Source: Gimesia sp.
Lineage (GTDB): Bacteria; Planctomycetota; Planctomycetia; Planctomycetales; Planctomycetaceae
Direction of reading: 5' to 3'
NCBI GenBank assembly: GCA_002706765.1
Contig: PAJV01000076.1
Location: 310,001-374,000 of the forward strand
Length of the DNA: 64,000 nucleotides
Below are positions 1 through 64,000 of the stretch, one piece after another. A program made the translations under genes and the position numbers. Below the pieces are notes generated by a model. The model was not told the origin of the DNA. It did not search any database and saw only the letters and a list, made by a program, of their open reading frames with translations. Each line of letters opens with the position of its first letter. Position 1 is the first letter of the stretch.

Positions 1-72
1 AAAAGTCGATTTGAAATTTCACAAACTGGTTGACAAACCCTGTGATGCCGGTTGATTATTAAAGAGATATTC

Positions 73-1077
73 ATGTTTATCGAAATTGTCACAGTTGCCA
101 CTTTCCTGTTAGTCTGTTTTGTGATCTTCCTGATCGGAGATGCCATCGCAGCAGGCCACCGTGCTGGTAGAAAAAATAAATCTAAATTCGATGACCGGGG
201 AGCCAATTATTATAAAACGTCCAAGGTGGGAGTTTTCAGTCGTGCATTTGCCGGTGTCATTCCCCAGGCTGATCAGGAAATTCAGAAAATTGAACTCGAT
301 CTGAAGCGGGCTGGTTACTACCGCTCAACGGCACTGGTGGAATATCTGGCAACACGCAATATGCTGGTAGTACTGGTATTAATCGTCACCGGTGTTGGTT
401 GTGTGTTAGCAGACCCTGGTTCGAATATGCCGGAAATTATTCTGGTTGCGGGATTAATTATTGCGGGCGCTGGCTATGGTCTGCCTCGGATTGTCCTGAA
501 TAATCAGGCAAACCGCCGAGTACATCGCATTCAGAGAGGATTGCCTGATGCACTTGACCTGGTGATGATGTGTCTGACCGGTGGGGTTCCCTTGCGGACA
601 GCTTTAGAGCGTGTTACCGAAGAGGTTCGATTTTCTCATCCGGATATCGCTGTCGAATTCGAAATCATTCGTCGGCATGCAGATGCCAACTCCATGCCGG
701 ATGCGTTAAAGCAGTTTGCGAAACGAATCGATGCACCTGATGTGAATGCCCTGTCTTTAATGATTTCTCAGACGGAGCGACTGGGGACGAATGTCTCAAC
801 AGCCTTGATTGATTTTGCAGATGGAGTACGAAGAAAATACCGACAGCGGGCTGAAGAAAATTCCAGCAAAACCAGTATCAAGCTGTTGTTTCCCATCATC
901 TTCTGCATGGCGCCTCCCATCTACATTCTGTTCTTCGGTCCGGCAGTTCTTGAACTGCGTAATTTCCTGATCCGTGAACATCGCCCGGGGGGTATTCTGG
1001 AACCAACGACTTACGGGGATTCCATCAGTAACACCTCTGAATCAATTCGTCTTCAGTCTGATGAGAGTGGCCTGTAA
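73..1077 (+). CDS. TadC-like type II secretion system F family protein
   Basis: Predicted inner-membrane platform protein of a Tad/Flp-type pilus or type II secretion machine. The protein has an N-terminal membrane segment (about residues 5-23), a second hydrophobic pair near 100-145, a T2SSF core (a PDALDLVMMCLTGG stretch followed by an amphipathic helical region) and a C-terminal membrane segment ending near LLFPIIFCMAPPIYILFF, the usual layout of TadB/TadC. An in-frame TTG at 52 would add seven residues, but AAAGAGA lies just before the ATG at 73, so I chose 73 (334 residues). The rest of the pilus operon (tadA, tadB) would be expected upstream, outside the window. A Flp-like pilin gene lies at 8.2 kb. 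Family call is firm; TadC rather than TadB is inferred from the short length and the TadC-like core. Confidence 0.88.
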   Translation: MFIEIVTVATFLLVCFVIFLIGDAIAAGHRAGRKNKSKFDDRGANYYKTSKVGVFSRAFAGVIPQADQEIQKIELDLKRAGYYRSTALVEYLATRNMLVVLVLIVTGVGCVLADPGSNMPEIILVAGLIIAGAGYGLPRIVLNNQANRRVHRIQRGLPDALDLVMMCLTGGVPLRTALERVTEEVRFSHPDIAVEFEIIRRHADANSMPDALKQFAKRIDAPDVNALSLMISQTERLGTNVSTALIDFADGVRRKYRQRAEENSSKTSIKLLFPIIFCMAPPIYILFFGPAVLELRNFLIREHRPGGILEPTTYGDSISNTSESIRLQSDESGL

Positions 1078-1165
1078 AACCGAAATTGAACCAGGTAGGC
1101 AACGGGAGCGGAACAGCTGGGGACGCAGTGGTTACCACAGCTCGTATGCTTCATTCAATTCTGAA

Positions 1166-2596
1166 TTAGGTTTCCGATTGAATTTTCTTTCTGGCAGCAG
1201 GTTTGGCCTGTTCCAGCATCCCATACTTGCGCATTTTCTTATAGAGCCCGACCCGACTGATTCCCAAGGCTTTTGCAGTGGCAGTTTTGCGGTATCCATT
1301 CTCTGAAAGCGATTTCTGAAGCAGATGCATCTCACTGATCGCTACCTGATCTGCCAGTGATTTACTCTCTATGGCTCGATGCATTTCTTCCTGACGACCC
1401 TTGTTGACATCTTCGATAATGTTGGGAGAAAATTCATGAGAGGTTAATTCGCCATGATTGGAAAACAGCACAGCGCGTTGAATCTGGTTTTTTAACTCCC
1501 GCAGATTGCCGGGCCACTGATACTGTTTGAGCATCTCAGGCACACTGCGATGGATTTTTGTGATGGTGATTCCGTGTTGCTCACAGCATTCTGTGATAAA
1601 CTGGACTGCCAGAGGTATGATATCATGCGGTCTCTCACGGAGTGCCGGCAGTCGGAACTGGAGAACGTTCAGGCGGTAATATAAGTCAGAGCGAAATTTA
1701 TTGTTGCGGGTCAGTTCATCGAGCTCCACATTCGCAGCGACGATGAGGCGTGCTTCAGAAAAACGGGACTCAGTAGATCCCACCGGTTCAAACTGCCCCG
1801 TTTCAATAACTTTCAGTAATTTTGCCTGGTCTTTGGAGGAGAGGATATCTATTTCGTCCAGGAGGAGAGTCCCCTTGCCTGCCGCTTCGAAACGACCAAT
1901 TTTTGAGCGATCGGCGCCTGTAAATGAACCTCTCAGGTGACCAAAGAGTTCACTTTCAATCAAATCCGAAGGAAGTGCACCACAGGCGATGTTCTGAAAT
2001 GGTTCTGCGCTGCGCGGGGAGAGTTCGTGAATCATGGATGCCAGAGTCGTTTTACCGGTACCGGTTTCACCAACCAGAAGTAAGGTGACGTTATGTCGGG
2101 CAATTTTTGTGATCTGATCCAGAATGGGAATCATTGACTGGGTATAAGTGGTGACGTGCTGATTTCGATCAAAAATATGACGCGATTCTGGCAGACTGGC
2201 TGATTTTACCACCGGGGGGATGGCGTCCAGGTCTTCAGATAGTGACTGGATTTCATCTGCAACCGGTGGATATTCCAGATAACAGTCTGTTACAAAATTG
2301 GCTGACTCCAGTAATTCAATGTGAATAAACTGGTCAATGACAGCAACGACCTTGACAGGGGCTTCGCATTGCTCGCGTATGTATAGTAAGACTGCCTTGC
2401 GGTCATCAATAGCAGAACTGGCGAGATCAGCTCGTAAATCGATAAATAATACAGGTTGGCCTGCTTCCTGAAGGGCACAAGTCAATTCACTCAGGCAGGA
2501 AACAGTTTTCAGATTCAGATTGATCTCTTCCAGCTGACGGCTGAGCTTCTGCTCTAATTGGGTATCCGATGTGTAAAGAATTCCAAGCGGGTGCAT
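1166..2596 (-). CDS. sigma-54-dependent transcriptional activator (NtrC/PilR type)
   Basis: Bacterial enhancer-binding protein that would remodel sigma-54 RNA polymerase at -24/-12 promoters. The 476-residue protein has an N-terminal domain of about 130 residues resembling a degenerate receiver (FIDLRAD near residue 53, without a convincing acidic pocket), then an AAA+ domain with Walker A GETGTGKT (176-183), the sigma-54 contact loop as GSFTGA (223-228; canonical GAFTGA), Walker B LLLDEID (244-250), and a C-terminal Fis-type helix-turn-helix (ATAKALGISRVGLYKKM). It converges on the TadC-like gene with an 88-bp gap. A sigma-54-type promoter lies before a Flp-like pilin gene at 8.2 kb, so pilin control is an attractive but inferred role. 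Family call is secure; the signal sensed is unknown. Confidence 0.93.
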   Translation of the reverse strand: MHPLGILYTSDTQLEQKLSRQLEEINLNLKTVSCLSELTCALQEAGQPVLFIDLRADLASSAIDDRKAVLLYIREQCEAPVKVVAVIDQFIHIELLESANFVTDCYLEYPPVADEIQSLSEDLDAIPPVVKSASLPESRHIFDRNQHVTTYTQSMIPILDQITKIARHNVTLLLVGETGTGKTTLASMIHELSPRSAEPFQNIACGALPSDLIESELFGHLRGSFTGADRSKIGRFEAAGKGTLLLDEIDILSSKDQAKLLKVIETGQFEPVGSTESRFSEARLIVAANVELDELTRNNKFRSDLYYRLNVLQFRLPALRERPHDIIPLAVQFITECCEQHGITITKIHRSVPEMLKQYQWPGNLRELKNQIQRAVLFSNHGELTSHEFSPNIIEDVNKGRQEEMHRAIESKSLADQVAISEMHLLQKSLSENGYRKTATAKALGISRVGLYKKMRKYGMLEQAKPAARKKIQSET

Positions 2597-3240
2597 CAGA
2601 GAACCTTTTATATTCGATCAAGTAAACGGATGATCTAAAACCAACTGTCGAAATAATATGTTCAGCCAGTATCCCAACCTGCGAATGAGCAAGCCATATA
2701 TATGGATGACTGGGATGAATAGGTGGGTAGTATCGATTATTACGGCTGCGTTACGATAACAAATGTTATCACTGGAAGCAAATATGTAATCAGGGGTAAA
2801 TAGGAAGATGATAATGCTGGGTTCATAGTAAATATTCGACCTGATCTAAAGCTAGGAAGAAATTTAAAAATTGCGGAATGAATCCAATTTAAATGTGTAT
2901 GTATGTGCATTTATCGATTGATGACTTTTCGCCGAGTAAAATAACAGGCGGTTTTATTTCGGAAGTTTATTGGAAGGGTTTCTGTATTTGAGGGAGAGGA
3001 TTGCGCTTTACCGTCTTGCTGTCACTGGTCCAGTTAATCGTTTCATACCAGTTCGCCGATCACTGCCAGAAATACATCTCGTTTGTATTACAACGCCGCC
3101 TGAAGTTTTTGAAATATGTGATGCAGAACCTGTCGATCTTAAAAAGCAGGAAGTTCGAGAATCAAACAGCATGGATCGCTCTGACAATGTCCGGAGATTT
3201 ATTTTCAGGGCTTCATCCATTCTGGTAACTTGATATCCCT
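2597..3240. other. 644-bp intergenic region between divergent genes
   Basis: Lies between the start of the sigma-54 activator (minus strand) and the start of the secreted protein at 3241 (plus strand), so it should hold both promoters. It is A+T-richer than its surroundings. Short overlapping open frames in 2970-3233 on both strands lack protein-like composition and ribosome binding sites, and I regard them as chance. The only distinct element seen is the perfect inverted repeat at 2755-2770. Confidence 0.5.
2755..2770. promoter_or_regulatory. perfect inverted repeat, candidate operator
   Basis: GATAACAAATGTTATC is a 7-bp perfect dyad with a 2-bp centre, 159 bp upstream of the sigma-54 activator start. 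The size and symmetry fit a dimeric regulator site, but no second copy was found in the window and the binding protein is unknown. Confidence 0.25.
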
Positions 3241-4596
3241 ATGAGCGATCGAATTCATTTCTGTATCAGTTGTTCTCTGCTGCTGTTTATGGTGGGACTG
3301 GTCATCGCTCCTTCCAGTTCTCATTCGCCGTTGCCTGAGCAGCCTCTGCCCTCTCAATCTTCTGTAGAGACTCGACAGTCAGTCCAAAATTTTCTGGATG
3401 AAGAATCTGCCCAGACAGCGCTTGTCAGTATCAATGCAGGGCTGTCAGCGAAACAAAACGGGGATGTTGGGCATTACATTCCACTGAATGTTGTGCCAGA
3501 AAACATGGCAGGCAAAAGAGTGCAGCAGTCGCCAGTGACTGCTCCCAGGCCAGAGAACCAGAATCAACTTAAAAAACAGTCATTCTCTCGTGAGTTGCGG
3601 CAAAAACTGGAACAGACAGTCACAACCGCCAATCAATTAATCAGCCAGACGGAGGATACTTTTTCGCGGGGCCTGATCCCACTGTCAGATTATCACCTGG
3701 CATTAAATCTTGCTTACGATACGAAGATCAGGGCAGCGGATGTGCAGAATCAGGGGCGCGCCAAATTATTGTTAAATGAGAAGAGAGCTCTGATTCAGAA
3801 AGCGGTTGAACAGTTACAGGCTTTTGATCAGCCCGCTGCTCAAGGCTGGTATGGAGATCTGGTGCACGCCAGATTGATTCTGGCTCAAACAGATTATGAA
3901 ATAGCAGGAGTCTCACACAACCGGGATGGGCAAGAGGCTGCCCTGGGACAGATCACCCGCCTCTCTGATGAGTATTTTTCCGTTCGGAATGAAGAATTCA
4001 GTGTGGGGGAAGCGGGACTGGCAGAATACCGTCGTGCTTCTCGTGCTGTGAATATTGCCCGGCAGGAGCAGAATCATTTCAGGGGAGTGAAAGATGAGAC
4101 GAGTCTGATGAACTATGCAGAAGATCTCCATCAGATTGAGTCTGCTGTCGAGTGGTTTTCATCCAATGGAGCAGGTTTGGGGAGAGCGGATCTGGTTGAT
4201 CTCTCTAAAGCAAATTTGAACTATGTTCAGGGTAAATACTATCAAAGTCAGAATCGAGAAACAGAAAGCCAGCAGTTCTTCAATGACAGTTTACAGCAGG
4301 CAAAATCTGCCTGGGAACTGAGGATGGATCAGTATTATCCTCGGGGAACTGCAAATCTGCATGATCTCACTACATCCTGGATATTGTGGAATGCCTCGGG
4401 ATCGGAACTGTCAGAACTGAAGCCCAGCCAGTCTGCTGCGATCAGGCAGGCATTAACTGCAGGCTTAGACCGAATGGTGAATACCGCAGATCAGATTACG
4501 GATCGCAGAGGAAGAATGGCCGGCGACATCAGTCTGGTTCATTGTCTGAAAAACTCAGAGTTCCTGATCGAGCTTGAAAACAGCCAAAATAAATAG
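3241..4596 (+). CDS. secreted or lipid-anchored helical protein of unknown function
   Basis: I do not recognise the family. The 451-residue product starts with a signal-peptide-like segment (hydrophobic core SLLLFMVGLVIAP, residues about 12-25). A proline/serine/glutamine-rich linker follows to about residue 115. The rest is almost wholly helical, with Gln/Glu/Ala-rich stretches such as LRQKLEQTVTTANQLI and NEKRALIQKAVEQLQAF, resembling the long hairpins of outer-membrane efflux (TolC-like) proteins, though no TolC signature is clear. No good ribosome binding site precedes the ATG. It is monocistronic: a 644-bp region precedes it and a strong terminator follows 26 bp after the stop. Confidence 0.7.
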   Translation: MSDRIHFCISCSLLLFMVGLVIAPSSSHSPLPEQPLPSQSSVETRQSVQNFLDEESAQTALVSINAGLSAKQNGDVGHYIPLNVVPENMAGKRVQQSPVTAPRPENQNQLKKQSFSRELRQKLEQTVTTANQLISQTEDTFSRGLIPLSDYHLALNLAYDTKIRAADVQNQGRAKLLLNEKRALIQKAVEQLQAFDQPAAQGWYGDLVHARLILAQTDYEIAGVSHNRDGQEAALGQITRLSDEYFSVRNEEFSVGEAGLAEYRRASRAVNIARQEQNHFRGVKDETSLMNYAEDLHQIESAVEWFSSNGAGLGRADLVDLSKANLNYVQGKYYQSQNRETESQQFFNDSLQQAKSAWELRMDQYYPRGTANLHDLTTSWILWNASGSELSELKPSQSAAIRQALTAGLDRMVNTADQITDRRGRMAGDISLVHCLKNSEFLIELENSQNK

Positions 4597-4622
4597 CGTT
4601 CTTCGAAAGATTTGTGCGCAAA

Positions 4623-4652
4623 AAAAACAGCCTCTATTGGGAGGCTGTTTTT
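4623..4652. terminator. bidirectional intrinsic terminator
   Basis: Twelve-bp stem (AAAAACAGCCTC / GAGGCTGTTTTT, loop TATTGG) with a T run on the plus strand and the reciprocal run on the minus strand. It can end both the plus-strand gene at 3241 and the minus-strand tRNA-Cys transcript that begins at 4733. Confidence 0.85.
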
Positions 4653-4660
4653 ACTGAAGA

Positions 4661-4733
4661 GGCGCCGCCCGGATTCGAACCGGGGAATAACGGATTTGCA
4701 ATCCGCCGCCTTAGACCACTTGGCTACGGCGCC
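4661..4733 (-). tRNA. tRNA-Cys (GCA)
   Basis: Read on the minus strand the 73 nt form a full cloverleaf: a 7-bp acceptor stem (GGCGCCG/CGGCGCC), a D arm, the anticodon loop TTGCAAA with anticodon GCA on a CGGA/TCCG stem, and a T arm CCCGG-TTCGAAT-CCGGG. CCA is not encoded. A terminator lies 9 bp downstream. Confidence 0.97.
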
Positions 4734-4757
4734 CTGAATTTTGTGCTTACCACTCTG

Positions 4758-4784
4758 ATAAACTCTTAACTCTTGCGAGTTTAT
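4758..4784. promoter_or_regulatory. inverted repeat upstream of tRNA-Cys
   Basis: ATAAACTC (4758-4765) and GAGTTTAT (4777-4784) are perfectly complementary, separated by 11 bp, and lie 25-51 bp upstream of the tRNA 5' end where its promoter should be. A nested AACTC-TTGC-GAGTT dyad overlaps it. The role is unknown. Confidence 0.25.
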
Positions 4785-4876
4785 TGTGTTGAAATTATTT
4801 AATCAACAGAAGTGATACAGTCATTATTCGACTCTTCGTCGTCTGAATTTGACCGAATCCTAATAACCGATCGAAG

Positions 4877-5173
4877 TTAGGTCAAGCATGCAGCCACCGA
4901 TCGGTAAAATTTTTGTAGGCTACCCATATTAACAATGATGTGATCAGTCCTGTTTTGAGCAGGTTGCAGTAACTGTATCTGCTGAAAATGAGCGAAAATA
5001 CCTTCTGGTTGACTAACTGTCCCGCTTTGGTGGCATTCCAAGTCAAATCCGTGTAGCATCGAAAATAGATCTGCCCTGCTCTCTTTCAGAGGTGATTCCA
5101 GTGGCATTAGTTCATTATTTCTCTCCTCATTTTCCCCAAAATGTTCTAATTGGATTGAGAAGAGTTTTTTCAT
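4877..5173 (-). CDS. possible small unknown protein, divergent from the gene at 5200
   Basis: Doubtful gene. From the ATG at 5173 the minus strand encodes 98 residues of protein-like composition (mixed charged and hydrophobic residues with a GFDLECHQSG segment). The start lies only 26 bp from the divergent start of the next gene. I see no ribosome binding site, the frame is poorer in G+C than its neighbours, and I recognise no family. It may instead be a chance frame within the 466-bp spacer between tRNA-Cys and the gene at 5200. Confidence 0.3.
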   Translation of the reverse strand: MKKLFSIQLEHFGENEERNNELMPLESPLKESRADLFSMLHGFDLECHQSGTVSQPEGIFAHFQQIQLLQPAQNRTDHIIVNMGSLQKFYRSVAACLT

Positions 5174-5199
5174 TTTCAGAATAGACCAGTAGAAATAAC

Positions 5200-6015
5200 A
5201 TGATTGATCAGACAGACACAACAGCAAAAATGACGGAAGATCAACTAATTGACCGTGCCCGAGAAGCCCTGAGCGACAGTAGCTGGGTGATTGGTGAATG
5301 TGCTGCACAATGGACAAAAAAATATGCCAAAGGCAGAACCGATGCTGATTTTGGTGCCATGGTCGGTTTGAGTGGCGATCAGATCTATCAGAGGCGGCGG
5401 GTCTGGGAAACGTTTGGAGATGTGCGGGAACAGTACCAGCATCTCAAATGGTCACACTATTATATCGCATTAACCTGGGATGATGCTCCGGAATGTCTGC
5501 AGTGGGCCGAAGAAAATCAGGCGACTGTTGCCGAGTTAAAAGCATGGCGGCGTGCTGTGAATGGAGAAGATCTCTCGATTTCCGAACCGTTTGAAGAATA
5601 CCCGGTCGATTCCGAAGTGGCCTTTGTCTCAGATGAACCCATCTCTGTAAAAGATCCCTCTGAATATGGTCAACTGGATCGGGGAGAATCAGGTTCCCGC
5701 GAGCAGTCTGACTCTCCTGCCACGGTGGGTGCTCACGCGCGCGACGTGGGTGGTTCAGGCAGCGACTACAGTCCTTTCCGCTCCGGAGCCGGTGCCCCCG
5801 CACCTCAAGGTTCGAACTCAGAAGTCGCTGTCGTAGCGAAACCTGAAATCACTCCCGAACAGGCCATCAAGCGGATCTGTTCTGCTGTGGAACGCTGTCA
5901 TAAAATGTTAAATCCCGAAGTCGTTTCTGCATTCCCGGAATTATCTCCCAAACTGAAAAAACGTTTTATCAAAGCGGTCAGTGATTTGAATTCTACTGCA
6001 GCCAGGTTGCAGTAA
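5200..6015 (+). CDS. unknown protein with helix-turn-helix-like N-terminal domain
   Basis: Unrecognised 271-residue soluble protein in three parts. Residues 1-125 are helical and include FGAMVGLSGDQIYQRRRVWETFG, which reads like a helix-turn-helix of the kind seen in ParB/KorB-like DNA-binding proteins. Residues about 130-205 are acidic, glycine/serine-rich low complexity. The C-terminal 55 residues are a short helical domain (ICSAVERCHKMLNPEVV) that may mediate oligomerisation. The DNA-binding idea is inference only. A weak purine stretch precedes the ATG. It is followed after 149 bp by the HtrA-like gene on the same strand. Confidence 0.7.
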   Translation: MIDQTDTTAKMTEDQLIDRAREALSDSSWVIGECAAQWTKKYAKGRTDADFGAMVGLSGDQIYQRRRVWETFGDVREQYQHLKWSHYYIALTWDDAPECLQWAEENQATVAELKAWRRAVNGEDLSISEPFEEYPVDSEVAFVSDEPISVKDPSEYGQLDRGESGSREQSDSPATVGAHARDVGGSGSDYSPFRSGAGAPAPQGSNSEVAVVAKPEITPEQAIKRICSAVERCHKMLNPEVVSAFPELSPKLKKRFIKAVSDLNSTAARLQ

Positions 6016-6164
6016 TCAGAGCGCGGAGATTGCTGAAGGGAGAGAAACAGCGGTTGCGATACCGGAGTGGCCTGACTTAAAATACAAGCCAGTCACTCTG
6101 AACTCAGTCTCTTTCAATTGCTGGGAAAAATCAGGTTATCCATTCAGAAGCAGGGACAGACAGC

Positions 6165-7313
6165 TTGGATTCTCCATCCAGAAAATCTTCAGCGATCCAA
6201 CGCTGGTTAATTCTCATTCTGATCGTTCTGATCGTCCTGATGGCGGGCGAGTTGATCAGACGTCAGTTCCGCCAGACCTCGTATCAGTTTCCGATGACAA
6301 CGGATCTTACCCAGTCTGAAATCAGGACGATCGACCTGTTTCGGGAAGCCTCGCCTTCGGTGGTTCATATCCGCACAGCTGAGATTGCATTTGAACTGAG
6401 CCGGTTCAGTCTGAATCAACAGAAAACGCCACAGGGATCTGGTAGTGGATTCATCTGGGGCAGACAGGGGCATATCGTGACTAACTATCACGTGATCCAA
6501 AATGCAGATGAAATGACTGTGACGTTGGCCGATAACACAACACGGACCGCATACACAGTGGGAATTGCTCCTTCAAAGGATCTGGCTGTATTAAAAATCG
6601 ATGTACCGGAAGACCAGCTGAAACCCATTGAGATTGGATCCTCTTCCAACCTGCAGGTCGGGCAGACCGTTCTGGCGATCGGAAACCCTTTTGGACTGGA
6701 CCAGACTTTGACTACAGGGATCATCAGCGGATTGGGGAGGGAGATTATTTCGGTTACCGGAAGATCGATTCGCAATGTGATCCAGACCGACGCTGCCATC
6801 AATCCTGGTAACTCTGGGGGCCCCCTGCTCGACAGTTCCGGACGCTTGATCGGGATGAATACAGCAATCTACAGTTCATCACATGTTTATGCCGGGATTG
6901 GCTACGCAGTGCCGGTGGATCTGATCAGCCGATTTGTCCCTCAATTAATCGATTATGGAAAGATTCGGAGTCCCAGTCTGAACTTTACGGGAGTCGATGA
7001 CTTTGTGACTGGTAAACTCAAAAAGAATGGGATTTTACCAGCTTCGATCCAGGGAGTTATGGTTCAGGATATCATAGAAGGTGGAGCCGCCGATCAGGCA
7101 GGTTTACTGGAAATCAGACGAGATAACAGCGGAAATATTGTACTGGGAGATCTGATCCTGCAAATGGATGAAACGCCGATTGTGGGCTCGAATTCACTCC
7201 TTGATGCGCTGGAAACACATAAAGTGGGTGATGTCGTGACGCTCACGATATTTCGGAATAATCAAAAACTGAAAGTAAAAGCCAAACTGCAGGACTGGAA
7301 AAACGAGCAATAA
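6165..7313 (+). CDS. HtrA/DegS-like membrane-anchored serine protease
   Basis: S1C-family periplasmic quality-control or regulatory protease. The 382-residue protein has an N-terminal anchor (residues 14-28), a trypsin-like domain with catalytic His109 (TNYHV), Asp139 (KDLAVL) and Ser217 (GNSGGP), and one C-terminal PDZ domain (about 275-375, GGAADQAGL). One PDZ plus an uncleaved-looking anchor resembles DegS more than DegP. The start is TTG at 6165: AGCAGGGA lies about 10 bases before it, and the next ATG (6240) would remove most of the anchor. The target protein is not evident from the neighbours. Family assignment is secure. Confidence 0.95.
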   Translation: MDSPSRKSSAIQRWLILILIVLIVLMAGELIRRQFRQTSYQFPMTTDLTQSEIRTIDLFREASPSVVHIRTAEIAFELSRFSLNQQKTPQGSGSGFIWGRQGHIVTNYHVIQNADEMTVTLADNTTRTAYTVGIAPSKDLAVLKIDVPEDQLKPIEIGSSSNLQVGQTVLAIGNPFGLDQTLTTGIISGLGREIISVTGRSIRNVIQTDAAINPGNSGGPLLDSSGRLIGMNTAIYSSSHVYAGIGYAVPVDLISRFVPQLIDYGKIRSPSLNFTGVDDFVTGKLKKNGILPASIQGVMVQDIIEGGAADQAGLLEIRRDNSGNIVLGDLILQMDETPIVGSNSLLDALETHKVGDVVTLTIFRNNQKLKVKAKLQDWKNEQ

Positions 7314-7550
7314 AGCTGCTTCCCTGCTTTTCCACTCTGAATGTGTATGACTCTGGGGGGAGTACGCTGAGGATGACGCGTTGATAAATATTCGGTTTTA
7401 ATAGACTTGCGTCGATAGTTCTTGGACCTCGAATCCCATTTCTTGGTTGACACTTTAGTGATATGGATTACTATGTGTAGGTTCCTTTGATGTCCTCTTC
7501 TGAATCCAGAGAGGGCTTTTACAAATGACGCTCTAGTTGACAGTTCAATT

Positions 7551-7916
7551 ATGCCTGCTGATTATCCACCGGAAATTGTCAAAGAAGGTCAGGTCACTGT
7601 AGTGGCTTTGGGACCTGAATATGAAAACTTGGACGAACCCAGGCTGGACGCCTTGACGGATGTTCTGTTGCAGGTGGCAGAATCGGCGACTCCCCCGATC
7701 GTTGTATTGGATCTCTCACACACCTCATTTTTTGGTTCCGCTTTTATCGAAGTGATTTTCCGGATGTGGAATCGTCTGAACCATCGTGAAGGTGGGAAGT
7801 TTACCATTTGCGGTTTGAGTGAATACTGCACTGAGGTGCTGGAAGTTACTCACCTGGATCAGCTTTGGGAAACCTTCGATACCCGGGAAGCCGCAATCAA
7901 AGCACTTAACTCATGA
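7551..7916 (+). CDS. STAS-domain protein (anti-anti-sigma factor-like)
   Basis: Single STAS domain of 121 residues, the fold of SpoIIAA-type anti-sigma factor antagonists. The conserved strand and phosphoacceptor region reads VLDLSHTSFFGSAFIEVIF, with serine at the usual phosphorylation position (FGSAF). No partner kinase or anti-sigma gene is adjacent, so the switch it belongs to is unknown. Start choice is uncertain: a strong AGAGAGGG lies 35 bases before the ATG at 7551, much too far, and is instead well placed for a four-codon frame (ATG ACG CTC TAG, 7526-7537) that ends just before this gene. Confidence 0.85.
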   Translation: MPADYPPEIVKEGQVTVVALGPEYENLDEPRLDALTDVLLQVAESATPPIVVLDLSHTSFFGSAFIEVIFRMWNRLNHREGGKFTICGLSEYCTEVLEVTHLDQLWETFDTREAAIKALNS

Positions 7917-7991
7917 ATCTCTAATGAGTTAATGCTTTAAGCATTCTCGCGAAATTCCCCGCATATGTAATCTTCAGGAACTCAGGTTAAC

Positions 7992-8019
7992 GCAAGTGTT
8001 TCTGTTTGTTAACACTTGC
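7992..8019. repeat. hairpin upstream of the pilin promoter
   Basis: GCAAGTGTT (7992-8000) and AACACTTGC (8011-8019) form a perfect 9-bp stem with a 10-nt loop and no following T run, so it is not a normal terminator. It lies about 135 bp upstream of the -24/-12 promoter, a typical distance for an enhancer used by a sigma-54 activator. That role is inference. Confidence 0.3.
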
Positions 8020-8153
8020 ATCGTCTCCAGGCTCTGATTCCCAGCAGATTCGTGCCCGAACTGATAATCCATTTTCTGCAGAGGTCAAGCGGTTTTCAGT
8101 TGTTTTAACGGACTTCTCCTCTCCGCTTGTAGAATCCCCAGATTTCGAATGAT

Positions 8154-8169
8154 TGGTACAGGTTGTGCA
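8154..8169 (+). promoter_or_regulatory. sigma-54 (-24/-12) type promoter
   Basis: TTGGTACAGGTTGTGCA has GG at 8155-8156 and GC at 8167-8168 separated by exactly 10 bp, the diagnostic spacing of sigma-54 promoters (consensus TGGCAC-N5-TTGC). Transcription would start near 8180, just ahead of the pilin gene start. A sigma-54 activator is encoded at 1.2-2.6 kb. Confidence 0.6.
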
Positions 8170-8218
8170 TATCTCATTCTCTGAGGATTTTCTATCTGGA
8201 CATATGAAAGGGAGACCT

Positions 8219-8407
8219 GTGTTTCATAAAATTAAAACACAAACCAGGCGCTGGAAGCAAAAAGTTCGTGGTGCTGTGTTTGTTGAATATCTGCTGCTGC
8301 TCACCATAATTGGGATTGGAGCTATTGCAGGGTTGACCACATTGCGCGGTGCTTTAATCAATGAACTGATGGACCTTGCCAACGCAATTAATGCCATCAA
8401 TTCCTAG
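8219..8407 (+). CDS. Flp-like type IVb pilin / small prepilin
   Basis: Short prepilin-like protein. A basic leader (KTQTRRWKQKVRG) is followed by AVFVEYLLLLTIIGIGAIAG, in which the Glu-Tyr pair and long hydrophobic helix match Flp/type IVb pilins, with cleavage by a prepilin peptidase expected after the glycine. I chose GTG at 8219 because AAAGGGAG lies five bases before it. An in-frame ATG at 8204 is possible. A further ATG at 8153 lies inside the sigma-54-type promoter and is unlikely. The mature peptide would be about 47 residues. It would be the extruded subunit of a Tad pilus; the TadC-like gene at the window start fits this. A terminator follows. Confidence 0.75.
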   Translation: MFHKIKTQTRRWKQKVRGAVFVEYLLLLTIIGIGAIAGLTTLRGALINELMDLANAINAINS

Positions 8408-8441
8408 AAATTACGGCCGCAAAGCATATTAAGTATAGAAC

Positions 8442-8472
8442 AGGTCTGGGCAGACAGCTCAGGCCTTTTTTA
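8442..8472 (+). terminator. intrinsic terminator after the pilin gene
   Basis: AGGTCTG (8442-8448) pairs with CAGGCCT (8460-8466) with one G-T pair, followed by a six-T tract. Confidence 0.75.
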
Positions 8473-8615
8473 TTTGTGTATCCTGTTTAAATTCTGGTGT
8501 TTTCCCTTTTTGTTACAGAAAGATTGAAATAAACGGAATGAATCGAATATAATAGGTACGATGAATATACAACCTGCGGTTGTTTTCAACTTAATAGATC
8601 GGATGAGGCAGCATC

Positions 8616-9251
8616 ATGAAACGATTACTGATTTTAGCCATTGTCATGGGTGGGTTTTATCTCACGATGACCGGATTCAGTTCTGCAGATCAGAAACCCA
8701 AAGTTCTTGTTCCTGGGGGAGAGCCTCAGGTCAAAGACACAATTGCACAGGATTCGGACTACCGGGACTATGACCGCTCTGATTTAAAAACAGGACTGGT
8801 CAGAGCCTTTTACGATGCCCTTGTCGCTGCCGAAAATGATATAAATGAGAATGGTGGCATTGAAAACAATGAATTAGGCAGAAATGACGCACTCGGAACT
8901 GAAATTGACAATGAGGGCCTGAAGCAACGTGGTCTGATTCAACGGCAGCGATATATTGGCCCCGATGGAAAAGAACACACCGCATTTGAAGAAGCGCGAC
9001 GGACGATCTATCAGGCAGATCGAATTCTGGCACGTATCAAAGCTGAAAATAAAGTCGCTCTGGAGAAACTCAAGCATCCCCCCCGTCGAATTCTGCCGAG
9101 CCGGGGGCAACAACGTCCCAAAGTGATCGATTTGACTGATAAACAGGCTTTAAAACTGAAAATTGAAGCCCAGGAAAAACAGGTACAGCAACAGCAGCAA
9201 AAGTTGCAGGCACTGAAACAGCAACTGGAAAACAGTTCTGAACCGAATTAG
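8616..9251 (+). CDS. secreted protein of unknown function with C-terminal coiled coil
   Basis: Unrecognised 211-residue protein with a clear signal peptide (MKRLLILAIVMGGFYL..., cleavage near SSA-DQ at residue 24-25). The body is rich in charged residues, and the last 45 residues are a Gln/Lys/Leu coiled coil (EKQVQQQQQKLQALKQQLE). GAGGCAGC precedes the ATG at good distance, which decides this start over an overlapping frame opening at 8561. It is monocistronic and is followed by an intrinsic terminator about 100 bp downstream. A role in the envelope or as a pilus accessory is possible but unsupported. Confidence 0.75.
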   Translation: MKRLLILAIVMGGFYLTMTGFSSADQKPKVLVPGGEPQVKDTIAQDSDYRDYDRSDLKTGLVRAFYDALVAAENDINENGGIENNELGRNDALGTEIDNEGLKQRGLIQRQRYIGPDGKEHTAFEEARRTIYQADRILARIKAENKVALEKLKHPPRRILPSRGQQRPKVIDLTDKQALKLKIEAQEKQVQQQQQKLQALKQQLENSSEPN

Positions 9252-9353
9252 ACGGTGTGCCGTTTTGATGTAATGTCCCAGGTACAGATATTGAGAGACG
9301 CTGCTCAGGAGCAACGTGATGCGTTTCCGCCTGGTTTGAACACAGGAATCAAA

Positions 9354-9395
9354 AGCCGTGCCAGAGGGATTAACTTCGGCACGGCTATTTTTTTT
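9354..9395 (+). terminator. intrinsic terminator overlapping the next convergent gene
   Basis: AGCCGTGCC (9354-9362) and GGCACGGCT (9378-9386) form a 9-bp stem followed by ATTTTTTTT. It ends the transcript of the gene at 8616. The stop codon and last two lysine codons of the convergent propeller gene (minus strand) are built from the stem end and the T tract. Confidence 0.85.
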
Positions 9396-10776
9396 GGAGA
9401 TCAAGGCAGATCAGTCTTTTTTCATCACGCAGATAGAGTTTACGATCTGCCAGCGCGGGATGGGCCCAGGCTTTGAATTCGAGCAAACCGGTCAGTTTGC
9501 CTTTCTCGTGATATTCCGTCGGATTGGCTTCGGCCAGAATCAGTGTCCCCTGCTCTGTCAGGCAGATCAGATGCCCTTCCGCGGCGATCTGAGTGCATTT
9601 TCCCACACGACGGGTCTGCCATTGTATCTTCCCTCGCTGCATATCCAGGCACCGATAGGAGACAGATGCCAGGTCGCCGTGTGGACCATAAATATAGCCG
9701 TCTCTGATGATACTGGTCGCAAACTGATTCTGCAGTGAGAGGCTTTTCCATTGAGAGATCGGTCTGATTTCTTCTTTCTGACGAAATAAAGCAAACCGCA
9801 TGCAGCCCGTACCGTAAGCGGAAGAAATGAAAAGTGATTCATCATTCCAGACAGGCGTAGCGCAGTTACAGTTGTATTTGTTACCCCAGACAATCCGCCA
9901 GAGCAGACTCCCTTCTTCGGGATTCAACGAGAGGATTGATGAGCCGGTCGGCACAATAATCTGTCGCTGATCCAGCGTCTCAATCACGATGGGAGAGCCA
10001 TATCCGGGCGGATCGTTGCCTGCTCCCCAGACCAGTTTTCCCGTATCCTTGTTGAGGGCAATCACCGAGTTATTGTTATCTCCTCCCGGCTGAAGGATAA
10101 CCAGATCTCCTTCGATCAGCGGGGAGGCGGACATCCCCCAGTAATATAAAGTCTGTTCTTCCTGTCGCGGCGCGCCGCTGATCTGAAAAATATTGACTTT
10201 CCAGAGAATCTCACCCGAGTTTGCATTCAGACAAAGTAAATCTCCGGCAGGTAGCAGGCAGTACAGTTTGCCGGCGTGGTAAGTCGGTGTAGAACGGGGG
10301 CCGCGCGCCTGTTTCTGATGATCGATATAAGTAGGGGCGGCGACAGTAGACCAGAGTTTTTTCCCGGTCTGGATATCGAAGCAGAACACGAGATCATTCG
10401 TCAGATGCGTGGCCATTGTCCAGAGACGACCCTCGGCAATGACCATTGAAGAATAACCACCTCCCAGGGGAACCCGCCACAAAACGGCTGGTTTATGCAC
10501 ATTCCAATCCAGGTTCAGACCTGTTTCATCGGAAATCCCATTTCGATGATTGCCCAGAAACGAGGTCCAGGGTTCTGATCCTGGTTGGGAACGGGAAGGC
10601 TGGACGGGAGCTTCGGTTGCTTGCGGAGTTTGAGGTTTCCCGGGATTAATCTCGGGCAACTGGCCATTCACCAGGTTCGTCGACAGAATCAGGCCCATCA
10701 GGAATACGAAAAATGCAGATAGAGCCGGTTTGTTGAAATACGCGTGCTTCTCTCGCCTCGTTTCGGGCCAATTCAT
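9385..10776 (-). CDS. PQQ-like (BamB-like) beta-propeller protein
   Basis: Exported beta-propeller made of PQQ-like repeats, a group hugely expanded in planctomycetes; some relatives are BamB or quinoprotein-like, but most have no assigned activity. A hydrophobic signal (ALSAFFVFLMGLILSTNLVNG) precedes a Pro/Gln-rich linker and then repeats such as GKKLWSTVAAP, GEILWKVNIF and GKLVWGAGND. No calcium/PQQ dehydrogenase signature is seen, so an enzyme role is not claimed. I use the ATG at 10776 with a GGA upstream; TTG at 10785 is the alternative. It is a paralogue of the gene at 12696: both contain a GYSS motif about 20 residues after a DETGL/YETGL motif. Confidence 0.85.
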   Translation of the reverse strand: MNWPETRREKHAYFNKPALSAFFVFLMGLILSTNLVNGQLPEINPGKPQTPQATEAPVQPSRSQPGSEPWTSFLGNHRNGISDETGLNLDWNVHKPAVLWRVPLGGGYSSMVIAEGRLWTMATHLTNDLVFCFDIQTGKKLWSTVAAPTYIDHQKQARGPRSTPTYHAGKLYCLLPAGDLLCLNANSGEILWKVNIFQISGAPRQEEQTLYYWGMSASPLIEGDLVILQPGGDNNNSVIALNKDTGKLVWGAGNDPPGYGSPIVIETLDQRQIIVPTGSSILSLNPEEGSLLWRIVWGNKYNCNCATPVWNDESLFISSAYGTGCMRFALFRQKEEIRPISQWKSLSLQNQFATSIIRDGYIYGPHGDLASVSYRCLDMQRGKIQWQTRRVGKCTQIAAEGHLICLTEQGTLILAEANPTEYHEKGKLTGLLEFKAWAHPALADRKLYLRDEKRLICLDLQKK

Positions 10777-10840
10777 CTTGAACAATCCATTAAAAGTGGC
10801 ACTTCAGCTGATTTGCAATCCATATTATTCAGCGTGCTGA

Positions 10841-11305
10841 CTACTCGACCTCTACCCAGAGAGCCAGTTGAACGGCTGCATTTAAGGGCATTTCTGAGAT
10901 CCCCAAAGCTATCCGAGTATGTTTGCCTCTATCACCAAAGATGTCAGTTAAGAGCTGTGAGGCGTCATTCAATACATAAGGTTGTCGATCAAATCCAGGC
11001 GCGGAATGGACGTACCCCTCCAGACGGATAATGCGTTTGATCTTTGAAAGCTCTCCTGTCACGGCTTTAATTTGAGCCAGGGCATTCAGCAGACAAAGGC
11101 AGGCGGCATTGGATCCATCGTCTTCATGCAACTGATCCCCCACTTTTCCCTTGAACATCAATTCGCTGCCTATAAATGGCAACTGTCCGCTGGTGACAAT
11201 GACATTTCCAAACTGGGTGGCGGGAATGTATGATCCCACAGCCTGAGGAGGAGAAGGCAGTGTGTGTCCCAGTTCCTGGATGCGTGATTCGGGGGTCTGG
11301 CTCAT
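10841..11305 (-). CDS. RidA/YjgF-family protein
   Basis: 154-residue member of the RidA (YjgF/YER057c/UK114) superfamily, which contains reactive enamine/imine deaminases and related hydrolases that act as homotrimers in the cytosol. Recognisable segments are GNVIVTSGQLPF, the central NALAQIKAVTGELSKIKRIIRLEGYV helix-strand and the C-terminal ALGISEMPLNAAVQLALWVEV. The canonical active-site Arg of RidA (usually RxxxxxxxLP) appears replaced by RIALGISEMPLNA, a subgroup often annotated as RidA-like or LpsA-like. AGAGGA precedes the ATG. The gene lies 64 bp upstream of the propeller gene on the same strand and may be cotranscribed. Confidence 0.88.
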   Translation of the reverse strand: MSQTPESRIQELGHTLPSPPQAVGSYIPATQFGNVIVTSGQLPFIGSELMFKGKVGDQLHEDDGSNAACLCLLNALAQIKAVTGELSKIKRIIRLEGYVHSAPGFDRQPYVLNDASQLLTDIFGDRGKHTRIALGISEMPLNAAVQLALWVEVE

Positions 11306-11473
11306 TGTGAGTGAAATCCTCTGAAGGTGAATTTGGTATCAGCAACTGCTTTGGCAGTCATCACTGCAGCGGAATCATAACATATTTTAAGCCGTCCCCA
11401 CCAGTAGAAGTGACAGGGAATCAACTGAATTTCGCGCTGAACAGCGCGAACCGGTTCAATAGAAAACAAAGAA

Positions 11474-12508
11474 ATGAATTCAGAGCGCGCAGACAGTCAG
11501 GATCATCTAAAGGAGCCCTCTTCCAGACCCAGGCTGCGAACATCAATTCACATCTGGCTGTTGAAAGCGAGCGTGCTTCTGATTTCCGTCTTCTGGTGCC
11601 TGGCCATCTCAATACGTTTTACGATCCGAGACTCCAGCAGTGCGATTGCGGCTCTGATTTTTTATATGTCGCCTTTGATTTTGTTAAGTCTGGGGGCTTT
11701 CGTCCTTTGCATACTGACCTGGAGAGTGCACTGGCGGCGGATCGCTGTGATCTGGTTCCTGCTCTCGATTATGACCGGGATCTGGTGCTGGAAGACACAG
11801 TTCCTCAGTAATATAAATGAGAACAGAACAGCAGGCCACGACCAGACAGTGACGCGAGCTCTGTTCTGGAATATAGGTGATCGAATCTGGGGAATGGAAC
11901 ATGTCATCAATGAATTACAGCAACTCGATCCGGATCTGATCGGCCTGGTCGAAGCCGGCGCTGATTCTGCTGAAATGAAGCAGTTCTGGAAGCAGTCATT
12001 CCCGGATCATTCCTACCAGGTTGTTCAGAATGGTTTTGTATTTCTTTCTCGTCTTCCGATCGCAGAAATTTCTGCAGGCAGGCTGGCTGATATGGGGCAT
12101 TATCTGAACCTTCAGTTAGCGTCCGATCGGCCAGATATCAGAGCTCCTGATGTTTTTCTGGTGGATATCAACAGCAATGTATTGAAATCAAGAAGAGCGG
12201 CTCTCAACGAACTGGCAGTTCAGGTCTCTTCGTTGAACCAGCAACCGGTGCTGTTGCTGGGAGACTTTAATACACCAGCAGATTCCGTGCACTTTGACCC
12301 GTTGAGAAAGACTCTACAAAACAGCCTTGAAGTAGCCGGCGACGGTTATCTGGCGACCTGGCCACTGCCTGTACCCGTGCTGGATCTGGATGGTATCTGG
12401 GTGAATCGATTCATAAAACTTCATCGAGCAGAGAATCGCTGGACCTGGGTTTCTGATCATCGACCTGTGTATATAGAAATGACTTTCGACTCTCAGCAGC
12501 AAAAATAA
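11474..12508 (+). CDS. membrane-anchored endonuclease/exonuclease/phosphatase-family hydrolase
   Basis: 344-residue protein with three N-terminal membrane segments (about 31-50, 60-82, 90-108) followed by an EEP (DNase I-like) domain facing outward. The domain shows the expected motifs: LFWNIGD, the metal-binding Glu in DLIGLVEAGAD, LLLGDFNTP and a terminal SDHRPVYIEM with the catalytic Asp-His. The same layout is common in bacterial YafD-like proteins. The substrate (nucleic acid, phospholipid or phosphoinositide-type) cannot be told from sequence. The gene is divergent from the RidA-like gene, with 168 bp between. Confidence 0.9.
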   Translation: MNSERADSQDHLKEPSSRPRLRTSIHIWLLKASVLLISVFWCLAISIRFTIRDSSSAIAALIFYMSPLILLSLGAFVLCILTWRVHWRRIAVIWFLLSIMTGIWCWKTQFLSNINENRTAGHDQTVTRALFWNIGDRIWGMEHVINELQQLDPDLIGLVEAGADSAEMKQFWKQSFPDHSYQVVQNGFVFLSRLPIAEISAGRLADMGHYLNLQLASDRPDIRAPDVFLVDINSNVLKSRRAALNELAVQVSSLNQQPVLLLGDFNTPADSVHFDPLRKTLQNSLEVAGDGYLATWPLPVPVLDLDGIWVNRFIKLHRAENRWTWVSDHRPVYIEMTFDSQQQK

Positions 12509-12695
12509 GGCCTTGAATTTCCAGTGAGAGGTTTGATTTGTTCTAATCCTGAAACGGGAGAAACGTGTTCAAACTTCGACAATTCAGGTTTCCTGCTTCA
12601 TCCCGTGACCGGAGTGCAGTATAATCGAGTCCTGTTTACGGATTTTTTAACACCAGATTCTGTAGTCCGGTTTCCCCGAATCAGAAGGATTTCTC

Positions 12696-14258
12696 ATGCG
12701 ATCTGTCAGTCGATTGAGTTTGTTGGTCAGTCTGTTGGCGATCAGTGTCAGCAGCAGAGTTGAGGCGGCTATCTTCAGCGGAGAAATCCAATCCGTTTCT
12801 GCGGCACAAAAACAGGTCGTGATTAAATCGAGCCAGGGAAAAGAAAAAAGCTTTCTGATTCCTGCAGACGTGCCCGTCACATTCAACGGGAAACCTGCTG
12901 AATTCGAGCAGTTTGAAATCGGGCAGAGAGCCACGGTTTTCACTTCATCCAAGGGCGAAATCACCCGCTTTTCCGTCCGAGAGGCCGTAGCAAAAAAAAC
13001 GGGTGAACCTGCCAGTGGTTCAAAAAAAACAATGAAGGAACGCAAAAGTACGGTAACATCGGGAGCAGAACCTGCTGCACAGGGCTGGACGCAGTTCCGG
13101 GGACCGGATCGGCGAAATATTTCCTATGAGACCGGCTTGAGCAAGGATTGGAACCAGAATCCCCCCAAACTGTTATGGACGGCGCGGGGCCTGGGTGAAG
13201 GATACTCGTCTGTTTCATTGAGTGGAAATCTGCTGTATACGATGGGCACAAAAGGCAATGAAGAAACAGTGATAGCCATTGATGTCAATACTGGTGAAAT
13301 CGCCTGGACACATTCCAACGGGCCTATGTTTCAAAATAATCAGGGCAATGGTCCTCGTTCTACGCCCACTATTGATGGCGATCAGATTTATGCATTGGGC
13401 GCCAATGGAAATCTGGTAAGTCTGTCAGCCAAAGATGGCAATGTGGAATGGAGTAAGAATATCCTCCAGGAGTTTAACGCACGCAATATTGTCTGGGGAA
13501 TCAGTGAGTCACCACTGATTGACGGGGATCAGCTGATCTGTACTCCGGGGGGACAGGGAGCAACCATGGTTGCTTTAAAGAAACAGGACGGCAGCCTCAT
13601 CTGGAAATCGAATGTACCCGGAAATCCGCAGGCCGGTTATGCCTCTGCCATTACTATTAATACTGGAGGTATCAGGCAGTATGTGAATTTCACACATGCC
13701 GGTGTGATGGGGATCGAGGCTGCCAGTGGCAGACCTTTGTGGGGGAATGACAAGGCGGCAAACAAAACAGCGAACTGCTCTGCCCCTGTTTTCTTTGCGG
13801 AGAAAAATTCGATATTTTATGCTTCCGGATACGGGACCGGGGGTGCCCTGGTTCAATTATCGGCGGCTCAAAATGGAGTCAACGCGCAACTGGCATTCTT
13901 CACTCCCGAAATGAAAAATCACCATGGTGGAATGGTGGAAGTGGATGGCTTCCTGTATGGCGCGAGTGACCCGGGCGTATTGATCTGCATCAATCTGTCT
14001 AACGGGCAGACTGTCTGGCAGGATCGCTCTGTAGGTAAAGGTGCACTGACTTGTGCCGACGGGCATCTCTATCTGAGAAGCGAAAAAGGACCGGTGGCGC
14101 TGGTAGAAGTCAACCCGAAAGCATATGTGGAAAAAGGTCGCTTTAACCAGCCGGATCGCAGTGGAAATATGGCCTGGCCTCACCCGGTCGTCGTCGATGG
14201 CAAGCTGTTTTTGCGGGATCAGGATCTCCTGTTATGTTATGATGTCCGCAGCAGGTAA
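12696..14258 (+). CDS. PQQ-like beta-propeller protein with N-terminal beta domain
   Basis: 520-residue exported protein. It has a signal peptide (RLSLLVSLLAISVSSRVEA), a small beta-rich domain (about 25-95: FSGEIQSVSAAQKQVVIKSS) not found in the paralogue at 9385, a charged linker, and then an eight-bladed-type PQQ-like propeller with repeats such as TGEIAWTHSNGP, GNVEWSKNIL and GSLIWKSNVPG. Typical planctomycete surface or periplasmic propeller of unknown activity. AGAAGGA precedes the ATG. The sulfatase follows 114 bp downstream on the same strand, so the pair may act together in polysaccharide handling; this is inference. Confidence 0.85.
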   Translation: MRSVSRLSLLVSLLAISVSSRVEAAIFSGEIQSVSAAQKQVVIKSSQGKEKSFLIPADVPVTFNGKPAEFEQFEIGQRATVFTSSKGEITRFSVREAVAKKTGEPASGSKKTMKERKSTVTSGAEPAAQGWTQFRGPDRRNISYETGLSKDWNQNPPKLLWTARGLGEGYSSVSLSGNLLYTMGTKGNEETVIAIDVNTGEIAWTHSNGPMFQNNQGNGPRSTPTIDGDQIYALGANGNLVSLSAKDGNVEWSKNILQEFNARNIVWGISESPLIDGDQLICTPGGQGATMVALKKQDGSLIWKSNVPGNPQAGYASAITINTGGIRQYVNFTHAGVMGIEAASGRPLWGNDKAANKTANCSAPVFFAEKNSIFYASGYGTGGALVQLSAAQNGVNAQLAFFTPEMKNHHGGMVEVDGFLYGASDPGVLICINLSNGQTVWQDRSVGKGALTCADGHLYLRSEKGPVALVEVNPKAYVEKGRFNQPDRSGNMAWPHPVVVDGKLFLRDQDLLLCYDVRSR

Positions 14259-14372
14259 TGCGGGGTTTCTTTCTGCCGGCGAACCCCTGTTCCACTCTCC
14301 TGCACTACATATGGCTGTTGGGGAGCCTGGACAAAGAGATGCTTTACAACTTTTGATTTGAAAGAAAATGAT

Positions 14373-16289
14373 ATGCGGTTTCGAAGTGCTCTGCTGAATC
14401 AGTTTACCTGGTTCTTGTTCTGTATATTTCTTGTTTGCACGGGATTGACTTCGGTCAGTCATTCTGCGGCAGACTCGGAAACGGTGCGGCCTAATATTCT
14501 GTGGATTACAAGTGAAGATAATGGTCCCCATCTGGGATGTTACGGGGATGAGTATGCGGATACTCCCCATATAGACAAACTGGCTTCAAAAGGCATGATC
14601 TATCTGAACTGCTGGTCGACCGCTCCGGTATGTGCGCCCGCGCGAACCACTTTGATTACCGGTATGTATCCCACCTGTCTGGGAGCCGAGCATATGCGGA
14701 GTATGGTCAAGCTGCCTGAGAATATAAAGTTGTACCCACAGTACCTGAGGCAGGCTGGCTATTACTGCACGAATAACAGTAAAGAAGATTACAATGTGGA
14801 GAAAGCTGGACAAATCTGGGATCAATCCAATGGTAAGGCTCACTGGAAAAATCGAAAACCGGGACAACCTTTCTTTGCGGTCTTCAATCATACAATCAGT
14901 CACGAAAGTAAAATACGAAATCGGCCGCACACTCTGGTGCATGATCCTGCCAAGGTCCGGGTTCCCGCGTATCATCCCGATACTCCAGAAGTCCGCCATG
15001 ACTGGGCACAGTATTACGATCGGATCACGGAAATGGATGCGCTGGTCGGCAGGAATCTCAAAGAGCTGGCAGACGCCGGTCTCACCGAAGATACAATCAT
15101 TTTCTATTATGGAGATCATGGCTCAGGCATGCCCCGCAGCAAACGCTGGCCATATAATTCCGGCTTGCAGGTTCCCCTGGTGGTGTATGTTCCTCCAAAG
15201 TTTCGCAAGCTGGCTCCCGCCGATTACCAGGCCCGGGGAAAAACAGATCGCCTGGTAGGTTTTGTTGACTTTGCTCCTACCGTACTGAGTCTGGCAGGCA
15301 TCAAACCGCCGCAGCATATGCAGGGGGATGCCTTCATGGGAGAATTTAATACCACACCGCAAGAGTATCTGTTCGGCTTTCGAGGCAGAATGGATGAACG
15401 CTACGATCTGGTGCGATCAGTCCGAGACCAGCGTTACCTCTATATCAAAAACTACATGCCCCACAAAAAGTATGGCCAGTATCTGAATTACATGTTCCAG
15501 ACACCCACGACCCAGATCTGGAAGAAAATGTACGACGCCGGCGAACTCAAGCCACCCCAAACCTATTTCTGGGAGACGAAGCCCGCTGAAGAACTATACG
15601 ATCTCCAGACAGACCGGGACGAAGTCAATAATCTGGCTGACTCGGCGGAACATCAAAAGATACTGGAAGAACTGAAGCAGGCACAGCATAAAAAAATCCT
15701 CGCAATCAGAGACCTTGGCTTTTTACCGGAAGCAGAGTTTCACAGCCTGGCAGAGGGAAAAGCTCCTTATCTGATTGGTCAGAACAAAGACCTGTATCCC
15801 CTCAAACAGATTTTAAAGATGGCAGACCTCGCATCTTCCGGGAAACCCTCTGGTGTGGATCAGCTGATCAAAGGGCTCTCCAATCAGAATTCTGGCATCT
15901 GCTACTGGGCTGCGATGGGCTTGTTGATGCGGGGCGAAAAAGCGGTCGCGCAGGCCCAGGAGCCCCTTCAACAAGCTTTGGAAGATCCTTCCAAATCAGT
16001 GCGTTGTATCGCGGCGGAGGCACTCGGGAAATATGGTGACCAGCAGGACGTCGAAAATGCCGTCGACACTCTGGTGTCTCTGTCCAATCTGAATCAGGAT
16101 GGAGTTTATGTGGCGATGCTGGCATTAAATGGCCTGGACAAGCTGGGAAGTCAAAAAGTCGCCTGGGTACAGGACCAGATTGCCAGGTTGCCTCTGAAGA
16201 ATGATCAACTGGACCGACGGTTGCAATCGTATGTAGGCCGACTGGTAGAGCGTCTGCAGGAACAGCAGGATCAAGCTGCAGAGAAATAA
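14373..16289 (+). CDS. sulfatase with C-terminal HEAT-like domain
   Basis: Exported type I sulfatase (alkaline-phosphatase superfamily) that would hydrolyse sulfate esters, probably on sulfated polysaccharides, in the periplasm. From the ATG at 14373 the signal peptide covers about 1-31. The formylglycine motif is C87-APAR, and the metal site near the N-terminus reads ITSEDNG, with Glu where most sulfatases have the first Asp. YYGDHGSGMPRSKRWPYNSGLQVP carries the second metal-binding stretch. The last 150 residues form HEAT-like helical repeats (GICYWAAMGLLMRG, SVRCIAAEALGKYG), a planctomycete variation. An in-frame TTG at 14358 is the alternative start. A maturase is not in the window. Confidence 0.92.
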   Translation: MRFRSALLNQFTWFLFCIFLVCTGLTSVSHSAADSETVRPNILWITSEDNGPHLGCYGDEYADTPHIDKLASKGMIYLNCWSTAPVCAPARTTLITGMYPTCLGAEHMRSMVKLPENIKLYPQYLRQAGYYCTNNSKEDYNVEKAGQIWDQSNGKAHWKNRKPGQPFFAVFNHTISHESKIRNRPHTLVHDPAKVRVPAYHPDTPEVRHDWAQYYDRITEMDALVGRNLKELADAGLTEDTIIFYYGDHGSGMPRSKRWPYNSGLQVPLVVYVPPKFRKLAPADYQARGKTDRLVGFVDFAPTVLSLAGIKPPQHMQGDAFMGEFNTTPQEYLFGFRGRMDERYDLVRSVRDQRYLYIKNYMPHKKYGQYLNYMFQTPTTQIWKKMYDAGELKPPQTYFWETKPAEELYDLQTDRDEVNNLADSAEHQKILEELKQAQHKKILAIRDLGFLPEAEFHSLAEGKAPYLIGQNKDLYPLKQILKMADLASSGKPSGVDQLIKGLSNQNSGICYWAAMGLLMRGEKAVAQAQEPLQQALEDPSKSVRCIAAEALGKYGDQQDVENAVDTLVSLSNLNQDGVYVAMLALNGLDKLGSQKVAWVQDQIARLPLKNDQLDRRLQSYVGRLVERLQEQQDQAAEK

Positions 16290-16297
16290 AATGAAAG

Positions 16298-16337
16298 GGA
16301 GCGTAAATACTGTTGTCGTATTTACGCTCCACTTTTG
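16298..16337. terminator. bidirectional terminator between convergent genes
   Basis: GGAGCGTAAATAC (16298-16310) and GTATTTACGCTCC (16318-16330) form a perfect 13-bp stem with a 7-nt loop. Short T-rich stretches follow on both strands. It separates the sulfatase from ileS. Confidence 0.85.
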
Positions 16338-16340
16338 ATT

Positions 16341-19300
16341 TCAGGATGAAGCCTTTTCGATCCGGAGCGACACCTTGCTGTTACCGATCGAAACTTCCTT
16401 ACTGTCACCCGCCAGTTCAGACTGTTCCAGCTGATCCCCGAGTGTTTCGCCGAGGATGTAGTCTGACCAGTTGGTGACTGCTTCTTTGACTTCGGTCGCG
16501 TCTGCCGGATTGAAGAAAATTTTGATCCGGTCTTCTATCTCCAGATCTGCTTCTTTGCGCAACTGCTGAATCTGCCGCACAAAGTCACGGGCCATGCCTT
16601 CCTGTTCGAGTTCAGGGGTGAGCTTCGTGGAAACGGCGATCTGAATCCCCTGCTCGTCCGCACAGACCCAGTCGGCCGCCTGCTCGGTACCCACCAGAAC
16701 GTCATCCGGTTCAAGATCAATCTGATTGCCTGCCAGATCGAGGGATACCGATTCGCCACGTCTGAGCGGCCCGAGTACTTCATCGCCGACTTCGGGGAGT
16801 TGCTGACGCAGCATACCCAGCAGCTTACCGTACTTCGGTCCCAGTGTTTTCAGATTCGGTTTGTAGGTGTAACTGACCAGATCATCCAGGTTCTCGCAGC
16901 GCGTCACCAGTTTGATGTTCAATTCTTCTTCGATCGTCGTGGCCAGGCTTACGATCGCATCTGACTGCTGTGTCGTCTGGCAGGCGAATCGTAATTCCGC
17001 CAGAGGCTGACGGACCCGCTGGTTGGATTCATCACGCAGTTTGTGACCCAGTTTCACGACGATCTGTGCCTGAGCCGCCCGGAAGTTGAGTTCTTCGTCA
17101 AGCAGTGAAGCATCACATTCCGGAAAATCACAGAGGTGCACACTCTGAGGAGCAGACTGGTCCCAGCTGGTAACCAGATTCTGATACATGCGTTCGCTGA
17201 GGAACGGGATGCTGGGAGCCAACGCTTTGGAAAGTGTGACCAGCACTTCGAACAGGGTCTGATAGGCGGCCAGCTTATCGGTATCGTTGGCATCCTGGGA
17301 ACGCCAGAAGCGACGTCGATTGCGTCTGATGTACCAGTTCGAGAGATCATCGATGAATGCCGTGGCGTTTTTCAGAAAACCGGCGAAATTATATGCTTCG
17401 ATTTCCGTTTTCGCAGAAGCGAGCAGGGCCTGCAGGTTTGATAAAATCCAGCGGTCAATTTCCGGGCGGTCTGCCACAGGAATCCGGTCCTGCGCGGGAT
17501 CAAACTCATCCAGTCGTGCGTAGTTGACAAAGAAAGCATAGGAGTTCCAGAGAGGAATCAACACCTGCCGACGGATTTCATCAGCGGGTTTACTTTCCAC
17601 CAGGCAGGTTGGAGTACCTTCCCGGGTTTCACTGATCGGGCCCTCGGGGGTTTCCAGAGTCACATGCTGTTCGGGATTTCGCATACCGAACCTCAGGTCC
17701 GAGGCGGGATTGTGCGCGAGGTACATCCAGCGCATGGTATCGACGCCCAGTTGCTCGGCGGCTTCTTCGAACCAGATAGCGGTGCCATCTGATTTGTGCA
17801 TCGGTTTACCTTCCTCATTCAACACCAGTCGATAACCAAGCAGTGTTTTGAAGGGGGGCGTCCCATCCATCATGGTTGCCATCGAGAGCAACGCATAGAA
17901 CCAGTTGCGGAACTGTCCGGGGAAACATTCGGTAACCAGGTCTGCGGGATACCATTTTTCCCACTCCGCCTGGTTCGTATTGTACTGCATGGTGGAGAAA
18001 GGCACGATGCCCGCATCGAGCCACGGATTTCCGACATCCGGGATACGCGACATCAGATTTCCGGTTTTCGGATTTTTGAGTTTGACTGCGTCGATCCAGG
18101 GGCGATGCGGAGTGTGACCTTCCAGCGCTTCCCAGCCTTCGACTGCGCGTTCTTTCAACTCAGCCAGAGAGCCAATGACTTCGAAATCCCCGGTTTCTTC
18201 ATCGACCCAGATCGGCAGGGCCAGCCCCCAGAAGCGTTTTTTGGAGACCATCCAGTCCCGCATGTTGGTGAGCCATTCCAGCTCGTGCTGCTCACCATCA
18301 ATGCTGGAAGGAACCCAGTCTATCTGACGGGTGACATCTTTAATCTCTTCCCGCCAGTCCATATTGATAAACCATTCATCGACCAGGCGGAAGATTAGCT
18401 CATCGCCGGTCCGCCAGCAGTGTGGATAGATGTGCGGGTAAGGTTCCACAGAGACCAGCAGATCTTTTTCTTTCAGGCGTTCGAATACCAGCTCCGGTGT
18501 GGCGGGATCGATGGCTTCTTTGCCCGTGAATTCCCCGAAGCCCTCTTCAAAGCGACCGTCTTCACCCAGGGGGGCGATTGCCACCAGCCCCAGCTGTTTA
18601 CCCAGTTGGTGGTCGACATCTCCACAACCCGGTGCGGTATGTACGATGCCGGTTCCCTCGCCGGCGACAACGTGTGGATTGCCTTTGAAGTCCCTGCCGC
18701 CATCTACGACTTTGTGGCAGGAGATGCCGGTCTGATCCAGCAGGGTTTCGTCACTGGGATGACCGCCGGGTGCCTGTTGGGCGGGAAGATCGTCAAAAGG
18801 ACCCGTATATTCCCAGCCCACCATCTGGGCCCCCTTGATGGTCTCAAGGATTTCATAGCCCCCCTGCTCTTTAAAGATCTGGGCCAGTGTTTTCAGTTTG
18901 GGAACATCTTTCGGCCAGGACCACTCCGGGCGTCCAAATCCCTCTTTGAATTCCCGACTCAACCGCTGGTATTCCAGGTTGTCTTTGGCGAAGTAATAGA
19001 CGGCGTCATCTTTTTTCGCACGGAGTTTGACGTATTCGAGGTCGGGGTTGATGGCAGCAGCCACGTTACTGGTCAGCGTCCAGGGAGTCGTGGTCCAGAT
19101 CAGCAGGTATTCCTTTTCGCGATCCTTGAGAGGGAACCGCACGAACACCGACTTATGGACAGACAGCTTCCGTCCGTCAGCGACTTCCATCTGACTGTAG
19201 GCACTGCCTCCGCGTCCTGACCAGGGCATGACGTCGTGCCCACGATAAACTTTCCCCCGTTCAAAACATTTCTTGAGAAATGTCCAGATGGTTTCGTTAT

Positions 19301-19895
19301 TCTCGGTTGAGAAGGTGAAATAGCTTCCGCCCCATTCCGAGTTACCCAGACGCGAAACCAGCATATCCGCTTTGTCGGTGATCTGTTTTCCGCTGGGGGC
19401 CGTCATTGTGACTTCTGTATCCTTGCCGACATATTCTGCAAGCTTTCGCAGCTCATCCGGATTGTCCCAGTCCATCCAGTAACCCAGACGCACCGACTGT
19501 TCTGTCTGACGGGCGGCAAAACGCAAAACACGTTTTTTACATTCATTGACAAACTTGTCGATCCCATGCGAAACGACTTCCTGCTTCGTTCCATACCCCA
19601 GTTCTTTTTCCACTTCGACTTCAACCCAGAGTCCCTGGCAGTCAAAACCGTTCTGAAAACGAAGTTCATGCCCGGTCATGGCGTAATAACGCTGGTAGGC
19701 GTCTTTGTAGGTTCTGCCCCAGGCGTGATGAACACCCATCGGGTTATTGGCAGTCATCGGACCGTCAATAAAGCTCCATTTGGGTTTGCCCTGATTTTTC
19801 CTGCGAAGCTGATCAAACGTCTGGTTTTCTTCCCAGAATTTGAGGATTTCGTGTTCACCTTTGATAAAGCTGGCGTCAGTGACTTTTTGAAACAT
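16341..19895 (-). CDS. ileS: isoleucyl-tRNA synthetase with altered signature motifs
   Basis: Class I aminoacyl-tRNA synthetase of 1184 residues charging tRNA-Ile. Length, C-terminal region ([18 protein letters not shown]) and overall order resemble the eukaryote-like type 2 IleRS. Two signature motifs differ from the textbook. The HIGH motif reads G54-V-H-H57 (GXHH instead of HXGH). The KMSKS loop reads M699-HKSDG704. The editing domain ([22 protein letters not shown]) and the tRNA-binding helical domain ([12 protein letters not shown]) are intact. An altered GXHH signature is known, from memory, in a subset of bacterial type 2 IleRS with very high mupirocin resistance. Whether another IleRS exists in this genome cannot be seen. 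Confidence 0.9.
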
Positions 19896-20152
19896 CGGAA
19901 AATCTTATTGAGTTATTTTGATTGAAAATGAGTTTAGAGAAATTAAACGCGTCCAATTTCACTATGGTGACAGACCGACTAAGATATTGAATTCAACGAT
20001 TAGAAACGCGTCACGCGCTGCCGGGGCTGTCCTGAGACAGAAGTATAATAGCGGGAATGCGTTAAGTATTACAGAGACAGCACTTTCTTACGAGGCATGT
20101 AAATTCGTATTTGTAGCTGTTTTATCATAATATTTCCAGTTTGAGAGTCAGA

Positions 20153-20629
20153 ATGTCCGAGCCGAAAGAACCTTTATTCCATGTTGTCCTGTATCAGCCG
20201 GATATCCCCCAGAATACAGGGAATATCGGCCGAACCTGCGTCGCCGTCGGTGCCAAACTGTGGCTGGTGCGTCCACTGGGATTCCAGTTGGATGCCAAGC
20301 ATTTACGGCGGGCCGGTATGGATTACTGGCAACACCTGAACTGGGAAGCCGTGGACAGCCTGGCGGAAGTACAGACAAAGCTACAGGACAGGACATGGTG
20401 GAAGCTGACCAAGTTCGCAACCCGCTTTGTCTGGGATGCGGAGCTGGAACCCGGTCAGGTGTTTCTGTTTGGCAGCGAAAGTAACGGTCTGCCTCCCCGG
20501 CTCCTCGAAGAAGATCCGGATTCCAACCTGAAGCTGCCGATGCACCAGGAAGTTCGCAGCCTGAATCTGGCCAGTACTGCAACTGCCGTCATGTACGAAG
20601 CAGTACGCCAGTTTGGAGGATTAAGCTGA
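20153..20629 (+). CDS. trmL: tRNA (cytidine/uridine-34-2'-O)-methyltransferase
   Basis: SpoU/SPOUT-family enzyme that methylates the wobble ribose of tRNA-Leu isoacceptors using SAM. The 158-residue length and motifs fit Trm[18 protein letters not shown] (motif 1), [10 protein letters not shown] (motif 2) and [15 protein letters not shown] (motif 3), which form the trefoil knot SAM site. The ATG at 20153 begins the conserved region; an upstream in-frame TTG (20141) has no support. The gene converges with the aldo/keto reductase, with only 8 bp between stop codons and no evident terminator. The 257-bp spacer before it holds no gene I can support. Confidence 0.95.
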
Positions 20630-20637
20630 ACCGCCTG

Positions 20638-21639
20638 CTATTTCCCCCGCCCTGTTACCGGATATTGCGGATCCTGGAAGCCTTTTCCACTGTGTTCTCC
20701 CGGCGGGACGAGTGAATCGATAAAGGCTTCGTCTTCTGCTGTGATCTCGACGTCCAGGCAACCCAGGTTGTCATCGAACTGTTCCATGGTGCGCGGGCCG
20801 ATGATGATCGATGTGAGAATGGGATTAGCCATACACCAGGCGAGCGCGAAGTTTGTCATCGAGACTCCCTTCTTGTCGCAGTAATCTGCGATTTCCTGGG
20901 AGAGTTTAATACTCACATCACGCAGTTCGGCTTCTTTCATGCGTTTATCATCGCGAGAGGCACGGCTGCCTTCCGGAAAAGGCTGGTCCGGGCGATATTT
21001 TCCGGTCAGGATCCCACGAGCCAGCGGGCTGTAACTGACGACGCCAATCCCCTTTTCCTGGCAGAGAGGCATCAGTTCCACCTCGATGTCACGATTCATA
21101 ATGTTATACAGGGGTTGCACACAGCTGAATGAATACAGGTTGCGGACATCGCTTGTCCAGAGTGCTTCAGCCAGTCTCCAGGCACGGAAATTGGAGCAGG
21201 CGATGTAGCGTACTTTTCCAGAACGGACCATGTCATCCAGGGTACGCAGGGTTTCTTCGATCGGGGTCTGGTAGTCGGGGGTGTGGACATAATAGATGTC
21301 GACGTAGTCGGTATCCAGACGCTGCAGACTGCGATCCAGTTCCCGCATCAGATGGACTCTGCTGGCACCGGCATCATTGGGGCCGTCTCCCATCGGCGCG
21401 CGTCCCTTGGTTGCCAGGATGACCTTATCTCGTTTTTCTTTCAGCGCCTTTCCCACAACCAGTTCGGATCCTCCGGTGCTGTACATGTTGGCGGTGTCGA
21501 AAAAGTTGATGCCCAGGTCAATGGCTTTATGCATAATGGCGATCGAGTCTGCTTCACTGGTCGGTCCACCAAACATCATTGTGCCCAGGCAGACGGGGGA
21601 AACGCGTACGCCAGCTTTCCCTAAATTGCGGTAATCCAT
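20638..21639 (-). CDS. aldo/keto reductase
   Basis: NADPH-dependent oxidoreductase of the AKR superfamily (YghZ/Tas-like group), 333 residues, TIM barrel. Catalytic residues are visible: Asp and Tyr in FFDTANMYS, Lys in VILATKG and the substrate-site His in YYVHTPD. The C-terminal nucleotide-binding loop reads IIIGPRTMEQFDDNL. GCAGGA lies nine bases before the ATG at 21639; a TTG three codons upstream is the alternative. Physiological substrate is unknown and the neighbours give no hint. Confidence 0.93.
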   Translation of the reverse strand: MDYRNLGKAGVRVSPVCLGTMMFGGPTSEADSIAIMHKAIDLGINFFDTANMYSTGGSELVVGKALKEKRDKVILATKGRAPMGDGPNDAGASRVHLMRELDRSLQRLDTDYVDIYYVHTPDYQTPIEETLRTLDDMVRSGKVRYIACSNFRAWRLAEALWTSDVRNLYSFSCVQPLYNIMNRDIEVELMPLCQEKGIGVVSYSPLARGILTGKYRPDQPFPEGSRASRDDKRMKEAELRDVSIKLSQEIADYCDKKGVSMTNFALAWCMANPILTSIIIGPRTMEQFDDNLGCLDVEITAEDEAFIDSLVPPGEHSGKGFQDPQYPVTGRGK

Positions 21640-21931
21640 AATTGTCAATCCTGCAGAGAGTAGGTGTCAGTCGGTTGAGTTTATCACGAGTTCTATCTTC
21701 GGTTTTTATGACAGATTTCTCAAGGGACCTTAAATTCCTTGAACAGACGTGGTTGAAGATTTTCGCTCAGCCTGTTAAAGTAACTCTTTGCCCCCTTGGG
21801 GTTTATATGAGACCTGATTGATTCTGCAATGACTGTTGGCTGTTAAGCTAATTGATACCAATGGTTTAAGATAAAACGAATTCAACTGAACTTATTTAAT
21901 CTAGAAGTAAATACGAAAGGCATTTCTTCGA

Positions 21932-22021
21932 ATGGGAACCAAGAAGACAGGTAAAGGTCGTCGAAAAATTGGTCGTAAAAAACGACGTGCGCGAGCTAAG
22001 ATCAGGCATCGTAAGGGTTAA
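21932..22021 (+). CDS. 29-residue very basic peptide, possible ribosome-associated protein
   Basis: Open frame from ATG 21932 to TAA 22021. The peptide begins MGTKKTGKGRRKIGRKKRR and ends AKIRHRKG; more than half of its residues are Arg or Lys, and it has no acidic residue. GAAAGG lies about 11 bases before the start. Size and composition recall the tiny ribosomal proteins of the bTHX/bS22 (AURKAIP1/COX24-like) kind, but I cannot assign it to a named family. It stands alone between a divergent aldo/keto reductase and a convergent reductase, with a terminator about 125 bp downstream. Its lone, conserved-looking context and RBS favour a real gene over chance. Confidence 0.6.
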   Translation: MGTKKTGKGRRKIGRKKRRARAKIRHRKG

Positions 22022-22144
22022 TTCCCATTTTTGCCTGGCAGGTCAGGTTCTGCTGGCTCCTTGAAGTGCATACTTTAAGGTCCTGATGCTTTGCGCTATC
22101 AGTGAAGCAGCACCGGATTTGAATTGCCGGAACACAGAGACAAT

Positions 22145-22170
22145 AAGGGGCTTATTTGAGCCCCTTCTTT
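22145..22170. terminator. intrinsic terminator between convergent genes
   Basis: AAGGGGCT (22145-22152) and AGCCCCTT (22159-22166) form an 8-bp stem with a 6-nt loop followed by CTTTC. It lies between the small basic ORF and the end of the reductase gene and could serve both. Confidence 0.65.
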
Positions 22171-22223
22171 CGTTGGTTGGTAATACTTCCATGTCTGTTA
22201 TCGAATGTCCGATATCAGGTGAT

Positions 22224-23183
22224 CTACCAGTATTTCTCGAAGTGGATGTTACCCGGATTTTTGGGGGTAGAAAGCTTGTAGCCCTGTTCTGTGAGCAGTT
22301 CTACCATCCCCTTGGAATCCGGGAAAACCAGTTCCCCCTGCTCATTTTTTTCGGGAAGACCGATCATGGAAGGGTTTCCGCAGAGAAAGACGTGTGTGTT
22401 TTCCGGATCGGGTGACCAGCCAAACGCTTCTTCGAATCGTGCGGGGCGAATGATATCCTGCAGGTACTGTTTTCCCACATAGGACGGGTGATTCTCATCC
22501 ATGTTTACCGGCTCGCGTGTCGTGAAAGCACCGTAGCGGTAGTTGGAGAACTGTTTCTGCAACTGTTCCTGCTGATCGAGATATCCCAGGTCACCTTTGT
22601 AGCGGACGCAGGTCATGGAAACGATGCGTCCTGTATGACCCCGTTTTAACAACTCGATACTCATCGAATTATGCGGCGCTTCTCCCGTTCCCGTGCCGGC
22701 AAAGATCACGTTATTACCCGGTTCTACCGGTTTCAGCGTATAGGTTCCGACGGGCTTTTTCCCCAGATGCAGGCGATCTCCCTCTTTGAGACGAAACAGC
22801 CGCGGGGTGAGTGGTGGATCATCTGTGTCAGGACGTAATACCAGCGTGATGTAAAACTCGAGATAATCAATTTCATCATTGGCCAGCAGCTTGCCCTGCA
22901 GATTCAGCATCGGGCAGGAGATGGAGTAGGCACGACGAATCAGTTTTGGCTTTTCCAGCTCGGCTAAGGGACCTCCATCGACACGGTGTTCCCAGCTACC
23001 CAGGCCCAGTGTTGTGTATTGCCCCCCTGAAAAAGGGGGTACTTCTTCGTCGGGTTTGATGCGCACAATCATCAAATGATCGTGTGGCATCCGCAGATCC
23101 ATCACCGACGCGTTGTAGTATTTGTGTCGAAGTTCTTCAATTTCTGGAGTCGATTGACCGGTCGGAGGATTCGATGGATTCAT
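22224..23183 (-). CDS. ferredoxin--NADP reductase-like flavoprotein
   Basis: 319-residue member of the ferredoxin-NADP+ reductase family, shuttling electrons between NAD(P)H and ferredoxin or flavodoxin. The FAD-binding domain carries R84-AYS in RRAYSIS, the hallmark RxYS motif. The NADP domain begins VIFAGTGTGEAPHNSM (160-174) and contains the HVFLCGNPSMI motif. The protein ends in an aromatic residue (HFEKYW), as expected where the terminal aromatic stacks on the flavin. It has about 60 residues more than bacterial Fpr, in an N-terminal extension and insertion. AGGGAGAG precedes the ATG. Confidence 0.9.
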   Translation of the reverse strand: MNPSNPPTGQSTPEIEELRHKYYNASVMDLRMPHDHLMIVRIKPDEEVPPFSGGQYTTLGLGSWEHRVDGGPLAELEKPKLIRRAYSISCPMLNLQGKLLANDEIDYLEFYITLVLRPDTDDPPLTPRLFRLKEGDRLHLGKKPVGTYTLKPVEPGNNVIFAGTGTGEAPHNSMSIELLKRGHTGRIVSMTCVRYKGDLGYLDQQEQLQKQFSNYRYGAFTTREPVNMDENHPSYVGKQYLQDIIRPARFEEAFGWSPDPENTHVFLCGNPSMIGLPEKNEQGELVFPDSKGMVELLTEQGYKLSTPKNPGNIHFEKYW

Positions 23184-23557
23184 GACTCTCCCTGTCGCGA
23201 TGGGTTATCACCGTTGATGGTGATCTCTTGATTTTGAATTGTGGAACTGTCCCTTTGCTGGTTGCAGATCCACAATGTTTCCACATCGAACTCGCTCTGA
23301 TTTCAGAATGAGTTCTCAAATCCAAAAGGATAAGAATATGATGTTCTCTTTATGTCGTGTCTATCTTCTATCACTTTTTCTGCTCAGAAAGTCAAGTCAG
23401 ATCCAAAGTTTAATAACAGTCACACCTGTTTCAGATCCATCAGGGGCAGGCTGTTGTAATTAAAAAAGCCTTAAGGAATCTGATCAATCAGGATATCCGA
23501 TTTAGTGAAATAGTGAAAACGGGTAAAACCAATCGATTTCAACGGGACTGTCAGCTC
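23184..23557. other. 374-bp spacer without a recognisable gene
   Basis: Lies between the start of the reductase gene and the end of the methyltransferase gene, both on the minus strand, so it should hold the reductase promoter. A 74-codon plus-strand frame (23239-23463) has no ribosome binding site and an unlikely composition. I see no clear terminator or repeat. Confidence 0.4.
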
Positions 23558-24544
23558 TCAGTTCGTGTCATTTGTGGACCTGGTTCCCTGGATATTCACG
23601 CCACTGCCAATCAATAGATTATGGTGATAACACCAGAGATAGAACCGTCCCTTCTTCTCCGGTGGCAGAACTTTCAGGTTTTCAAATCCCGCCTGTTCGA
23701 ACCAGGATCTGAGTTCCGCGGTTGTATGGTGATACTGATAGGCGGGGGCAAACCAGTCAAATGTGTCGCAGACACGATTCTCCCAGTTGGAGTGGTTACT
23801 GAAATTAACGATCTTGTTGAGAACTTTATTGATGACCGGCAATCCTCCCAGCCAGGCACCCAGGCGACACCAGGGTTCCAGCTTTTCCGGCGACATCCGC
23901 GTGGTGATTTTTCGTAACCCGCTATTGATCCATTCCTGCCACCACTGATTCCTGCGATAGAGCCAGACAGAGTATTTTCCGCCGGGCTTGACCATGCGAG
24001 CCACTGCGTCGAAGACCGCGCGAGTCTCTTTATCGTGATGCATGACGCCGATGGAAAAGACAAAATCGAAAGATTCGGGTTCAAAAGGCAGATGTTTCAA
24101 ATCAGCCTGCACCAGGTTCACATGTTCGAGGTGCGCAGTCAGCTGTTGCGCTTTCTCGACGGCTGTGGTATGGTCGGCACCAAACACGATGCCCCCTGCT
24201 TCGGCTGCGACTTTACAGTAACGACCGCCGCCACAACCGGCGTCCAGAATTTTGAGGCCTTTCAGTTCATCCAGTTCCATTCCGGTTTTCGCGGTGAATG
24301 TGGCCCGGTCTTCATCTGGGTGCGCGACTTCGTATTTATTCCACTGCAGGCCGAAGCTGGAAAGGTGTTCCTGCTCGACAAAGCGGGGAATTCCCATGAG
24401 TACCGGATAGGCCTGGCTGTTTTGGGAATCGATCAGCTGTTGTTGTGACGGATTCCATTCGAGTGGACGGCACTCGTCCGGACTTCTCAATACTTCCAGG
24501 AGATCCTGAGAAAGAAAATTGCCGGATGATGTTTCTTTCGTCAT
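23558..24544 (-). CDS. class I SAM-dependent methyltransferase
   Basis: 328-residue Rossmann-fold methyltransferase. Motif I is LKILDAGCGGGRY, followed by an acidic strand end (VFGADHT), motif for adenine (QADLKHLPFEPESFDFVFSIGVMHH) and a UbiE/MenG-like PGGKYSVWLYRR. The first 60 residues resemble a Trm112-like small domain (LLEVLRSPDECRPLEW...YPVLMGIPRF) but lack the zinc cysteines. The C-terminal extension contains a Trp-rich WQEWINSGLRKITTRM segment, suggesting a large hydrophobic or membrane-linked substrate. The substrate is unknown. It lies 47 bp downstream of the MBL hydrolase gene on the same strand, so a two-gene operon is likely. Confidence 0.85.
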   Translation of the reverse strand: MTKETSSGNFLSQDLLEVLRSPDECRPLEWNPSQQQLIDSQNSQAYPVLMGIPRFVEQEHLSSFGLQWNKYEVAHPDEDRATFTAKTGMELDELKGLKILDAGCGGGRYCKVAAEAGGIVFGADHTTAVEKAQQLTAHLEHVNLVQADLKHLPFEPESFDFVFSIGVMHHDKETRAVFDAVARMVKPGGKYSVWLYRRNQWWQEWINSGLRKITTRMSPEKLEPWCRLGAWLGGLPVINKVLNKIVNFSNHSNWENRVCDTFDWFAPAYQYHHTTAELRSWFEQAGFENLKVLPPEKKGRFYLWCYHHNLLIGSGVNIQGTRSTNDTN

Positions 24545-24591
24545 GATGGCTGACTGCTTACCTGAAAATGATCTGAGAAATGATGAGTGGT

Positions 24592-25326
24592 TTAAAATTC
24601 CAGTTCCATCAGATCTTCGCCCAGAATGGTATTGGGAAAGATCTGTTGTGCAACTTTGATTCCGATGGGATCGTCGCCGGTCTGCTGCGGGTCGATGTGT
24701 GTTAAGACCAGCTTTCCTACGTTGGCATCGCGTGCAAGTTCAGCAACCGGGGTCGTGTGACTGTGCCCGGTTTTGTCGGCCCATTCGGCCATGTCATCCG
24801 GAAAATAACATTCATGAATCAGGAGATCGACACCCTTTACAAATTCCAGATGCTGTGCGGGATTGGCTGTATCTGTGATATAAGCCAGAGAATGTCCAGG
24901 CCAGTCGATGCGATAGCCGACCGAGCCCCCCGGGTGTTCCAGGGGAATGTGTTTCAGAATCCCCTGCTCTGCGACGGAAACAGTTTCCGGGAGAGGTGTG
25001 AATAGATAACCGGGTAACAGGGGAAAGATTTCTTCGGAAAACAGGTGAGTCTGGATGGCGTTCAACTTGGAAGCTTCTCCATACAGTTTGACGGAATCAA
25101 CCTGATCGGTGAGCATCGGGACCAGAAAAAAAGAGAGCCCGACAATATGATCGAGATGAGCATGTGTCAGGAAAATCTGCAGGTCCCGCGTCTTGAGAAA
25201 TTGCTGAACGCGAAAGAAGCTGGTCCCCGCGTCAAAGATGACACCCAGTTCCGGGAGCATCAGGCAGGCGGTATGGCGGCGTTCGTTCGGGTGATATCCA
25301 CCAGTCCCCAGCAAGACAATTCGCAT
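24592..25326 (-). CDS. MBL-fold metal-dependent hydrolase (RNase Z-like)
   Basis: Metallo-beta-lactamase-fold hydrolase with the di-zinc motif LTHAHLDHIVG and further ligands in HPGGSVGYRI, YITDTA and HECYF...HSHTT. The opening MRIVLLGTGGYHPNERRHT is typical of the RNase Z/cyclic phosphodiesterase/AtsA branch. I place the start at 25326 because GGGAGAG precedes it and the conserved domain begins there; the frame is open for 25 more codons upstream, without homology-like sequence. It may process RNA ends or cleave phosphodiesters; a tRNA 3'-end role cannot be claimed without the exosite arm, which is not evident. First gene of a likely operon with the methyltransferase. Confidence 0.88.
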   Translation of the reverse strand: MRIVLLGTGGYHPNERRHTACLMLPELGVIFDAGTSFFRVQQFLKTRDLQIFLTHAHLDHIVGLSFFLVPMLTDQVDSVKLYGEASKLNAIQTHLFSEEIFPLLPGYLFTPLPETVSVAEQGILKHIPLEHPGGSVGYRIDWPGHSLAYITDTANPAQHLEFVKGVDLLIHECYFPDDMAEWADKTGHSHTTPVAELARDANVGKLVLTHIDPQQTGDDPIGIKVAQQIFPNTILGEDLMELEF

Positions 25327-25440
25327 TGTTCCACTCTCCCGCGATTGGGTTGCCCCATAATCTGATTTCATCGTCAACTTTCCTGAATGACATTCAGCCA
25401 CTCAGAGAGACAGCGTGCTGCATCAGACCTTAGTCTCTGT

Positions 25441-25484
25441 AAAAAGTGCCCGTTAATCAAGTTGTGATACCTGATTAACGGGCA
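25441..25484 (-). terminator. intrinsic terminator of gnd
   Basis: Thirteen-bp perfect stem (TGCCCGTTAATCA, 25447-25459, with TGATTAACGGGCA, 25472-25484). On the minus strand it is followed by CTTTTT. It lies 60 bp after the gnd stop codon. Confidence 0.9.
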
Positions 25485-25544
25485 GAAACGCAAGTTGACT
25501 ACGATAAAATCTGATGGTGACTGATCAATGATCCCATGCAGGAA

Positions 25545-26981
25545 TTACGAATCCAGACGGCGTTCACGAATCCAGTCAGTATGGAAAGTGCCTTCTTTAT
25601 CCGTTCGCTGGTAGGTGTGAGCACCAAAGTAGTCCCGTTGAGCCTGCAGCAGGTTGGCTGGCAGACGAGCCTGTCGATATCCATCAAAGTAGCTTAAAGC
25701 GGCAGTGAAACTGGGAACCGGAAGACCGAGTTCCACGGCAGTTGCAACTACACGTCTCCAGCTGGGTTGTGCTTTTTCAATGGCGTTGCGGAAGAAGTCG
25801 TCCAGCAGCAGGTTTTCCAGCTGTGGATTTTTGTCAAAGGCTGCTTTGATGTCCTGCAGGAAGGTGGATCGGATGATACAGCCACCCCGCCACAGCAGGG
25901 CGATATCGCCATTATTCAGATTCCAGCCAAAGTGTTCGGCGGCGGAATTCAGTTGGACGTAACCCTGGGCATAGCTGCATAATTTTGAGGCGTACAATGC
26001 CTGGCGGACGTCTTCAATGAACTGATCCCGGTCCCCTTCAAACTTTTTATCTGGTCCGCTGAGAATTTTGGAAGCCCGGACACGGGCGTCTTTCTGAGCT
26101 GACAGGCAGCGTGCATACACGGCTTCGGTAATCAGCGTGGTGGGAACCCCCAGGTCGAGAGCATGCTGGCTCATCCACTTACCGGTACCCTTCTGTTTGG
26201 CGGTATCCAGGATTTCATCGACCAGATACTCACCCGTTTCTTCATCAATCACGGTGAAGATATCTCGGGTGATTTCAATCAGATAGCTTTCCAGCTCACC
26301 CTGATTCCACTCATCGAATACTTTATACAATTCCTGGTTGGTCAGTCCCAATGCGTGTTTGAGGATGTAGTAGGATTCACAGATCAGCTGCATGTCGCCA
26401 TATTCGATCCCGTTGTGGACCATTTTGACATAGTGGCCGGCACCCGCTTCCCCTACCCATTCGCAGCAGGGAATATCATTATTTTCGCCTACTTTGGCGG
26501 AGATATCCTGCAGGATTGATTTCACGTGAGGCCAGCCATCAGGAGATCCGCCTGGCATGATGCTGGGGCCCTTGAGTGCGCCCTCTTCACCACCGGAGAC
26601 TCCGGTTCCAATAAACAGCAGGCCAGCGTCTTCCACTTCTTTAGTACGGCGGTTGGTGTCGTCGAAGTGAGTGTTTCCGCCGTCGATAATGATGTCGCCG
26701 GGGCTTAGCATGCCTTTCAGATCGTTGATGATGGAATCGACGGCAGGTCCTGCTTTGACCATCAGCATAATCTTGCGGGGGGCTGCGAGATTATCGACGA
26801 GTTCTTTCAGCGTATGGTAACCGGTAATCTGCTGTTCGTCAGTTTTACTGCTGATAAATTCGTCGGTGACACTGGTCGTCCGGTTGAAAACGCCCACTGA
26901 ATAGCCGTGATTTGCCATATTCAGTACCAGGTTCTGTCCCATCACTGCCAGACCTACCAGGCCGATATCGTGTTTTGACAT
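25545..26981 (-). CDS. gnd: 6-phosphogluconate dehydrogenase, decarboxylating
   Basis: Converts 6-phosphogluconate and NADP+ to ribulose 5-phosphate, CO2 and NADPH in the oxidative pentose phosphate pathway. The 478 residues match the long (dimeric) form. Visible are the dinucleotide fold GLAVMGQNLVLNMA (9-22), N33-R-T35 after strand 2 which favours NADP, IIDGGNTH (98-105), GTGVSGGEEGALKGPS, and the catalytic Lys186 in HYVKMVHNGIEYGD with substrate-binding residues around it. The C-terminal tail crossing the partner subunit (THTYQRTDKEG) is present. It is the last gene of a cluster with the HAD hydrolase and phosphofructokinase and has its own strong terminator. Confidence 0.97.
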   Translation of the reverse strand: MSKHDIGLVGLAVMGQNLVLNMANHGYSVGVFNRTTSVTDEFISSKTDEQQITGYHTLKELVDNLAAPRKIMLMVKAGPAVDSIINDLKGMLSPGDIIIDGGNTHFDDTNRRTKEVEDAGLLFIGTGVSGGEEGALKGPSIMPGGSPDGWPHVKSILQDISAKVGENNDIPCCEWVGEAGAGHYVKMVHNGIEYGDMQLICESYYILKHALGLTNQELYKVFDEWNQGELESYLIEITRDIFTVIDEETGEYLVDEILDTAKQKGTGKWMSQHALDLGVPTTLITEAVYARCLSAQKDARVRASKILSGPDKKFEGDRDQFIEDVRQALYASKLCSYAQGYVQLNSAAEHFGWNLNNGDIALLWRGGCIIRSTFLQDIKAAFDKNPQLENLLLDDFFRNAIEKAQPSWRRVVATAVELGLPVPSFTAALSYFDGYRQARLPANLLQAQRDYFGAHTYQRTDKEGTFHTDWIRERRLDS

Positions 26982-27066
26982 TGTAAATTCTCGTTCACTT
27001 CTGATGTATTGTGGTTAATAAATGAGATTCGTTTCCGATATTTTCCGGAGAAATCGTAGGTAACGG

Positions 27067-27951
27067 TTATCGCTTCCAGGGAGGTAACTCGGGAAGATAA
27101 CTGTCGAATTCCGCAATGATCTTCTGCTGATATTCACCGGCAAATTCGCCATTGAGGAACTTATCACAGGCTTCGCTGATGAATCGTTCCCAGCTGGCTT
27201 CTTCTGCTCCGGGGTTAATCGGATAGAACAGAGCGCCGACCGCTTCTGCTGCTTTCATATCGCCGGGGGCATCCCCGATCATCAGAACTTTGTCGGAATC
27301 GTATCCGCAGGCTTTGGCCTGTCCCAGTGTTTCTTTTTTGCTGCCGGCTTCCTGTCCGCAGATTGCATCAACGTACTGAGCGATGTCGTGCTCTTCCCAT
27401 TCTTTATTGAGCGCCTCGTTGGGAGTTGCCGAGCAGACGATCATGTCGGCGACCGGATCCAGTTTGATCAGACTCTCTTTCACATTGGGATAAGGGGGCA
27501 CATCGTGAACCATGTCGGCGATCATTTCGTTGACAGCCAGCGACCACTTCAGTGCCAGTGCCAGATCCGGATCGCCGGTCTTTTCCACTTCAGCAGCCAA
27601 AGTCGGATTGCCCAGTTTAGTTTCCCGTTGAATCCAGTCGCGGACGCCCTGCAGCTTGGGAATCTTGACATTCCGGGACAGGACTTCCGGTCGTTCTTCC
27701 AGCAGGTCCAGTGCCAGGGTATAGGAGATAAACCGGTTGGCCCCCCGCCATTTGGAGTACAGGTTCGTGAACTCAGCTGCTTCACGGGCATATTTTGAAA
27801 TAGGCTGCAGGCCAAAATAATTGATGAAGTTTGGAATGAAACACTCTTTGTGTTTTATTTCCATCGAATCAAAAGCGCAACCATCTGAGTCGATGCCAAT
27901 CAAAAACTCGCTTTTTTTCTCAAAGCTGGTGTCCAACGGATTATCCGACAC
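27067..27951 (-). CDS. HAD-family hydrolase between phosphofructokinase and gnd
   Basis: 294-residue haloacid dehalogenase-superfamily phosphatase. Catalytic motif I is IGIDSDGCAFDSM with nucleophile Asp21 and acid/base Asp23. Motif II lies in IVCSATPNEAL, the Lys of motif III in GQEAGSKKETLG, and motif IV in VLMIGDAPGDMKAA. A large helical cap of about 110 residues lies between motifs I and II. A GTG start at 27951 is supported by GGGAGAAG just upstream. Position between two sugar-phosphate enzymes suggests a sugar-phosphate or phosphoglycolate-type substrate; this is inference. 85 bp separate it from gnd. Confidence 0.88.
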   Translation of the reverse strand: MSDNPLDTSFEKKSEFLIGIDSDGCAFDSMEIKHKECFIPNFINYFGLQPISKYAREAAEFTNLYSKWRGANRFISYTLALDLLEERPEVLSRNVKIPKLQGVRDWIQRETKLGNPTLAAEVEKTGDPDLALALKWSLAVNEMIADMVHDVPPYPNVKESLIKLDPVADMIVCSATPNEALNKEWEEHDIAQYVDAICGQEAGSKKETLGQAKACGYDSDKVLMIGDAPGDMKAAEAVGALFYPINPGAEEASWERFISEACDKFLNGEFAGEYQQKIIAEFDSYLPELPPWKR

Positions 27952-28001
27952 AATCTTCTCCCGAATGTTTATTTAAAGTCTGATACAGTGATTCAATACG
28001 G

Positions 28002-28060
28002 TTGACCGCCTGCCCGGCGGTCAAAACTTATGCTGACAGGCGTTCCAATTATCTGTCAGC
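28002..28060. repeat. tandem hairpins after the phosphofructokinase gene
   Basis: Two perfect stems. GCTGACAG/CTGTCAGC (28032-28039 with 28053-28060) begins inside the last codons of the phosphofructokinase gene, and TTGACCGCC/GGCGGTCAA (28002-28010 with 28016-28024) follows it in the direction of transcription. Neither has a T tract. They probably act as mRNA stabilisers or partial attenuators between this gene and the HAD gene. Confidence 0.5.
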
Positions 28061-29335
28061 CTGGGGGATATACTTGGGCAATTTCTGGTCTGAAAACAGA
28101 GGCTGTAACTGAGCCAGTCGCATGCGGCCATTAATCATGGGGATGCTGGGCCAGTCATTACCAACCAGCGGCTTACAGTATTTGACAAAATCGTCAGTCA
28201 CATCCATCCCGTCAGCGGTAATCCAGTTTTTGGGGAAAGTACGTTCGCTGTTGGCGACTTCAGGCAACGGGACTTTGTCATAACGGACATTGTAACCGGG
28301 GCCATCTGCCCGCAGGATTGTGGACATATAACCTGATTCGCCGGCAGCAGCCAGTAAGGCGGCTTTCTGCCCTGCTCCGTAGGCTTCGTCCAGGTCGACG
28401 GTGGAGGCGTAAGCGATATTGTGACGCTGGTCTGTGCCAGGGATATTGGCCCGAGCGGCACCTTTGACAGCCAGTCCACGCTGATTCAACTCATTGACGA
28501 GTAACTGGGCCACAGTCAGTTGGCTGGAGCTGAACTGGGTATGCCCGAAGGAGTCTTTCGTCTCGCCGATATCACCCAGAGAGAGGCCTTCGCTGACCAC
28601 GACGATCAGGCGTCCATCTTTTTTGAGTTGGTCGTTGACCTGGGCGTGAATCTGCTCGATGCTGATCGGGTTCTCTGCAAGATAAATCTGCATGGGGATT
28701 TTTCGTTGCGGATCAGCCAGGCGGGCGGCAGCCGGAATAAAGCCGATTTTTCGTCCCATGGCCTGCAGAACCAGCACCGGGTCAGCCGGGCAACTGCCCC
28801 GGTTTTCTTCGTTGGCCATCTGGACCATACTCATCCAATAACGGGCTGTACTGCCGTAACCGGGAGTGTGGTCGATCAGTTTGAATTCGCTGTCGCCTAC
28901 ATCGTTGTCGATTGTTTTCGGCACGCCGATTCCGACGATATCTACACCACGTTCGGTGGCCATCTGGGCGACTTTGTTTGCGGTGTCCATCGAGTCGTTT
29001 CCGCCGATATAGCAGAAATATCCGATGTTATGGGCCTTGAAGACTTCCACAATCCGGTCGAAGTCTTCGTTTTGATGCTCTTTCAGTTTATAACGACACG
29101 TTCCGACAGAACCGGCGGCAGGGGTGACTCTCAACAGCGCGATTTCTTCGGGGGACTGGCCACTTAAATTGAGCAGTTCTTCTTTGAGAACCCCTTCAAT
29201 TCCATGCCATCCCGCATAGATGGTGCCGATTTCCGGTAGATCCCGGGCTGTTTCGACCAACCCTCGCAGGCTGTTGTTGATGACTGGTGAAGGACCACCA
29301 GACTGGGCCACAATCATATTCTTAGGACTTGCCAC
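28049..29335 (-). CDS. pyrophosphate-dependent 6-phosphofructokinase
   Basis: Phosphorylates fructose 6-phosphate, probably reversibly with PPi. The 428-residue protein shows the family motifs: QSGGPSPVINNSL (11-23), GGNDS (111-115) and GVPKTIDND (137-145), then TPGYGSTARYW. Donor preference follows from two positions: Asp after GGN and Lys before TIDND. ATP enzymes have Gly at both, and an Asp/Lys pair blocks the ATP alpha-phosphate, so PPi use is predicted. The start is GTG at 29335, with GAGGAG five bases upstream. First gene of a run ending with gnd; its promoter must lie in the 444-bp region upstream. Confidence 0.93.
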   Translation of the reverse strand: MASPKNMIVAQSGGPSPVINNSLRGLVETARDLPEIGTIYAGWHGIEGVLKEELLNLSGQSPEEIALLRVTPAAGSVGTCRYKLKEHQNEDFDRIVEVFKAHNIGYFCYIGGNDSMDTANKVAQMATERGVDIVGIGVPKTIDNDVGDSEFKLIDHTPGYGSTARYWMSMVQMANEENRGSCPADPVLVLQAMGRKIGFIPAAARLADPQRKIPMQIYLAENPISIEQIHAQVNDQLKKDGRLIVVVSEGLSLGDIGETKDSFGHTQFSSSQLTVAQLLVNELNQRGLAVKGAARANIPGTDQRHNIAYASTVDLDEAYGAGQKAALLAAAGESGYMSTILRADGPGYNVRYDKVPLPEVANSERTFPKNWITADGMDVTDDFVKYCKPLVGNDWPSIPMINGRMRLAQLQPLFSDQKLPKYIPQADR

Positions 29336-29779
29336 GTTTTCTCCTCACTCTGTTGTTGTCTATTCGAGATGCTGTGCGACCCACCGGGGTACAGAACATT
29401 TCCCTCTGTTACTCTGGGGCCCTTGTCTCTCTGTAATGAACCAGGTCTGATCCAGAACCGGGACCGGTATGTTACGAATCAATTCGGGCGAGATACGAAC
29501 ACTTCCCACAAGGTCCAGGGCGATTATTAGAAGGCTATTGTTGATAAATCGTTATGTGTTAACAGTTTATCGTTTACATTGTTATCGCCTGAGTCGGCGG
29601 AAAATAGCCTGTGTTCAGTGTGGGTGCTTTTGTCTTACTGACTCATAAAGACTTGTATCAACTCACTCACTCGGGATATTACCCGATTTTGTGCTCTAAT
29701 TCAAAGTATCGCCATGCTGCCAATACAGAAAGTTCCGGGAAAGTTTGCCTGTGAAAGTTAAATAAAACCTGAGGGCTGC
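29336..29779. other. 444-bp region upstream of phosphofructokinase
   Basis: Non-coding by inspection. Both flanking genes are on the minus strand, so it holds the 3' end of the gene at 29780 on one side and the promoter region of the phosphofructokinase-gnd cluster on the other. I see several A+T-rich stretches around 29520-29590 and 29640-29710 but no promoter or terminator that I can support with confidence. Confidence 0.4.
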
Positions 29780-30997
29780 CTATTTCTGTGGAGTCAACGT
29801 GACTTTGGTCCCCTGTATCTGATAATCGAGCTTAAAAGAGCTGAATAACGCGTCAAAAAACTCCTCGGCGTCTGCATCGAGCACTGCCACATCAATGAGT
29901 TGCAGAAGATTAATCTCTGCCTCTGCCAGTTCCTGTTTGTCGTATTCAAACTCGATCCCCGACTGTTCCAGTTTCTGCATAATCGCCAGAACCGGAACTT
30001 TTTTCACCCGCAGTGTGAATTTCCGCCTGCTCAGGGGAACTGTCTTCCCCACGCCCGATCGAACAGGCTGCGCCGTTCTTTGTGGATTCAGGAATTGTTC
30101 AATCTGCTCATGAACGTCCATCGCAGCCTGCACGGAGAGAAGTTTTCCCGTGACAGTCGGCTCTAATTCCGGAAACTGTTCCTTTAATTGTCTGGTGACC
30201 GATTCAACCGGTTTACCTCGCAGCGGATACGTTTTTTTGATCAGAACCTTGTCCGGAACAGCTGCAATTCGAATCCTGTTTGCCTCCCCTGCCCAGTCAT
30301 AAGTCAGATCGAATTGAATCAGGATCAGGGAAAGTGATTCAGTGGCATTCACAGAAACCAGGGAAAAATTCGACCAGAGGTCATGGGGAACCAGTTGCTC
30401 ATTCTCGACTTTGATTCGGTAGGCATCGGTAATCTGCCGGAGGATTTCTGCAGGTGTATCCAGATCCTGAAAGTGAAATGACTGGTTTCTCGAAAGCTGA
30501 AGATCCCGTGATTTGAGTCTTTTCTGAGAGTCGGTTAACTCGTGTAGGGCATCTGATTTCAGAACCAGCAGTGTATTCAGCTTTGATACAGCTTCCTCCG
30601 GTCCTATAAAAACATTGCTGCCGACCGTGATGCAGCTGGCTTGGACCCGTTCCGCGATTTCTTCCAGCCCCTCTTGCAAGCTCCTGTTCTGAAGATCGAT
30701 TTTCAGTTTACGGGACGGATCAATTCGTCGATCCAGGATAATAGAGATATTTTGCGTCTCCCTGATCCTCTGAATGATGGCACGGATTCCGACATTGGAC
30801 CAGGAAGCTGAGAATGGTTGTACCAATGCCTGCCGGAAATCACGTTCTGTGAGATATCGGGGGATTTCCCGATTGAGTAAGACAGGGGTTTCACCGGGTC
30901 CCTGATAGGCGTATCCCCTCTGATTTACTGTGTTTCTGAATGAAATCAGCAGCAGACAGAATATCAGCCAGTACTTTAGGGAGCTCAGTTTTCTCAC
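29780..30997 (-). CDS. exported protein with secretin/TonB N-terminus-like (STN) domain
   Basis: 405-residue protein with an N-terminal signal (YWLIFCLLLISF) and repeated small alpha/beta units of the secretin N / STN type. The clearest is residues about 55-125 (VGIRAIIQRIRETQNISIILDRRIDPSRK followed by LQEGLEEIAERVQ), and a second is near the C-terminus (VPVLAIMQKLEQSGIEFEYDK). No secretin pore domain is present. Such stand-alone domains are frequent in planctomycetes with unknown roles. The start is GTG at 30997 with AGAGGAAAAG upstream. It is divergent from the Hsp70-like gene, with 172 bp between. Confidence 0.7.
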   Translation of the reverse strand: MRKLSSLKYWLIFCLLLISFRNTVNQRGYAYQGPGETPVLLNREIPRYLTERDFRQALVQPFSASWSNVGIRAIIQRIRETQNISIILDRRIDPSRKLKIDLQNRSLQEGLEEIAERVQASCITVGSNVFIGPEEAVSKLNTLLVLKSDALHELTDSQKRLKSRDLQLSRNQSFHFQDLDTPAEILRQITDAYRIKVENEQLVPHDLWSNFSLVSVNATESLSLILIQFDLTYDWAGEANRIRIAAVPDKVLIKKTYPLRGKPVESVTRQLKEQFPELEPTVTGKLLSVQAAMDVHEQIEQFLNPQRTAQPVRSGVGKTVPLSRRKFTLRVKKVPVLAIMQKLEQSGIEFEYDKQELAEAEINLLQLIDVAVLDADAEEFFDALFSSFKLDYQIQGTKVTLTPQK

Positions 30998-31169
30998 AGT
31001 TTGAGTCTTTTCCTCTGGTCTGTATTTTTACAGAGATGGCAGGCTGAAAAACCGGAATCAGGTGCTGGAGTGTGACTGGGTTCCATGATACCATATCAGT
31101 AGGAGCCTTTCCTGTCATATTTTATCTATCCGTGATGTGATAGTCTAATGTAAAGAGAGTCAGTGTTTT

Positions 31170-33215
31170 ATGCAGAAAGTACAGGCGGTTGGAATCGATT
31201 TGGGAACTACTTATTCCTGTATTGCGCACCTGAATGAACATGGGGAACCGGTTACGATTCCCAATCAGGAAGGGGAACTGTCCACTCCCTCTGTGGCCAT
31301 GTTTGATGGCGCAGAGGTCATTGTCGGTACGGAAGCTTTGCGGCATGCGATTGTGAATCCCCGGAATGTTGTCCAGCATGCCAAGCGGTTTCTGGGAAAG
31401 TCCGATTTTCGCTGGGAAATTGATGGACGCTATTTCACACCGCGGGATATCTCTGCATTCATATTAAAAAAACTGCTCTCGGCTGCTGAAGAGCGAATCG
31501 GACCCGTCGAGTCTGCCGTCATTACCGTGCCGGCCCAGTTCAGTGATCTCCAGCGACAGGAAACGATTGCTGCTGGCAAGCAGGCCGGGCTGAAACAGGT
31601 CGATCTGATCAATGAACCGGTGGCAGCTGCCTTGTGTTATGTGCTGGGATCAGAGGGGATGTGGTTTGCCGAACTTGCTGAAGAACAGCGTATCCTTGTC
31701 TACGATCTGGGAGGCGGTACGTTCGATCTTTCTCTGGTCAAATATCAGAAAGATGAAGTGAATGTGATCGCCAGTGGCGGTGATCTGAAGCTGGGGGGGA
31801 TTGACTGGAACAGTACACTTCAGGCAACGATCGCGGAACAGTTTTTCGCTGAGTTCGGTGTCAATCCTGCGAATGATCCGGAAAGCCTGCAGTATCTGGC
31901 GAATGAAGTCGAACAGGCCAAACGCAGTCTGACCGTCCGGCCCAAAACGACACTGGCCTGCCAGGTAGGATCGCAGCGTAAAACGTACCAGATTACCCAG
32001 TCGCAGTTCGAGCAGCTTACCAAGGGGCTCGTCGACCAGACCACCAGCATCACCAAGGCGCTCCTGAAAGACAACGGCATGGGCTGGGCTCATGTGGATG
32101 TCGTTCTGACAACCGGCGGATCTTCCCGGATGCCGATGATTCGGGATGCTTTGAAGCAGGCGAGCGGGACCACGCAGAATCTGTCTCTGCCTCCCGATCA
32201 GTCTATTGCGCATGGTGCCGCGTATTACGCGGGAATGCTGTTAAGCAACCGTGAATATGCAGAATCGATACTGACATCCGAAGCTGCCAGTCGGCTGGCC
32301 AAAATGAAGCAGCACAGTGTGAATGCCCGCTCGCTGGGGTTTCTGGTTCGCGATCAGTCCGGACAGCAACGCATTCCTCACTATATTCTGCCGGCGAATA
32401 CCAAGCTGCCCGCGTCGGTCAAACATACCTATGGCACCGTGTCAGCCAATCAGAGGCGCGTGCATCTGAAGCTGATTGAAAGCGGTGCCTCTCTGGATGA
32501 ACCCTTCGTGATTCTGGGGAACTGTGTGGTCGAAGGGCTTCCCGCTGATTTACCCGTGGATTCAAAAATAGAAGTCATGATGGAATACGACGCAGAAGCG
32601 CGGGTCCACGTTTCCGCCCGGGACTGCACGAGCGGAAAAGAAGCAAAAATTGAAATTACCCGCGAACAGAATCTGGTACAGCAGTCTCTCGCCGGGACAA
32701 CTCAATCTTTACCAGCAAACAACCTGGCGGTAACAGAAAAATCGGAAACAGAAAAAGCAGAGGAGTCTCTGCGACTCGACGATATTCTGGACCAGGCCGA
32801 ATCCGTCAATCATCCGAAAAAAGCCACTCAACCACCAGAGCAGCCACCAGTGTCTACCAGGTCCAGGCCGGCCACACGGGGGCTGGACAGCTCAGAGCGT
32901 CCCGTTGCATTGTGCAATCAATGTGGTGAACCACAACTGGGGCCTCCTGCTGCAGATTGTTCTTCACCCGAGCAACACACCAGAGGGACCCGATCAACAA
33001 AAAAACAAGCTCCTCAGAAAGACCCCAGAGGTCAGCAAAATTCACAGGGAAAAACAAAAGGTTCACCACAAGCAAAACGAAAACGAAAAACGACTTCCGG
33101 GCGTTCCACATCGAACTCGTCTGCTGCAGCATCGCAAAAAAAAGCCCGGCCAAAACCCACCGGTCAACTGGACGCTGCGGAAAGCGAATTCTGGGATCTG
33201 CTTGAGGATGCCTGA
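31170..33215 (+). CDS. Hsp70-family protein with a lysine-rich tail
   Basis: DnaK-like ATPase of 681 residues. The actin-like nucleotide-binding domain has VGIDLGTTYSC (7-17), the second phosphate loop VYDLGGGTFDLSLV, NEPVAAALCYV and the adenosine motif TTGGSSRMPMIRDAL. The substrate-binding beta region (about 395-500) is recognisable but divergent. The usual helical lid is replaced by a charged, low-complexity tail with a CNQCG segment and a Lys/Arg/Ser-rich run (KRKRKTTSGRSTS), ending in an acidic EFWDLLEDA. No dnaJ or grpE is next to it, so this is probably an accessory paralogue, not the housekeeping DnaK. Divergent from the STN-like gene. Confidence 0.9.
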   Translation: MQKVQAVGIDLGTTYSCIAHLNEHGEPVTIPNQEGELSTPSVAMFDGAEVIVGTEALRHAIVNPRNVVQHAKRFLGKSDFRWEIDGRYFTPRDISAFILKKLLSAAEERIGPVESAVITVPAQFSDLQRQETIAAGKQAGLKQVDLINEPVAAALCYVLGSEGMWFAELAEEQRILVYDLGGGTFDLSLVKYQKDEVNVIASGGDLKLGGIDWNSTLQATIAEQFFAEFGVNPANDPESLQYLANEVEQAKRSLTVRPKTTLACQVGSQRKTYQITQSQFEQLTKGLVDQTTSITKALLKDNGMGWAHVDVVLTTGGSSRMPMIRDALKQASGTTQNLSLPPDQSIAHGAAYYAGMLLSNREYAESILTSEAASRLAKMKQHSVNARSLGFLVRDQSGQQRIPHYILPANTKLPASVKHTYGTVSANQRRVHLKLIESGASLDEPFVILGNCVVEGLPADLPVDSKIEVMMEYDAEARVHVSARDCTSGKEAKIEITREQNLVQQSLAGTTQSLPANNLAVTEKSETEKAEESLRLDDILDQAESVNHPKKATQPPEQPPVSTRSRPATRGLDSSERPVALCNQCGEPQLGPPAADCSSPEQHTRGTRSTKKQAPQKDPRGQQNSQGKTKGSPQAKRKRKTTSGRSTSNSSAAASQKKARPKPTGQLDAAESEFWDLLEDA

Positions 33216-33282
33216 AACCGGTCTCATCACTGTTATCGACGATTCCAGCACACAATGAATTACTTAGGATGTTAAAACTCTG

Positions 33283-34395
33283 ATGAAAATTGAACGGATT
33301 GAATTGTACCATGTGGCAATGCCTCTGATTTATCCCTGGCGGACTGCGTATGGCGAAGATGCAGCCATCCATTCGGTCCTGTGTCGCATGATCAGCGGCT
33401 CCGTGGAAGGCTGGGGAGAGAGTACGCCGCTGGCGGCCCCCTGTTACAGCCCTGAATGGGCCGGTGGTGTATTTCATACGGTTTCTGAATGGCTGGCCCC
33501 CGCTGTGATCGGTCAGGAATTTGAGAGTGGAGAGGCTCTCCAGAACACACTGTCACTCTACAAAGGCAATTCGTTTGCCAAAGCCGCCCTGGATAATGCC
33601 TGGTGGAGTCTGCATAGTCGCATGACAGGAGTTCCCCTGCATACTGCATTAGGAGCGACACGCGACGAAGTACCCGTGGGAGCCGATTTCGGAGTGATGG
33701 ATCATCTGGATGATTTAATCGAAGCGGTGGGAACCGCGGTCGCAGAGAAATTTTCCCGCATCAAGCTCAAATTTCGACCGGGCTGGGATGTACTAATGTT
33801 ACAGGCAGTACGGACAGCCTTTCCTGATGACATATTTCACATTGACTGTAACAGCGGTTATCGCCTGAGCGATGTCGCCCTGTTTCAGGCGATTGATGAA
33901 TTTCAACTGGCCATGATTGAGCAGCCTCTCCAGCACGATGATCTTACAGATCACCGTGAGTTGCAGAAACTGATTCAGACTCCGGTCTGCCTGGATGAAA
34001 GTATTACGCATCCTTATCGGGCTCAGCAGGCGGTCGATTTACAAAGTTGTCAATATGTGAACGTCAAACCGGGACGTGTCGGCGGGCTGACGAATGCGGT
34101 GAAAATTCACGACCTGTGTCAGCAGGCAGGGATCCCCTGCTGGGTGGGAGGCATGCTGGAAAGTGCCACCGGTGCCTCGCATTGTGCGGCCCTGGCTATG
34201 CTGGATAACTTTACCTATCCCGCTGATATTTTCCCCAGTGAAAAATATTATCGTGAAGATCTGTCTGAAGTTCCCCTGTCGCTGTCAGTGACGAAGGAGG
34301 GAGTCCCCGGCGTGAAAGCATTTTCGGAATTACCCGATCCGGACAGTCAGAGATTGCATTCACTGACGATTCAGAAAAAAATTATCAGCTCCTGA
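33283..34395 (+). CDS. menC: o-succinylbenzoate synthase / N-acylamino-acid racemase-type enolase
   Basis: 370-residue enolase-superfamily enzyme. In the menaquinone pathway it dehydrates SHCHC to o-succinylbenzoate; some relatives racemise N-acylamino acids. Visible active-site elements: IKLKFRPG (KxK base), metal ligands in HIDCNSGY, MIEQPL and CLDESITHP, and the second Lys in NVKPGRVGG. The capping domain begins MPLIYPWRTAYGE. These match the NSAR/OSBS subfamily, so a menC label is reasonable but the in vivo reaction is inferred; other men genes are not in the window. It starts 67 bp after the Hsp70-like gene and may be cotranscribed. Confidence 0.88.
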   Translation: MKIERIELYHVAMPLIYPWRTAYGEDAAIHSVLCRMISGSVEGWGESTPLAAPCYSPEWAGGVFHTVSEWLAPAVIGQEFESGEALQNTLSLYKGNSFAKAALDNAWWSLHSRMTGVPLHTALGATRDEVPVGADFGVMDHLDDLIEAVGTAVAEKFSRIKLKFRPGWDVLMLQAVRTAFPDDIFHIDCNSGYRLSDVALFQAIDEFQLAMIEQPLQHDDLTDHRELQKLIQTPVCLDESITHPYRAQQAVDLQSCQYVNVKPGRVGGLTNAVKIHDLCQQAGIPCWVGGMLESATGASHCAALAMLDNFTYPADIFPSEKYYREDLSEVPLSLSVTKEGVPGVKAFSELPDPDSQRLHSLTIQKKIISS

Positions 34396-34551
34396 AATCT
34401 CTGCGGGAACTGGTTTGTTGTCAAATGTTCATAGTGTGAGTTCCGTGTTGAAATGAGATACAGCTGAAAATCAGGAAAACTTTCAATAAATTGACCTTAC
34501 CGGGGAATAACCTGTGGTGTATCAGTATCTTTCTTCTTAGAGAGTCAGGTT

Positions 34552-35073
34552 ATGTCATTATCGAATCATAACAATTCAGACGAACTGACAAGGCTGGTTG
34601 ATGAGCATTATCAGCTGCTGTTTCGTTATGCGTACCGGTTGTCTGGCGACCGCGCTGATGCTGAAGATCTGACGCAGCAGACTTATCTGATTGCTCAGAA
34701 AAAATTGTCTCAGCTGCGTGATCCCAGGCTGGCCCGGTCGTGGCTTTGTACGATCTTGAGAAACCTGTTTCTGAAAAAAGTATCACAAAAGAACAGTTCT
34801 GTCTCTTTGAGTCTGACATTTGATCTGGCAGCAGAAGAAACAGCGACACAGGAACTGACATCACAAGAGTTGCAGAAGGCCCTGGATGAATTGTCCGAAG
34901 AATTCCGGGTTCCCTTATTAATGTATTACTTTGAAGAGCGATCTTATAAAGAAATCTCTTCTGAATTATCAGTCCCGATCGGCACAGTCATGAGCCGGTT
35001 ATCGAGAGCAAAGTCATTTTTGCAGGAACGGTTTTCAGAACCTGTTCAAGATGCTGCAGCGATTCACACTTAG
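34552..35073 (+). CDS. RNA polymerase ECF-type sigma factor
   Basis: 173-residue sigma-70 family factor with regions 2 and 4 only. Region 2 is YQLLFRYAYRLSGDRADAEDLTQQTYLIAQKK, followed by the -10 recognition stretch LARSWLCTILRN. Region 4 has LSEEFRVPLLMYYFEERSYKEISSEL with the helix-turn-helix VPIGTVMSRLSRAKSFL. Region 3 is missing, as expected for ECF factors. AGAGTCAGG precedes the ATG. The next gene, 27 bp downstream, encodes a single-pass membrane protein in the place where an anti-sigma factor is normally found. The upstream GGAATAAC (34504-34511) resembles an ECF -35 element, so autoregulation is possible but unproven. Confidence 0.93.
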   Translation: MSLSNHNNSDELTRLVDEHYQLLFRYAYRLSGDRADAEDLTQQTYLIAQKKLSQLRDPRLARSWLCTILRNLFLKKVSQKNSSVSLSLTFDLAAEETATQELTSQELQKALDELSEEFRVPLLMYYFEERSYKEISSELSVPIGTVMSRLSRAKSFLQERFSEPVQDAAAIHT

Positions 35074-35100
35074 AAATTTAGACAGGACAGCGGCTTCATT

Positions 35101-35853
35101 ATGAATACGTCAGAACCATCCCGATCATCAGGCTTTCCTGAATCAGACAATTCTGATTCAGGTCATGATGCTGATCATCCGGTTTTTGACGCGCAACTGA
35201 ACCGGGTACTGTTTGATATCAATGTTCCAAGTGGATTGCGAGAAACTTTACTGCAGTCACTTTCTGACCAGGAAAACGCTGCGACTCTCACGGACCTGCC
35301 GCTGGAAACCCCCCGGAAGCGATTTCTACATCATCCCCGCCTGCTGGCCGGACTCTCTGCCTGCCTTGTACTGGCAGCAGTGCTGACTTTTCTCTGGGCT
35401 GCCCGACAACCGACGATTGCCCTGGCCCGCTTCGGCCCGGAACTCAACCTGGACAGTCGGCTGTTACCTGAATTCGATCAGCATTTTCCATCGCATCTGC
35501 CTGTCCAGGGAGGCTGGGACTCTCAGGGGCAATTGACGGTCTACAGCAAAACCTATGGTGTCACTGCCGGGACTTCAGGGTCACAGGACGCTGCTGCCCG
35601 TTTTTTTCGTCTTCGCACTGGAAATAACCGGTCTGTTTTTGGCGCTTTACTGCAGATTCCCGCCTGGCGTGTCACCCCCCTGCCGACACAGTCTTCTTTC
35701 GATTCGGGGCAGGTAGAATATTCCCAGTTAAATAAGGGGAATTATACTACCGTGAGATGGATCGAGAATGATCAGGTTTATGTGTGTATTGTGTTTGGCG
35801 GCGCACGCGAACTGGAAGCATTGGGACGTGCCCTGCAATCCACTTCCGCTTGA
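35101..35853 (+). CDS. single-pass membrane protein, candidate anti-sigma factor
   Basis: Unrecognised 250-residue protein in operon with the ECF sigma factor (27-bp gap). Residues 1-75 are cytoplasmic, acidic and Ser-rich, and contain an amphipathic helix (VPSGLRETLLQSLSD). One membrane segment (about 80-102, LLAGLSACLVLAAVLTFLWAA) is followed by a 145-residue outer domain. There is no HxxxCxxC zinc anti-sigma motif, so if this is the anti-sigma factor it belongs to a non-ZAS type. The role is inferred only from position and topology. Confidence 0.75.
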   Translation: MNTSEPSRSSGFPESDNSDSGHDADHPVFDAQLNRVLFDINVPSGLRETLLQSLSDQENAATLTDLPLETPRKRFLHHPRLLAGLSACLVLAAVLTFLWAARQPTIALARFGPELNLDSRLLPEFDQHFPSHLPVQGGWDSQGQLTVYSKTYGVTAGTSGSQDAAARFFRLRTGNNRSVFGALLQIPAWRVTPLPTQSSFDSGQVEYSQLNKGNYTTVRWIENDQVYVCIVFGGARELEALGRALQSTSA

Positions 35854-35933
35854 AATCAGAACCCTGACCGGCTCTACTGTTAGAGAGTTGTCTTTGCTGA
35901 TCTGATGCAAATCATTTTCCACAAGGGGTTGTC

Positions 35934-37013
35934 ATGCGCGTTTTATTTCAGTGCAGTCTGATGATAATGGGGGTCTGTATGTTCTCTGGGGTTCCCTGTA
36001 AAGCAGAAAGTTATGCTTATATCTCTCTGGGGGGAGAGAAAAAGATCGCCATTTATCAGTTGAATGAAAAAACGGGCGCGTTAACTCATCTTGGAGACGT
36101 GGAACTGGAAGGAGCACCCGGCTGTCTGGAAGTCGATCCACAAAAGAAATACCTGTTTGCATCCGTCCGCACAGCACAGAAATTTAAGAGTTTCTCGATC
36201 GACCCGCAAACCGGCAAACTGAAGCTCATTTCCAGCATACCGGCAGGAGGCAATGCCGCTTACATCGCAACGGATAAAACCGGCGGATATCTGTTTTCCG
36301 CTTATTACGGCGAAGGTAAAGTTGCCGTCCATCGACTGGGAAAACAGGGTGCGATCCTGGAAGAGGTTCTGCAGACGATTCCAACCGAGAAAAATGCACA
36401 TGCGATTTTACCTGACCAGAAAAATCAGTTTGTCTTTGTACCGCATACCGGGCCTAACGCGATCTACCAGTTTCTCTGGGACGAAAAACAGGGAGTCCTG
36501 AAACCGAATTCTCCACCGAAGCTCTCCGCAGCCGCAGGTCTGGAGCCCCGCCATCTGGCGGTCTCGCAGGACAACCGTTTTCTCTACTTTGATAATGAAA
36601 AAGGAAGCTCAGTTACGGCATACAAGCTGAATGCAGAGACGGGAACTCTGACTCCCTTCCAGACCGTTTCGACGTTGCCCGCTGAGTTTAAGGGTAACAA
36701 TACCTGTGCTGATATCGAACTGTCGCCCTCCGGCGATTATCTATACGCCTCGAATCGGGGGCATAACAGTATTGCCTGTTTCGCCGTTGATCAGAAAACA
36801 GGGGAGTTATCATCTATCGGACAGACGCCGACGGAAGATACGCCTCGGTCTTTCAATATCGATCCAACGGGTCGATTCCTGTATGCGGCGGGACAGAAGA
36901 ATGGCAAACTGGCTGCATACAAAATCTCGCCTGAAAACGGAACTCTCAAACGATTTGCAACATATGAAGTCGGCAAATCTCCCTCCTGGGTAGAGATTGT
37001 AAAGTTTCCCTGA
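35934..37013 (+). CDS. exported lactonase-family seven-bladed propeller (6-phosphogluconolactonase-like)
   Basis: 359-residue beta-propeller of the YbhE/Pgl lactonase family with a signal peptide (SLMIMGVCMFSGVPCKA, cleavage near AES at residue 24-25). Repeats of the form TGxLT/KxxxxxP...GxxPxxLxxxxxGxYLYA recur (KTGALTHLGDV, QTGKLKLISSI, ETGTLTPFQTV, KTGELSSIGQT, ENGTLKRFATY). Cytosolic relatives hydrolyse 6-phosphogluconolactone; the export signal here makes that pathway role doubtful, and gnd lies 9 kb away. AAGGGG precedes the ATG. Same strand as the sigma/membrane protein pair but separated by 80 bp. Confidence 0.9.
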   Translation: MRVLFQCSLMIMGVCMFSGVPCKAESYAYISLGGEKKIAIYQLNEKTGALTHLGDVELEGAPGCLEVDPQKKYLFASVRTAQKFKSFSIDPQTGKLKLISSIPAGGNAAYIATDKTGGYLFSAYYGEGKVAVHRLGKQGAILEEVLQTIPTEKNAHAILPDQKNQFVFVPHTGPNAIYQFLWDEKQGVLKPNSPPKLSAAAGLEPRHLAVSQDNRFLYFDNEKGSSVTAYKLNAETGTLTPFQTVSTLPAEFKGNNTCADIELSPSGDYLYASNRGHNSIACFAVDQKTGELSSIGQTPTEDTPRSFNIDPTGRFLYAAGQKNGKLAAYKISPENGTLKRFATYEVGKSPSWVEIVKFP

Positions 37014-37029
37014 TCCGCAAAATTGCCGC

Positions 37030-37173
37030 TATAATAAAGCGTGCTGTCAGCTTTTGCAGGAAATCGTTCAGTCAGCGAACAGAGAGCGTCGATGTTCTTC
37101 AGTGGATGAACTCAATGGTAGAGCTCGTCTCTGCGCAGCGTGTTCTTCGCTTCGTTAACTCTATTCATCGACT
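37030..37173 (+). promoter_or_regulatory. candidate -10 box and structured leader
   Basis: TATAAT at 37030-37035 lies in the 191-bp spacer before the small secreted-protein gene, without a good -35 box. About 55 bp downstream GTCGATG (37088-37094) can pair with CATCGAC (37167-37173), which is directly followed by TTTTT. This could be a leader that ends prematurely (attenuation) or a small RNA; both are speculative. Confidence 0.25.
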
Positions 37174-37204
37174 TTTTCTGCTCTTGTGAAGAGAGAGGCT
37201 CGTC

Positions 37205-37606
37205 ATGCGCTTTTCTATATGCTCTTTGATTCTGACTCAGCTCTTCGTCGCTGCCTCTTATGGTCAGGAACAGACACCTCTGCAGATCAGCTCTGATCAC
37301 TTCTCGGCAGACACACAGAAAAACTCGATCAACATTACAAAAATGCCGTCAACGGATGCTTCAGGCCCGGCGTATCAGCGGATGTCTGTCAGTCAGAAAC
37401 TGATTCAGCAAAGAGCGTTTCTACAGGCGCAACAGCGAATGCAGCGTATCAGCGACCGGAAAGCAATGGGAATTACTCCAGGCAGACCGACCATTTATGT
37501 GAATGCGACTCCTCTGCCAACCTACTCTCAAATCATGCAGCAGTCAGCCTGGTATAATTACAATCCGTATCAATTCAATGGCTACTGGTATGGACCCGAA
37601 TACTAG
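37205..37606 (+). CDS. small secreted protein of unknown function
   Basis: Unrecognised 133-residue protein with a signal peptide (MRFSICSLILTQLFVAASYG, cleavage before QEQ). The mature part is polar, with a Gln-rich helical centre (QKLIQQRAFLQAQQRMQRI) and an aromatic, Tyr/Asn/Gln-rich C-terminus (SAWYNYNPYQFNGYWYGPEY). AGAGAGAGGC precedes the ATG. Its stop codon TAG is supplied by the first bases of a dispersed repeat (37603-37691). Confidence 0.65.
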   Translation: MRFSICSLILTQLFVAASYGQEQTPLQISSDHFSADTQKNSINITKMPSTDASGPAYQRMSVSQKLIQQRAFLQAQQRMQRISDRKAMGITPGRPTIYVNATPLPTYSQIMQQSAWYNYNPYQFNGYWYGPEY

Positions 37607-37691
37607 AGCGCATCACATTTAACCATAGCGTCTCTCAATCTATTATACTCGCTCCAAATGGGCCTGGAGACGCTACAGTAAAACTGGACAC
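37603..37691 (+). repeat. stop-codon-overlapping dispersed repeat, copy A
   Basis: About 89 bp beginning CTAGAGCGCATCACA, where TAG is the stop codon of the gene at 37205. It contains inverted arms ATAGCGTCTC and GAGACGCTA separated by about 33 nt and ends with ACAGTAAAACTGGA. It matches copy C (50468-50556, opposite strand) over its whole length with roughly ten differences, and copy B (41888-41965) at both ends. On the opposite strand it carries TATAAT. Confidence 0.85.
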
Positions 37692-37720
37692 AGTCTAAGA
37701 TTTGATCGACCGGGGTGAAT

Positions 37721-38053
37721 TCACTCTTTTGCAGGAAGTGACTGTGCAAACTTCACTGCGCGATTGATCCAGTATTTGAGATCTTCTGAACTTCCATAAC
37801 CCGCCTGCTCAACATAGATCATGCTTTTGAGCGGCTTGCCTGTGAAATCCATTTCGCGCGTGTCAGGTTCTTGCAGCGCTTTTTGCGCACCCTGCTCTCC
37901 CAGTCTCAACATCAGACGATTCTGCGTGACGCCACAGCACATGTTCCCGTGCAGCATAAAGCAGATCCCGCCAAACATGTTCCGTTCTGAATAGCCTGTG
38001 AGGCGTTTCAGCAGCAGGCGAACTCTTTGTGCCAGATCTTCATCGTACGGCAT
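37721..38053 (-). CDS. TfoX N-terminal domain protein
   Basis: 110-residue protein consisting only of the TfoX/Sxy N-terminal domain, recognisable by RNMFGGICFMLHGNMCCGV and the DFTGKPLKSMIYV strand. Sxy/TfoX controls competence in gamma-proteobacteria, but stand-alone N-domains are widespread and of unknown role. GGAG lies six bases before the ATG. It converges with the small secreted-protein gene and copy A of the repeat. Confidence 0.85.
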   Translation of the reverse strand: MPYDEDLAQRVRLLLKRLTGYSERNMFGGICFMLHGNMCCGVTQNRLMLRLGEQGAQKALQEPDTREMDFTGKPLKSMIYVEQAGYGSSEDLKYWINRAVKFAQSLPAKE

Positions 38054-38188
38054 TTAAATCTCCATGCTGGAATTTATTCTCAGCGCCTTTCTTTTTTACA
38101 AAAAACTGAACAAACTGGAAGTGATCAGGGTTTTGATACAGGAAAGTGTATCTGTTTCTTCAGAGAATGTGAAAGTCAGGGATCTGGA

Positions 38189-39103
38189 ATGTTTTGGATT
38201 CGAATTCTGTTATTGGTCTGTTTTATGGAGACGGGGTCTTTCATTCAAACGGTGGCCGCTCAGAATGAGAGAGTTGAAGACAAAACGGTAACGCAACCGG
38301 TTCCCTTTCATTCCATGAGTCTTTCCGGGCTGGATAATGTTTTTCAGATCGACCGGCAGTTTTATTCAGGGAGTGGGCCGCATGAGGAACAAAGTTTCCA
38401 GGCGCTCAAAAAGCTGGGAATTAAAACGATCGTCAGTGTGGACGGGACGACCCCTGATCTGGAACAGGCTCGAAAAGCGGGAATGAAATATATTCATATC
38501 CCGATTGGCTACGACGGCGTTTCCGAGCATGCCGGACTCGCTTTTGCGCGTGTTGCACGGGATCTGAAGGGCCCCGTTTATATCCACTGTCATCATGGCA
38601 AACATCGTGGTCCGACGGCAGCAGCTGTGGTCGGACTGTGTCGGGGCAGCCTGGATCAGAAAAGTGCCCTGCAGTTTCTGGCACAGGCAGGAACAAGCAA
38701 GGATTACTCCGGGCTCTGGAAAGATGTGAAACGCTTTCAAGTTCCCGATTCTAAAACCATTCTGCCTGAACTGGTGGAATCAGCAAAAGTGCCTCCCATG
38801 GTGGCCGCCATGGCGCAAATCAGCCATGATTTTGAGATGTCGGATAAGCTACAGCAGAACAAGCCAGGGGATCACAGGGAAAGACTGCGGGTATTGGTCC
38901 TGCTGCGCGAAGAATTACGTGAAACCGCTCGTAAATACTCTGATGATTATGATGAAATGTTCAAACAGTGGCTGAAAGAATCGGAACAGCAGGTAAAGGT
39001 ACTGGAAGTCGCCGTTCAGCAGGGAAATCAGCAGATGTTTACAGCTGGCATGAAAAACCTGAAGTCTCAGTGCAAACGCTGTCACCAGGCTTATCGGGAC
39101 TGA
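38189..39103 (+). CDS. exported tyrosine/dual-specificity phosphatase with C-terminal cytochrome c-like motif
   Basis: 304-residue protein with two unusual halves. After a signal peptide (MFWIRILLLVCFMETGSFIQTVAA) comes a dual-specificity-like phosphatase domain: Asp/Thr loop VSVDGTTPDLEQARKAG, then the P-loop H-C134-HHGKH-R140-G (CX5R). The last 110 residues are a helical bundle ending C295-KRC-H299-QAYRD, the CXXCH haem attachment site placed at the C-terminus exactly as in cytochrome c'/c556 proteins. The joining of both in one exported protein is rare to my knowledge. The start at 38189 is supported by CAGGGA; the frame is open 54 codons further upstream without homology-like sequence. 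Confidence 0.85.
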   Translation: MFWIRILLLVCFMETGSFIQTVAAQNERVEDKTVTQPVPFHSMSLSGLDNVFQIDRQFYSGSGPHEEQSFQALKKLGIKTIVSVDGTTPDLEQARKAGMKYIHIPIGYDGVSEHAGLAFARVARDLKGPVYIHCHHGKHRGPTAAAVVGLCRGSLDQKSALQFLAQAGTSKDYSGLWKDVKRFQVPDSKTILPELVESAKVPPMVAAMAQISHDFEMSDKLQQNKPGDHRERLRVLVLLREELRETARKYSDDYDEMFKQWLKESEQQVKVLEVAVQQGNQQMFTAGMKNLKSQCKRCHQAYRD

Positions 39104-39119
39104 ACTCTCTCTTGTTCGT

Positions 39120-39287
39120 TTACTCGGTTTCTTTCCAGATGAGTTCTACTCGCAGGCCTTTATTTTCTTCTGTAGGCGTATTCAGCTTTATTTCAAAATC
39201 ATTTTTATTCCTACCCACATGCGCCAATGCACGTAGCGCAAACTGAAACCTTGATTCTGCTTTCGCCTGAATACGCATGCATCCCAT
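39120..39287 (-). CDS. possible 55-residue unknown protein
   Basis: Doubtful small gene. From ATG 39287, with AGGGG eight bases upstream, the minus strand encodes a basic helical part (ESRFQFALRALAHVGRN) and a strand-like part (DFEIKLNTPTEENKGLRVELIW). Composition is protein-like and the RBS is good, but no family is recognised. It converges with the phosphatase gene, with 16 bp between stops. Confidence 0.4.
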   Translation of the reverse strand: MGCMRIQAKAESRFQFALRALAHVGRNKNDFEIKLNTPTEENKGLRVELIWKETE

Positions 39288-39404
39288 AATGAACCCCTGT
39301 TCGATGTTTGAGAGAATTAGCAGGAAAAACAGCATAATAGGTAATCAGTAGTTGAGAATCGTAACAGAGTCTGGTGATAATGCACTCTCATTTATATCTA
39401 TTTT

Positions 39405-40556
39405 ATGGGCAGGGCTATGCGAATTATTTCTACAGTATTTTGGTCGGGTGTAGTGTTGGCAGTCTGCTGTTTCGGCAGAAGCGAAGCCGAGGAAAAAGTC
39501 AGCAGAAAGCGTTCTGAGCCCTCCGCTATCAACTCTTCGTGGGATGATCTGCTGGAAGGAATTGATACCCCCGAGGATTGGGTGGCGCATAAAAAGACGC
39601 TCAGGAAACGTTATCTTGAACTGATTCGTGACCAGTTCAAGCCGGAAAAACCTGATCTGCAGATACAGTTCCATGATACGGTGATTGTGGATGGGATCTA
39701 CCGCCGCCAGTTGATCAGCTATCAGGTGGAAAACGACGAACGGGCCCATGCATATGTCGGAGTCCCCTTGTATTTAAGAGGCCCGGCACCCGGGGTCGTT
39801 GCATTACATGGTACTTATAAACAGGGAAAAGAACGGGCAGCCGGCCTGGTTGAGAACCCGGACAAAGCGTATCTGGATCATTTATGTCGGCGAGGGTATG
39901 TGGTAATTGCTCCCGACCATTTTGTTGCCGGGCACCGTATACCCGAGGCAGGACCTTACGATACCGAGGCCTTTTACAAAAAGCATCCCGAGTGGACCGC
40001 CGTGGGAAAATTTACTTACGAGCACTCGATCGCCATCGATGTACTGCAGACGATGAAAGAAGTGAACCCTGAGAAAATCGGTGTGATCGGACACTCTTTA
40101 GGGGGGCATGGTTCGATGTTTCTCGCTGCTTACGATGATCGAATCCAGGCAGCAGCCGGTAACTGCAGTGCTTCTTTTTTCCGCCAGAATTCTAAAGTAG
40201 AAGCATGGTCTCGAGATCGCTGGTATGTCTATTTTAAACACATCCGCCCTGACCTGCTGAACGGGGATCTGCCACCGATTGATTTTCATGAGATCATGGC
40301 ATTGATCGCGCCCCGGGCATTTCTGGACCTGTCAGGACTGAACGATGGAGATCCACTGACCCAGCGGCAGCGCGTGTTGATGTTACTCAAGGTTATGGAT
40401 GTGTATGAGCTGGAACAAGCTCCGCAGAATTTCGCATTTTTTGTGCATGGGAAAGGTCATTCGGTAGCTCATGAATCGCGGGAGTTGATGTATGGCTGGC
40501 TGGATACTCACCTGAAACCCTCTACAGCGACAAAAACAAAACTGGTGAAACCCTGA
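39405..40556 (+). CDS. exported alpha/beta hydrolase (acetyl-xylan-esterase/dienelactone-hydrolase-like)
   Basis: 383-residue serine hydrolase with a signal peptide (RIISTVFWSGVVLAVCCFGRSEA). The nucleophile is Ser231 in GHSLGGHGS; the acid is likely in LSGLNDGDPL and the His in VHGKGHSVAHE near the C-terminus. The oxyanion region is VVALHGTYKQGKERAAG. Relatives include planctomycete esterases acting on acylated polysaccharides or ester plastics; the substrate here is unknown. Two starts are possible: ATG 39405, without RBS, and ATG 39417, with GGCAGGG immediately before it. The sixA-like gene follows after 21 bp on the same strand. Confidence 0.88.
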   Translation: MGRAMRIISTVFWSGVVLAVCCFGRSEAEEKVSRKRSEPSAINSSWDDLLEGIDTPEDWVAHKKTLRKRYLELIRDQFKPEKPDLQIQFHDTVIVDGIYRRQLISYQVENDERAHAYVGVPLYLRGPAPGVVALHGTYKQGKERAAGLVENPDKAYLDHLCRRGYVVIAPDHFVAGHRIPEAGPYDTEAFYKKHPEWTAVGKFTYEHSIAIDVLQTMKEVNPEKIGVIGHSLGGHGSMFLAAYDDRIQAAAGNCSASFFRQNSKVEAWSRDRWYVYFKHIRPDLLNGDLPPIDFHEIMALIAPRAFLDLSGLNDGDPLTQRQRVLMLLKVMDVYELEQAPQNFAFFVHGKGHSVAHESRELMYGWLDTHLKPSTATKTKLVKP

Positions 40557-40577
40557 AAATTAGGAAAGCAAAATTAG

Positions 40578-41054
40578 ATGGAACTGATTATAATCAGGCA
40601 TGGCAAAGCGGAACATGCCGGTGTGGTACCTGGAGGAGATTCTGCCAGACCGTTAACGGAACATGGCAGTTATCAATTTCGAAAAGTGGCTCAATGGATG
40701 GTCGAACACCAGAGTTGTCCCGACTTGATTCTGCACAGTCCGCTGGTACGAACCACTCAGACGGCACAAATCCTGAAGCAAGAAGCGGAATTGAATGACG
40801 ATTTCTGTCAGCCCCGGAACTGGCTCGGTTTTGGATTGGATCTGGAACAGTTGCTCTCATCCATCAGTAAGACTGCGTATGAACGGGTCGCAGTCGTTGC
40901 ACACATGCCTGATGTTGCGCGGTGTACTTCAGAACTGATTGGGGGTGGTTACATCACCTTCAAGCCTGGTAATGCCGCATGCATTCAGTTTGAATCAGTC
41001 ATCAGATCAGGTCAGGGAAGCTTGAAATGGCATCTGAGTGCACCCCTGTTTTAG
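40578..41054 (+). CDS. SixA-like histidine phosphatase
   Basis: 158-residue histidine-phosphatase (phosphoglycerate mutase-like) protein. The catalytic motif is LIIIRHGKAEHAG with His8, and the second catalytic His is in VVAHMPDVAR. Length and motif order match SixA, which removes phosphate from phospho-histidine of the Hpt domain of ArcB in E. coli; no ArcB-like partner is in the window, so the role is family-based only. It lies 21 bp after the esterase gene and is probably cotranscribed. Confidence 0.9.
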   Translation: MELIIIRHGKAEHAGVVPGGDSARPLTEHGSYQFRKVAQWMVEHQSCPDLILHSPLVRTTQTAQILKQEAELNDDFCQPRNWLGFGLDLEQLLSSISKTAYERVAVVAHMPDVARCTSELIGGGYITFKPGNAACIQFESVIRSGQGSLKWHLSAPLF

Positions 41055-41120
41055 CGCGCTGCCCGGAGCGTCAATAGAAATTCGTGCTGTAACGAGCTCT
41101 GATCGTGCAGCTAATACGAA

Positions 41121-41792
41121 TTAAGAATGTTGCTTTGAGAACAGTTCCAGCACACGCGCATCAGTCAGGCTGTCGGCAATGAACTGAGCCGAACTGAAGT
41201 CCCCGTAGTTACTGTATTCGTGTGGAATCGAAACAACATAAGCGCCTGAGCCGACTCCCGACTTCGTACCTGTTTCACTGTCTTCCAGAACGAGCATCCG
41301 TTGTGGAGGGACGCTCATTTTTTCTGCAGCGGTCAAATAGATTTCCGGATGCGGTTTACCATGTGTGACATCTTCTGCAGTCAGGCTGATGGGGAAACGA
41401 TGGATGAGGTCGAATTGCACGAGCAGAGTATCCAGGTAAGCCCGTGGAGAAGACGTTGCGACACATTTGGGAATCCCCAGTTCTTCCAGATAATCCAGCA
41501 GTTCGAACAACCCTTTCATGGGCTTGAGGTGATCCTGTAGAAGCGACTGGAAGATATCCTGACTTTCCAGCCAGAGTTCGTGGGGATCCTCTGGTTTATC
41601 CAGATGGCTGGAGAGATGTTCAAATCCTTCCATCGCCCGCCGCCCCATCATGCCCCGCAGGATATCGGGCGTCATCGATTTTCCACGGCGTTGCAGGAGT
41701 GCATCGCCTGATAGAAAAAAAACGTGTTCGGTATTAAACATTAATCCATCCAGATCAAAGGCGACTGCCTGGATGGGAAGCTGGTCTGACAT
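41121..41792 (-). CDS. HAD-family hydrolase (beta-phosphoglucomutase/phosphoglycolate-phosphatase-like)
   Basis: 223-residue subfamily I HAD phosphatase. Nucleophile and acid are Asp13 and Asp15 in AFDLDGLMFNTE; motif II is CVATSSPRAY, the motif III Lys is in HGKPHPEIY, and motif IV is LVLEDSETGTKSG. A helical C1 cap lies between motifs I and II. The start at 41792 is supported by AAAGAG nine bases upstream; the frame is open much further (to 42095) but that part overlaps the end of glcF and is not HAD-like. It lies downstream of glcDEF on the same strand, so a phosphoglycolate phosphatase role would make sense; this is inference. Repeat copy B lies between. Confidence 0.87.
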   Translation of the reverse strand: MSDQLPIQAVAFDLDGLMFNTEHVFFLSGDALLQRRGKSMTPDILRGMMGRRAMEGFEHLSSHLDKPEDPHELWLESQDIFQSLLQDHLKPMKGLFELLDYLEELGIPKCVATSSPRAYLDTLLVQFDLIHRFPISLTAEDVTHGKPHPEIYLTAAEKMSVPPQRMLVLEDSETGTKSGVGSGAYVVSIPHEYSNYGDFSSAQFIADSLTDARVLELFSKQHS

Positions 41793-41887
41793 GAGTAAAC
41801 TCTTTTTTTGTAAAATAGAAACTGGTGAAGCGACTCTCTGATGTAGATTAGTCGTTCTTTCCAGCAGGTTCAATCGAATGGCCTGGA

Positions 41888-41965
41888 CTGCCTCCCGTTT
41901 TGCTGTAGCGTCTCCCAGACCATCGGGACCTGGTGTATAATCGATTGTGATGTGATGCGCTCTAG
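41888..41965 (-). repeat. stop-codon-overlapping dispersed repeat, copy B (diverged)
   Basis: Read on the minus strand it begins CTAGAGCGCATCACA, where TAG is the stop codon of glcF, and later has GATTATAC and GGGAGACGCTACAGCAAAAC, matching copies A and C. It lacks the segment with the left inverted arm (TTAACCATAGCGTCTCTC), so the long hairpin cannot form. Confidence 0.7.
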
Positions 41966-43323
41966 AATGCAGGTTTCTGTCCTCGATAGCTGAGATCCAG
42001 CAGCTCCATGGGATGCGCGACCCAGAGTGGCTGATGAGACTGGCGGAGTTTGGAATCAATCTGCAATGTGCAGCCAACATTCCCGCTGATGACAATTTGT
42101 GCTCCCGTGTCCAGAATATTTTTCAGTTTGCGTTTTCCCAGTTGATCCGCCATTTCCGGCTGTGTCAGATTGTAGCTGCCAGCGGCACCACAGCAGATGG
42201 TCGATTCATTCAGGGGAATCAGGTTGAGCCCGGGAATCAGTTCCAGCAGTTTGCGTGGTTGATTTTGAACTTTCTGGGCGTGAACCAGGTGACAGGCATC
42301 ATGGTATGTCGCGGAATGGGGGATTTCCCCCTGGGGAGCAATCGGCCCCAGTTCAAACAGAAACTCAGAGACATCCTTGAACTTTGACGCCAGTTGTTTC
42401 AACTGCTCTTTGTGTTCTGCGGAGACGCCCTCAATTTCTTCTGCGATGTGGCCATAATCTTTCAGCATGGCACCACAGCCGGCGACATTGACGATGATGG
42501 CATCGATGTCATCAAGTTCAAAAGCAGCCAGATTCTTTAATGCGAACTCCAGGGCAGCCTGGTCGGCACCGCTGTGATAGTGAATGGCGCCACAGCAGGC
42601 CTGCGTTTTGGGAATCACGACTTCGCAGCCATTGGCCTGCAGGACGCGAACCGTGGCTCGATTTACATGGCTGTACATCGCTTCCGAAACACAGCCTGTA
42701 AAAAAGGCAACGCGCGCCCGCTGGGTTCCCTGGGCGGGCAGAACTTCCGGCAGATCCGGTTCGGCCGGCTTGAGACGTGGCAGCAGATCATTCATGCGTT
42801 TCAGTTTATCCGGCAGCAGACTGGTCAGTTTCAACGCATTCATGAGTTTGTCGATTCGCAGAGTCTGCATGACCCGCGCCGGCACTAATGTCATCCGAAT
42901 CCGACTGGGATAGGGAAACAGCCGGTAGAGAATCCAGCGGTGGAACCAGTCCTGTTGGGAGCTTTTACCCTGGCGGGCATCCATTTTCTGAATGTCGACG
43001 CGGAATGGCTCAATCAGGCGACCATATTGTACCCCGGAGGGACAGGCTGTTTCACAACTGCGACAGTCCAGGCAGAGATCCAGGTGACCGCGCACAGCAT
43101 CAGAGAGTTCTACCCGCTGGTCGACCACCGCCCGCATCAGATAAATACGCCCACGAGGGCTGTCGTTCTCATTTCCCGTTTCCAGGTAAGTGGGACAGGC
43201 GGCAGTACACAAGCCGCAATGAATACAGTCCAGAAATTTCTCGTAAGGGATCTGAGAGCCGGGAATTTCTTTCGGATCTTTCGTGATGTCTACGGGATGA
43301 GAGCTAGAACTTCCAGGTTTCAT
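41962..43323 (-). CDS. glcF: glycolate oxidase iron-sulfur subunit
   Basis: 453-residue subunit that passes electrons from the FAD subunits of glycolate dehydrogenase to the quinone pool. Two 4Fe-4S clusters are bound by C33-IHC-GLC-TAAC43-P and C84-LDC-RSC-ETAC94-P. Two cysteine-rich CCG domains follow (FFTGCVSEAMY...QACCGAIHYHSG and YHDACHLVH...STICCGAAGSY), as in GlcF and heterodisulfide reductase-type subunits. It is the last gene of a glcD-glcE-glcF operon with 55 bp to glcE. Its TAG stop is the first element of repeat copy B. Confidence 0.95.
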   Translation of the reverse strand: MKPGSSSSHPVDITKDPKEIPGSQIPYEKFLDCIHCGLCTAACPTYLETGNENDSPRGRIYLMRAVVDQRVELSDAVRGHLDLCLDCRSCETACPSGVQYGRLIEPFRVDIQKMDARQGKSSQQDWFHRWILYRLFPYPSRIRMTLVPARVMQTLRIDKLMNALKLTSLLPDKLKRMNDLLPRLKPAEPDLPEVLPAQGTQRARVAFFTGCVSEAMYSHVNRATVRVLQANGCEVVIPKTQACCGAIHYHSGADQAALEFALKNLAAFELDDIDAIIVNVAGCGAMLKDYGHIAEEIEGVSAEHKEQLKQLASKFKDVSEFLFELGPIAPQGEIPHSATYHDACHLVHAQKVQNQPRKLLELIPGLNLIPLNESTICCGAAGSYNLTQPEMADQLGKRKLKNILDTGAQIVISGNVGCTLQIDSKLRQSHQPLWVAHPMELLDLSYRGQKPAF

Positions 43324-43378
43324 ATATTAACTCGTATGCGAGATGCAGTTAGTCGAAGAGATTGCGTTGAGTACGATT

Positions 43379-44629
43379 TTAAATTTCAACCAGTTCATTA
43401 AACCGTTGTGAATTCAGCAGGTGCTCAGGATCTAAAGCGTTTTTAAATTGTTTCATCAGATCCCAGCCTGCAGGGGGAGAACAGAACAGAGGCAGTGAAT
43501 CAGACCAGTCTGACTCACACTGATAGATGTTCAAATACCCTGTTTTCGGATCAATGGTCGTTTTCAGCTGGTTGAATATCTGCTGGACATCATCCAGGGA
43601 ACTGGCAGAATCCGGTAAATGCCCGAAAACAATTCCATCCGCTGCATGTGCCTGCACTGCGATATTCAGCTGAGTGGCTGTTTCAATAAATTTCATCATC
43701 TGCGAAGGGAGCAGAATGGCTTTGATCGTCACCGGGTCGTCGGAAGAGGTCTGATATTCAGTAAAGGCATCATACAGCCTGGTCGCCTCCTCGTTTTCCA
43801 CGGTCTGGACATGGAGGGGGGAGAACTGATTCCATTCCGAGGCGATCTTGTCAGTCTGCCAGCGGACCTCGTTTTCAGGTCCTTCGTAACAGACGCACAA
43901 AGTATGATGGTCCGCAGGCAGTTCCAGACGCGCTTCTGCAGCAATCTGACTGGCTGCTTTTGCGTTACAGTATTCCACCGCAATCGGCCGTGTGCCCGAA
44001 GTCACGACTGCTTCCAGCGCCTGATCGATCGTCTGACAGGAATCGAACTGAAACCAGACCATGGACATCGACTGTGGTTTCGGTCTGAGGTTCAGCGAGA
44101 CCTGGCTGATTACCGCCAGTGTGCCCAGTGATCCTACCAGCATTTTCCCCAGGTCGTAACCAGCGACGTTTTTCACTACACGACCACCGGATTTAAACAG
44201 ATTTCCCATGCCGTCGATGGCAGAAATCCCAATGACATAATCACGAATCGTCCCATAGGAAAATCGTTTTGGACCATTAATATTGGTAGCGATCACACCC
44301 CCAATGGTTGCCCTGTTCGACTGGGGAACATCCAGGGGAAGCCTCTGTCCCTCCGCGGAGACAATTTTGATCAATTCGTCGATGCGCATGCCGGCTTCGA
44401 CGGTAATGGTCAGGTCACGTATCGGGTAGTCGACTACCCGGTTGAGTTGTGAGGTACAGAGCTGAATTCCAGTCTGGCTGGCAGGACAGCAGACAGCCAG
44501 TGAAGTTCGTCCCCCGACTGGAAACAGCTGTCTGTGGTCAACTGCAGCATTTTCTGTCATGAAACGGCTTAATTCCGTTTGAGAAGCGGGAACAAATTCT
44601 TCCTGCGAGCCGGAGGAGAGAGGAGACAT
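43379..44629 (-). CDS. glcE: glycolate oxidase FAD-binding subunit
   Basis: 416-residue FAD-linked subunit of glycolate oxidase. The PCMH-type FAD site shows GGRTSLAVCC, the pyrophosphate-binding LPLDVPQSNRATIGGVIATNINGPKRFSYGTIRD and SGGRVVKNVAGYDLGKMLVGSLGTLAVI; all match GlcE, which is a shortened relative of GlcD. The start at 44629 lies 70 bp after the glcD stop, with GAAAGA upstream; the frame is open 73 codons further into glcD but without homology-like sequence. Middle gene of glcDEF. Confidence 0.93.
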   Translation of the reverse strand: MSPLSSGSQEEFVPASQTELSRFMTENAAVDHRQLFPVGGRTSLAVCCPASQTGIQLCTSQLNRVVDYPIRDLTITVEAGMRIDELIKIVSAEGQRLPLDVPQSNRATIGGVIATNINGPKRFSYGTIRDYVIGISAIDGMGNLFKSGGRVVKNVAGYDLGKMLVGSLGTLAVISQVSLNLRPKPQSMSMVWFQFDSCQTIDQALEAVVTSGTRPIAVEYCNAKAASQIAAEARLELPADHHTLCVCYEGPENEVRWQTDKIASEWNQFSPLHVQTVENEEATRLYDAFTEYQTSSDDPVTIKAILLPSQMMKFIETATQLNIAVQAHAADGIVFGHLPDSASSLDDVQQIFNQLKTTIDPKTGYLNIYQCESDWSDSLPLFCSPPAGWDLMKQFKNALDPEHLLNSQRFNELVEI

Positions 44630-44699
44630 GGTTTTTCTTTCAGGAGCCTTATTGAATAATGGGATTGCTGTTGAATTGTGTGGTCGGGTCGTTCCAGCA

Positions 44700-46208
44700 T
44701 CAGTGTGGTGCGCGTCTGGCCGGATGTGTCTGCGTAACCTTTGTTGCATTACCGGAACCATGTGGAGGCAGCACTTTGTCTCGACTGCAGATTTGTCGTG
44801 GATTAAAAATATTTCTGACCTTTTCCATAGTGGCCAGGTCGGTTTCATTAAAAATCCGGCTCATGAAATTGATTTTTTCCACACCAATGCCATGCTCGCC
44901 GGTAACGCTGCCACCCAGTTCCAGGCACTTTTCCAGGATTTCTTCGCTGGCTTCCAGCACCAGTTGGATCTGACCCTGGTCGCGTTCATCAAACAGCAGG
45001 ATCGGATGCACATTACCATCACCGGCGTGAAAAACATTGACGATTCGTAACCCATACTTTGCGCTGGTCTGTTCTATAAATTCCAGGATTTCTGGCAGCC
45101 GTGTCCGGGGAACCACACCATCCTGGGTACAGTAACTCGGGCTGAGTCGTCCAATCGCTCCGAATGCCTGTTTGCGACTTTTCCAGATCAGCATGCGTTC
45201 TTCGGGTGTGTCGGCACGCTGAATTTCGCGGACATTATTCTTGTTACAGAGTTCCAGTATTTTGGATACTTCCGCATCCATTGCCACTTCGAGACCGTCT
45301 ACTTCGATCAGTAATACCGCTCCCGCATCCAGAGGAAATCCAAAGTGAAAGGCTTCTTCCACTGCCTGGATAATGCCGTGATCCATCATTTCCAGCGCGG
45401 AAGGAATAATCCCTTCAGCGATAATTTCGGAGATCGCTCGGGTCGCATCTCCGATCGTCTGAAAGACTGCCAGCATCGTGCGATGGGCTTCCGGATCCCG
45501 AGTCAATCGGACGATCGCTTTGGTGCAGATCCCGAATGTCCCTTCATTGCCGACGTACACGCCATGCAGGTCATATCCGGGAACCTCCGCGGTGGGGCCA
45601 CCCAGTTCGATGATGGTTCCATCAGGCAGGACTGCTTCCAGCCCCAGCACATGATTGGTGGTGACCCCATACTTCAACGTGTGGGGACCTCCGGAATTGG
45701 TGGCGATATTTCCGCCAATCGTACACGACCCCTGGCTGGAAGGATCGGGAGCATAATGATATCCGGTTCCTTTGAGGGCATTGGTCAGATGCAGATTGAC
45801 CATGCCTGGTTCGACAATGGCATATCGGTCTCGGAGGTTCAGTTCCAGGATCTGTTTCATGCGGGTCAAGACGATCATGACCCCGCCCCCAATAGGCAGA
45901 CAACCGCCAGAAAGACTGGTTCCCGCACCGCGGGCCAGAAAGGGCACGTTAAATTCATTGCAGATCTTGACGGTCGCTGAAACCTGCTCAGTCGTGGTAG
46001 GGAAGACAACAATATCCGGTGCGGATTTATCCACAATGTACCCGTCACACTCGTAAACGAGCAGTTCGTCCGCGTTATACAGGATACCGGTTTTTCCAAC
46101 GATTCCGGTTAATTTCTGAATCAGAAGGGAGAAGGGACGGCTTCCTGCCTCCAGCTTTTCTAATACGGGAGCTGACAGGTTGATGGTCTGGCTGGTGTCG
46201 TCAACCAT
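44700..46208 (-). CDS. glcD: glycolate oxidase catalytic FAD subunit
   Basis: 502-residue FAD-dependent 2-hydroxyacid dehydrogenase oxidising glycolate to glyoxylate at the membrane. The FAD-binding domain has FLARGAGTSLSGGCLPIGGGVMI and YAPDPSSQGSCTIGGNIATNSGGPHTLKYG; the C-terminal FAD-oxidase domain has VFHAGDGNVHPILLFD and GSVTGEHGIGVEKI, which carry the metal-binding His residues. It heads the glcDEF operon. D-lactate is a possible alternative substrate for this family, but the accompanying E and F subunits favour glycolate. No clear ribosome binding site precedes the ATG. Confidence 0.95.
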   Translation of the reverse strand: MVDDTSQTINLSAPVLEKLEAGSRPFSLLIQKLTGIVGKTGILYNADELLVYECDGYIVDKSAPDIVVFPTTTEQVSATVKICNEFNVPFLARGAGTSLSGGCLPIGGGVMIVLTRMKQILELNLRDRYAIVEPGMVNLHLTNALKGTGYHYAPDPSSQGSCTIGGNIATNSGGPHTLKYGVTTNHVLGLEAVLPDGTIIELGGPTAEVPGYDLHGVYVGNEGTFGICTKAIVRLTRDPEAHRTMLAVFQTIGDATRAISEIIAEGIIPSALEMMDHGIIQAVEEAFHFGFPLDAGAVLLIEVDGLEVAMDAEVSKILELCNKNNVREIQRADTPEERMLIWKSRKQAFGAIGRLSPSYCTQDGVVPRTRLPEILEFIEQTSAKYGLRIVNVFHAGDGNVHPILLFDERDQGQIQLVLEASEEILEKCLELGGSVTGEHGIGVEKINFMSRIFNETDLATMEKVRNIFNPRQICSRDKVLPPHGSGNATKVTQTHPARRAPH

Positions 46209-46384
46209 TGTCGGGGGTAGCTTTCCATTAGGGCAAAGGGAAATAGTGAAGGTATTTAAGATGTATTTTAAATCAAAGTCAGCTCAGGAATCAATTCTCT
46301 GCCTGCTGCTTCGTTCAATTCGCGAGGTTTAAATGCTGTATTTGTGCCAGAAAAAACGAATTCCGTCCATTCTGCAGAAGAAAG

Positions 46385-47881
46385 TCATTTCTGATTGACC
46401 CAGATGGGGCTGGACCAGGCCATCTCGCCATTGGACTGAATGACGCGTACATAATACCAGTCATCCTGTTTGCCATCGCTCTGATCCGTGAATGTGAATT
46501 CAGTATTCCACTGCTTATGGAATACAATTCGGTGCAGCATGGCCGATTCCCAGGGAAAAGGTCGGGTAAATAACATTTCATTGCTGACCGCCAGATCGGA
46601 AAACTTCTGCGTCAGCTGACATTCAGTCGGCTTTTGACAGGAAACAGAAATTCGGGTGTCTGCATCTCCTTGAATCCGCATGACGATGGCTTTCTGAGAC
46701 CAGTCATCGACCTGTTGTTTGAGGGCAGTGAACGACTGGATCTTCAACTGCCGGGGTGTTTGTTCCAGGATGCGATCACGGCGGAATTCGTCCAGTGGTC
46801 CGGTCGTAAAACAGGGTTGGATCTGCTGGATTTCGCCCCCTTCGACATCGATATTGAATTTCCAGTCAGCCGTGCCGCCCCAGCCTAATGCCGGCCAGGG
46901 ACCCCAGCCATATTCGAAACGCAGAACTACCGGTTGCTCCCAGGGATTGGCTCCGTTAGATTTATCAACAGGGAAATCTCGATGAATGACTCGTCCGTTT
47001 TTTAGAACTTCGACACGATCAATTTCATCCCAGGCCTGCACGTTCACTTTCAGTTCACGTTCATCGGTAAATGGTAGTTCCTGGCCCATCATCTGATCAT
47101 TGAGATGGAAATCGAGTTCGATGCGATCTCCGGAGACTGCATAGCAGCGACGATGGCGCAAACCGTCGAATAACGCATCGCGGGTCAGTTCGGTGGCTTT
47201 GATGGCGGCCAGACCTTCGCGGTAGCCGCCCGGGTATCCCAGATGATCGTCCGTACTGGCAACCACTCCGAATCGATATCCCTGGTTCAGGTAATACTGA
47301 AGTGTGTGTTTCGTCCAGCGCCCCCCTTCCGTGTGCCTTTTATAGGGAAAGGGAGCCCGGTCATGTTCGGCGCAACCCCATTCGGAATGGATTTCCAGGA
47401 CGGGAGAGACTGTGGAATCCATTTTTGTCGGATCAAATCCCCGGTGCCCCAGACGATTGGCTGGATGATGCGGTATCAGCAGGCAGCCCCGTTGCCTGGC
47501 GAATGACTGCAGTGCGGAGAGGTCTTCGATCAGTTCGTAGTCCCCCTGCAGATCGGGAAATAGAATGTGGTAGTCCCCTTCTTCGGTTCCATGTCGTTCA
47601 TACCCCAGAATGGTGACAAACTCCCCTGGTGAATCGAAGTCCCTGGCCAGTTGAACGACTTCCGGCCAGCGGGCGCGGGCGATGTGAAATCCGTTTTTCC
47701 ATTTGTGGGTGATTTTACCATCGTAATCGACGATATCAGGCCAGTAGGCATGAGGGGTAAAGGCATAGAAATCAAGATGATTTCGCGCTATTTCAAACGA
47801 GCGGTCGAGTGATCCCAGTGCATAACCTACGTGGTTGTGGTTATGTAAATCGCCGAAGTAATTCTGATAGTCAGTTGTCAT
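46385..47881 (-). CDS. PHP-domain metal-dependent hydrolase of unknown substrate
   Basis: 498-residue protein. The N-terminal half is a PHP-type phosphoesterase fold with metal-binding motifs GDLHNHNHVGYALGS (9-23), HLDFYAFTPHA, LIPHHPANRLGH, LEIHSEWGC and VASTDDHLGYPGG. The C-terminal half is beta-rich (about 270-498: VNVQAWDEIDRVEVLKNGRVI, FTFTDQSDGKQDDWYYVRVIQ), as in planctomycete DUF3604-like proteins. No signal peptide is seen, so it may be cytosolic. It lies 176 bp upstream of glcD on the same strand but separately transcribed by appearance. Reaction unknown. Confidence 0.8.
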   Translation of the reverse strand: MTTDYQNYFGDLHNHNHVGYALGSLDRSFEIARNHLDFYAFTPHAYWPDIVDYDGKITHKWKNGFHIARARWPEVVQLARDFDSPGEFVTILGYERHGTEEGDYHILFPDLQGDYELIEDLSALQSFARQRGCLLIPHHPANRLGHRGFDPTKMDSTVSPVLEIHSEWGCAEHDRAPFPYKRHTEGGRWTKHTLQYYLNQGYRFGVVASTDDHLGYPGGYREGLAAIKATELTRDALFDGLRHRRCYAVSGDRIELDFHLNDQMMGQELPFTDERELKVNVQAWDEIDRVEVLKNGRVIHRDFPVDKSNGANPWEQPVVLRFEYGWGPWPALGWGGTADWKFNIDVEGGEIQQIQPCFTTGPLDEFRRDRILEQTPRQLKIQSFTALKQQVDDWSQKAIVMRIQGDADTRISVSCQKPTECQLTQKFSDLAVSNEMLFTRPFPWESAMLHRIVFHKQWNTEFTFTDQSDGKQDDWYYVRVIQSNGEMAWSSPIWVNQK

Positions 47882-48066
47882 TGGATTCTGGCAGTTCTGA
47901 AATAGATATTTTCTTTGCGGATATGCTGGGTCCTGTTCGCCTTGTCTGAACGGACTATCGATTCATCTGAAACATTATGCCGCAGGAATGCAAGTGTTTC
48001 TGTTCATTCCACCGTGAAACTCCACCGTGAAAATGAGCAGTTCGTTTATCTACCCTATTCTTCAGG

Positions 48067-49590
48067 TCATCGGCTCCAGGTGAGCCATTTATTGAAAATA
48101 CTTTTCACCAGTGGACTGAGTCGTGTGCGATTGTATTGGTCGCCGATTTTTCGGATGGCGTCTGCCTGCGTAGGATAGGGGTGAATCACGCTGGCCAGTT
48201 TTTTTAATCCCATGCCGGACTGCATGGCGACCGAGATTTCTGAAATCAAGTCACCTGCATGGCTGGCGACAATGGTGGCCCCCAGAATTTTATCGCTTCC
48301 CTGTTTGACATGAATTTTTACAAAGCCATTTGTTTCGGCATCCAGAATGGCGCGATCAACGTCTTTCAGTTCCTGGATGAAGGTTTGGATGCGAATATTT
48401 TTCGCAGCCGCTTCATGTTCATACAGCCCAACGTGTGCAATTTCAGGCTCTGTGTAAGTACACCAGGGGATCAGCAGGTTGCTGCTCTTGCTTCTGCCTT
48501 TGAAGAGAGCATTTCCAATGACAATCCGCGCCTGGAAATCGGCGGTATGAGTAAACTGATAGCGCGAACAGATATCGCCGGCGGCATAAATGGCTGAATT
48601 GGTCGTCTGCAGATAATTATTGACGAACACGCCCTCCCGTTCATCGTATTTTACACCCGCCTGTTCCAGGTTTAACCCCTGCACATTCGGTGCACGCCCT
48701 GTGGAGATGAGGATTTCATCGACGATGATCTCAGACTGTTTACCTTGAAGATCAATCTGAATCGTTTTGCCGGCTGCAGTTCGAGCGATTTGAGTGCTGG
48801 CTGCGTTGAGCAGTATCTTGACGCCATCCTGTTCCAGTTGTCTCTGAATAATTTGCGCAGCATCACGGTCTTCCCGGGGCAGAATCTGCGTTCGTGACTG
48901 AATTAAAGTGACTTCTGAACCAAAGCGGGCGAAAGCTTGTGCCAGTTCACATCCGATAGGACCGGCTCCCAGAATTGCCAGCCGCAGGGGGAGTTGGGTT
49001 AATGAAAAGATGGTTTCATTTGTCAGGAAGCCGGTCTCTTCGAGGCCTTCGATCTCGGGGACAGCCGCCCTGGCACCGGTGGCGATAACCGCTTTTTTGA
49101 ATTCAAGTTGCCGTTGATCAACCTGGATCGTAGAGCGATTGAGAAAGCTGGCGTCGCCGATAAAGACATCGACCCCCAGATCTTTAAAACGTTGCGCGGA
49201 GTCATGTGTGCTGATGTCGGCCCGCAGTTTACGCATACGTTCCATTACCTGGGGAAAGTTGACTGCCACTGATCCGGTAGCAATTTGAATACCCAGTTCG
49301 TTTGACTGCATGACAGCATGCATGGCCCGGGCGGAGCGAATAATGGCTTTGGAAGGAACGCAGCCTGTGTTCAGGCAGTCGCCTCCCATCAGGTGTCGTT
49401 CTATTAACGCGACTTTGGCACCCAGCCCTGCCGCACCCGCTGCGGTGACCAGGCCAGCGGTGCCTGCGCCGATGACGACCAGATTATATCTCCTCTCCGG
49501 TTGGGGATTGATCCAGCCAGGCGGGTGGACCTGATTCACCAGCTGTTGATTAAATTCATCGGGGGGATCAATCTGAAGTGATTCGGTCAT
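48067..49590 (-). CDS. pyridine nucleotide-disulfide oxidoreductase (MerA/dihydrolipoyl-dehydrogenase-like)
   Basis: 507-residue flavoprotein with FAD motif VVIGAGTAGLVTAAGAAGLG, redox-active pair C72-LNTG-C77 in GGDCLNTGCVPSK, the NAD motif LAILGAGPIGCELAQAF and the dimer-interface motif HPYPTQADAI. A 30-residue N-terminal extension precedes the fold. It resembles MerA in the core but lacks both the HMA domain and the C-terminal Cys-Cys pair needed for Hg(II), so it is not a proven mercuric reductase. It lies 32 bp downstream of the TVP38 gene, a pairing seen in many bacteria. AGAGCAGG is next to the ATG. Confidence 0.9.
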   Translation of the reverse strand: MTESLQIDPPDEFNQQLVNQVHPPGWINPQPERRYNLVVIGAGTAGLVTAAGAAGLGAKVALIERHLMGGDCLNTGCVPSKAIIRSARAMHAVMQSNELGIQIATGSVAVNFPQVMERMRKLRADISTHDSAQRFKDLGVDVFIGDASFLNRSTIQVDQRQLEFKKAVIATGARAAVPEIEGLEETGFLTNETIFSLTQLPLRLAILGAGPIGCELAQAFARFGSEVTLIQSRTQILPREDRDAAQIIQRQLEQDGVKILLNAASTQIARTAAGKTIQIDLQGKQSEIIVDEILISTGRAPNVQGLNLEQAGVKYDEREGVFVNNYLQTTNSAIYAAGDICSRYQFTHTADFQARIVIGNALFKGRSKSSNLLIPWCTYTEPEIAHVGLYEHEAAAKNIRIQTFIQELKDVDRAILDAETNGFVKIHVKQGSDKILGATIVASHAGDLISEISVAMQSGMGLKKLASVIHPYPTQADAIRKIGDQYNRTRLSPLVKSIFNKWLTWSR

Positions 49591-49622
49591 CCTGCTCTCT
49601 TACGATAATTGTGGAAAGCGGC

Positions 49623-50408
49623 TCAAGTCTGTTTCTGCAGTCGATTCACTGTTTTCTTTACGAGTAGAGGAAATGTTCCCAGCAGTATAAAGGCGATTAT
49701 CAGCTGCGGGGATAAAATTCCGCGAGCCCCCTGCTTTGAAAGTTCGTGCAGGGTGGGAACACTCGTGCCAGCGTAGACATAAACGGCGGTTCCAGCAAGC
49801 ATACCCAGTTGGCTGACCCACCAGAATGTCCAGACGCGAATGGTCGTCAGACCCATCAACAGGTTGATGAGAAAAAACGGAACCGCGACGACCAGCCTGA
49901 GGGTAAAGAGGTAGAAGGCGCCTTCCTGTTCAAACCTTCGATTGAAGCTGGTGAAGCGATCGCGGTAGCGACTTTGAATCGCAGAACGAAACAGGTAACG
50001 GCTGGTTAAAAATGCCAGTGTGGCGCCCGCTGTCGAGGCAAAACTGACCAGCAGCAGACCTTTCCAGAAACCGAAAAACCAGCCATACGACAAAGTGAGC
50101 GGAACTGCTCCCGGCAGTGAAAGACCTGTAATTCCAGCATAGATCAGAAAGGCAACCAGGTAAATCGCGACTGGATGTCGTGCAGCAAAATCCTGCCAGT
50201 GATGTTCCTGGGCAGCGAGATATTCTAGCGTCAGGAGATCGCGATACTGAAAATAGACCAGGCAGAAGATCCCTGCCAGGATCATCAACACGATTATACG
50301 CAGGTAAGTCGAAGATGATTTCCAGCTTGATGCTGGCGCGGGCTGAGGCTTCAGCGATTCACTGGTCTCAGGAACGTGTGATTGCGAATCAGAATCGGCA
50401 CGGTCCAC
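49623..50408 (-). CDS. TVP38/TMEM64-family (VTT/SNARE-associated) membrane protein
   Basis: 261-residue inner-membrane protein with five or six hydrophobic segments. The family signature is visible: YAGITGLSLPGAVPLTLSYGWFFGFWKGLLLVSFASTAGATLAFLTSRYLF, then a charged loop and RLVVAVPFFLINLLMGLTTIRVWTFWWVSQLGMLAGT. Related DedA/VTT proteins scramble lipids in other organisms. The start is GTG at 50408 with AGGA upstream. Translated with the downstream flavoprotein gene (32-bp gap), so a joint redox or lipid function is likely. Repeat copy C lies just upstream. Confidence 0.88.
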   Translation of the reverse strand: MDRADSDSQSHVPETSESLKPQPAPASSWKSSSTYLRIIVLMILAGIFCLVYFQYRDLLTLEYLAAQEHHWQDFAARHPVAIYLVAFLIYAGITGLSLPGAVPLTLSYGWFFGFWKGLLLVSFASTAGATLAFLTSRYLFRSAIQSRYRDRFTSFNRRFEQEGAFYLFTLRLVVAVPFFLINLLMGLTTIRVWTFWWVSQLGMLAGTAVYVYAGTSVPTLHELSKQGARGILSPQLIIAFILLGTFPLLVKKTVNRLQKQT

Positions 50409-50467
50409 CTGTGATGTCCTGTTCTAAAGGATTTCGCAGTAAAGTGAGTCGCATCCAAACCGGGACT

Positions 50468-50556
50468 GTATCCAGTTTTACTGTAGCGTCTCCAGGGCCA
50501 ATTGAGCCGAGTATAATCGTTTGAGAGACGCTATGGTTAAGTGTGATGCGCTCTAG
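50468..50556 (-). repeat. stop-codon-overlapping dispersed repeat, copy C
   Basis: Read on the minus strand it begins CTAGAGCGCATCACA, where TAG is the stop codon of rho, and carries the arms ATAGCGTCTC and GAGACGCTA and the end ACAGTAAAACTGGA. It aligns along its full length with copy A. On the plus strand it has TATAAT (50511-50516). Confidence 0.85.
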
Positions 50557-52202
50557 AGTATTGCGCGGATCTTTTCCAGAAACTCTTTGTTGCTCGGGAA
50601 TTTCTTGAGGGTACTGCTGAGCTGTTCCATGGCTTCGACCGGGTTCAGTGAAATCAGGCTGCGGCGGAGCATTGTAACGCCTTCCAGGACTTCGGGGGCC
50701 AGGATTTTTTCTTCACGGCGGGTTCCGGAGAGCGTGATATCAATCGAAGGAAAGATCCGGCGGTCGGACAGTTCCCGGCTGAGAACCATTTCCATGTTGC
50801 CGGTTCCCTTGAACTCCTGGAAGATTACTTCATCCATACGGCTGCCCGTATCAATCAAAGCGGTTCCCAGCACAGTCAGGGATCCACCCTCGTCAAAACG
50901 ACGGGCCGTCCCGAACATCTTTTTGGGAATATCCATGGCTTTCACATCCAGACCACCACTCATGGTACGTCCGGTGTTTCCCACCCATTTGTTAAAAGCA
51001 CGTGCGGTTCGTGTGATACTGTCCAGCAGGATGAAGGCGTCTTCGCCTGCTTCAGCCAGTCGTTTTCCACGTTCAAAAATCAGCTGGCTCGTACGAACGT
51101 GACTTTCGACATCACGGTCCATCGAGGAAGAGATCACTTCGCCTTTGATCGAGCGCTGCATTTCCGTGACTTCTTCGGGGCGTTCGTCGATCAGCAGCAC
51201 CATCAGCCGGATTTCGGGATGATTTGTGCTGACTGACTCTGCGATATCCTGCAGCAGCATGGTCTTACCGGTTCGAGGGGGAGCCACAACAAGTGCGCGC
51301 TGACCTTTGCCGATGGGAGTCAGCATGTCCATGATCCGCATGGTGATGGGCATGGGGCCTGTCTCCAGTTTGATCTGTTCAAACGGATTGATGGGAGTCA
51401 GCTCATCGAACGATTTGATTTGCATGTATTCTTCAATGGTCCGGCCATCAATCGTTTCGATGGATTTCAGGCGGGGTCCCTGGCCTCGTGTGCCCGGACC
51501 AACTTCACCGCGGATGAGAATCCCTTCACGCAGATTGTGTTTTTCGATCAGCGAACTGGAAACAAAGGCGTCAGAGTCCTGCGCCTTGTAATTGGATTTA
51601 GGATCTCTGATGAAGCCGTAAGCTTTCGGATGTAATTCCAGGACACCTTCAATGGTACCCGAGATATTTTCATCAGCGGGCGTGTTTGAGCGAGGTCGGC
51701 GGTTTTGATTTCTGTTGGCTCCCGTATTCCCGCTGCCGCCTGATCGCGAGCGATTTCCGCCGCGGTTAGTATTGGAGTTGGCGCGGCCCCGGTTGCCTCC
51801 ACCCTGATTCTGGCCACCCTGCCCCTGTCGTCCTGGGCCCTGGTTGGTTGTTGTGCCGTCTGATTTTCTTCTTCGTCTTCTGCGGCGACGATTGCCTCCG
51901 GATTTGTCGGATGACTGATCACTGTCTGATCGATTTGTGTTATCGTCGCCTCGGGATTCAGCAGGAGTATCTGACATGCTTGCGGGTTCTCTTTCAGGTT
52001 CTGCATCGCTCTGGGATGAATGAGATTGTTCGAACATTTCGAGGTTTTCTTCCGCCTTGCGATGGTATTCATCCTGCAGGGCATCGGTCTCACTTTTTTC
52101 CAAAGTGTCCTCAGTAGAGCGTTCTACTTTCTTGCGTGGTTTCGTAGTTTTACGACGTGCAGGTTTGGGTTTGTCTGAAGTTTCAGAACTTTTAGCGGCC
52201 AT
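50553..52202 (-). CDS. rho: transcription termination factor Rho with long low-complexity insertion
   Basis: Hexameric RNA helicase ending transcription. The 549-residue protein has the RNA-binding domain (GVLELHPKAYGFIRDPKSNYK), P-loop VAPPRTGKTMLLQDIA, Walker B LMVLLIDERPEEVTEM, Q-loop and R-loop segments and the arginine finger region (LSGTRREEKIL), all intact. Residues about 25-180 are a low-complexity region, first acidic then RRRRRRRRK, followed by Gly/Asn/Gln/Arg-rich repeats (GQGGQNQGGGNRGRANSN). Such insertions occur in Rho of other phyla and can promote condensates or RNA binding. Its TAG stop is the start of repeat copy C. Two 13-bp direct repeats lie upstream. Confidence 0.96.
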   Translation of the reverse strand: MAAKSSETSDKPKPARRKTTKPRKKVERSTEDTLEKSETDALQDEYHRKAEENLEMFEQSHSSQSDAEPEREPASMSDTPAESRGDDNTNRSDSDQSSDKSGGNRRRRRRRRKSDGTTTNQGPGRQGQGGQNQGGGNRGRANSNTNRGGNRSRSGGSGNTGANRNQNRRPRSNTPADENISGTIEGVLELHPKAYGFIRDPKSNYKAQDSDAFVSSSLIEKHNLREGILIRGEVGPGTRGQGPRLKSIETIDGRTIEEYMQIKSFDELTPINPFEQIKLETGPMPITMRIMDMLTPIGKGQRALVVAPPRTGKTMLLQDIAESVSTNHPEIRLMVLLIDERPEEVTEMQRSIKGEVISSSMDRDVESHVRTSQLIFERGKRLAEAGEDAFILLDSITRTARAFNKWVGNTGRTMSGGLDVKAMDIPKKMFGTARRFDEGGSLTVLGTALIDTGSRMDEVIFQEFKGTGNMEMVLSRELSDRRIFPSIDITLSGTRREEKILAPEVLEGVTMLRRSLISLNPVEAMEQLSSTLKKFPSNKEFLEKIRAIL

Positions 52203-52240
52203 ACAGAAACACCAAATGTTTATAAAATAGTTTCGAAATA

Positions 52241-52270
52241 ATTAGAGACACAACATCATTAGAGACACAA
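52241..52270. repeat. 13-bp direct repeats upstream of rho
   Basis: ATTAGAGACACAA occurs at 52241-52253 and 52258-52270, a 17-bp period, 39-68 bp upstream of the rho start (read on the minus strand as TTGTGTCTCTAAT). This is where a 5' leader or promoter should be; tandem sites for a regulator or autoregulation are possible. Confidence 0.4.
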
Positions 52271-53369
52271 TTACGGCATGAACGACTTACGAAGTGACAG
52301 GCAAATGCTTCAAGCCTGAATCATTGGCAGCAGAGAGCCTGCAATGATACTTGAATGCTGCTGGCATACTTCTGAACGTGCCGACTCTTAAACCAGAGGA
52401 AACCTGATCGAGGCCAGCTAATGGTACCGGCGTGATCCTGATCTCTTGAAGAAAGATTCACACAGTGGAATAACTCGCCCGGCTGCGGACTCGACCTTCT
52501 TGGCCTGAATATTCCAACTCTTAGGACAATCGCTTTTGAAACAGTAAAGAGATTTGGCCCAGGCATTGAAAACAGAATGCTTTGACAAGCTTGTTGACGA
52601 ATGCCTCTTACAGCGTGATCGTCTTGCCGATATCCTTTCAGGCAAAAAATTGTGGTCAAAAACTGTTACTAGAATTCAATCGTTTCTATCAGGTTCCGTC
52701 AACCTATAAATGGTTGCTAATAAGGAACTTTAAAATGTTTTACTAACTCGTCCCGGAATCAGATTTCGCTCAATTGTCATCAGCAGAAGGTGACAAAAGC
52801 GGAGAAAAGATTCTGGTAGCGTATGTCGCCATTTCCACAAAACAGAAACAGCAGACAGATCACCTTCCGAGGATAATGTTTTTTAGCCAGAGAACTGGTC
52901 TGGTAATTTTGCAACTGGTTCAGATACGTCAATATCCTTCAGCGCGAATATGAAAGAGCAATTACTTTCAAGAAACAGGCGACCGCCCAGATTGAATCAA
53001 GGGTGGTGCCGATGAAGACTGAAGCCCCGCCGGAAACGACTCACATACTAAAAAAGCCAATTGGGTAATCAGTAATTTTCTTCTACTGACTGGTGGGTTA
53101 TTGATCTCAAAAAGCGGGGGGAGATCCTCATTGAAAAACGGCTTTCCTGAGATGCCTAAGTTCGTATTGTGTATCAAAACCATCTCATAGCGTCAATACT
53201 AAATCGTATTGCCAGCTCGTTCTACAGTAATCTTAACTTATCTGCGGACAAAGTCAATTGACTATCCTGCTTCTATCGGATGTTTTGTTCAGGCAGAATG
53301 AAAAGAATCGCCCCTCACCCTGTCTTTTCTGGAATATCTCCTGGAAAGTAGCTGTTAGATTGGCTGAAT
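52271..53369. other. 1.1-kb gene-poor stretch, possible decayed genes
   Basis: No gene here can be supported. Open frames on both strands (52321-52659 minus, 52968-53183 minus) have no RBS and odd composition. On the plus strand about 52750-52945 reads through without a start as a protein-like frame containing EKILVAYVAISTKQKQQ, and 52935-53065 continues in another frame (ILQREYERAITFKKQATAQIE), suggesting a frameshifted remnant of a longer gene. The parent family is not recognised. Confidence 0.35.
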
Positions 53370-54218
53370 TCAGGGTTCGAGATTGGCAGGTAGACCTGAA
53401 GGATAGGCTTTTCGGATATAATCGTTAATACGTTCAATGCGGTTTCCCGGATCAGGATGGGTACTGAAGAATTCGGGTTGTCCCCCCGGACCCGCTGCCC
53501 GTTTCAGAATATCCATGACCGAGATCATGGCGTGAGGATCGTACCCTGCCAGAACCATCAGCTTAATGCCCCAACGGTCCGATTCGAGCTCGTCATCGCG
53601 CCCGTATTTCATATTCACCATGGAACCCACCATCGCCGCCATCCGGGCGCTGCTGACGTCTCCTCCCGCCACACCTGCGGCACCGGCCAGCCCCTGGGTC
53701 AGTTCCTGTTTGGCCATTTGTTGTGCACCATGACGAGAGAGAACGTGTCCAATTTCATGCCCGAGAATACCAGCCAGTTGCCCTTCTGTTTCCAGTTGAT
53801 TGTACAAGGCGGCGGTAATAAAGATCTGCCCGCCCGGTAAGGCAAACGCATTGACGACCTGATTGTCTTTGAGCAGGTGAAAGTTAAAACGGTAAGGGTT
53901 GTGCCGCCCCTCTTTAGCGAGAGCATCATTAAAACTGTCAAGCAGCCGACGTCCGACCTGATCGACATACGCCTGGGCCTGTTGATCCGGATGCTCTCCG
54001 TGATGTTGTTGCAGAATGGCAGGCAGCGCCTGCAGTCCCAGCGCGATTTCCTGCTGTTCCGTTAAAGCGACTCTTTGGTTCTCTCCCGTTATTTCATTGA
54101 CATCAGACTTCATCTGATACGAAATAAAACTGAACAGCGCGATGCCGACGGCGATGATGAGCCGCATTTTAAACGAGGAATTCCGAGAACCATGTGAGGT
54201 TCTGATATAACGTGTCAT
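53370..54218 (-). CDS. M48-family metalloprotease
   Basis: 282-residue zinc metallopeptidase of the M48 (HtpX/BepA/LoiP) family. The zinc motif is HEIGH in LAGILGHEIGHVLSRHGAQQMAK, with the third ligand Glu in DDELESDRWGIKLMVLAGYD. A basic N-terminus and membrane or signal segment (MRLIIAVGIALFSFISYQM) indicate export. The layout matches periplasmic BepA/YggG-like enzymes involved in outer-membrane protein or lipopolysaccharide assembly. AGGATAAG precedes the ATG at 54218. The giant cytochrome-like gene upstream ends 39 bp before it on the same strand, so they may be cotranscribed. Confidence 0.93.
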   Translation of the reverse strand: MTRYIRTSHGSRNSSFKMRLIIAVGIALFSFISYQMKSDVNEITGENQRVALTEQQEIALGLQALPAILQQHHGEHPDQQAQAYVDQVGRRLLDSFNDALAKEGRHNPYRFNFHLLKDNQVVNAFALPGGQIFITAALYNQLETEGQLAGILGHEIGHVLSRHGAQQMAKQELTQGLAGAAGVAGGDVSSARMAAMVGSMVNMKYGRDDELESDRWGIKLMVLAGYDPHAMISVMDILKRAAGPGGQPEFFSTHPDPGNRIERINDYIRKAYPSGLPANLEP

Positions 54219-54256
54219 GCTTACTTATCCTGAAAGCTTTTGGTCAGACAGCTGTC

Positions 54257-57200
54257 TCAATTGTTTCTGAAGGAACGAGGTTGATCATCAAGGCTCTGAA
54301 TATAACGCCAGATCGCCTGAAACTGCAGCTCAGCATTTCCATCCAGAATATTGGTTATTTTAGTGGTTTTCCCGTCCGCGGACAGTCGGGGCATTTTTGT
54401 GGAAATATCAAACCGCGGCGGATCGAGGACAAACCGACGATAGTACTCATCGTCAAGTCGTTCTTTGATGTGCACGAAATTGATTCCCGGTGCAATTTTT
54501 GTTTTCTCATCACCGGTGGGCAGGATGTCTCCGATGCCATGGCACTGGCGGCAATCTAACGCGGTTTTCGAAGTCAACTGCTGGCCCAACTGGATTTGCA
54601 TTTCCGCAGGTGCGTGTTCCTGCGTTGTATTCACTTCAGACGGGTGACGGAGTCTGCCATGCTGGGCTGCCATTCCCCGCGAAAGAATCGCGGCATGCGC
54701 GGGAAAAGCGGGCATTCTGGATTTCAACCACGGACGCGGACGCCAGTTGAGTTCTCCGGCAATAAAAGATTCTGCCCAGTCTGGTTTCAGTTTCTCACCC
54801 ACCCAAGTCAGGCTCGGTAAGGGCTCGGGGGGTAAACCTGACTCCCCCTCTTCTACCACAATCAGGGCACGCGGGCTGGAATCTGTATCCCGGTTGTGGC
54901 AGGCAGCGCAGTTCAACTGCTGGAACCACCGGTCGGCGGTTTCAGCCGCATTCCTCCGAAACAGAGAGTCCGATGCTGTTTCCAGTACAGTCTGGATGGC
55001 AGCGCGTTGTTCTGAACTGAGCGAAAACACGGGAATCGTCGTTGCTAGCTGCGCTGGATCAGCAAGGCAGCCTGCTGAAAGTGATTTTGCATTGAGGGGA
55101 ACGGGCTGGAATTTTGACACGACAGGACGTGCTTCCTCAAGCGAACGGTGGCATTGAATGCATCCGAGTGTTTCATAGAGCGTCTGACCGCGTTGCGGCG
55201 AACCGGCGGGGGGAATCATTGCATTCTGAATTTTTCCCTTTGAGTTTTCTATCAGGTAGGCGGATAGGCCGCCTGCTTCCTCGTTGGACAAATTGAAATC
55301 GGGCATGCGACTCCAGCGATGATGTTCCTGGGGAGATTTCAGGAAACGTACCAGCTGTGATGCAGTGAATTTCCGTTTGATCAACGCCAGCGAATGCCGT
55401 TGATATTCATCCGGTTGTTCATCGACTGAAAAATGATGGCAGTTGATACAGCCTGACACTTCGTAAGTTTCTGCTCCCGCTGCCAGCAACTTCTCGAGAT
55501 TCGCCGGGGAATTGGTTTCAGGAGCAGGGAGACCGTTTGAACCTGGTCTACACGCCTGGGATACAAACCAGGCAGTTAAATCAGCTGCTTTCTGTTGAGT
55601 CAGCTTTTCTGAAGGATCTCCCAGCAGGGACGGCATACGGGAATGGGGGCGTAAATTCTCCGGATTCAACAGCCAGTGAAATAACCAGCGTTTGGTAACA
55701 CGTGTGCCGATATTCTTGAGATCTGGCGCTGCTTGAACCAGTTCGGGCATGACCCCGCTTTCGGAGAGCAGATTTTTTTCCTGTAATTGAGCAAGTGAGA
55801 AGGAAGCCTGTTCTCCCGGCAGCGTATGGCACGCGAGGCACTGGTGCCGGGCGATCAGTTCGCGACCCTGGCGGAGATGCTGACGTTCCAGAAGCTGACC
55901 ATCATTGCCCGCATGACTCAGAAACTGGGGAGGCACAGGTTCGACAGCAAAATTCTCACCCTTCCAGAGCAGTCTGAACCGCGCCTGCCCCTCGGGCTGA
56001 CTCTGGTATTCCAACTTGAGCTGGTTAAACCCTTTCCTGAGTTTTACTGATACGGGAGATGGCTGCTGGAAGGGGGAGCCGGTTGTCTGAAGAATTTGCT
56101 GTTGGTTGACTATGAGCCGCGCGGTTCCTGAACCTGCCAGACTCAACGCGTAATCACCTGCAAGGGGGACGCGAAGATAGCCTTCTGCTGTCGCGGAAAA
56201 TCGGCCCGGCTCCAGGAAGGGGGTGACCGGTTCTCCGGGTTCGACTGATAATGCCCACAGGCGGCTGGTCCGTGCATCAGTCACGATCGTGCCGGATGAC
56301 TGAGTCTGTTGAAAACGCCAGAGAATCCCCGGTTTGAGCTGTTGCACCTGACTGGGTGAGAGCAGCTCATTTTTCTGTCGACGCGCCAGAATCGATTCAT
56401 CCATTTTACGGGAAGGCACTGAATTGATGGTATGGTAGTAAGTCTGTTTCAAGGGTTCGCCAGATAAACTGGTCAACTGCCAGGAAATTCCCATCTGCAT
56501 CACGGGGATGACCCGGGACAACTCCAGAAAAACCGTTCGTTGATCCGGGAGTAGTGTCGCGGAAAGTACTTCGACTTCGTCGCGACCTTCGATCTGGGGA
56601 GCAGAGACTCGGTATTCCGGCGAACCATAGTTCTGCGACCAGAGATAGTTCCATTGCTGGATCGCGTACTGATCCGGGTTTTCTGCGGTTTTTCGATCCA
56701 GCGGACTGGTAAAAGTCAGGGAAATCCCATTCTGCATGGTCTTGACTGCGACTGGGAGATGGACCGCTTTTCCGGTAAAACGTACGCGCTGCAGGCAACC
56801 ATCGTGGACGGCATTCGTGACCCAGCCTCTTAAGCCACTGACGTATAATTGACCGTCTGCGGGGCTGAACCGTCCGCGCATGATTCCCGATTCAAACTCC
56901 AGAGGCAAAGTGACTGTGCCCCCCTGGGCCTGGCCTGCGATGACTTCGCGGAGCGTGAGCAGCAGTTTACTTTGTCCATAAGACAGGTGTAATAACTGCT
57001 TTTCCAGTGGCCCCCAGTCCTGGCTCGTCACCCAGACCTGTCCGCCGCTGGAATTGTCCTGTAGTCGCGGGATCCAGCATAAGGGGGGATCATATCCCAG
57101 CGGACGGTCAGCTGAGATCCGAGGACCACCAAAACCGTAGTATCCCCCCTGCTTCACTTCTGTGATATTCGAAGCCGGTGTCCAGTTCCCTTCCTGCGGG

Positions 57201-60200
57201 GATGCGGTAATGATATTGCCCGGGCCCATTCCCATGCCATTCGGATTGCGAAACCCGGCTGCGATTTGATTCAGTCGTCTGCCATTCCTGGTAATCTGCA
57301 TTACCCCCTGCTGCGCGTGCATGAAATAAAAGTTCCCGAAGGAATCGGTCTCAAGACAGGTCACATAGTCATGACCTCCGACCGAGGTCGGGATCTGATT
57401 GTTAAAGCATTCATAGAAGTCTGCTTCCCCGTCCCGATTCTGGTCGTGCAGGATTGTAATCTGATCGCGACCCAGTACATGAATTTTGTTATTGACGACT
57501 TTCAACCCCAATGGTTGAAACAGACCAGTGGCAAAACGTTTCCACTTCAATTCGCTTAACTCAGCATCAACCCCGCTGACCAGCCAGACATCACCGTGCA
57601 CTGTTGAGACCGCCAGGTCTCCATTTTCCAGGAAGTCATGGCCGCTGATGAAGAAGAGTGCGCGGTAAGGATTTTCATGGGGAATGGTGAGTGTGTCGAC
57701 AACGTAGGGCGCATCCTGCTGACTGAGCGCTCCTCTGGTGGTAAGGATTTCGGTCCAGCGGGGCGGTCCCGGAATCAGTTGTGACTGCAGTGACTCTGGA
57801 GGTGAGAGCCTTGAAGCATGTTCAGCCGGTATTGTTTTGTTTTCCGGTGTGATCTGGTAATAGATGAGAAATCGCTGTGTGGTTTTGCGGGGTGGGATCA
57901 CAAAACTGGCGGTCCCCTGTTTTTGATCGGCGCTGATGCGGGAATGAATTTCTCCACTACCAACGCAGCCGATTGAGATGGGGTTGTCTGAATCAGTCGT
58001 AATGAATTGCGGGGGATGATTTGCTACAGACTTCACTTCGCTGGCCGCAGCAATGATCAGTTCGAGTGCTTTGTCCCCCGGACCGATTTCAAAAGCACGT
58101 GTAAAGCAGGTTCGCTGGGGCGAGGTTTCTAATCCGGGGGATTCAAAAATCGTTGTCTCACCGATGCGATATTCCAGAGTGACCCGTTTTCGATTTACAT
58201 GCGAGCCAATGAACTGACAGTGCTGTTTCCAGCCGGGTCCCTCAGCAGTCGAGAAATGGATCTGGCCGACCGGCGTCGGTGCTTTGATCAGGCCGAAGCG
58301 TTCTGGTGAAGGCTTAAGAAATCCGTTTGACCAGATGCCCCGCACTTTGCAGGAGGCGGTGTCATAGCAGATTGTGGCTTCCTGGCTTTCGCCGACGCGG
58401 ATTGAAAGTCCTTTCTTAACGGGGCCCGTGGGCAGAGGCACCGTGCAGGCCAGCCAACTGCCCATCTCGGTCTGCTGCCAGCGATTGTCGCTGGTCACTT
58501 CTACTGGTTGATGGAACCCGACCGCATCTTTGCCCCAGTGGTCACGTTCATTTTCAGTGGCAGCTGTTTCCACGCGAACTGATTTCCCCGGCTCAGATCG
58601 ATCTGAGATTTTTATTTTATCTGGCAAGTCAAATGAGAGCAGGAACAGAGTGCTGTCATCCTGTTCCAAGGGAGCGGTGGGAACGACTGTAAAATCGCGT
58701 GTGCCTTTTGAAATACGGAAATCGTCCAGCAGACCGTCGCAGCCAATCGTTTTTTCCACGAGTCGACCAAAAGCGATGTTTCGTTGCACTGGTTCGGTTG
58801 AGTTACGTGGCGGGAGTTTCGAATCGAGTGCCTGTTTGCCGTCAACATACAGGCGCAAGCGAGTGTCTTCCAGAATCATGGAGACGAAATGCCATTTCTG
58901 ATCACAGATATTGATGTCTGTTTTAAATTCTCCACCCTGTCCTGGCAGGTAAACGCTGAAAAATCCACTGCCGGCATAAGAATACATTTCCCAATGCGCT
59001 GCCGAACTTTTGGGATCGCAGGCGAGCAGGATGTTGAATCCGGTTTTACTGTTTAACTTAATCCAGCCCTCCGCACTCAAGGGGCGGTGATCTAACCTGC
59101 CGGCGGGCGCGTTTGTCAGGACTGATCCGGCATGGGCATTGAGGGCCTTTCCCCATTTCCCAGGGACGAGTGTGTTTTTCTGCGAAGGCTGCATTTCTGC
59201 TTTCGGGGGTGGTTCAAATTCATGAATCGGTCGTCCGGCGGCCCAGGCGGTGGCGCGGCGGAGCATTTCGCTGGCGGCAAAAGAGTCGTACGTTTTTTCG
59301 CTGTGTCCAAGCAGTGTCTGGAAAATGCGTCCTTTTCCGTAGTGGTAGGTCCACGCCAGCGGTTCGTTGCTTTTCGTTACTTTGGATCTGGCAGTGATCA
59401 GAGGCTCAACCGGTTCCGTGCCGTCCTGGCGAAAATAGAGTTCGTCGGTGACCTGGAAATCCTGCAGGTTTTGAGTAAGAGGATGCGTGTCGTCGGTAAT
59501 CTGGACGGTGAACTCTCCGAAAGCATCGTGCCCGCTTTTCTGATCCCCCTTTCCATCGTGATTCCAGACCCGCCGGACAATCTTGCGATACTCGGGCCAG
59601 TCGGATTCGCCTGCCTGGGGAAGTGAGAAGTGAAAGGCACCATTGGCAAAATGAATTAAAATCAGTCCCCCGCCCCGCTGCAGATAATTCATGAATGCGG
59701 TGCGGGAGGATTCACTTAAGGGGGTGCCATCATGCCAGTTGGCATAGTTCTGTACGATGACCTGGTAGTCCTGCAGATTCTTTTTCGACAGATCTTCGAT
59801 GTCATTGGTCACGTCCACTTTGATGCGCGGGTCGCGCTCAAGTTGTTGCTTGATGACAGGCGTGGTTTTTTTCCAGTTATGCCAGGCATGTGCTTCATTG
59901 CCGGCAAACAGGAGTACGCGAATCGGCTGCGAATCGACTAATGCGGGTTCCGTTCCCTGAATACCTGCCAGGGCAGTCGTGATTTCCTGATGCGTGTAAT
60001 AGCGGGCGTCCACGCCGGAGGGGGGAACATCGATCCCGGCGGTCCAGGCAATGGCATTGAGGATGAATTTTCGAAAGGCGGCGTTCTGCCAGTTGTCATA
60101 ATAATGTCCACAGGTGGTCCCAAAGCCGCGACCTCCCTGGCTGCGTTCTTTGGCCCACGCGACGATATTGCCGTTTTCAGGGCGTCCCTTCAGTTCTCCA

Positions 60201-60862
60201 ACTTCCAGTAAGGTGGTCAGACGATGATCGGCAGGCTGGAAACGAATGTTAAAGTAAAACTCTTCGCGGAGTTCGAAGGGCTCGACGCCCCGGCAGACCG
60301 GGTGTGTGGGATGAGGCAGTGTCACAGCCGCTTTAAGTGTTTTGATCGCTGAATACCAGTTGCGTTTTCCATTTTCTTCCCAGTCGAAATAACCGCCGGA
60401 CCAGTTCTGAATCTGTTTCGCGTATTGATCGGGCGCGAATGTCGAGAAGTGAAATGTCAGAAAGCCACAACCGCGATCGATCTGCTGTTGAATCTGTTTC
60501 AGTTGTGCTGCATTGGCGAAGTGCGGTGCTTCCGCAAATTTATCGCCGTCTCTGCCATCCGAGATGACCATGATCGTGTCGGCGTCGTCGAGCGTCTCCG
60601 GATTTTCGGGCCAGCCTTCCAGATGATATTCGACACGGACTTTATCGCGAATATTGGAATTGTCGAGCATGACCTTGAGCAGTTTGACCGACCAGGGATA
60701 ATCATGTATTCCGTTTCCCACGGGACCATGACTTTTGGGACCAGCGATCAGGACAATCTTATGTCGGTCACTGCTTTTCTTTTCGGGAAGCTCTGCAGAC
60801 TGAATCGACGTCGCTGGTAGACAGAGTACGAACAGGAATCCGATCAGATATCGTAAAATCAT
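54257..60862 (-). CDS. giant exported multidomain protein: two ThuA domains, LamG, propeller, carbohydrate-binding-like and five haem motifs
   Basis: About 2201 residues from the ATG at 60862 (AGAGG five bases upstream; an ATG 18 bases earlier is possible). After a signal peptide come two ThuA domains (about 30-290 and 315-550; KIVLIAGPKSHG and IRVLLFAGNEAHAWHNW), a LamG/concanavalin fold (about 590-735, AEGWIKLNSKTGF), beta-rich carbohydrate-binding-like modules, an NHL/sorbosone-dehydrogenase-like propeller (about 1080-1400), a PA14-like module (about 1540-1640) and cytochrome c segments with five CXXCH sites (CLACH ~1680, CINCH ~1808, CIQCH ~1905, CAACH ~1990, CRQCH ~2109). Planctomycete-style oxidoreductase, probably periplasmic and acting on sugars; reaction unknown. 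Confidence 0.88.
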   Translation of the reverse strand: MILRYLIGFLFVLCLPATSIQSAELPEKKSSDRHKIVLIAGPKSHGPVGNGIHDYPWSVKLLKVMLDNSNIRDKVRVEYHLEGWPENPETLDDADTIMVISDGRDGDKFAEAPHFANAAQLKQIQQQIDRGCGFLTFHFSTFAPDQYAKQIQNWSGGYFDWEENGKRNWYSAIKTLKAAVTLPHPTHPVCRGVEPFELREEFYFNIRFQPADHRLTTLLEVGELKGRPENGNIVAWAKERSQGGRGFGTTCGHYYDNWQNAAFRKFILNAIAWTAGIDVPPSGVDARYYTHQEITTALAGIQGTEPALVDSQPIRVLLFAGNEAHAWHNWKKTTPVIKQQLERDPRIKVDVTNDIEDLSKKNLQDYQVIVQNYANWHDGTPLSESSRTAFMNYLQRGGGLILIHFANGAFHFSLPQAGESDWPEYRKIVRRVWNHDGKGDQKSGHDAFGEFTVQITDDTHPLTQNLQDFQVTDELYFRQDGTEPVEPLITARSKVTKSNEPLAWTYHYGKGRIFQTLLGHSEKTYDSFAASEMLRRATAWAAGRPIHEFEPPPKAEMQPSQKNTLVPGKWGKALNAHAGSVLTNAPAGRLDHRPLSAEGWIKLNSKTGFNILLACDPKSSAAHWEMYSYAGSGFFSVYLPGQGGEFKTDINICDQKWHFVSMILEDTRLRLYVDGKQALDSKLPPRNSTEPVQRNIAFGRLVEKTIGCDGLLDDFRISKGTRDFTVVPTAPLEQDDSTLFLLSFDLPDKIKISDRSEPGKSVRVETAATENERDHWGKDAVGFHQPVEVTSDNRWQQTEMGSWLACTVPLPTGPVKKGLSIRVGESQEATICYDTASCKVRGIWSNGFLKPSPERFGLIKAPTPVGQIHFSTAEGPGWKQHCQFIGSHVNRKRVTLEYRIGETTIFESPGLETSPQRTCFTRAFEIGPGDKALELIIAAASEVKSVANHPPQFITTDSDNPISIGCVGSGEIHSRISADQKQGTASFVIPPRKTTQRFLIYYQITPENKTIPAEHASRLSPPESLQSQLIPGPPRWTEILTTRGALSQQDAPYVVDTLTIPHENPYRALFFISGHDFLENGDLAVSTVHGDVWLVSGVDAELSELKWKRFATGLFQPLGLKVVNNKIHVLGRDQITILHDQNRDGEADFYECFNNQIPTSVGGHDYVTCLETDSFGNFYFMHAQQGVMQITRNGRRLNQIAAGFRNPNGMGMGPGNIITASPQEGNWTPASNITEVKQGGYYGFGGPRISADRPLGYDPPLCWIPRLQDNSSGGQVWVTSQDWGPLEKQLLHLSYGQSKLLLTLREVIAGQAQGGTVTLPLEFESGIMRGRFSPADGQLYVSGLRGWVTNAVHDGCLQRVRFTGKAVHLPVAVKTMQNGISLTFTSPLDRKTAENPDQYAIQQWNYLWSQNYGSPEYRVSAPQIEGRDEVEVLSATLLPDQRTVFLELSRVIPVMQMGISWQLTSLSGEPLKQTYYHTINSVPSRKMDESILARRQKNELLSPSQVQQLKPGILWRFQQTQSSGTIVTDARTSRLWALSVEPGEPVTPFLEPGRFSATAEGYLRVPLAGDYALSLAGSGTARLIVNQQQILQTTGSPFQQPSPVSVKLRKGFNQLKLEYQSQPEGQARFRLLWKGENFAVEPVPPQFLSHAGNDGQLLERQHLRQGRELIARHQCLACHTLPGEQASFSLAQLQEKNLLSESGVMPELVQAAPDLKNIGTRVTKRWLFHWLLNPENLRPHSRMPSLLGDPSEKLTQQKAADLTAWFVSQACRPGSNGLPAPETNSPANLEKLLAAGAETYEVSGCINCHHFSVDEQPDEYQRHSLALIKRKFTASQLVRFLKSPQEHHRWSRMPDFNLSNEEAGGLSAYLIENSKGKIQNAMIPPAGSPQRGQTLYETLGCIQCHRSLEEARPVVSKFQPVPLNAKSLSAGCLADPAQLATTIPVFSLSSEQRAAIQTVLETASDSLFRRNAAETADRWFQQLNCAACHNRDTDSSPRALIVVEEGESGLPPEPLPSLTWVGEKLKPDWAESFIAGELNWRPRPWLKSRMPAFPAHAAILSRGMAAQHGRLRHPSEVNTTQEHAPAEMQIQLGQQLTSKTALDCRQCHGIGDILPTGDEKTKIAPGINFVHIKERLDDEYYRRFVLDPPRFDISTKMPRLSADGKTTKITNILDGNAELQFQAIWRYIQSLDDQPRSFRNN

Positions 60863-61143
60863 AATGCCTCTGGATCTCAATCATACAGGGGGGATGAGGA
60901 TCTTCAGTCATGAGCCTGTTTTGACGAATCGATGACTCTGGATTTTATTTTACCGCTGCGGATGAGAAAATACTTCCAGCAGATTGGAAAAAGTGAAATT
61001 CGCTCAGGATGGTTTCATTTCAGGACAGTCAGCTACAATCGGTGGATTAACAATTGCGACGGGTCTCAGGATCGTTCATGATAGAAAAATCGTATCGACC
61101 GACTGTCGATCAGTAAATCCTCAATAGACATCGGAAAGTGGAA

Positions 61144-62637
61144 ATGTATCTCAAAAACGCGCTCTCCCTGATGCTGGCAACTGTTTTTCTACTGAGTCTG
61201 CCTGAATTACAGGCTGTCGAAACACAACAGGCTGCCAAACCGAATATTATGGTCATTCTCTGTGACGATCTGGGTTATGGTGATCTGGCCTGTTATGGTC
61301 ACCCCGTGATCAAAACACCTCATCTGGATCAGCTGGCCTCCCAGGGGATGCGGCTGACCGACTGTTATGCGAGTGCCCCTGTCTGTTCTCCGTCGCGAGC
61401 CGGTTTGTTGACGGGCCGAACTCCCAATCGTCTGGGCGTATATGACTGGATCCCCGAAGGCCATCCGATGCATCTCAAACGGGATGAAGTCACCGTGGCG
61501 CAATTACTGCAGCAGGCCGGTTATGACACCGCCCATGTGGGAAAGTGGCATTGCAATGGCATGTTTAATTCCAAAGAGCAGCCGCAGCCAGGCGATCATG
61601 GTTTTCGTCACTGGTTCAGCACTCAGAACAACGCCCTGCCCACCCATGAGAATCCCAATAACTTTGTACGTAACGGGAAGCCAGTGGGCGAGATTGAAGG
61701 GTTTTCCTGTCAGATCGTCGCCGATGAAGGTATCCACTGGTTGAAAAACTGGCGCGAACAAGAGAAGCCTTTCTTTCTGCATGTCTGCTTTCATGAACCG
61801 CACGAGCGGGTGGCATCTCCCCCTGAACTGGTAGAAAAATATCTCGACAAGAGTCTGTATGAAGATCAGGCACAGTACTTTGCCAATGTCGCAAATATGG
61901 ATCTGGCAGTCGGAAAGCTGCTGAAAGCGCTGGATGAGATGAACGTCGCCGACAATACACTGGTGTTCTTCACTTCCGACAATGGTCCCGAAACGTTAAA
62001 TCGCTACGGCAAAGGATCACGGCGTTCCTGGGGATCTCCGGGTGTGCTGCGTGGCATGAAACTGCATATCTACGAAGGGGGAATCCGAGTGCCCGGGATT
62101 ATCCGCTGGCCGGGAAACATCAAAGCAGGGCAGGAAGTTGATACCCCCGTCTGCAGTGTCGACCTGCTGCCGACGTTCTGTGAAATCGCCGGTATCGCAG
62201 TGCCCGATCAGCGTCCCCTGGATGGTGCCAGCCTGCTACCTTTGTTTGCCGGGAAGGAGATAGAGCGATCCACGCCTCTGTTCTGGAATTACTATCGCGC
62301 TTACAGTACGCCTCGTGTGGCAATGCGTGAGGGGGACTGGAAAGTCGTCGCACACTGGAGTGGTCCGGAAGGTGTCATCCCCCTGGGAGGAAACGTCAAT
62401 GCGGTCTCACAGTCGTTTATCAAGAATGCGAAGCTGACGAAGTTTGAACTGTATAACCTCAAAGATGACATCAGCGAGCAGCACAATCTGGCCTGGCAGG
62501 AGCAGAAGCGGCTGGACACATTGAAGAAAAAGCTGGTGCAGAAGTATGCGGCTGTTCAGAAAGAAGGACCTCTCTGGGATACCAGCGAATACGACCAGAG
62601 CCGGGAAAAACCCTTGATCAAAAAATCAGTGAAATAA
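61144..62637 (+). CDS. sulfatase
   Basis: Exported type I sulfatase, 497 residues. After the signal peptide (LSLMLATVFLLSLPELQAV) come the metal site ILCDDLGYGDLACYG (Asp-Asp), the formylglycine motif C81-SPSR85 followed by AGLLTGRTPN, HVGKWHCNG, and the second metal-binding region FFTSDNGPET. All key residues are canonical, unlike the HEAT-tailed sulfatase at 14373. GGAAAG lies five bases before the ATG at 61144; a GTG at 61138 is the alternative. Gene divergent from the giant cytochrome-like gene; the shared neighbourhood suggests degradation of sulfated polysaccharides, which is inference. Confidence 0.95.
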   Translation: MYLKNALSLMLATVFLLSLPELQAVETQQAAKPNIMVILCDDLGYGDLACYGHPVIKTPHLDQLASQGMRLTDCYASAPVCSPSRAGLLTGRTPNRLGVYDWIPEGHPMHLKRDEVTVAQLLQQAGYDTAHVGKWHCNGMFNSKEQPQPGDHGFRHWFSTQNNALPTHENPNNFVRNGKPVGEIEGFSCQIVADEGIHWLKNWREQEKPFFLHVCFHEPHERVASPPELVEKYLDKSLYEDQAQYFANVANMDLAVGKLLKALDEMNVADNTLVFFTSDNGPETLNRYGKGSRRSWGSPGVLRGMKLHIYEGGIRVPGIIRWPGNIKAGQEVDTPVCSVDLLPTFCEIAGIAVPDQRPLDGASLLPLFAGKEIERSTPLFWNYYRAYSTPRVAMREGDWKVVAHWSGPEGVIPLGGNVNAVSQSFIKNAKLTKFELYNLKDDISEQHNLAWQEQKRLDTLKKKLVQKYAAVQKEGPLWDTSEYDQSREKPLIKKSVK

Positions 62638-62796
62638 ACCGTCCCTCCTTTCCTTGATTTTTCGGAGCCGGTGAATGGGCGGGAAATCGATTTCCTGACT
62701 GAATCCCTATTTTCAACAGTCAGGACGACTGTTAAAGTGAAGCCCCGCAGTCATTTTGTCCTACCTGTTTTTCATTGAAACTGATCTGGTACAGCC

Positions 62797-64000
62797 ATGT
62801 CTTATCTACGTCTGTTCTGTCTGCTGTCTGTGTTCTGTCTGCCGATTATTCCTCAGGCTGCTGAAGCGCAAGCCGTTCGCAATGTTGGCTTTGAGCCGAC
62901 TGCCTTCGCGCTGACAGGGGCGCGCGTGGTCACTCAGCCGGGAACCGTTCTTGAGAAAGCAACCGTCCTGATTCGCGATGGTCTGATTGAAGATGTCGGC
63001 ACGGATCTGAAAATTCCCCTGGATGCGGATGTGATCGACTGTACGGGGCTGGTGATTTACCCGGGCTTCGTCGATGCCGGTTCGAGCGAGTTGCTCAATA
63101 AAGAGATCAAAGCGCCTCAGCCGAGTGAGCGAAAAGTCGATTTCGGTCGCTATGCCCTGGCGGCGACACGCCCCGACAATCGAAATTATCTCAGCCCGGA
63201 ATTTCTGGCGAATGAAGCGGTGGTTCGCAAAAAGGACAGTTTCGAAAAATACCAGAAAGCCGGTTTCACTACGGTGCATCTGCTCCCGGCAGGAAAGATC
63301 GCCAGCGGCCAGGGAACCCTGCTCTCGACCAGTGAACTGCCTGTCAGGGAAGCAACGCTGGTCAAATCGACGATGAGTGCCTTTCGCCTGTATGCACCGC
63401 ACGGCGATGTCTATCCCACCACGCTGATGGGAGCGCTGGCGCATTTGCGTCAGACTTTTCTGGATACACAGCATTATGAGCAACATTGGGGACTGTACGA
63501 GGAACAAAGTGCCTTCGTGAAACGTCCGCCGAGTGATCCTGCCTATGCCGAGTTGCAGGAAATCCTGCATGGCAAAAAGACGCCCGTGTTTACCGCTGAT
63601 TCGCGCGACGAGATTTTACGGACACTCGATTTCTGTGCTGAGTTCAATCTTAAGCCGGTCATCTATGGCGGCGAAGAAGCCTACCAGTGCCTGGATCGCC
63701 TGAAAAAGGAATCGAGCGGCTTAATCATCCGGCTGAACATTCCTGAAAAGCCGGAAGTAAAAGAAGAGAAGGACGAGAAAAAGCTGACGACCAAATTTGC
63801 TGATCCCGTTCGTGTCCAGCAGGAAAAACTCCACATCTGGAAAGAAAAGATCCAGGGGCTCAGTGACCTGGCAGAAAGCGGCTTACCGGTTGCTGTCTCT
63901 TCGGAGTCGATGAAAAAGCATGTCGAAGACCTTCTGCCACAATTGCGGGTGGCTGTGAAAGAGGGGTTTTCAGCCGATCAGGCGCTGCGTTTTCTGACGG
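62797..64000 (+). CDS. exported amidohydrolase-like protein, truncated by the window end
   Basis: N-terminal 401 codons of a gene that continues beyond the window. A signal peptide (MSYLRLFCLLSVFCLPIIPQAAEA) precedes an amidohydrolase-like N-terminal sandwich (FALTGARVVTQPGTVLEKATVLIRDGLIEDVG) and the start of the barrel (LVIYPGFVDAGSSELLN). The classical metal motif HXH at this point is absent, being replaced by AGSS, so metal binding may be altered or lost. The remaining barrel cannot be seen. It is 159 bp downstream of the sulfatase on the same strand. Confidence 0.8.
   Translation, partial: MSYLRLFCLLSVFCLPIIPQAAEAQAVRNVGFEPTAFALTGARVVTQPGTVLEKATVLIRDGLIEDVGTDLKIPLDADVIDCTGLVIYPGFVDAGSSELLNKEIKAPQPSERKVDFGRYALAATRPDNRNYLSPEFLANEAVVRKKDSFEKYQKAGFTTVHLLPAGKIASGQGTLLSTSELPVREATLVKSTMSAFRLYAPHGDVYPTTLMGALAHLRQTFLDTQHYEQHWGLYEEQSAFVKRPPSDPAYAELQEILHGKKTPVFTADSRDEILRTLDFCAEFNLKPVIYGGEEAYQCLDRLKKESSGLIIRLNIPEKPEVKEEKDEKKLTTKFADPVRVQQEKLHIWKEKIQGLSDLAESGLPVAVSSESMKKHVEDLLPQLRVAVKEGFSADQALRFLT

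Follow-up and report, generated by a model that had tools for sequence, protein, structure and literature searches.

The short repeat found at the stop codons of three genes in the window, i.e. the whole 64,000-nt stretch of Gimesia sp. DNA analysed here, is almost certainly a MITE, a non-autonomous member of the IS630 family, which an IS630-type transposase encoded elsewhere would move into TA sites, duplicating the TA. IS630-type MITEs are a known kind of element, and this family is new as far as the literature searched shows: searches for MITEs at stop codons or for the repeat itself listed no account of it. The pattern at the gene ends is explained by TA + G alone; there is no need to invoke a conserved RNA, a targeting of stops or a rewriting of gene ends. 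TA + G = TAG is a simple rule for a striking pattern, and it lends itself to testing on other TA-duplicating elements.

As the original prediction stated, CTAGAGCGCATCACA occurs exactly at three places in the window, 37603-37617 (+), 41951-41965 (-) and 50542-50556 (-), and each time the adjoining open reading frame (37205-37606 (+), 41962-43323 (-) and 50553-52202 (-)) uses the TAG within it as stop codon. The three copies are present, and the extents first given to them were too short; with their bordering bases, copies 1 and 3 span 37603-37698 and 50461-50556. Copy 1 (90 bp, 37606..37695, + strand) is bounded by TA at 37604-37605 and 37696-37697, and the stop codon of the small protein gene (37205..37606, +) consists of TA and the first G of the copy. 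This small protein, labelled 'secreted' in the earlier work, had no NCBIfam match. Copy 2 (77 bp, approximately 41886..41962 without the TA, - strand) is internally shortened; the TA of its left end is intact (41963-41964) and that of its right end has decayed. At this left end lies the stop TAG of a GlcF-like gene (41962..43323, -), whose product has PRK11274 as its best NCBIfam match, below the cut-off. Copy 3 (90 bp, 50464..50553, - strand) likewise has an intact TA at its left end (50554-50555), where the stop TAG of the rho gene lies (50553..52202, -), and a decayed right end. The Rho protein matches NF006886 above the cut-off.

The window is a lucky cluster of stop-sited copies. Exact CTAGAGCGCATCACA lies at a stop in 3 of its 15 places in the own genome (G000), and these three are the window copies. 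CTAG is ten-fold depleted in the window (11 occurrences in 1-64000 vs 110 expected from shuffles), and three of the 11 are the MITE junctions at the three genes.

The MITE core is 90 bp long, with the left end GAGCGCATCACATTTAACCATAGCG and the right end, read in reverse, GACTGTGTCCAGTTTTACTGTAGCG. The full unit of about 96 bases including its borders runs from CTAG to CTAG or CTAA, and the inverted stretch TAGCGTCTC lies inside. It is short, gene-free and dispersed in many copies, as befits an IS630-family MITE. Allowing at most one mismatch, the 15-mer CTAGAGCGCATCACA was found at 42 places in the own genome (15 exact), a few of them being IS copies rather than MITEs (L020, L021 and L023; L-numbers denote individual stretches), while the reversed pattern was found at none, so that the repeat far exceeds chance. 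With a 29-mer from the left part of the MITE, without the TA, the own genome gave 62 places, a congener gave 174, and the controls gave none. Among the 40 genomes searched, the own included, MITE matches were present in all 17 genomes of the genus and in 0 of the 23 others. A 22-mer of the repeat returned four named stretches; their sources are two planctomycete MAGs, of which one bears the label Gimesia, and the own genome was possibly omitted from this listing. The distribution agrees with a Gimesia or a near relative as host.

Comparison with empty sites showed that TA is duplicated upon insertion. When 214 copies were entered, 12 had both flanks together in another genome (the rho insertion counting twice among these, once from G000 and once from another genome of the genus, G014), and the two-base overlap was exact in 6, within one base in 3 and a misfit in 3. 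Clean cases are the G014 copy in L144 against G008, a further genome of the genus (empty site CTAA), and the G000 copy in L133 against G014 (CTAG). The flanks of copy 1 also join with a two-base overlap in G008, G014 and another genus genome, G006, all three of which read TGA there; the places of copy 2 (in G006, G008 and G014) and of copy 3 (in G008 and G014) are occupied. Because the empty sites show TA duplication, CTAG is read as the C of the target, the duplicated TA and the first G of the element. Both ends of the MITE begin with G, hence a fresh junction reads TAG in either orientation, and since the junction is C-TA-G, insertion into either TAA or TAG leaves TAG. The original prediction was right in that the repeat looks like a mobile element and completes the TAG, adding its own first G to the TA of the target. 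Among the 133 non-stop copies, TA was preceded by C in 117 and followed by A or G in 124, and C-TA-A was about as common as C-TA-G among the targets (34 and 33 of 76). The original target of copy 1 was probably C-TA-A as well; the corresponding TAA in G000 is not itself observed, and the three relatives carry TGA.

TA duplication is described as the signature of the IS630 family in PMC2170065. The same source cites, by its title, a study in which IS630 of Shigella sonnei inserts preferably in CTAG (Tenzen and Ohtsubo 1991). A named kind, the IS630 family, does have the property for which the original prediction knew of no named family. The Gimesia MITE resembles IS630 of Shigella sonnei and ISY100 in duplicating TA, and differs from these autonomous elements, as far as that account goes, in being a 90-bp derivative for which C-TA-A is as frequent as C-TA-G.

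An IS630-type transposase stands beside the same left end as that of the MITE. At three places in the own genome (L020, L021 and L023), the MITE left end is followed by a transposase open reading frame that is shortened or broken, and the transposase pieces match PF13384 and PF13358. They also match the NCBIfam IS630 model, always below the full-length cut-off of that model. Two-ended IS copies, 1025 bp from TA to TA with CTAGAGCGCATCACA at both ends, are sited in C-TA-G in L078 and L081; L075 is bounded by CTAGAGCGCATCACA on both sides over 517 bp, and no right end was found in L076 and L077. Terminal inverted repeats are common to the MITE and the resident IS630, the right end being the poorer: the MITE consensus agrees with the IS ends at 22-23 of the left 25 nt and at 14-15 of the right 25 nt, and 14/25 at the right end was reached by 0.00045 of composition shuffles. 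Since the right end resembles the known IS poorly, the true mobiliser may be a different IS to which the known one is merely related. In G000, all copies seen of this IS630 type lack a second end: L021 and L023 look truncated and L020 broken. The N-terminal piece of the transposase was matched in 6 of the 17 genus genomes (the match in G014 being weak and broken) and gave no match at E 1e-10 in the other 11, though all 17 have MITE matches. The MITE would be mobilised in trans by an IS630 transposase. The transposase of L021 (703-1433, -) and L023 is split between two frames on either side of a run of A, a layout suggestive of frameshifting, and both copies look cut off by other sequence.

Among the closest known counterparts is RUP of Streptococcus pneumoniae, which is described in PMC2229807 and PMC3049150 as a 107-bp intergenic element of about 110 copies, with ends like those of the resident IS630-Spn1 and with insertion into TA, and which was proposed there to favour IS elements. 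As with RUP and IS630-Spn1, the Gimesia MITE is short, intergenic and present in many copies, with IS630-like ends and TA insertion. Unlike RUP as portrayed there, it has another sequence and host, gathers at gene 3' ends and has a right end that is less IS-like. A similarity also exists with REP elements, which are short palindromic extragenic repeats of high copy number. They are GTAG- or CGTC-tagged, and the GTAG types are linked to a tyrosine transposase. According to PMC3733652, the CGTC type has stems of 8-9 bp closed by a loop of 4-5 nt, and its tag is unpaired. Compared with that description, the Gimesia MITE has a loop of about 30 nt and TA-bounded transposon ends around its stem. REP identity was set aside because TA duplication and the IS630 ends place the repeat.

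In near relatives, the protein ends are unchanged at all three window genes. The original prediction had proposed to look for altered last codons in orthologues; C-termini were compared by tblastn across the genus genomes, and no genome in the comparison shifted the last residue of Rho or GlcF, nor did the three nearest relatives shift that of the small protein. For Rho, the protein ends at one and the same position in 17/17 genomes, of which 3 carry the element (G000, G008 and G014) and the remaining 14 stop with TAA or TAG. For glcF, the element is present in 4 of 15 genomes (G000, G006, G008 and G014), and the 11 without it have the same end position with TAG, TAA or TGA, although in 6 of them the alignment stops 2-3 residues before the end. 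At the small protein gene the element was seen by eye in G000 alone of 16 genomes; the three nearest relatives stop at the same residue with TGA, and the remaining 12 deviate by a few residues.

For the frequency analysis, near-full copies were defined as those reaching from consensus position 6 or earlier to 90 or later, which gave 66 of 78 copies in G000 and 109 of 122 sampled in G014; the shortened glcF copy is therefore absent from the 66. The stop counts exclude the 12 copies of other genomes, an insertion common to G000 and G014 was counted once for each, and the expectations for stops and zones were derived from 58 G014 stretches and the window. The G014 stretches were picked around well-matching copies, so this sample leans young, and the genes came from a simple purpose-written caller, so the zones are approximate. 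Exactly on a stop codon lay 42 of the 175 near-full copies (19/66 in G000 and 23/109 in G014), 23 via the left end and 19 via the right end, with at most 3 copies at any other single offset. Of the two refutations set out in the original prediction, the first goes against its idea, since most copies (133/175) lie away from stops, and the second does not, the overlap being about three times the intergenic expectation. The stop zone held 24.0% of copies vs 6.4-7.8% expected (3.1-3.7x, intergenic targets weighted by the bases beside TA), and the first 30 nt downstream held 18.3-19.4% vs 5.7-6.6% (2.95-3.2x). The ratio was 1.1x at 31-100 nt and 0.6-0.7x at 101-300 nt downstream, 0.76-0.84x within 100 nt upstream of genes, 0.41-0.46x at 101-300 nt upstream and 0.40-0.43x in the far zone. 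Depletion was strongest at a distance from genes (0.40-0.46x), where missed genes may inflate the expectation. None of the 175 copies was coding, though more than half of the target weight falls in coding sequence, and no called gene spans a whole MITE copy among them. In a simpler count of the 98 of 175 copies with both TAs intact, 22 were on stops vs 6.3% expected (p 1.7e-7). Places of CTAGAGCGCATCACA with at most one mismatch were at stops in 8 of the 41 scored in the own genome (one of the 42 was unscored), and those with one mismatch in 5/26; the counts in sampled G014 sequence were 7/43 and 8/39.

A stop-targeting transposon, attracted to stop codons over and above its C-TA-R preference, is unlikely. 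Such targeting would account for the 42 copies exactly on a stop and for the result of the simpler count, and also for the PF07596-type genes ending in GEF-stop, which were struck repeatedly and, judging by their differing right flanks, mostly independently. However, the first 30 nt past the stops are equally enriched: the stop and downstream-30 zones hold 42 and 30 copies, against an expected ratio of 0.9-1.14 to 1 (p 0.19-0.29). What is favoured is therefore the gene 3' end, to which the stop belongs, rather than the stop itself. Moreover, in G014 the copies at least 95% like the consensus were least often at stops (5/41); with 3/6 in G000, the age signal is not clear. Least probable of all is that the element truncates genes and donates a new stop, the rewriting of 3' ends that the original prediction raised. 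In G014, the genes in L151 and L183 finish in about six element-coded residues, that in L154 reads through the element, and five such offsets appeared among the near-full copies; L138 is a weak short gene call. Thus the MITE can alter C termini. Rewriting as a rule is not supported, with three quarters of the copies off stops by the above count and with the C-terminal position of Rho and GlcF unaffected by presence of the element. Under random truncation each frame should receive about one third of the endings, but the genes entering the left end stop at TAG in all 8 cases in G000 (L132, a 15-mer match inside a gene and not a near-full copy, is no other-frame ending) and in 15 vs 4 cases in G014.

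An RNA element at gene 3' ends (a terminator, or a processing or stability hairpin) retained for its function is also highly improbable. The bias of the copies to gene 3' ends would suit it, and copy 1 folds better than its shuffles (z -2.57, 1/200 as good), a value that any inverted repeat gives by itself. Over the 66 copies the stem is paired in 89.1% of cells vs 28-63% when slid, but shuffles pair equally well (89.3%). RNAalifold found no consensus pair, and the stem for the covariation test was therefore taken from the copy 1 fold. Compensatory changes, the mark of a structured RNA element, were hardly present: two-sided changes occurred in 1/659 stem cells against a shuffle mean of 2.5. 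A terminator-like match at 50541-50566 overlaps copy 3 at its end, on the other strand from rho, such sites numbering 20 vs 12.7 in shuffles by consensus scan; by eye, no T-run follows the long stem. A promoter-like match lies in copy 1, and such sites number 12 vs 11.9 in shuffles. In addition, no Rfam match was obtained at E 1 in 36000-52000, and the element is absent at 14/17 rho genes. Together with the equal excess at stops and in the next 30 nt, the near lack of compensatory changes tells against the 3'-end processing or termination element raised in the original prediction.

Returning to the MITE, an IS630-type transposase would insert it at TA sites, chiefly within C-TA-A or C-TA-G, with duplication of the TA. 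Insertion into a stop TAA or TAG preserves the stop (TAA becoming TAG) and leaves the protein unaltered. Insertions within genes are nearly absent among the survivors, and the remaining copies cluster at stops and in the next 30 nt. We infer that selection, not insertion preference, causes the 3'-end bias. The absence of copies from genes agrees with selection, but the milder under-use of upstream sites does not prove it. As a tentative and rather doubtful extension, stops may be a safe harbour for TA-targeting elements, in which TAG arises in either orientation, TAA turns into TAG and the copy is held since losing its first bases removes the stop. If so, such elements would be a directional force on stop-codon usage. 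A repeat may 'supply stop codons' without acting on gene ends, and the present MITE is a clean case in which the end sequence of a transposon may set where insertion is tolerated.

Hosts of the PF07596 type, a family also called DUF1559, numbered 8 by pattern and 10 by eye among the 42 stop insertions, in stretches that include L118, L123 and L136 (G000) and L144 and L151 (G014); G000 has 135 PF07596 matches. Gene duplication carrying the repeat along was rejected for these hosts, their right flanks being different by eye except in the orthologous pair L136/L151. In G014, L162:18041-18320 holds three MITE copies head-to-tail with a period of 92 (90 + TA), and this tandem array looks as if the MITE had jumped into its own end TA.
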